DNA of 22,077 nucleotides from a virus, in IMG/VR virus record IMGVR_UViG_3300042294_000075, positions 1-22,077 of that record, one strand, 5' to 3'. The notes below the pieces were generated by a model. It was not told the DNA's origin, searched no databases, and worked only from the letters and a program-made list of their open reading frames with translations. This document shows, piece by piece, positions 1-22,077 of this stretch (its first letter is position 1; each line of letters starts with the position of its first letter). The position numbers and the translations under genes were made by a program.

Positions 1-1249
1 CTTCAGCGTCAATAATACGTTGTGGGTAATATATTATTTTTTGAATTAACGCAGAGGCATAATTAGTACCGTCAGAACCAATCCTTAATTGAGTCGGTGT
101 AGGAATGGTTGCTGTATTGTCTGTAACTGTTGCTGCACCGTTTTGTGCCGCAGCACATGAATCTGTATTCCATGCGCCAGATAATTTATAGGTTGTATTT
201 GCAACAATCGTACCAGCGTCAATTTGCGCTTGCGGTGCGCCACCATCAACAATATAAAGTTCTGGATTTGCAACGTTTCCACGCAGAGCAATAATTTCAT
301 TTGCCGTTGTATCGTCAAATTGAATCAACGGTCTTACACCTGTTGCGGTTTGAGGTATCGCCCAAACAACCGCCGCACCCGTTGATGCTGTATACCAATC
401 ACTAAAGTTAGTGCTTGTCATTACCGCTACGTCAGGGTTGCGTGTGACTGTTGATGCAACTGTGGGGATGTAGCTTGTAGCGAATGCGCTTGCTTCAAGT
501 TGCGCGCCCCAAACAAAAATTCCTTTAGATCCATCGCCAGTTGTTGCCGTTGAGTTTGCTGGAATAGCAAGAATACGAACAGTTGTTTCTGTTCCCGTAG
601 TAAATGTAAGACTAAAACGATAAAAACCGTTTGCGTAAAGCGTTCCAGCACTTGCGCTTGCATTAGTAAATGTTCCAGCCGCAGCAGCAGCGACAGCAAC
701 AGAACCATTCACAAGCGAAAACGTAACCACAGCGTTATTTCCAGATACTGCGTTATCACGCACAAACAAACGAATACCGTTAAATTCACCTTCTTTGGCA
801 AAAATTGAATAAGTATATGTTGTTGCAGCGGCGGCTTTCGTTATATCCTGACGCACCAATACAGATGCAGCCGTGTTAGATACACTTGCTCCAACATTGG
901 GGATAATTTTGTCAGCGGTTAGTAAACCATCAGGGCCATTTGTTGCGTCATCATCTATTGAGCAAGCTGTCGCAGCCCATGTTGTTTGAAATGTTTGACT
1001 TTGCAATAGCAGATTTACACGAGATTCTTCAATCAGCAAACCATTACACGCAAGCGTTACAGGGTTGAAATCAAATCTTGGCAAGTCAGCGTTAATAGGT
1101 GCAACATACCCGCCTGAGTTAACCACAGTAGCAGTATTACCTGTTCGAGTAAATGTTACTCGTGGATCAAGACTTGCTGTCGTAAAATCCAACGCCATAC
1201 GTGGCAAAACACGTTCTGTTGCAGTCAATCCATATGAAGGAGTAATCAT
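1..1249 (-). CDS. Phage adhesin / tail or head-fibre protein, 3' end cut by window edge
   Basis: I translated this frame by hand from the ATG at 1249 to the left edge; it stays open for 416 codons with no stop. AAGGA sits a few bases upstream of the ATG, eight bases after the tailspike stop. The N-terminal part (RMALDFTTASLDPRVTFTR, then GLLIEESRVNLL) is a recurring start of phage structural proteins. Residues about 85-270 are beta-rich like a carbohydrate-binding module and end in WGAQLEASAFATSYIPT, a motif I associate with phage head-spike and LamG-like modules. The last third (LRIGSDGTNYASALIQKIIYY) looks like the closing strands of a concanavalin-type lectin domain, so probably only a few residues are missing. 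Likely role: glycan binding on the host surface, as a second receptor-binding protein beside the tailspike. The family label is inference. Confidence 0.75.
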   Translation of the reverse strand, partial: MITPSYGLTATERVLPRMALDFTTASLDPRVTFTRTGNTATVVNSGGYVAPINADLPRFDFNPVTLACNGLLIEESRVNLLLQSQTFQTTWAATACSIDDDATNGPDGLLTADKIIPNVGASVSNTAASVLVRQDITKAAAATTYTYSIFAKEGEFNGIRLFVRDNAVSGNNAVVTFSLVNGSVAVAAAAAGTFTNASASAGTLYANGFYRFSLTFTTGTETTVRILAIPANSTATTGDGSKGIFVWGAQLEASAFATSYIPTVASTVTRNPDVAVMTSTNFSDWYTASTGAAVVWAIPQTATGVRPLIQFDDTTANEIIALRGNVANPELYIVDGGAPQAQIDAGTIVANTTYKLSGAWNTDSCAAAQNGAATVTDNTATIPTPTQLRIGSDGTNYASALIQKIIYYPQRIIDAE

Positions 1250-1257
1250 TTTAATCC

Positions 1258-3207
1258 TTATGTAAGATTGTTAGCGTTAACATTGTTAGTTGCTGCAATT
1301 GTAATTGCTGCTATTGAAGCTGTTTCAATAATGTTATTTGTAACAATTGTGTTTTCGTCCCTAGTTCCTAAAACGCCTCTTTCAAAAGTTCCTCGAATTA
1401 CGTTTCCAGAAATTATGCTTTCTGAGATATTTCCAGCTACAACTTGAGCAGATATTAAAATACCAACGGTATAAGCTGATGAACTGTTAATTACGTTGTT
1501 AGAAATGTTTACTCCTCTAACCGTAGAAGTTGCATCGCCGCTTGATACAGTAATACCACGAAACGCTAAACTTCGAATATTATTATTTGCAATAACAATA
1601 TTTTCCATCGCAATTGTATATCCTGAATCTGATACAACAAGAATTCCATAACCAGATGCGCTGAATGTACCTTGTATGTTGTTACCTGTAATAACAACAT
1701 TTACCACATTGCCTTCATGTTGTTTTTCGCATAGTATTCCGTCAGTTTTACAACGAATAATTGTGTTTCCGGTAATTGAATATCCACCAGATGCGCCCGT
1801 TACGTTATTTCTGACAAAAATTCCATGGCGGCCTGAATCAATAATTACGTTTCCAGTAATCACAACATGGATGCTGCGCCACAAAATTCCGTCAGAAAAT
1901 GTATTTGCAGGATCGCATTGGAATGTATTGTTGGATACTACACACAAATCCGCAGCCGTGTGAGCGTCCATTCCAGCTTCTCTACAGAGAGTAAAGTTAT
2001 TGCTATCAACAACAATATACCTGTTTGGCCCGTTTGACCCGCCCAGCGTAACCCCATGTCGGCAATCAAAAAATAAGTTATTGCTAATTTTTCCATTGAT
2101 TGACGCAGATTGAATTGCTATTCCATAAGCTATACCTGTTTTATATGCTTGTCCGTAAGTTCCATTGACAATATTAAAATCAATACAAGTGCCCATTCTT
2201 ATTGATCTGTCATCAAACTTTGTAAAATTACAATGATCTAACAACAAATTTTTACAATAGAAAAACCTTGCGCCTTCTTGATCCCCTGCTGCACCTACAC
2301 CAGAACCAAACGCACGAATGTTACGGAGCGTTAAATTATCAAGTGTAGTAATTTTTTGAATGGTGGGAGTAGTTGGCATTGCATAAAGAATTGGGTCATG
2401 CAAAGTAATACTATTACCAACTACGGATTTAATTTTATGGGTTTCTGCCATGATGCACAGATCATCCCAATTGTCCCAAAAATCAGAACTCTTAATATAT
2501 ACATAATCTTCATTTGCAAAACCAGTTCCATCAGCAACAGTAAAAGTTGCTTGGTTAACAGTTAATCCCGCAGACACAGCAATTGCGCTACCAAGTGAGC
2601 CGCTTGCCACAAACAATTCGCCAGAATTGCCTGCCGTAGAAAAATCAATAACAAAGTTTTCTAACGTAATATTGGCTTTTAAAGTTAAACTAGTTGTAAC
2701 TTTATAGGTCAAACCAAGACCATTTAATGTTTGACCTGTAGGAAGTGCGTCAATTGCTGCCTGTATCGCCGCTGTATCATCTACCACCCCATCGCCAACA
2801 GCACCAAAGTCTTTAACGCTAACGGTCTGAGCTAGTTTGTCGCAGACGGGGTATGCTACCGCATTTGTAAACGGTGGATCATAAGTTAAACCGCAAGCAT
2901 CTGCGCCAATTCCGTTACCTTCAGGGAAGTTGTAAACCATCGACCCTTTACTGTCTTGCACCAATATACTAAAACTAGCTCCATCAATATAAACCTGAGC
3001 TGGTGTGCCAGCGTTAGAGATATAGCCGTTGATCGTGCGTAGCGGCTGCGCTGCTGGGATGGTCAACGCAGCATCAAAATAAGCAATGACAGGATTTGTC
3101 TGTGGATTAAGGTTTGCAACTCCTAGCCAGACATAACCATTTTCTAATGGCTGACCATCACGGTCTTGAAAAACCGGAAAAGGGACTTCGATTGACAATG
3201 CACTCAT
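1258..3207 (-). CDS. Tailspike protein (P22 gp9-like head-binding domain plus beta-helix)
   Basis: The 649-residue protein is close to P22 tailspike length (about 666). Residues 1-113 match the pattern of the P22-type head-binding domain (PVFQDRDGQPLENGYVWLG, later PLRTINGYISNAG), which attaches the spike to the tail hub. Residues 129-154 (VKDFGAVGDGVVDDTAAI) are the pectate-lyase-3-type entry to a right-handed parallel beta-helix. The rest is a ladder of short rungs with many asparagines (ITGNVI, ITGNTII, ITGNNI). Such trimeric spikes bind and often cleave surface polysaccharide; the substrate and catalytic residues cannot be read here. AGGAG lies 8 bases before the ATG, and the gene starts 5 bases after the gp16-like stop. 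The helix body is much more AT-rich than the head-binding part, suggesting exchange of the receptor-specific part. Confidence 0.88.
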   Translation of the reverse strand: MSALSIEVPFPVFQDRDGQPLENGYVWLGVANLNPQTNPVIAYFDAALTIPAAQPLRTINGYISNAGTPAQVYIDGASFSILVQDSKGSMVYNFPEGNGIGADACGLTYDPPFTNAVAYPVCDKLAQTVSVKDFGAVGDGVVDDTAAIQAAIDALPTGQTLNGLGLTYKVTTSLTLKANITLENFVIDFSTAGNSGELFVASGSLGSAIAVSAGLTVNQATFTVADGTGFANEDYVYIKSSDFWDNWDDLCIMAETHKIKSVVGNSITLHDPILYAMPTTPTIQKITTLDNLTLRNIRAFGSGVGAAGDQEGARFFYCKNLLLDHCNFTKFDDRSIRMGTCIDFNIVNGTYGQAYKTGIAYGIAIQSASINGKISNNLFFDCRHGVTLGGSNGPNRYIVVDSNNFTLCREAGMDAHTAADLCVVSNNTFQCDPANTFSDGILWRSIHVVITGNVIIDSGRHGIFVRNNVTGASGGYSITGNTIIRCKTDGILCEKQHEGNVVNVVITGNNIQGTFSASGYGILVVSDSGYTIAMENIVIANNNIRSLAFRGITVSSGDATSTVRGVNISNNVINSSSAYTVGILISAQVVAGNISESIISGNVIRGTFERGVLGTRDENTIVTNNIIETASIAAITIAATNNVNANNLT

Positions 3208-3212
3208 CTTTA

Positions 3213-5741
3213 TTACTCCTGTTCGTCAGCCAGTTGGCGTTGTGTTTGCATGGTGCTGAGTATCCACTGGGTCTTGGCGTTCAACTCTTTTGGGATGCCC
3301 ATCTCTTTGGCGAATTTCCCAAACGCTGCACTCTTGGCCAATACGTTAGCACCCGCCTCGGTCTGACCCTCTGCGACAAGTCTCGATGCTCTCAACAACT
3401 CAGGCGATGACAACACAGCGTCTGCCACTTTTTGCCTTGATGTTTTATCTTTACCAAGTCCAGATATAGCCCAAAGAGCCACGCCAGCACCAGGCAGACC
3501 AACAGCCCTCGCACCTGTCTCAAGTGTGGCCACGCCTGCGCTCTTTTGAGCCAATCCAATAATGCCGCCAATCAGTGAATCAGCATCTTTAAGCTGATCT
3601 GTCACAGCGGTCAGCCGACCCGTCTGGATTCGTTCGCGGGATGCCTTTGCAATGGAATTAGACACACGATACAAGTCGGAGAGCTGCTTGCGTGATTCTT
3701 GTGGCAAATTGCTCATAATCGCCGCATAAGCCTGTTTGTTCTGCAATAACCCTTGGTAAAAGGTTGCATAGTCATTAAAGCTAATCGGTCTGTCCATGCT
3801 GGCACGACCAAATGCAGTCTTCATGCCTGATGCCACGACCTCTGACCGCATATCCTCTGGCACGCTTTTGAGCAATGCGATCAACTGCTTCTCATCTCCC
3901 TTAGTCAATGCTTTAAATGACTTGTCGAGCTTCGACACCATGCTTTGATGCAATTGCTTGCCAAACAAAGCAGTCATGTCTTGCTCAACGCCTTTGCGAA
4001 TACGCACTAAGGAGTTGGCTTCTTTTAAGGCATCGTCGACCCCAAACTTCGCGGCCACGCTTAATTGGTCTTGTGATAATCGACCATAAAGCTGATCGAG
4101 TTGCGCTCGGTCTGCGTCTTTGAACGGTCCTGTTCCTTTATATGCTGAACCAATATCCTTGCGAACGTCATCGAGTAGAGTATAAGTGGGCAGTTTCTCA
4201 ACCTCCACGCCATCAACTTTTACTTTGCGAGGTGCTAACTTTCCAAATATTTCCTTTTCCATTGGAGAAAGATTTTGAAAGCCACCTAAATCTTCTGCCC
4301 TTGTGCGGATGAAATTTAGGATATTTTCGGCATTAACCTCAACCCGTTTTGGAATCGTTTTGTTAAGAACATCATCATAAATTTTGTCTGATTTCTTTGC
4401 TAAGTCATCAACTTGAGTTTGCAATGCAGTCTGGAGTTTTGTGTTTAACGTTGAAAAGTCTTTCGTGCCACCGATCTCGTCAATCAAATCGCTTGCACGT
4501 TTGCCCACTTGCTCAAGACCCTTCATCTCTGCTTGGCGAGCCTCTGAGCCTGGGATGGATTTGACCGCTTGCGCCAGTTCACGATAAACCTGATTTGTGG
4601 TCACATGGTCTGGCTGCAAAAACTCGTCAATCCCTAGCCGCTTGGCTGCTGCAAGAACCTTTGGATCAGGCGCAGTTTCACCAGCCAATACCTCAACGGC
4701 TCTTGACTGTCGACCAGGCACAATTGACTTTTGACCAGCTTGCATTGCTGTATCAATCAGTTCCTCTGTGGTCATTTGTCCTGCAGCTGCAGCAGGAGCA
4801 GCAGGGGCAGCACCAGCGGCAGTATCAGCCGCTGCAGCAGGATTGAGCGCACTACCTTCAGGCGCAAGCGCACCCGCAGCAGGAGCAGGCGCAGCGGGGG
4901 GTTGACCCTTGAACGCAGCACGACCCGCTTGCACGGTCTTTACAACCGCAGGAACAGCTGCGCCGCCTGCACTTGCTAGCCCAACCTCAGTCGGACTGAA
5001 CTCGCCGCCAGCGGCCACCTGAGAGGCTTCAATGCCTGTTTGTGTTAATCCAGATTTAAGACCCGCGCCTGAAATAGTTGTCGCACGACCCGCTGGAGTG
5101 AACGCCGCGATTCCTCCAATAACACGAGGAATGTCACTCACTCTCATGCCTGGCTTGATTGCGTAGTCCCGACCATCAAGGGATGATCGGAAGATGTAAT
5201 TACCTTTCTCATCTTGGAATACTTGCGTATCTGGAAAGTTAGCCTGCACGACCTGTGAAATCTCGTCAGGGTTTGCAAGCAACGTGCCAAGTCCAGTCAG
5301 TGCGGATCGGAATGACGCAGAGTTAAGCTCTGGCATACTTGTCCATTCTGGCAATGCTTTAATCGTTTCAGTTTCGCGCCCACTGCCCGTCACAGCCTCG
5401 ACTACCCCACGACCAACATCACCAACCATGCCTAACACACCACGACCCTCTTGAGGTGCTGTCGATTCCTGTGCAACAGCCGCTTCCGGTGCAATAGCGG
5501 CAACTGGCGCAGCAACTGGTGCTTCTGCAGCAACTGGCGCAGCCGTAGCTTGTGGTGTCTGCATACCTTCTGCCGGAGCAGCGACAGTGGATTGATCAGT
5601 CGCGGCAGGGGTTGGTGACTGCACACCCATTGCGCTGACTGCTTGCTCAATCAGTATCTGTGCTTGCTCTGGTGACGTACCATCTGGCACTTCAAATCGA
5701 CCAATGCGCCCATCAGGGAATTGAAACCTAGCGGTAGCCAT
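3213..5741 (-). CDS. Large ejection / DNA-transfer protein (P22 gp16-like by position)
   Basis: 842 residues, longer than P22 gp16 (about 609). The N-terminus (FQFPDGRIGRFEVPDGTSPE) is a short beta motif seen at the start of phage ejection and tail proteins. Alanine/proline-rich linkers occupy about residues 44-98 and 280-322. Between them lies a domain with GNYIF...G..Y.IKPG followed by glycine/alanine-rich hydrophobic stretches (about 203-265), and another such stretch lies near 735-780 (GGIIGLAQKSAGVATLE). These could insert into membrane. The middle, about 370-700, is charged and helical. In P22, gp16 is packaged in the head and ejected with gp7 and gp20 to carry DNA across the envelope; order and adjacency here match. 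The ATG overlaps the previous stop as TAATG. No muralytic motif is evident. Function rests on synteny and architecture. Confidence 0.72.
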   Translation of the reverse strand: MATARFQFPDGRIGRFEVPDGTSPEQAQILIEQAVSAMGVQSPTPAATDQSTVAAPAEGMQTPQATAAPVAAEAPVAAPVAAIAPEAAVAQESTAPQEGRGVLGMVGDVGRGVVEAVTGSGRETETIKALPEWTSMPELNSASFRSALTGLGTLLANPDEISQVVQANFPDTQVFQDEKGNYIFRSSLDGRDYAIKPGMRVSDIPRVIGGIAAFTPAGRATTISGAGLKSGLTQTGIEASQVAAGGEFSPTEVGLASAGGAAVPAVVKTVQAGRAAFKGQPPAAPAPAAGALAPEGSALNPAAAADTAAGAAPAAPAAAAGQMTTEELIDTAMQAGQKSIVPGRQSRAVEVLAGETAPDPKVLAAAKRLGIDEFLQPDHVTTNQVYRELAQAVKSIPGSEARQAEMKGLEQVGKRASDLIDEIGGTKDFSTLNTKLQTALQTQVDDLAKKSDKIYDDVLNKTIPKRVEVNAENILNFIRTRAEDLGGFQNLSPMEKEIFGKLAPRKVKVDGVEVEKLPTYTLLDDVRKDIGSAYKGTGPFKDADRAQLDQLYGRLSQDQLSVAAKFGVDDALKEANSLVRIRKGVEQDMTALFGKQLHQSMVSKLDKSFKALTKGDEKQLIALLKSVPEDMRSEVVASGMKTAFGRASMDRPISFNDYATFYQGLLQNKQAYAAIMSNLPQESRKQLSDLYRVSNSIAKASRERIQTGRLTAVTDQLKDADSLIGGIIGLAQKSAGVATLETGARAVGLPGAGVALWAISGLGKDKTSRQKVADAVLSSPELLRASRLVAEGQTEAGANVLAKSAAFGKFAKEMGIPKELNAKTQWILSTMQTQRQLADEQE

Positions 5742-7219
5742 TATTCAAATCCTAAAAATTTAACGCCGCTTGCCGGACGCGCCGGAGGTGCAGCCGCAGG
5801 CGGTTGTGAAGTCTTCGGTGTAATTGCCGGAGGTTGATACTGCTGCACGCCTGCTCGTTTGCCTCCTTTAAAATTATAGAAATCTGCACCAAGCATTTCG
5901 CCAAGGCTTTCGTCAAAACGAGCAATCTCTTCCTCTGAATACTTATCATCACGAATGAGCTTTCGAGCATGATCCGCAAGTTTTGCAGCACGCTTTGCAA
6001 AGGCTTCAGAGTACTTGGTCATTAACTCACGTCCACCTTCTGAATTCGACAATGATGGGATCGACGCTACAAAAGATTTAAATTCAATGTCAGAGGTTGA
6101 ACCAGAGCCTGCTGGACGAATCTGCACAGCGGCTTTTGTTGCGAGAGCATTTGCCAAGTCGTTTGCTGTGACCGTTTCAGTAGAAAATCCAAGGTTTTTT
6201 GCAACTTCAGTGGTAAGTTTAATGACAGCACCACCAGATTTACCTCTTAATAAATCATTAATAATACGAGTGTCTCTAGCCACTCCTCTAGCAGATGCGG
6301 CTGCGGCACTAAATTCTTGTGCTCTAGGAATATCTAATTCCTTTGTTATAAGAGTATCTCTTTTAACTCCCTGATCTATTTGAACTAACGGACCTGTACT
6401 CACTGGTGAAATTTTTTGATCAGGTCCAATTTGAAACGCCTGATCCTCTGGCAATCCTCGAGCAACCTTTTCCTCTTTCGTAAGTACACGGAAATTTTCT
6501 TTCGGTGCAACAGAAATTTTTAATTCTGTAATTTGTCCGTCTGGACTCTTTTGAAAACGAATATCCTCTGGCAATCCCAATTCTAAATTTTCCGCTGCTG
6601 TAAGCAGTTTGTAGCCTGGCTTTGGCTGTCCACCAGCAAGTCTATCTGCCGCTTTAGCTTGGAGTTCAGCGACCTGTAATGGCGCAAGCTGCGCTTTGGT
6701 GGTGGCTTCGATCACCTTATCACCGCCTGGCAAGGTGGCCAACAACATACCAATCGTTGTTTTGGCTGCGCCTGGGTTAATTTTTGCCAACTCTGCATAA
6801 GAGCGAAACGCCTGAGCTTGCTCTTTTCTGCCAGAATTTTCCTCAGCAATAGCTCGGCTTTCTAACAAATCAACACCAATCTGATTGTTTCCTGTCGTAA
6901 AAGCAGACAAAACCTTGCCTGAAAACAACAACTGATTGTCTTTTTGCTCTTGCGAACCCATGTCGTAAGTTTTACGCACGCTCTCCATTTGTGCTGGAGG
7001 CAGCAACAAACTCAAGGCCATAAAATCCTTGGCTTGTGGATTTTGAATTGCGCTAACTCGCTGAAACTCTTGATTCAAACCTTGCTGCCGAATAGCCTCT
7101 TGCTGCTGTGCTTGCCGACGGGCATCCATCTCGGCCAATCCTGCGCCGAACTGTGCCGCTTGTCCAAAGGCTTGAAGTGGGCTTTGGACGTTAATCGAGT
7201 AATTTGCTGGCTGAACCAC
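5741..7219 (-). CDS. Ejection protein (P22 gp20-like by position), GTG start
   Basis: About 492 residues, similar to P22 gp20 (471). I chose GTG at 7219 because AAGGAG lies six bases upstream (7226-7231), overlapping the end of the gp7-like gene; the longer frame from TTG at 7249 has no such site. The N-terminal third is glutamine-rich and helical (MDARRQAQQQEAIRQQ). At about residues 203-270 two copies of an approximately 28-residue unit, 40 residues apart, carry LLTAAENLELGLPED / VLTKEEKVARGLPED followed by FQ and a PDG- or PDQ-type turn ending in I. The remainder is helical, ending in a proline/alanine-rich tail. It probably travels in the virion and is ejected with its neighbours. The assignment rests on its place between gp7-like and gp16-like genes and on composition. 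The repeat region is AT-richer than the flanks. Confidence 0.68.
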   Translation of the reverse strand: MVQPANYSINVQSPLQAFGQAAQFGAGLAEMDARRQAQQQEAIRQQGLNQEFQRVSAIQNPQAKDFMALSLLLPPAQMESVRKTYDMGSQEQKDNQLLFSGKVLSAFTTGNNQIGVDLLESRAIAEENSGRKEQAQAFRSYAELAKINPGAAKTTIGMLLATLPGGDKVIEATTKAQLAPLQVAELQAKAADRLAGGQPKPGYKLLTAAENLELGLPEDIRFQKSPDGQITELKISVAPKENFRVLTKEEKVARGLPEDQAFQIGPDQKISPVSTGPLVQIDQGVKRDTLITKELDIPRAQEFSAAAASARGVARDTRIINDLLRGKSGGAVIKLTTEVAKNLGFSTETVTANDLANALATKAAVQIRPAGSGSTSDIEFKSFVASIPSLSNSEGGRELMTKYSEAFAKRAAKLADHARKLIRDDKYSEEEIARFDESLGEMLGADFYNFKGGKRAGVQQYQPPAITPKTSQPPAAAPPARPASGVKFLGFE

Positions 7220-7225
7220 GTTTGA

Positions 7226-7231
7226 CTCCTT
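7226..7231 (-). promoter_or_regulatory. Ribosome binding site deciding the GTG start of the gp20-like gene
   Basis: Minus-strand AAGGAG, followed by TCAAAC and then GTG at 7219. It overlaps the TAA of the gp7-like gene (7230-7232), so translation of the two genes is probably coupled. It argues against the TTG at 7249 as the start. Confidence 0.7.
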
Positions 7232-8348
7232 AACCGAATAAACCACCAAGCCCTGGCGTTACATTATTGGCTCGACCTTGCGCCCCATACTGCATCCCAA
7301 GGAACTGAGAGGGAAGATTAAACACATTTGCCAACGCTTGACCTTGAGCCAAATTCGCACCAGCTTGGGCTGAACCAATGTCACCTTGTAAACTAGCAAT
7401 TCTTGCGCCCGTTTGCAATCCTGCTGATCCTGTTCCCGCTGCCGAGGCTTGACCAAGTTGTGCAATGTTTTGAATTGAGCTTTGCCCCATGTTCGCTAAG
7501 TTTTGCGCTCCAGTAAATCCCATCTGCGCTAAGTTTTGCGCTGTAGTTTGCCCCATGCTTGCCAAGTTTTGATATGAAGATTGCCCTAATCCAGCTAAGT
7601 TTTGGGTTGAAGTTAATCCAAGATTTGCTAAGTTTTGGGTTGTGCCTGCCCCTAATGATGTCATCCCACCCAGTCGACCATATTGCAAGTCGATTTCTCG
7701 TTGCAACATCTGGGGGCGAAACTGTGCAAGAGCTGCTTGAACATTACCACCACGCAAGCCACCCGTTGCTGATGCCGCTTGAAGAATGGCCTCTTCACCT
7801 TGGCGTACTTGAGCTTGAAAGGCTGGGCTTTGCTCAATAGCTGAAATAGATGATTGCTGTGCCTGTGGACCACGCAAACCAAGTAACGCCTGCTGTTGCG
7901 CGAGAGCTGGTGCGCCTGCTGCAGCATAAGGGTCTAATCCACCTATTGCACGAGTCCCCGCTGCACCATAACTCTCTAAACCACCAATTGCACGGCTTCC
8001 CGCCCCACCAAACTCCTCTAAACCGCCTAACGCTCTAGTCCCCGCTTGGATGAAAGGCTGTAATTGACCTAACGCTTGAGTACCAGCGTCAATAAAAGGA
8101 TTTAATCTACCTAACGCCTCAGTACCCGCTTGGGTAAAAGGCTGCAAAGCACCGATTGCTGTCGTGCCTGCCGAAACGTATGGACTAAGGATTTTTTGCA
8201 ACGCATCAAACTGTCGGCGTTGTTCGGCAATGCCTGCCTCGGCAGACTGTTGCTGCGCTTTGGATGCTTTGCCAGCAGAACTACTTTGAATAGCACCGCT
8301 AATCAGTGTTGACCCACCAACGACTAGTCCTGTGACCGGATCAGGCAT
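7230..8348 (-). CDS. Ejection protein with two repeat arrays (P22 gp7-like by position)
   Basis: 372 residues against about 229 in P22 gp7; the extra length is largely repeats. Residues 1-25 are hydrophobic and glycine/serine-rich (TGLVVGGSTLISGAI), followed by a helical, glutamine-rich stretch. Residues 56-153 hold seven copies of a 14-residue unit with consensus PF-x-x-AGT-x-ALG-x-L-x. Residues 235-300 hold six copies of an 11-residue unit with consensus xxxQNLAxxGQ. The region between (about 170-220, with GGLRGGNVQAALAQFRPQ) looks like the conserved part of phage DNA-transfer proteins. GGAG lies 8 bases before the ATG, and the gene overlaps the preceding one by 8 bases. It heads a row of three virion proteins expected to be ejected before DNA. 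Function is inferred from order, composition and the N-terminal segment. Confidence 0.68.
   Translation of the reverse strand: MPDPVTGLVVGGSTLISGAIQSSSAGKASKAQQQSAEAGIAEQRRQFDALQKILSPYVSAGTTAIGALQPFTQAGTEALGRLNPFIDAGTQALGQLQPFIQAGTRALGGLEEFGGAGSRAIGGLESYGAAGTRAIGGLDPYAAAGAPALAQQQALLGLRGPQAQQSSISAIEQSPAFQAQVRQGEEAILQAASATGGLRGGNVQAALAQFRPQMLQREIDLQYGRLGGMTSLGAGTTQNLANLGLTSTQNLAGLGQSSYQNLASMGQTTAQNLAQMGFTGAQNLANMGQSSIQNIAQLGQASAAGTGSAGLQTGARIASLQGDIGSAQAGANLAQGQALANVFNLPSQFLGMQYGAQGRANNVTPGLGGLFG
7449..7646 (-). repeat. Six tandem 33-bp coding repeats (11-residue QNLA units)
   Basis: The gp7-like protein repeats an 11-residue unit six times here (GTTQNLANLGL, TSTQNLAGLGQ, SSYQNLASMGQ, TTAQNLAQMGF, TGAQNLANMGQ, SSIQNIAQLGQ). 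QN is invariant, as is the glycine at position 10. The DNA copies have diverged, mainly at third positions and in the variable triplet, so the repeat is held by selection on the protein rather than being a recent duplication. Confidence 0.92.
7890..8183 (-). repeat. Seven tandem 42-bp coding repeats (14-residue AGT-ALG units)
   Basis: Seven 14-residue units in the gp7-like protein, for example PFTQAGTEALGRLN, PFIDAGTQALGQLQ, PFIQAGTRALGGLE, SYGAAGTRAIGGLD. The last copy (PYAAAGAPALAQQQ) has decayed. AG is invariant. The spacing of hydrophobic positions suggests a regular helical or solenoid-like element. It is distinct in length and consensus from the second array of the same protein. Confidence 0.92.
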
Positions 8349-8847
8349 GATTAAACTCCATCAAATAATCTTCTAATTTTTCGCCATAGATTGCCATGAC
8401 TTCACTGGCCACCTCTGTCGCATGATTCGATCCGTAGCATAACGCCACGGTCATCAATACCACATCGTAGAATCCTGCACGCCAGACGAAAGAGCGAGCA
8501 TCAGCATGACCAGCTCGTTCAGCTTGATCGGATGCTTGCCACTTTAAAATCATGGTTGCGACTACTGGCGTGAGAGTCTGAGCGTTCTCTATCCAAAAGA
8601 TATTTCGATTCATACCGACCAACGTGTTCCAGATGGTGGCGTTCAAGTCCTGACGCTTAACAATATCACCGTCAGCAACGTCATCAAAGACTTGGATTGC
8701 TCCATAGAGCATCATTAACCAGTCCGTTGCGGGAGCAGGCAGAGCAAGACTCTTTTCTAGGTTCTCTCTAAGCCAATCGGTCATACGAATCCCAAACGGA
8801 TAAGCTGCTGGTGGCTTGATTGACTCAGCGAGAGTATTTTGCCACAT
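8341..8847 (-). CDS. Unknown helical protein with DDxxD-G-D motif, at the P22 gp14 position
   Basis: 168 residues, predicted mostly helical. I recognise it as a type of conserved hypothetical protein in podovirus-like genomes, with no known function. Residues 53-73 read VFDDVADGDIVKRQDLNATI plus W; the DDxxDGD...R pattern resembles the first aspartate-rich motif of isoprenyl diphosphate synthases. The C-terminus has EKLEDYL, loosely like their second motif (DDYLD). Other marks are WQASDQAER (103-111) and SFVWRAGFYDVV (119-130). At about half the length of a prenyl synthase, the resemblance may be only superficial. It lies immediately upstream of the gp7-like gene, where P22 carries gp14, and overlaps that gene by 8 bases. 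It has no clear Shine-Dalgarno sequence, so it may depend on coupling to the gene before it. Confidence 0.8.
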   Translation of the reverse strand: MWQNTLAESIKPPAAYPFGIRMTDWLRENLEKSLALPAPATDWLMMLYGAIQVFDDVADGDIVKRQDLNATIWNTLVGMNRNIFWIENAQTLTPVVATMILKWQASDQAERAGHADARSFVWRAGFYDVVLMTVALCYGSNHATEVASEVMAIYGEKLEDYLMEFNHA

Positions 8848-8856
8848 TTTGGCATA

Positions 8857-9258
8857 TCAATCCATCTCATCTTCACGTTCTTCCCAAGCCTGGCACACTC
8901 TCATGTCGTTGCAAATGAAATTAAGTTTTTCGCAATGGCCACGAAATCCAAACCCTGTGTCGTATCCCGCCATAGGAATGCGCTCGATTTTGACCTGTGC
9001 CATCAGACTGTTGTCATAATACCCGCAGTTTGAGCAATGCTTGCGTCTCGCGTCTTTCTCATCGCATTGCATCGCATCAGCCAGTGCAGCGTAAAACTCA
9101 GGGTTAGCTTTAGGATCGTTGCTTGGTTCTTCTGGCCCGTAGTACCAGTTCTCCACTGCGACGATAAAGTTCTTCTTGTTCTCAGCCGGAGACAAGAACC
9201 CCTCTTCCATTGGTAGCCCTGCAAAACCTTTGGGGATAATCATAAAGTTTTTCATCAT
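8857..9258 (-). CDS. Cysteine-rich protein of unknown function, possible metal binding
   Basis: 133 residues, acidic at the C-terminus. Cysteines at 65, 75, 78, 109, 116 and 122 give a CxxC pair (HCSNCGYYDN) and a later C-x6-C-x5-C group (GHCEKLNFICNDMRVCQAWE). This pattern suits a small zinc or iron-sulphur site; the resemblance to short phage proteins with HiPIP-like cysteines is only loose. The start has adjacent ATGs; AGAGG lies 4 bases before the first and 7 before the second, so a one-residue shift is possible. It sits between two unknown genes of the neck/ejection module, so a minor virion protein or assembly factor are both possible. I do not recognise the family. Confidence 0.75.
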   Translation of the reverse strand: MMKNFMIIPKGFAGLPMEEGFLSPAENKKNFIVAVENWYYGPEEPSNDPKANPEFYAALADAMQCDEKDARRKHCSNCGYYDNSLMAQVKIERIPMAGYDTGFGFRGHCEKLNFICNDMRVCQAWEEREDEMD

Positions 9259-9264
9259 ATTCCT

Positions 9265-9600
9265 CTAAGTTATCTCTCGGCCTGATGCGCGAATCGTCAA
9301 AGACGATGCAGTTCCCGCAAGAGTAGAAATAAACCCACCCGCCTCTAACGCCTGACCCACTAGCTCTGGACAAGTGTAAGTCTCATCTGGCACAATGGTT
9401 CGAGCGTCAACGATTAGGTTTGATGCGCCTGCCGAGCCACTAACCGTCACTAAATTACAACTAAACGTGACATTGTTTGCGCTGGTATTCGTGACGGTAA
9501 ACTTGTCGATAATCGCACGCACATTGGTGGCTGTGTATTGCGTAGTTTGGGCGTTCTCAGCCTGCTTTGCTGGGATCAGCACTTTCACGATGACTGTCAT
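9265..9600 (-). CDS. Small beta-rich phage protein, probably structural
   Basis: 111 residues. After MTVIVKVLIPAKQAE the sequence alternates short strands (QYTATNVRAIIDKFTVTNTS, VTFSCNLVTVSG, LTIRASG) with glycines, as in a beta-sandwich. I associate the pattern of 'YTA...RAIIDKFTVTN...G.FIS.LAG.ASSLTIRASG' with conserved hypothetical proteins of podovirus structural clusters, but no function is known to me. Its ATG overlaps the stop of the needle-like gene as ATGA, so translation is probably coupled. A decoration or neck protein would fit the position. P22 has no obvious counterpart here. Confidence 0.75.
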   Translation of the reverse strand: MTVIVKVLIPAKQAENAQTTQYTATNVRAIIDKFTVTNTSANNVTFSCNLVTVSGSAGASNLIVDARTIVPDETYTCPELVGQALEAGGFISTLAGTASSLTIRASGREIT

Positions 9601-10448
9601 TGGACACCTTCTATGTTGTTGTTAACGGTAAGAATGATCGACGGGATGCCTGGGTGAGGCACAGCAGCAGCAAATGTTTTCAACTCAACACTAAGGTCAG
9701 TAACTGAGAACATTAACTCAACATAGTCGTTGGCTTTTAAATCAAAAAAGAAATTTAATGAAGAAAAAATTTCAGCGTTATTGCCCTGAATCCTGATTTG
9801 ACTTGCGCTGTCTGGCACATCAACACCATTGAGCCTAAACCAAAAGTAAAACTCTGCCGTGCCTCCAGAGGTTTTATCTAACTGAAATGATGTATCAAAA
9901 TTATAGATTCCCTCGCTGTCCACAATAATTCTAGATGCTGGGCTACCAATAAAGACTCCCTGACTTAGATCGGTGGTGTTAAAAGTGATGGCAGTCGCTG
10001 TGTTAATAACTGTCGCAAGTTGTGTGGTTGTGTCATAAAACGAGCCATATCTTGCACGCTTAAACTCTCTGGGTGGTGGAGTCATCTGCAAGCCTTCGAC
10101 CGCCTTCCTTAAATTATCTATCGACTCAAGTGTTGGAGTGATTTGCAAACCCTCAACCGCCTTTCTTAAATTATCTATCAATGCAAGAGCTTGATTTGCT
10201 TTACTCTCTGCTAACGCAGCGTTAACCGCTGATTCCTGTGCTTGAGCCGCTATTTGTGCCAAAGCATCATTGGCTGATGACTGGGCTAATCCAGCCTCAA
10301 AGTCGATAACAACAATGCCATCCGGTACATCAACAACGGTATCAGCGACAGCAAACAGATTCTCAAATTGCTTGATCTGCTCTGGACTAGATAGAAATTC
10401 AGCAAGCTGGTCTCTTGTGAGTCCGAGTGGTCTAACTATCTTGGCCAT
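9597..10448 (-). CDS. Tail-needle/fibre-like protein with C-terminal C1q/TNF-like knob
   Basis: 283 residues in three parts. Residues 1-35 (LTRDQLAEFLSSPEQIKQFE) form a short helical motif seen at the start of phage structural proteins. Residues 50-125 are alanine/glutamine-rich and helical, probably coiled coil, and contain a duplicated 19-residue unit starting IDNLRKAVEGLQ (91-109 and 110-126). From about 135 a beta-rich domain follows (FNTTDLSQGVFIG, GIYNFDTSFQLDKTSGG, FYFWFRLNGVDVPDSA, ending PSIILTVN), which I read as a C1q/TNF-like jelly roll common at fibre ends. P22 has the gp26 tail needle directly after gp10, and Sf6 gp26 ends in a TNF-like knob, so a needle that plugs the tail is the best positional guess. 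Start overlaps the gp10-like stop as TAATG. A fibre tip is the alternative. Confidence 0.7.
   Translation of the reverse strand: MAKIVRPLGLTRDQLAEFLSSPEQIKQFENLFAVADTVVDVPDGIVVIDFEAGLAQSSANDALAQIAAQAQESAVNAALAESKANQALALIDNLRKAVEGLQITPTLESIDNLRKAVEGLQMTPPPREFKRARYGSFYDTTTQLATVINTATAITFNTTDLSQGVFIGSPASRIIVDSEGIYNFDTSFQLDKTSGGTAEFYFWFRLNGVDVPDSASQIRIQGNNAEIFSSLNFFFDLKANDYVELMFSVTDLSVELKTFAAAVPHPGIPSIILTVNNNIEGVQ
10082..10180 (-). repeat. 57-bp tandem duplication in the needle-like gene
   Basis: Two adjacent copies 57 bases apart; for example, plus-strand AAATTATCTATC occurs at 10111 and again at 10168. Each encodes the 19-residue unit beginning IDNLRKAVEGLQ. The nucleotide copies are still similar (the CCGCCTT and AAATTATCTATC segments are shared), pointing to a fairly recent in-frame duplication that lengthens the helical shaft. 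Confidence 0.88.
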
Positions 10449-11854
10449 TAGTAAGCCAACCCTTCAATCTTGGCTTCAAGACGCACAAAAGAAATATGCG
10501 AGTCGCTGTCCCCTCGAAACTTCTGGATTCTAAAGTTTCTCATGTGTCCCTGCTGAAACCATGCCAGACGTTTACTTGTGTTTCCTATTGTGCCAACCTT
10601 GATAAACTTCTCTTGGCTAAACGACAATCCATCTAGCGAATAACTGGTGCTGATTTGCGGATCAATGCCCAAAGCCACCCGACCCGTTAAGGTGACCAAC
10701 TCCATGTCATAAAATATCGCCCCTTTGCCCTCGTTGTAGACGATCAGAGTGCCAAACTCCCAGCGCACTTGTTCGCCCCAGTGCGAGCCGATTGTGTCCA
10801 CCAAATAGCCAATGTTGCTCGACTGCGGATCGCCCACCAACCATTTGTCATAGGCATAAACTAGATTTCTAGCTCGATAAGCTGCGAACCCTACAACTGT
10901 GGATACGAGCGTAAACCAAACAAAGTCTTGCAAAGTCTGCGATGCAGCCGAGTCATAAACTAACGTTCTGTCAGGCAGATGAATATAAAGATGCTGATGC
11001 GCTCGATCATTTCGAGCCTCTAGCTTGACAGTGGCCAGCTGCGCTTCTGTAAATTGCAGGAGAATTTCATCAACTTCTTGGGTGCTGATTTTCTTGGCTG
11101 TGCCATTCGCACCGAGGTAGATGCCAGGGGCTTCATTGCGACCACTTCCTAGAAATGCAATCGTCTCTTCATATACACAGCAGGCAAACGTACCGACCAC
11201 GCCTTTCTGAACCTGTGCGCCATCAATCCGTTGGAATGGAAATAAGTCACCACCCACGTTATCAAACACCTCAATGGTGTTTCTATTTAGAGCATAGACT
11301 TCGTTTCTGAGCTTTAATAAGGCCACCACAGGGTCAGGATCGACCTCAGAGCTGCCGTATTTTAAAGGGTTGACTTGGAATGGGTCTGTGAGTTCTGTGA
11401 CCACCAAGAACTCGCCATCAGTGGTCATAAAGTAACCATCGACCCACACCACATCTAAAACCACACCTAGATCAGGATCAGTGACTTGAGCGAGGGTTAC
11501 TTCGTCCCAGTAATACAAACGCCCACCAGAGGCAATTGCTAACAGATCAAAGCTGTAATCAAAAGTGACCAACTCACCTTCTGGTCCACCGACATCGCCG
11601 AGAATCGTCACTGCACCCGCATTTGAAATCTCAACGAGCTTAGTACCCATCACACGATACAGTTGGCCTTGCCAATTGATCCCGCCTCGGTCAGCACCTG
11701 GTCCTGTTCCGTTGGCAACAATCCCATCCGCAGGACGCAAGTATCCATTGCTGATCCCGCTTTGCTTTGGAGTCGGCACAAGATTGACTGGATAAGACGT
11801 TCTCAAGTCTGGCCCGTTGTCAGTAAATATGCCGGACAAAATAGGGATTTGCAT
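10448..11854 (-). CDS. Packaged-DNA stabilisation / tail hub protein (P22 gp10-like)
   Basis: 468 residues, near the 472 of P22 gp10. The N-terminus (TDNGPDLRTSYPVNLVPTPK) and the chain of beta strands with WDEVT, VDGYFMTTDGEFLVVTEL, NRNTIEVFDNVGGDLFPFQR and AFLGSGRN match the Phage_stabilise (P22 gp10) family, a beta-propeller-like hub. In P22, gp10 binds below gp4 and holds packaged DNA in the head before needle and spikes attach. Upstream lie the gp4-like gene and a cassette of small genes; downstream is the needle-like gene, as in P22. The ATG follows the previous TAA directly (TAAATG), with AAGG about a dozen bases upstream, a weak site. Confidence 0.87.
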   Translation of the reverse strand: MQIPILSGIFTDNGPDLRTSYPVNLVPTPKQSGISNGYLRPADGIVANGTGPGADRGGINWQGQLYRVMGTKLVEISNAGAVTILGDVGGPEGELVTFDYSFDLLAIASGGRLYYWDEVTLAQVTDPDLGVVLDVVWVDGYFMTTDGEFLVVTELTDPFQVNPLKYGSSEVDPDPVVALLKLRNEVYALNRNTIEVFDNVGGDLFPFQRIDGAQVQKGVVGTFACCVYEETIAFLGSGRNEAPGIYLGANGTAKKISTQEVDEILLQFTEAQLATVKLEARNDRAHQHLYIHLPDRTLVYDSAASQTLQDFVWFTLVSTVVGFAAYRARNLVYAYDKWLVGDPQSSNIGYLVDTIGSHWGEQVRWEFGTLIVYNEGKGAIFYDMELVTLTGRVALGIDPQISTSYSLDGLSFSQEKFIKVGTIGNTSKRLAWFQQGHMRNFRIQKFRGDSDSHISFVRLEAKIEGLAY

Positions 11855-12151
11855 TTACTTTTTCGCCTTATTTCTGGCAGAGATTTTCTTGGCTTTTGCT
11901 TGTGCATCATCCTTAGACGATGCGCCCCAAGCTCGCAAACTTAAAAGCAACCTCGTTGGCTCTCCGTCTTTGTACTCTGGCCCTGCGTTGCCTGCCATGC
12001 GTGCCAAGAAACTAGCTCGGCGTGGATTGTCACCCGACTTAACTGGAGCTTTAAGATTCATGCCTTCAGCCTTTGCGCTTGCTCGACCCTTGGCATTCAG
12101 CCCACCCTTTGGGTTCTGACCTTCTTTGCGAGCATAGGCTGGTGTTTTCAT
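11855..12151 (-). CDS. Small basic protein with GLNAKGR / RRASFLARM motif, unknown function
   Basis: 98 residues, strongly basic. The order of motifs (PKGGLNAKGRASAKAEG, then LKAPVKSGDNPRRASFLARM, then DGEPTRLLLSLRAWG) is one I associate with an uncharacterised family found in environmental phages and in some giant viruses. No enzyme motif is visible. The C-terminus is a lysine-rich tail (KAKKISARNKAKK). Its ATG overlaps the preceding gene as ATGA with AAGG upstream, and its stop abuts the gp10-like start. Last of three consecutive basic genes; virion-packaged nucleic-acid binding is possible but unproven. Confidence 0.8.
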   Translation of the reverse strand: MKTPAYARKEGQNPKGGLNAKGRASAKAEGMNLKAPVKSGDNPRRASFLARMAGNAGPEYKDGEPTRLLLSLRAWGASSKDDAQAKAKKISARNKAKK

Positions 12152-12381
12152 CTATAAGCCTTCGTCTTGGCTGCTACCTTCTTTGGCTGCTTGGCGAACT
12201 GTTCGCCCTTTGCTGTAGCTTCCCGCTTGGCTTTAGTGGTCGCTGCATACTCAGCGGGTGAGAGTGCCTCAATAGCAGCCTTGGGCAAGTAACGCTCGCC
12301 TGTCTCAGAAGAGGGTTTCCCAGACTTAGTTCCCCAATCTTGCCGACCCCAATCCTTGAGGCTTTTCTGCGATGCTTTCAT
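12148..12381 (-). CDS. Small basic protein, DUF5872-like, unknown function
   Basis: 77 residues, strongly basic. The pattern SLKDWGRQDWGTKSGKPS followed by GERYLPKAAIEALSPAEYAA and a lysine-rich KAKREATAKGEQ tail resembles the DUF5872-type proteins of environmental phages and large DNA viruses; the label comes from memory of the motif, not a search. GGAGG lies about 10 bases before the ATG, and both ends overlap neighbours as ATGA. No known function; the paired tryptophans and proline-containing core suggest a small folded domain rather than a simple basic peptide. Confidence 0.8.
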   Translation of the reverse strand: MKASQKSLKDWGRQDWGTKSGKPSSETGERYLPKAAIEALSPAEYAATTKAKREATAKGEQFAKQPKKVAAKTKAYR

Positions 12382-12563
12382 TTATAGCCGCCTCCCTTCT
12401 CTTTGTACTTCTTTGCTAAAAGTTGGGCTTTTCTTGCAGACCATTCACCAGCTGCCGTACCTTGCACAGCCGAACCCTTAATCTCCGAAAACAGACGCTT
12501 TCGCATTGTTGGCTTCGTATAGTTGCCAGCTTCGTTAACAGAGGATTTAGGCTTGGTGGCCAT
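12378..12563 (-). CDS. Small basic protein with NYTKPTMRKRLF / WSARKAQLLAK motif, unknown function
   Basis: 61 residues from the ATG at 12563, which overlaps the stop of the gene before as TAATG. I reject an upstream extension that would add MGCWIPWCGSCI, because it only reads the other frame of the preceding gene's end. The sequence NEAGNYTKPTMRKRLFSEIK followed by GEWSARKAQLLAKKY is a compact basic motif that I recognise as recurrent in environmental phage genomes, with no assigned function. It is the first of the three-gene basic cassette between the fibre-like gene and the gp10-like gene. Confidence 0.78.
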   Translation of the reverse strand: MATKPKSSVNEAGNYTKPTMRKRLFSEIKGSAVQGTAAGEWSARKAQLLAKKYKEKGGGYK

Positions 12564-13816
12564 TATGCAACTACCGCACCACGGAATCCAACAACCCACC
12601 AGTCAGTACCAGCGAACTGGAGAGTCACAGAATCACCAACTGCATTGAATGTGATTGTGGTTGCGCTTCCAAGGTTGGTCGGTGTCAAAACACCAGTATC
12701 ACCACCAGCGGCTTCTGCAACATAAATAATCGTTTTGATCTGGCCTTGTGCGCCATCTGCAAGCGTCAGCGCATTACCCGTAGCAGTTGAAGTAAATGCT
12801 GTGGCTAGACTTGTGATATTGACCGCACCAGCACCACTTAATGCCTGAACTGTTCCAGATGCACCTGTGCCGCCATTTGCAACTGGCAACGCACCAGTCA
12901 CGCCTGTCGTTAGCGGCAAGCCAGTGCATAAAGTAAGCACGCCTGATGTTGGAGTTCCAAGAATAGGAGCGATCAATGTTGGCGTGTTTGCAAATACGTT
13001 TGCGCCTGTGCCAGTTTCATCAGTTAATGCTGCTGCAAGGTTTGCGCTCGATGGGGTAGCCAAAAATGTTGCCACATTCGCAGCCAAACCAGAAACGCCA
13101 GTGGCGATTGGCAAACCAGTGCAATTGGTCAATGTTCCAGACGCTGGTGTGCCTAGAATCGGTGTCACCAATACCATGCTGGTTGATGTGCAAGCAGAAA
13201 TATTGCCGCTTGTAACCGTCCCTAAAATCGGTGTGACTAAGGTCGGACTGGTGTTAAACACTAACAGCCCTGTCCCTGTCTCATCGGTCATTGCTGCCCG
13301 TAGATTCGCACTGGTTGGGTTTGTTAAGAATGCCTGAACACCAGCCGCAAAGACAGTCTCAGCGTTAATCTGATACCAAGAATTTGTTGGCTGATAAAAT
13401 CTGATTGCTGTAGCTGATCCTGCTCCCAAAAATGATACGCCACCATAAATAGCAGATGCACCATTTAACGCAATCGTCAAAGAGGTGATTTCCTGCGTCG
13501 ATGTAATCAGCACAGTCGTACCATCCGGCACGCCAGTGTTCAGGGGCAACGTAATCGTGCCAGTGGCCAACGTACTAGCAGGCTGCAAGAGCATCCATTG
13601 GTCGTTACTGACCGGTGTCGGAACGGTGATGTTAAAACCAGAGCCTGGTACATACAGGTTGACCGAAAGAGTCGGAGAGGCAAAGCTCTGTTGAAAGAAT
13701 GTCAGCAAACTGCCAATTGACGTTCTGCGAGCATCACCATTGTTTGGCGAGTAAACGGGCAGCTGATCTCCGCTTGAAATTGTGCTGAGTACGGGCAATT
13801 GATTGATGGTTGGCAT
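12563..13816 (-). CDS. Repeat-containing fibre/collar-like structural protein
   Basis: 417 residues, low in charge and rich in T, G, A and S. Residues 1-45 (MPTINQLPVLSTISSGDQLP) look like a virion-attachment segment seen at the start of phage fibres. Residues about 159-205 and 247-293 are two copies of a unit with SANLxAAxTDETGTG, PTL-x-x-PILGT and TSG. The phrase LTNCTGLPIATGVSG / LTLCTGLPLTTGVTG also recurs, followed by ALPVANGGTGASG, a typical phage-fibre turn. The end is a beta-rich domain (from about 345) finishing FAGTDWWVVGFRGAVVA. AAGGA lies about six bases before the ATG, overlapping the gp4-like stop region. P22 has nothing here, so it is an inserted appendage gene; collar or side fibre is my inference. 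Confidence 0.75.
   Translation of the reverse strand: MPTINQLPVLSTISSGDQLPVYSPNNGDARRTSIGSLLTFFQQSFASPTLSVNLYVPGSGFNITVPTPVSNDQWMLLQPASTLATGTITLPLNTGVPDGTTVLITSTQEITSLTIALNGASAIYGGVSFLGAGSATAIRFYQPTNSWYQINAETVFAAGVQAFLTNPTSANLRAAMTDETGTGLLVFNTSPTLVTPILGTVTSGNISACTSTSMVLVTPILGTPASGTLTNCTGLPIATGVSGLAANVATFLATPSSANLAAALTDETGTGANVFANTPTLIAPILGTPTSGVLTLCTGLPLTTGVTGALPVANGGTGASGTVQALSGAGAVNITSLATAFTSTATGNALTLADGAQGQIKTIIYVAEAAGGDTGVLTPTNLGSATTITFNAVGDSVTLQFAGTDWWVVGFRGAVVA
12938..13342 (-). repeat. Two direct coding repeats 264 bp apart in the fibre-like gene
   Basis: The segments 13202-13342 and 12938-13078 encode matching units of about 47 residues (SANLRAAMTDETGTG versus SANLAAALTDETGTG, then VTPILGT versus IAPILGT). 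A further half-copy (LVTPILGTPASGTLTNCTG) lies between them. The protein identity is clear by eye while the DNA is only moderately similar, as expected of an old fibre repeat. Confidence 0.85.
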
Positions 13817-13825
13817 AGCTGTTCC

Positions 13826-14308
13826 TTAGTTGTATTCGATTGGACCATCTGGACCAGCGTCCACAGGAAAATAGGGTGGTCGTACAAATGGGTTGTCGTA
13901 AACTCGCCAAGGCTTGTTGCCTGCGCCAGAGGGCATTGTGCCAGGCAACTGCTGCTCCAGAGGGAATGTCGCACGCTGTAGCAAAATGTCGTAGCCTTGT
14001 TTGGCCACAACCTTGGTCTCTGGCATCACTTGTTTGCCATAACTTGGCGCAAGTCTGATACCTAGAGAGCAAATAATCGCCTCATACGCTGAATCAGGCA
14101 CGTTGGTCTCTTCGTCCAGATCACCATCTTGTGGGCTTGATGGGATGGGATAGCCCAAGCGAATACCCTTGGCGTTCCAATCTGCCATCATCGCATCGAG
14201 TCTGCGTCTGGCCGTGTCAATTTGCTCTGGCTGCAAGTCAAAGACATAGGATGCAAGCCCGATTTCTTCCAGCGCAGCTGAGATAAATTGCCGCTTGCTA
14301 TAACCCAT
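13826..14308 (-). CDS. Head-completion / tail accessory factor (P22 gp4-like)
   Basis: 160 residues against 166 in P22 gp4. The pattern FISAALEEIGLAS, RRLDAMMADWNAKGIRLGYP, AYEAIICSLGIRLAPSYGK and the late LPGTMPSGAGNKPW match the P22_Tail-4 family (P22: LDAM/EAMMAEW..., RMPTGSGN). In P22, gp4 binds the portal and is the platform for gp10; it also has reported peptidoglycan-hydrolase activity, which I cannot confirm from motifs here. AGGAGG lies five bases before the ATG, within the end of the previous gene. Gene order portal-scaffold-coat-gp4-gp10 supports the call. Confidence 0.87.
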   Translation of the reverse strand: MGYSKRQFISAALEEIGLASYVFDLQPEQIDTARRRLDAMMADWNAKGIRLGYPIPSSPQDGDLDEETNVPDSAYEAIICSLGIRLAPSYGKQVMPETKVVAKQGYDILLQRATFPLEQQLPGTMPSGAGNKPWRVYDNPFVRPPYFPVDAGPDGPIEYN

Positions 14309-14309
14309 G

Positions 14310-14654
14310 TCAGCCTCCTAGTGCTGTTTCAATGAGTAAACTCAATTTCTTGTCTGACGTTCTGCCATCGAATTTTATGCCAAGCTCGCGAGCTTTGATA
14401 GCCATTTCTTCGCGTGTCGGGGCAGACTCATTGATTGATTCGGTAACCTCTGTCACCTCGACAATCTCAAACACCTCAACGACCTCAACAGATTCAACTG
14501 GCTCTCTCACACGCACATTCATAGGCGATGGGAAATAAACCTTAATAGCTTTTCGCTCAATCTGAGCCTGCTTCTTGGCTTTCTTCTTGGCAAGACGCAC
14601 CTCTCGCAATTTAGAGAGAGGTGCATTCTTAATAATTGCTGCTGACTTAATCAT
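14310..14654 (-). CDS. Small protein with basic N-terminus, acidic middle and HeH/LEM-like C-terminus
   Basis: 114 residues in three parts: a lysine/arginine-rich helix (about 14-36, LAKKKAKKQAQIERKA), an acidic valine/glutamate stretch (51-75, EPVESVEVVEVFEIVEV) and a C-terminal unit (80-111, with ARELGIKFDGRTSDKKL) matching the HeH/LEM helix-extended-loop-helix pattern found at the ends of phage head proteins. HeH/LEM units are thought to bind nucleic acid or protein partners. It overlaps the preceding small gene as ATGA and lacks its own Shine-Dalgarno sequence. Position between coat and gp4 suggests a head-assembly or neck role; P22 has no equivalent here. Confidence 0.78.
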   Translation of the reverse strand: MIKSAAIIKNAPLSKLREVRLAKKKAKKQAQIERKAIKVYFPSPMNVRVREPVESVEVVEVFEIVEVTEVTESINESAPTREEMAIKARELGIKFDGRTSDKKLSLLIETALGG

Positions 14655-14788
14655 TTCTTTTTTGCGTCTTTCTTAGCAGGCTTGTTCATGCTGTAAGCCA
14701 TAGCCACGGCTTGCTTTTGGGGCTTGCCAGCTTTCATTTCTTTCTTAATAGTCTTGGACATCATATCGCCCATCTTCTTACCCATCAT
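14651..14788 (-). CDS. 45-residue lysine-rich protein with KQAVAMAYS motif (DUF6496-like)
   Basis: Read by hand: 45 codons beginning MMGKKMGDMMSKTIKKEMK, then KPQKQAVAMAYSMNKPAKKD, then TGA. AGGAG lies six bases upstream of the ATG at 14788, and the stop overlaps the next gene as ATGA, so it fits the operon well despite its length. The K-x-x-KQAVAxAYS core is the motif of small basic phage/bacterial proteins such as DUF6496; the family label is from memory. No function is known. It is the fourth small basic protein in this operon. Confidence 0.72.
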   Translation of the reverse strand: MMGKKMGDMMSKTIKKEMKAGKPQKQAVAMAYSMNKPAKKDAKKK

Positions 14789-14794
14789 AGCTTT

Positions 14795-14799
14795 CTCCT
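14795..14799 (-). promoter_or_regulatory. Strong ribosome binding site of the 45-residue gene
   Basis: AGGAG on the minus strand, six bases before ATG 14788. It supports the very short gene as real, since the site serves no other start. Confidence 0.7.
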
Positions 14800-14808
14800 G
14801 AAAGTTAA

Positions 14809-14834
14809 ACAGGCCAACATCTCTGCTGGCCCGT
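14809..14834 (-). terminator. Intergenic stem-loop after the putative decoration gene
   Basis: In the 54-base gap, ACGGGCCA and TGGCCTGT on the minus strand pair over 8 positions (one G-U) with a 10-base loop. A TTT-containing but not U-run sequence follows. It may be a weak terminator, an attenuator lowering expression after the abundant head genes, or an mRNA-stabilising hairpin. Confidence 0.35.
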
Positions 14835-14842
14835 CAGGTTTA

Positions 14843-15454
14843 TTAACTCAAACGATAAACCACAAAGGTGTCAGCTGCAGTCTTGCGGCAACGGAATCGT
14901 GCAGATGCACCAGCCGTTCCAGCAGTTGCAGCAGCACCCACGATGGTCACGCCTGTGTTGACCGTAAGGGTCAAAGCAAACGCAGCCAAAGTAATCAGGC
15001 TGAAGTCAAACGAATCACCAATCGCCCACTCAGTTGCCAGATCAAGGTTTGCACCTGTTGGCAATTGAACATCACGGCCAGCAGTTGGTGTTGCTGTAAT
15101 GATGCCAGTCAGCACGTTCGCTGCTGTGGCAATCATTGATGCGCCATCAGCAATGTTGGCTGGCGCACCTTGAGGTTGCCAGTTGCCACTGTTGTTGATG
15201 TCAGGCGCAACACCCACCGAGTAATACGCACCAGATGCACCAGCCTGAATAATCACGTTGGTGGCATTGGTAAATGCGCCTGACACATAGGTGGCGTTCT
15301 CGACCACGGTCAACAGGTCATTAGCTTCAGGAAAGTTGGGGAAACCAACTTCTTGAAACACACTCGCTGGTGAGTATGCTTGAACGGCGATTTTCTCGCC
15401 TGCTGGCACTGCGACAGTTGCTGTGCCTTGTGCAAAAACGATGTTATAGGACAT
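14843..15454 (-). CDS. Putative head decoration / structural protein
   Basis: 203 residues, low charge, rich in A, T, V and G, with regular beta strands (TATVAVPAGEKIAVQAYSPA, TNVIIQAGASGAYYSVGVAP, ITATPTAGRDVQLPTGA, ending RFRCRKTAADTFVVYRLS). AAAGGA lies about seven bases before the ATG, and the gene starts 11 bases after the coat stop. The position directly after the coat and the beta-sandwich composition suit a capsid decoration or stabilising protein, but P22 itself has none here and I do not recognise a named family. A possible terminator-like hairpin follows it. Confidence 0.7.
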   Translation of the reverse strand: MSYNIVFAQGTATVAVPAGEKIAVQAYSPASVFQEVGFPNFPEANDLLTVVENATYVSGAFTNATNVIIQAGASGAYYSVGVAPDINNSGNWQPQGAPANIADGASMIATAANVLTGIITATPTAGRDVQLPTGANLDLATEWAIGDSFDFSLITLAAFALTLTVNTGVTIVGAAATAGTAGASARFRCRKTAADTFVVYRLS

Positions 15455-15465
15455 GATTGTTTCCT

Positions 15466-16755
15466 TTAAGGAGTCTGATTAAACAACAAGATACCAGACA
15501 TCTCTGGCTGCTTATTGACCACGCCAAAGAGGGTATCAAGACGATACTTGGTCTTCATTGTGTTCACATCGTATTGCTTCTGCATCACCAACTCGATGCC
15601 CTGATCTGTCGAGGCACGCATCACTGCGACACCAGCGTCAGATGGGACAGCGTAACGACCAGGCAGAATCTCAAGAGCATCTTTCTGCCAGAAGCAGTTG
15701 ATCGGTGCTGTGTCGAGGTTCAGACGGGTAATTCCGGCTGCAGCATTCGCAGTCACGATACAGTTCTGGTACTGCAGTTCTGCATCAGTTCCGCCTTGAG
15801 CCGAGATGATCGGTGGTGTGATAACGACAGAAGTCGCATTGACCACTTGCACAACACGGAAAGTCTTGGCAAAGCCAGTACCCTGCTTTGTGATGTGATG
15901 AACAGCCTCAACGCCAGAGATCTCAAACGGTGTACCGACCAACAAGCCTGCGCTCGCTGTCACGGTAATGGTCTGGAAACGGTTGTCAACGTTCTGTGTC
16001 TCACCAGTTACTGCGGTCTGGGTAGCTTGTGGAACGTAATAGTTGTTTGCACCAACTAAGGTTGACATCGTGGTGTTTGCACCAGCAGCAGCAAGCAAAC
16101 GATTTGCATAGTCTAGTTTGTAGGTCTCGAAGCCTGCGACCATACCAACGAAACTGCGCTCAAACGCATTGTTTGACTTGTTGCCAGAGAAACTGCGCGA
16201 CACAGATGCGCCACCAGCACCACCAGCAATGTTGCCTGCCAAACCGTTATAGTCACGGCTCGACAATGCCAGATAGCGATCAAACGCCTGCACGCCCTGC
16301 TCGTTCATGATGCTGTCGCACAAAGCGATGTCATCGTAATCCCCTGCGGCTGTGTTGGTTGTAACAACCAGTGAGCCTTGGGCAGCAGCCACGTTCATGA
16401 TGGCGATGTTGATGTCTGATGCGAGTTTTTGCTTTGCAGCATCACCCAAACGGTTTTCTTGCAACGCATCACGCAGCTCGAGCGCGTCCAGAATGAAAGG
16501 CACAGACTTTTGAAAGCCGAGTGTCGCTGGGACTGTGAGCTGTGTGTAAGCTGTGAAGTTACCTGTCTGATCCATACCGTCATACGACTGAGCGATGTAA
16601 GGCTGGGGGCGGTAGATAACGTTGTTGGTGCGTTCCATCATCGAGCTATCTGTGTTGTAGATAGACACGTTGCGGGATAAAACTAGAGCGTCGTTGAAGC
16701 CTTCGAGGATGTCCTCAAATGCAACACGCTCTTCTTTCGAGAATGAGTTACTCAT
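15466..16755 (-). CDS. Major capsid (coat) protein, P22 gp5-like
   Basis: 429 residues, almost exactly the 430 of P22 coat. The start (MSNSFSKEERVAFEDILEGF then DALVLSRNVSIY), the N-terminal YRPQPYIAQSYDG.D..G segment and the later ALELRDALQENRLGDAAKQK, ASDINIAIMN and FDRYLALSSRDYNGLAGN match the P22_CoatProtein family, an HK97 fold with an inserted I-domain. It assembles with scaffold into a T=7-type procapsid in P22; the lattice here is assumed. AAGGA lies about 9 bases before the ATG, in an AT-rich gap after the scaffold stop. Scaffold upstream and portal before that give the P22 order. Confidence 0.9.
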   Translation of the reverse strand: MSNSFSKEERVAFEDILEGFNDALVLSRNVSIYNTDSSMMERTNNVIYRPQPYIAQSYDGMDQTGNFTAYTQLTVPATLGFQKSVPFILDALELRDALQENRLGDAAKQKLASDINIAIMNVAAAQGSLVVTTNTAAGDYDDIALCDSIMNEQGVQAFDRYLALSSRDYNGLAGNIAGGAGGASVSRSFSGNKSNNAFERSFVGMVAGFETYKLDYANRLLAAAGANTTMSTLVGANNYYVPQATQTAVTGETQNVDNRFQTITVTASAGLLVGTPFEISGVEAVHHITKQGTGFAKTFRVVQVVNATSVVITPPIISAQGGTDAELQYQNCIVTANAAAGITRLNLDTAPINCFWQKDALEILPGRYAVPSDAGVAVMRASTDQGIELVMQKQYDVNTMKTKYRLDTLFGVVNKQPEMSGILLFNQTP

Positions 16756-16772
16756 TTTAAATTCCTTTTAAA

Positions 16773-17606
16773 TTATTTGGATGCTGTCCGTTTCTGCGCT
16801 CTGTACTGAATGACTTTCGTCATGTTGCCAGTCCGAGCCGCTTCTTCTCGCAGCCGTTCTAAGGTTGAGTCTATCGCACCCGATGATCGTCCTGTTCCTG
16901 ACACGACACGTTCCGGTGCGGGTGCTGCCCGACGATTGGTCACTTTCAATTCCTTCTCCAGTTTCGCAACCGCAAAAGCAAACTTTACGGGATCAGATAA
17001 CTTTGCAAGTTCCGCAGTTTTCTTTGGATTCTTGCCAAGTGCATACACGACGAGTGCGGGATTATCACAACCATTCAGAAGCACGCCTTGTTGTGTAATA
17101 TTTAAAAGCTGCTGGACGGTTTCCTCAGCATCTTCATAATCACGGACTTTGAGTTCGGCTCTCGCCTTCCCGTAGTCGTTCAACTTGGCTTGCCAGGCTT
17201 GTTGCTGTTGCTGCTCTGATTGCTGGGCTTGTTCAGCCTCACGATCATGCTCGCGCTTGCGTTCATGCCATTGGTCTAATGCTGCTTCAAATAAATCAGT
17301 ATCGTAATCATAAGCATCGAGCTTGGGCTTCGGTCCTAACGTCACAACTGGCTTGATCTCAGTTGTGGTGGCCGATAGCCTGGCTTCTAACTCACGAATG
17401 CGACGCTCTTTTTCCCTATTCGTCTTACGCAGCTCACGCACCCATTCAGGCGCACGAACTTCCTCTTCGGCGGGGGGCGCATCCTCACCAATTGAGACAA
17501 CAACCTCGTCCGTTTCCGACTCTTCAGATTCCAGATCAACTTCTTCTGCAATCGTCACTTCTTCAACGGACTCTTCTTGTTCGTCTACTTCTGCCCTTTC
17601 ATTCAT
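16773..17606 (-). CDS. Capsid scaffolding protein
   Basis: 277 residues (P22 gp8: 303). Residues 1-50 are highly acidic (VDEQEESVEEVTIAEEVDLE), followed by a charged coiled coil (about 55-80, RELRKTNREKERRIRELEAR) and a glutamine-rich helix near 120-140. The last 40 residues are basic and helical (STLERLREEAARTGNMTKVI, QYRAQKRTASK), as in the coat-binding helix-turn-helix of P22 scaffold. It lies between portal and coat, the standard position. It would organise coat subunits into procapsids and then leave. GGGG, eight bases upstream, is the likely ribosome binding site. Confidence 0.85.
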   Translation of the reverse strand: MNERAEVDEQEESVEEVTIAEEVDLESEESETDEVVVSIGEDAPPAEEEVRAPEWVRELRKTNREKERRIRELEARLSATTTEIKPVVTLGPKPKLDAYDYDTDLFEAALDQWHERKREHDREAEQAQQSEQQQQQAWQAKLNDYGKARAELKVRDYEDAEETVQQLLNITQQGVLLNGCDNPALVVYALGKNPKKTAELAKLSDPVKFAFAVAKLEKELKVTNRRAAPAPERVVSGTGRSSGAIDSTLERLREEAARTGNMTKVIQYRAQKRTASK

Positions 17607-17664
17607 ACACTGACCCCATTAAACTCACCCATTTAAGGCTGGATGGATACCATTTTCTTGCATT

Positions 17665-19725
17665 TTATCTGACAACAGGCTGAATTTGCTCACCTTGTGC
17701 GGCTTGTTGGGCTGCTTCAATCTCTGTCATCACCATATTCTGTTGCTCGACTCCGGTCTTGGCAAGGGTTTCGGCAGTCTTTGCCTTAGCCAACCCTGCG
17801 TCTGCCACGGTCTTAATGACGCTTGCTCTGGCCTGCGCTGCCTTAGCCGTTGCCTCTTCAGCCGCTGCCTGCAGGAATATTGAGTTTGCATCAACCTGTT
17901 GACTTTGCATTTGCTGCTCTTGAGCGAGCATCTCAGCCTCTTGCTCTGTCGGTTTGACAACGCCCAGGCGCAACAGTTGCTTACGGAAGAAGTCTCTCAC
18001 ATCGCCAATGCCTTCACCTTCCATGTTCATCATGGCCATCGCTTGTAGGACTTGCTTGGTCTGTGGATCGTCGGTGATCGCCATCATGCCTGTCAAAGCA
18101 CGAACGGTTGCCGCACGCTTGCTTGAACTCGATGGGCCGACATCAACGTTGACATCAAACTTGGCGCGACTCAGGTCGTTTTCCATGATGACCTCGCCAG
18201 TCTCGGACACCTTTGGTCGCATCAACTCAACGGTGCTGACTTCCTCAGTGCGCCCGATAACCTTCATCTTGCGACCTTCTTCCACATAAATGTCTCGCGC
18301 CATGCTCAACCAAATTTCACCTGATCGCTTCATGCCTTTCGCAAAGTTGCTCATGTAAATAAAGGTCTGCATATCCAGACGGGTCTGAATCATCTCGACT
18401 GCTTTGCCTGAGATGTTGCTGACAATTTGCTCACCTTGAGACGATGCGCCCAAGATTTCTTTCATGTCTGATTCGGTGATCTGCAACAATGCCGCCATCG
18501 CTGGTGGGATTTGTGCGCTGCGAGTGTACGCCAGTGGCCCTTGAACCTGAGTGCTGCCATCAGCACCTGTGATCGGATTGACCAACAGGTATGGATAGTT
18601 CTTTAAGTTATCGTCAGCCCACATAATCTGGTGGCCAGCGACTTGTTCAGGAGTCAGGATCGGTTTCTCAACGGATGATAATGCGCTGATCTCACCTAAC
18701 TTTGAGAGCTGCATATTCTTCAGACGCTGGGCATCCTTGGCCAGGCGCACATGACCCATGCAACGCTCAACGTTGTCCACGAACCACCGTTTGCCATACA
18801 CAGGCACAACAGGGATACAGTTGCCAGCGATATATCCTGCATCCTCTAAGACCTTGCCGCCAGACATAATGTACTTACGCACACGATTGCGCTTAATCTT
18901 GCGCTGGCGAACCTCGACGCTGCCAATGGCTAAAAGGGTCTCTTCTAGTGTCTCGTCGTTCCTGAAATCATCCTGACGGTACTTCTCTTCTGTCCCATCG
19001 ATGCTCTGAAAGATACGGATCGTCTCAGCGACTTCCTCGACCTTGAAGTATTCAGCGACAAACACAACATCAGGCGTTGCCCAATCAAACTCGTATTGAT
19101 GGATGATCTTTGGCCAGTCTGTCGGGTCATCGTTGTAGGTTTCTTTGTAACTCTCGCGGGTCATACTGTTGACCACAAAGCAAAACAAAGCGTCCGACTT
19201 GTCCTGGCGTTTCGAGTTCAGGTCAAAGAATACCGAGCTGTCAGCATCAAAGATCGGCTCAAAGATGATGCGCTGGCGGTCATTGTCCTCATCTTCGTCA
19301 TCTTCGTAGACGGTTCTGAGCCTGAATGCGCCAATGCCGCCACCCACTGCTTCTTCAAATGCGTTGTCGTAGGCTTCATTTGCCACCGAGTCCTGCTCGT
19401 CAGCCCTGTAAAGACCATCACAAGTGTCAGCCAGACTATCTTCTGCGCCATCTTTGGCGATGTAATCGACTGTGATTCGGTTGTTTCGGTACTCGTTAAC
19501 AATACGAATGACCGACAGCATGATCTTGTTAACCTCGAAACGAGGCTTATTTTCATACTGATCGTAGAGTGGACCTTCCCATTGTGCGCCGCAAATAGAG
19601 TAAAACCGCCGATCCTGCAAACATTGGAGACGCTCGTCCCGCAGCGCAGTTTGGATGTCGTTGTACTGGCGCAGAGCCTCAGCGTGCAAGTTTGCCAAGC
19701 GTTGATCGGTTGGTATGCGTGCCAT
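17665..19725 (-). CDS. Portal protein, P22 gp1-like
   Basis: 686 residues from ATG 19725 (P22 gp1: 725). The start is set by AGAGGA six bases upstream; the frame stays open 40 codons further, but that part overlaps the terminase end. Family marks: QDRRFYSICGAQWEG, RPRFEVN-type KPRFEVNKIMLSVIRIVNEY, the EAVGGGIGAFRLRT segment, an acidic loop YEDDEDEDNDR (140-150), KRWFVDNVERCMGHVRLAKDA and ESDMKEILGASSQGEQ. The last 90 or so residues are an alanine/glutamine-rich helix, like the C-terminal barrel of the P22 portal. It forms the dodecameric DNA entry/exit ring and contacts terminase and gp4. Confidence 0.9.
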   Translation of the reverse strand: MARIPTDQRLANLHAEALRQYNDIQTALRDERLQCLQDRRFYSICGAQWEGPLYDQYENKPRFEVNKIMLSVIRIVNEYRNNRITVDYIAKDGAEDSLADTCDGLYRADEQDSVANEAYDNAFEEAVGGGIGAFRLRTVYEDDEDEDNDRQRIIFEPIFDADSSVFFDLNSKRQDKSDALFCFVVNSMTRESYKETYNDDPTDWPKIIHQYEFDWATPDVVFVAEYFKVEEVAETIRIFQSIDGTEEKYRQDDFRNDETLEETLLAIGSVEVRQRKIKRNRVRKYIMSGGKVLEDAGYIAGNCIPVVPVYGKRWFVDNVERCMGHVRLAKDAQRLKNMQLSKLGEISALSSVEKPILTPEQVAGHQIMWADDNLKNYPYLLVNPITGADGSTQVQGPLAYTRSAQIPPAMAALLQITESDMKEILGASSQGEQIVSNISGKAVEMIQTRLDMQTFIYMSNFAKGMKRSGEIWLSMARDIYVEEGRKMKVIGRTEEVSTVELMRPKVSETGEVIMENDLSRAKFDVNVDVGPSSSSKRAATVRALTGMMAITDDPQTKQVLQAMAMMNMEGEGIGDVRDFFRKQLLRLGVVKPTEQEAEMLAQEQQMQSQQVDANSIFLQAAAEEATAKAAQARASVIKTVADAGLAKAKTAETLAKTGVEQQNMVMTEIEAAQQAAQGEQIQPVVR

Positions 19726-19730
19726 GTTTA

Positions 19731-19736
19731 TCCTCT
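19731..19736 (-). promoter_or_regulatory. Ribosome binding site fixing the portal start
   Basis: AGAGGA on the minus strand with a five-base spacer before ATG 19725, in the 25-base gap after the terminase stop. It supports MARIPTDQRL as the true N-terminus rather than the longer open frame. Confidence 0.7.
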
Positions 19737-19750
19737 TTGTGCGTATTAAA

Positions 19751-20977
19751 TCACCATTTGTTAGCAACTGGCAAGGGAGTAAAGGTCTGAACCTTAGAAA
19801 TATTAGTTCTCCTGACACCTTCGCAAGCATACCGCAGTGCGTCAATCACATGGTTCTTCTTGTCTTGCAACAGCGGCAACACTCGTCCAGTTAGCGGATC
19901 GGTGCGGTAACTGTACAGACTCAGCTCGTCAATCGTGTGCTTACATCTTGGATGCACCACGATGTCGTAGTTCTTGAGAAACTCGATGCCTTCCTCTACA
20001 GACTTCGCCCCTTTGACTGCACCCATGATCTTAGGAAACCCGTTCTTTCTCATGTGGCTGATGGTCTCTGGTCTTGCTGAGTCTGCCACGATTGGCCACT
20101 TCTCTGCCTCTGGAATGGTCATAAACAGGTCAGGCGTGTTCACAATCTCGCACCCGACCATGTACGCTTCGTAATCAATGTATAGCGTGCGCCCAATAAT
20201 GTGGCATCGCACCAACACTGTCGGATCAATAGCGAATCCCCAATCCGCGCCCAAACGGTGGATCGCCTCTGGTGAGGCTTCAAAATCGTCAATCTTCCAG
20301 TTGCGAAACACCCTGGCGTTGCTGTTTGTTAGATACTGACCTTGCCAGACGTGCTGATACTTGTCTGGGTCTCGCCTTTGGTCGTACTCCATCTCGTCGC
20401 GCAAGACATCGGGAAACCAAGGGTTATCGCTAAAGTTGACCTTGATGACCTGAGCATCCTTTGGTGGCTCAGGACCACGCAGCAGAAAGTCCACAGGATC
20501 GGATTGCTGGCGTGGATTCCATGAGAACCACAGCTCAGAGTCGGGCTTTCGTATCGTTGGGCGCAACAGATCGAGACTCGTCTGGCTTAGGCTCTGGGCT
20601 TCCTCCACCCAGGCGCAATCGTATCCTTCTAGCGATTTAATTGAGTCGCTTGTATGGTTTTGCATACCTTGAAAGATAATCGCGCCATCGCCCTTTTTGG
20701 ACTTGATGACCGCATCTTGAACCTCAAAGTAGGCGCCAGCGTTCATTGCTTGAATCTTTGTCTCAAGCAGGCGTTTGACCGATTGCTGCAGCGACTTCTG
20801 TATTTCACGCACACACACGCTTCGACGCTTCTGATCCATAATGTGAGTCTCGATCATCATCTCAGCAAAGAAATGAGACTTGCCTGAGCCTCGACCGCCC
20901 CAAGCTGCCTTGTATCTGGACGGGTCAAGCAATGGAACAGCCCACTCTGGAGTCTTGAGCTGCAGCGTTTTACCCAT
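19751..20977 (-). CDS. terL: Terminase large subunit, PBSX family
   Basis: 408 residues from ATG 20977. Walker A is GGRGSGKS (27-34); Walker B is CAWVEEA (121-127), with the usual glutamates; WNPR at 153-156 matches the coupling region. The nuclease domain shows GADWGFAIDPT (D245), ADSARPE (D299) and HVIDALRYA (D379), the three metal-binding acidic positions of this family, with HPRCKHTIDELSLY between. It cuts concatemers and pumps DNA into the head through the portal. P22's own large subunit is of a different length and type, so the packaging motor was likely exchanged. The start overlaps the small-subunit stop by 8 bases, with no clear Shine-Dalgarno sequence; an upstream TTG (21007) is less likely. 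Confidence 0.93.
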   Translation of the reverse strand: MGKTLQLKTPEWAVPLLDPSRYKAAWGGRGSGKSHFFAEMMIETHIMDQKRRSVCVREIQKSLQQSVKRLLETKIQAMNAGAYFEVQDAVIKSKKGDGAIIFQGMQNHTSDSIKSLEGYDCAWVEEAQSLSQTSLDLLRPTIRKPDSELWFSWNPRQQSDPVDFLLRGPEPPKDAQVIKVNFSDNPWFPDVLRDEMEYDQRRDPDKYQHVWQGQYLTNSNARVFRNWKIDDFEASPEAIHRLGADWGFAIDPTVLVRCHIIGRTLYIDYEAYMVGCEIVNTPDLFMTIPEAEKWPIVADSARPETISHMRKNGFPKIMGAVKGAKSVEEGIEFLKNYDIVVHPRCKHTIDELSLYSYRTDPLTGRVLPLLQDKKNHVIDALRYACEGVRRTNISKVQTFTPLPVANKW

Positions 20978-21395
20978 TCTTGACGATGACACGCTCAATC
21001 TTGGCAAATTCTAGGGGCGCACCATCTGCACCCGTTAGCTCATGCTTTTGCGTCTCAGCCCAGCGCATTTGGGTCTTTGACCACCAGATCATGGCTGTGG
21101 TATCGCCGCCCATCGCCTTCTGGAATAGCGTCTTGCCCACTTGAGCGTTTGCCTTGGACTTACCAGACACCAGCTCAGAGCTAAAGTGCGCCCTCAAAGT
21201 GTCAATGTGGATTCCATCCCGTACCAATGCGCCAATCTGGTCAATTGGTAGTCCGTATCCAGACAAGGCTTCGACCTGTTTGCGCTCGGCTTCTGTCGGT
21301 ACAAAGGCTGGTCTGCCTGCGCCTGAACGCGCTCCACCATTTGGACCTCGCTTTTTTAGTGGTGGTTTTTCAGTTATTTGTTTCTTTGCTGCCAT
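20970..21395 (-). CDS. Terminase small-subunit-like DNA-binding protein
   Basis: 141 residues. A basic N-terminal tail with GARSGAGRPAFVPTEAER leads to a helix-turn-helix-like stretch (50-71, PIDQIGALVRDGIHIDTLRA, HF). The continuation (SELVSGKSKANAQVGKTLFQ, then AMGGDTTAMIWWSKTQMRW) is the usual pattern of proteins placed just before PBSX-type large terminases. It would recognise phage DNA and load the motor. GGAGG lies six bases before the ATG, and its start overlaps the methyltransferase by 26 bases. The C-terminal 25 residues are family-typical spacer. A general phage DNA-binding regulator is a weaker alternative. Confidence 0.78.
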   Translation of the reverse strand: MAAKKQITEKPPLKKRGPNGGARSGAGRPAFVPTEAERKQVEALSGYGLPIDQIGALVRDGIHIDTLRAHFSSELVSGKSKANAQVGKTLFQKAMGGDTTAMIWWSKTQMRWAETQKHELTGADGAPLEFAKIERVIVKNG

Positions 21396-22077
21396 GTGAA
21401 ACCTCCGCGAAAGGTTGACCTGTATCTGCGTGAATTGCTTTCTTACCTGTGAAATCCTGCCACCGTTTAATGATTACATCGCAATACTTAGGGTCTAGTT
21501 CCATTAAATATGAAACACGACCATTCTTTTCTGCTGCAATAAGTGTTGTTCCGCTACCACCAAACAAATCCAAAACAATATCACCACCCTTTGTATTGTT
21601 TAGCATTTGATACTCAAACAATGCCACAGGCTTCATCGTTGGGTGCTCACCGTTACGAGATGGCTTATCAAACTCCAATATGGTTGTTTGCTTTCTATCT
21701 GAAGCCCACAGATGTCCAGAGCCATCTTTCCAACCATACAGACAAGGCTCGTGCTGCCAGTGATAATCTTGCCTGCCCATCACCAATGATGATTTTTTCC
21801 ATATTAAGCATTGACGCACTTTCCATCCAGCGTCATTGATTGCCCCTCTGAAGTTGTAACCCTCTGAATCTGCGTGCCATATATAAAAAACAGCACCTGC
21901 TTTCATCACAAAATCAGCGGTAACAAACGCATCCCGTAAAAACTGACGAAAGCTATCATCATCCATACTGTCATTTTGAATGGTTAAACTATTTTTAGTT
22001 TTTCCCACGTATGAAACATTGTACGGAGGGTCAGTCAGCAGCATATCTACCCCCCCCCCCCCCGCAAGTTTTGTCAC
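21370..22077 (-). CDS. Beta-class DNA methyltransferase (N6-adenine or N4-cytosine), 5' end outside window
   Basis: 235 codons visible, open to the right edge. The GTG at the edge reads as an internal valine, because family members have more sequence before this point (often a ParB-like domain, which I cannot see). Motif IV is DPPY (16-19, in LLTDPPYNVSYVGK) and the SAM-binding motif I is LDLFGGSGTT (169-178), with HPTMKP at 145-150; this order (IV before I) is the beta class. It would methylate phage DNA, protecting it from host restriction or marking it. Four glycines just before DPPY come from a run of 14 G. It ends within the small-terminase start. Adenine is the likelier target (DPPY). 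Confidence 0.9.
   Translation of the reverse strand: MTKLAGGGGVDMLLTDPPYNVSYVGKTKNSLTIQNDSMDDDSFRQFLRDAFVTADFVMKAGAVFYIWHADSEGYNFRGAINDAGWKVRQCLIWKKSSLVMGRQDYHWQHEPCLYGWKDGSGHLWASDRKQTTILEFDKPSRNGEHPTMKPVALFEYQMLNNTKGGDIVLDLFGGSGTTLIAAEKNGRVSYLMELDPKYCDVIIKRWQDFTGKKAIHADTGQPFAEVSHGSKETNN
22050..22063 (-). repeat. 14-base G homopolymer inside the methyltransferase frame
   Basis: The plus strand shows 14 consecutive C. On the coding strand this is GCG, four GGG codons and the first base of GTA, upstream of DPPY by six codons. Loss of one G would create TAG right after the tract; gain of one would run into TGA seven codons later. It is either a contingency locus or an assembly/sequencing artefact near the edge. 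Confidence 0.9.

Follow-up and report, generated by a model that had tools for sequence, protein, structure and literature searches.

Can a homopolymeric G tract in a phage genome switch a DNA methyltransferase on and off, or is such a run an accident of sequencing, of decoding or of codon use? The question was raised by the end of IMG/VR virus record IMGVR_UViG_3300042294_000075 (positions 1 to 22,077; this whole stretch of 22,077 nucleotides is referred to below as the window). A sequence-only reading had reported a 14-G run shortly before the catalytic DPPY motif of a methyltransferase and had proposed phase variation, with a poly-G sequencing artefact at the contig edge as the alternative. 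Phage methyltransferases are usually seen as fixed antirestriction tools. If switching is random, methylated and unmethylated particles would occur within one phage population; annotation would split or miss methyltransferase genes in genomes carrying the gene in its OFF state, phage methylome surveys would see mixtures, and switching could help phages past hosts with different DNA-cutting defenses.

Position, frame, and genomic context of the tract

The following features of the window, all on the minus strand, are relevant here (L006 is a second contig of the same phage):

21370..22077, minus strand: DNA methyltransferase gene, 3′ part (235 codons); Pfam PF01555 and PF02195; phrog_498, E = 2.1e-176
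22050..22063, minus strand: 14-G homopolymer tract, encoding the GGGG loop ahead of motif IV (L006 protein, residues 186-189)
22018..22032, minus strand: catalytic motif IV, DPPYN, read directly and invariant in 85 aligned relatives
21550..21576, minus strand: SAM-binding motif I, VLDLFGGSG, after motif IV, read directly from the translation (F, G, S, and G invariant)
20970..21395, minus strand: terminase small subunit, directly downstream and overlapping the end of the methyltransferase gene; phrog_309, E = 1.4e-13
19751..21007, minus strand: terminase large subunit; phrog_3717, E = 2.2e-60
17665..19845, minus strand: portal protein; phrog_156, E = 1.7e-140

The tract reads as exactly 14 C on the plus strand (14 G on the coding strand), and the contig ends 14 bases from it, truncating the methyltransferase gene. 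The missing 5′ part, with the ParB_N domain, is present in L006 (1000-2247), where the whole gene encodes ParB_N (PF02195, above the cutoff in this copy; the domain lies outside the window) followed by N6_N4_Mtase (PF01555, E = 2.1e-24). Motif IV precedes motif I, which is the beta-class order, and the gene qualifies as a beta-class amino-methyltransferase with a ParB_N domain. Its best phage family is phrog_498 (“DNA methyltransferase”), which holds ParB_N + N6_N4_Mtase phage methyltransferases and of which it is a member, being alike over its whole length. A gene for a major head protein was also found among those after the methyltransferase, and the occurrence of both terminase subunits, portal, and major head protein beside the methyltransferase indicates a tailed phage. 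Unlike the window gene, most phrog_498 members near its protein use mixed codons for the loop and are without a tract, as is the closest GenBank phage (MW202867, 82% identity). Streptococcus pyogenes prophages with two methylase pieces (Javan476) were considered as possible frameshift cases, but no G tract was found in them, so their methylase split has another cause.

Direct reading of the three frames bore out what had been proposed for them. With 14 G the frame is open (GCG GGG GGG GGG GGG GTA GAT ATG), with 13 G a TAG stop follows right after the tract (GCG GGG GGG GGG GGG TAG), and with 15 G translation meets a TGA a few codons on (...GGT AGA TAT GCT GCT GAC TGA), meeting the criterion of a repeat inside the reading frame whose other lengths give a truncated product. 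The reported length and position of the run were exact, as was its placement shortly before the catalytic motif (17 nt from the tract to DPPYN, GAC CCT CCG TAC AAT). The run was also correctly described as otherwise unmatched in the window: all eight 7-G matches fell within the tract (100 dinucleotide shuffles: mean 1.04, maximum 6), which is the sole G/C run of ≥7 bases in the window and the sole run of ≥10 in the record.

The tract in other contigs of the same phage

Exactly 14 G were found in three further contigs of this phage. L006 (IMGVR_UViG_3300044675_001202; 4595 bp) carries the tract at 1554-1567 and is identical to the window over 3056 bp; L259 (3300034062_000832) carries it well inside a 13.4-kb contig (26 mismatches to the window in 6395 bp); and L190 (3300049595_000437), with 14 mismatches in 7555 bp, starts 8 bases before it. 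These three contigs, with the tract in the interior of L006 and L259, rule out the edge artefact that had been put forward as the alternative, and the G14 tract is real. No length variation was seen within the window's own lineage among these four contigs (a small sample), all of which are G14 and thus ON, so that switching in this lineage is inferred from relatives.

Recurrence of G tracts at glycine loops

To establish how often such tracts occur, 79 relatives were fetched by protein similarity only, blind to the tract. The longest G run before DPPY was bimodal (2-3 in 74/79, 10-14 in 5/79, none between), and nine other relatives had 8-14 G at a second site, the ParB_N loop that precedes AGHGR, with no locus carrying both. 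The sequence-only reading had named mixed glycine codons and invariant length in homologues as the observation that would refute a switch; close homologues are indeed mostly without a tract, but those bearing one do vary in length. All 14 G/C runs of ≥10 bases in 417 kb of relatives lay inside the methyltransferase gene, which makes up 24% of that sequence (P = 1.6e-9). Downstream of DPPY, GGG accounts for 8.8% of glycine codons. Scans for ≥8 G just before DPPYN or AGHGR in viral contigs and genomes yielded at least 198 unique alleles (about 200, a minority from other enzymes) at the first, catalytic site and about 45 at the second, ParB site, with tract lengths of 8-19 across about 240 alleles of both sites. 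Callable second-site alleles comprised 24 in frame and 20 out of frame.

Second-site tracts (8-19 G) occur in L010, L011, L012, L023, L035-L038, L044, and L303-L357, which are relatives without the motif IV tract. One of the 14 long runs is a C10 in L077 (1532-1541), in frame and encoding prolines in the stretch that links the ParB_N domain to the methyltransferase domain; it may be a third switch site.

The L006 protein as modeled by AlphaFold (mean pLDDT 85.5, 85 sequences) had a predicted fold matching CcrM, RsrI, M1.HpyAVI, and M.BceJIV. In this model, the four tract-encoded glycines form a loop between helix 178-185 and strand 190-195, which leads into DPPY, and the second tract site corresponds to loop 49-52 between two ParB_N strands. 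Judging from the model, loops of this kind can accept extra glycines and the gain or loss of whole codons; G12 and G15 alleles, both in frame within one cluster (L110, L146), fit such tolerance. The loop is glycine-rich also in relatives without a tract (KLMGG, KLTDG), and the run might accordingly be no more than the neutral outcome of encoding a glycine loop with G+C-rich codons, out-of-frame alleles then being ordinary broken genes. Neutrality fits poorly, however, with the bimodal run lengths, the low use of GGG elsewhere in the gene, the two alternative sites, and the strong clustering of long G runs within this gene.

Length differences between near-identical contigs

Among pairs of contigs with flanks ≥99% identical, tract length differed in 8/10 and reading state in 4/10, versus 1/10 for other runs of ≥7 bases in the same alignments; at 97-99% identity, 8/12 pairs differed. 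Pairs share members and are not independent, and one of the ten ≥99% pairs consists of two tandem genes in one genome (L238). Contigs identical around the tract were merged before pairs were counted, so the differing share is an upper bound. The cleanest pairs, each drawn from two different IMG datasets, were L150 (G10, OFF) and L258 (G9, ON), with 0 mismatches in 1550 bp; L111 (G10) and L157 (G8), with 0 mismatches over 3149 bp; L144 (G10, OFF) and L253 (G9, ON), 99.9% identical; and, at the second site, L341 (G11, OFF) and L355 (G12, ON), 99.7% identical, and L347 (G13) and L354 (G11), with one mismatch in 4030 bp. Identical pairs of equal length also exist (L198 and L203, both G8 and identical over 7401 bp), and L158 and the Streptococcus equinus genome L204 are both G8. 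Isolates showed both states as well (Limosilactobacillus portuensis, G8, ON; L. urinaemulieris, G9, OFF).

These differences bear on the possibility that RNA polymerase or the ribosome slips on the G run in a programmed manner, yielding two products (ParB_N only and full length), and that the run is not a mutational switch. Long runs can cause transcriptional slippage, and the first site lies between the two domains, so a truncated product would be ParB_N-like. A programmed site should nonetheless keep a constant length, whereas near-identical genomes differ. Moreover, the second site cuts inside ParB_N, and a comparable tract in C5-methyltransferases (below) sits in a gene with another domain makeup, so the sites do not share a useful truncated product. 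Programmed slippage is thus a highly improbable substitute for mutational switching, although it could coexist with it, in which case OFF alleles might leak some enzyme.

ON and OFF alleles in viral contigs and genomes

Callable alleles at the first site of the ParB-type gene (n = 169) were in frame in 104 cases and out of frame in 65. In OFF alleles, translation stops at a median of about 5 codons past the tract. No early downstream stop was found in any of the 65 OFF alleles (62 open for ≥180 codons, 3 cut by the contig end), so these are not decaying pseudogenes; as far as can be told from sequence, intact downstream frames in all OFF alleles would be consistent with high-frequency reversible switching within a clone. 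Contigs are consensus sequences without reads, and mixed lengths inside one population are therefore not shown.

Viral contigs were ON in 100/145 cases (45 OFF), far above one third (93/135, P = 6e-17). Contigs from bacterial genomes and MAGs (L203-L246) were mostly out of frame (4 ON and 20 OFF unique alleles; 7/27 ON if copies identical to viral contigs are included), and the ON share differed between viral and genome contigs (Fisher's exact test: P = 2e-6 for 93/42 versus 4/20; P = 5e-5 for 93/42 versus 7/20). Terminase, portal, or head genes lay close by at 10 of the 16 genome loci examined, marking these as either prophages or phages co-binned with the genome. Most simply, selection would favor ON in phages and act little in prophages; the two collections differ in many ways, however, and the comparison is only suggestive. 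A MAG classified as a Methanomethylophilaceae archaeon contains an out-of-frame G12 copy (L242) next to a terminase gene.

The genome-contig copies, mostly OFF and near the one third ON expected without selection, fit a neutral by-product, while the lack of downstream decay in 65 OFF alleles is not what ordinary broken genes would show. As a general account we regard neutrality as very unlikely; it has most to recommend it for the shortest tracts (G8).

It is also possible in principle that the tracts, or at least their length differences, are homopolymer artefacts of sequencing or assembly. G runs are hard to sequence, only consensus sequences were at hand, and several contigs, among them the window, stop near the tract (13 tracts lie no more than 100 bases from a locus end, against about 6 expected at most). 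Random length errors would, however, leave about one third of alleles in frame, and 69% were found to be so. The same length of 14 recurs in four contigs of one phage, two of them with the tract well inside; exact agreement in length was seen in many other independent pairs (L198/L203 and L158/L204 among them); the two Limosilactobacillus isolates show that coherent ON versus OFF states are not confined to assembled metagenomes; and the tracts are restricted to three protein loops. We give an artefact only a very slim chance of explaining the data.

With tracts recurring at varying lengths in hundreds of related phages and the enzyme left either readable or broken, these phages probably flip their methyltransferase at random, and we hold with considerable confidence that the tract is a slipped-strand mutation hotspot making the phage DNA methyltransferase phase-variable. 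Under this model, the G run would gain or lose bases by slippage during DNA copying. One length class in three would keep the frame and give the full ParB_N + methyltransferase protein (ON); at other lengths translation would stop shortly past the run, in most cases short of the catalytic DPPY, leaving no active enzyme (OFF). Since nothing else in the gene is damaged, the change would be reversible, and descendants would be with or without enzyme according to frame. By encoding a short glycine loop just before the DPPY strand, the run would occupy a site tolerant of whole-codon changes. The original proposal of phase variation is thus upheld for the family (a recurrent loop, differing lengths, ON and OFF both common, OFF frames intact) but finds no variation to support it in the window's own lineage. 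Counting against phase variation are the error-prone nature of homopolymers in sequencing and assembly, the lack of activity or methylation data, and the absence of a tract from most close relatives; a high slippage rate within one population, the activity of the enzyme, and its purpose are all inferred.

Tracts in other methyltransferase classes

A G15 run was found in frame just after the catalytic PCQ of a C5-cytosine methyltransferase that one of the relatives carries in addition (L088, 6688-6702). Phage C5-methyltransferases in viral contigs (L088, L255, and L373-L491) provided at least 120 stretches with this arrangement, from which at least 111 unique alleles with 8-17 G after PCQ were read, varying in length and frame, although ON and OFF calls in this class are rougher because the longest downstream frame was taken. 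Outside the C5 tract, a single mismatch in 5998 bp separates L088 (G15, ON) from L255 (G13, OFF), and both have G10 at the other tract. The recurrence of tracts at three glycine-tolerant loops in two enzyme classes, near the catalytic part or ahead of it, is the pattern to be expected from repeated selection for a switch.

Genome contigs L217, L238, L233, L205, L211, and L239 encode methyltransferases resembling type III mod (EGDNLEVLKLL ... DPPYNTG), in which G tracts occupy the same pre-DPPY loop; L238 has two tandem copies (G12 and G9). The DPPYNTG loci in genomes were left out of consideration, since they are probably type III mod genes of the chromosome, a class already known to phase-vary.

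Relation to known phase-variable systems

Repeat-switched methyltransferases are well known in bacteria, for instance a type IIG enzyme of Campylobacter jejuni (PMC4889913), a poly-G type III enzyme of Helicobacter pylori (PMC12003011), and type III mod genes. They likewise switch frame by homopolymer length and methylate stochastically. Those systems are chromosomal restriction-modification genes, in contrast to the orphan phage gene described here, which belongs to another family and lies next to the terminase; a tract in the pre-DPPY loop or the ParB_N domain is a feature of the phage gene, unlike bacterial phase-variable methyltransferases. Among phages, Campylobacter Fletchervirus members carry hypermutable polyG tracts that switch receptor-binding proteins (Sorensen et al. 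2021, Cell Rep 35:109214, as cited in PMC11868660 and PMC11959909). The resemblance lies in phage genes switched by polyG slippage with mixed progeny, and the difference in that Fletchervirus switches receptor-binding proteins in phages of one polyG-using bacterial genus, as opposed to DNA methyltransferases in phages of many phyla. No report of phase-variable phage methyltransferases was found in the open-access literature, which is weak evidence of absence, and the words “phase variation” are absent from a gut phage methylome paper. The mechanism is therefore already known, while its occurrence in the ParB_N + N6_N4_Mtase phage gene class, for which no report was found, is likely new but, with the search limited to open-access sources, not certain.

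Modification that protects DNA from one enzyme can expose it to another (PMC12707154). Since methylation guards against enzymes cutting unmethylated sites and exposes DNA to type IV enzymes, a mixed population would hedge, and the most likely purpose, which is inferred, is hedging between two kinds of host, those cutting unmethylated DNA and those attacking methylated DNA. We lean, without firm conviction, towards the broader view that phase-variable methylation is a widespread phage strategy, in which phages of many phyla have repeatedly acquired hypermutable G tracts in the loops of two or more unrelated classes of methyltransferase (two loops of the ParB_N-fused amino-methyltransferase, and after PCQ in the C5 class), sometimes with two switches per genome (L088), ON being favored in phages and the tract unselected or OFF in resident prophages.

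G9 runs were also observed in other cytosine-methyltransferase-like frames (L095, 4248-4256 and 4716-4724; L235, 7720-7728; L223, 3018-3026). Among the few long G runs outside methyltransferases is a G13 in frame in another phage gene of L152 (9602-9614; PRPENGGGGVNLPDPLASYHRR).
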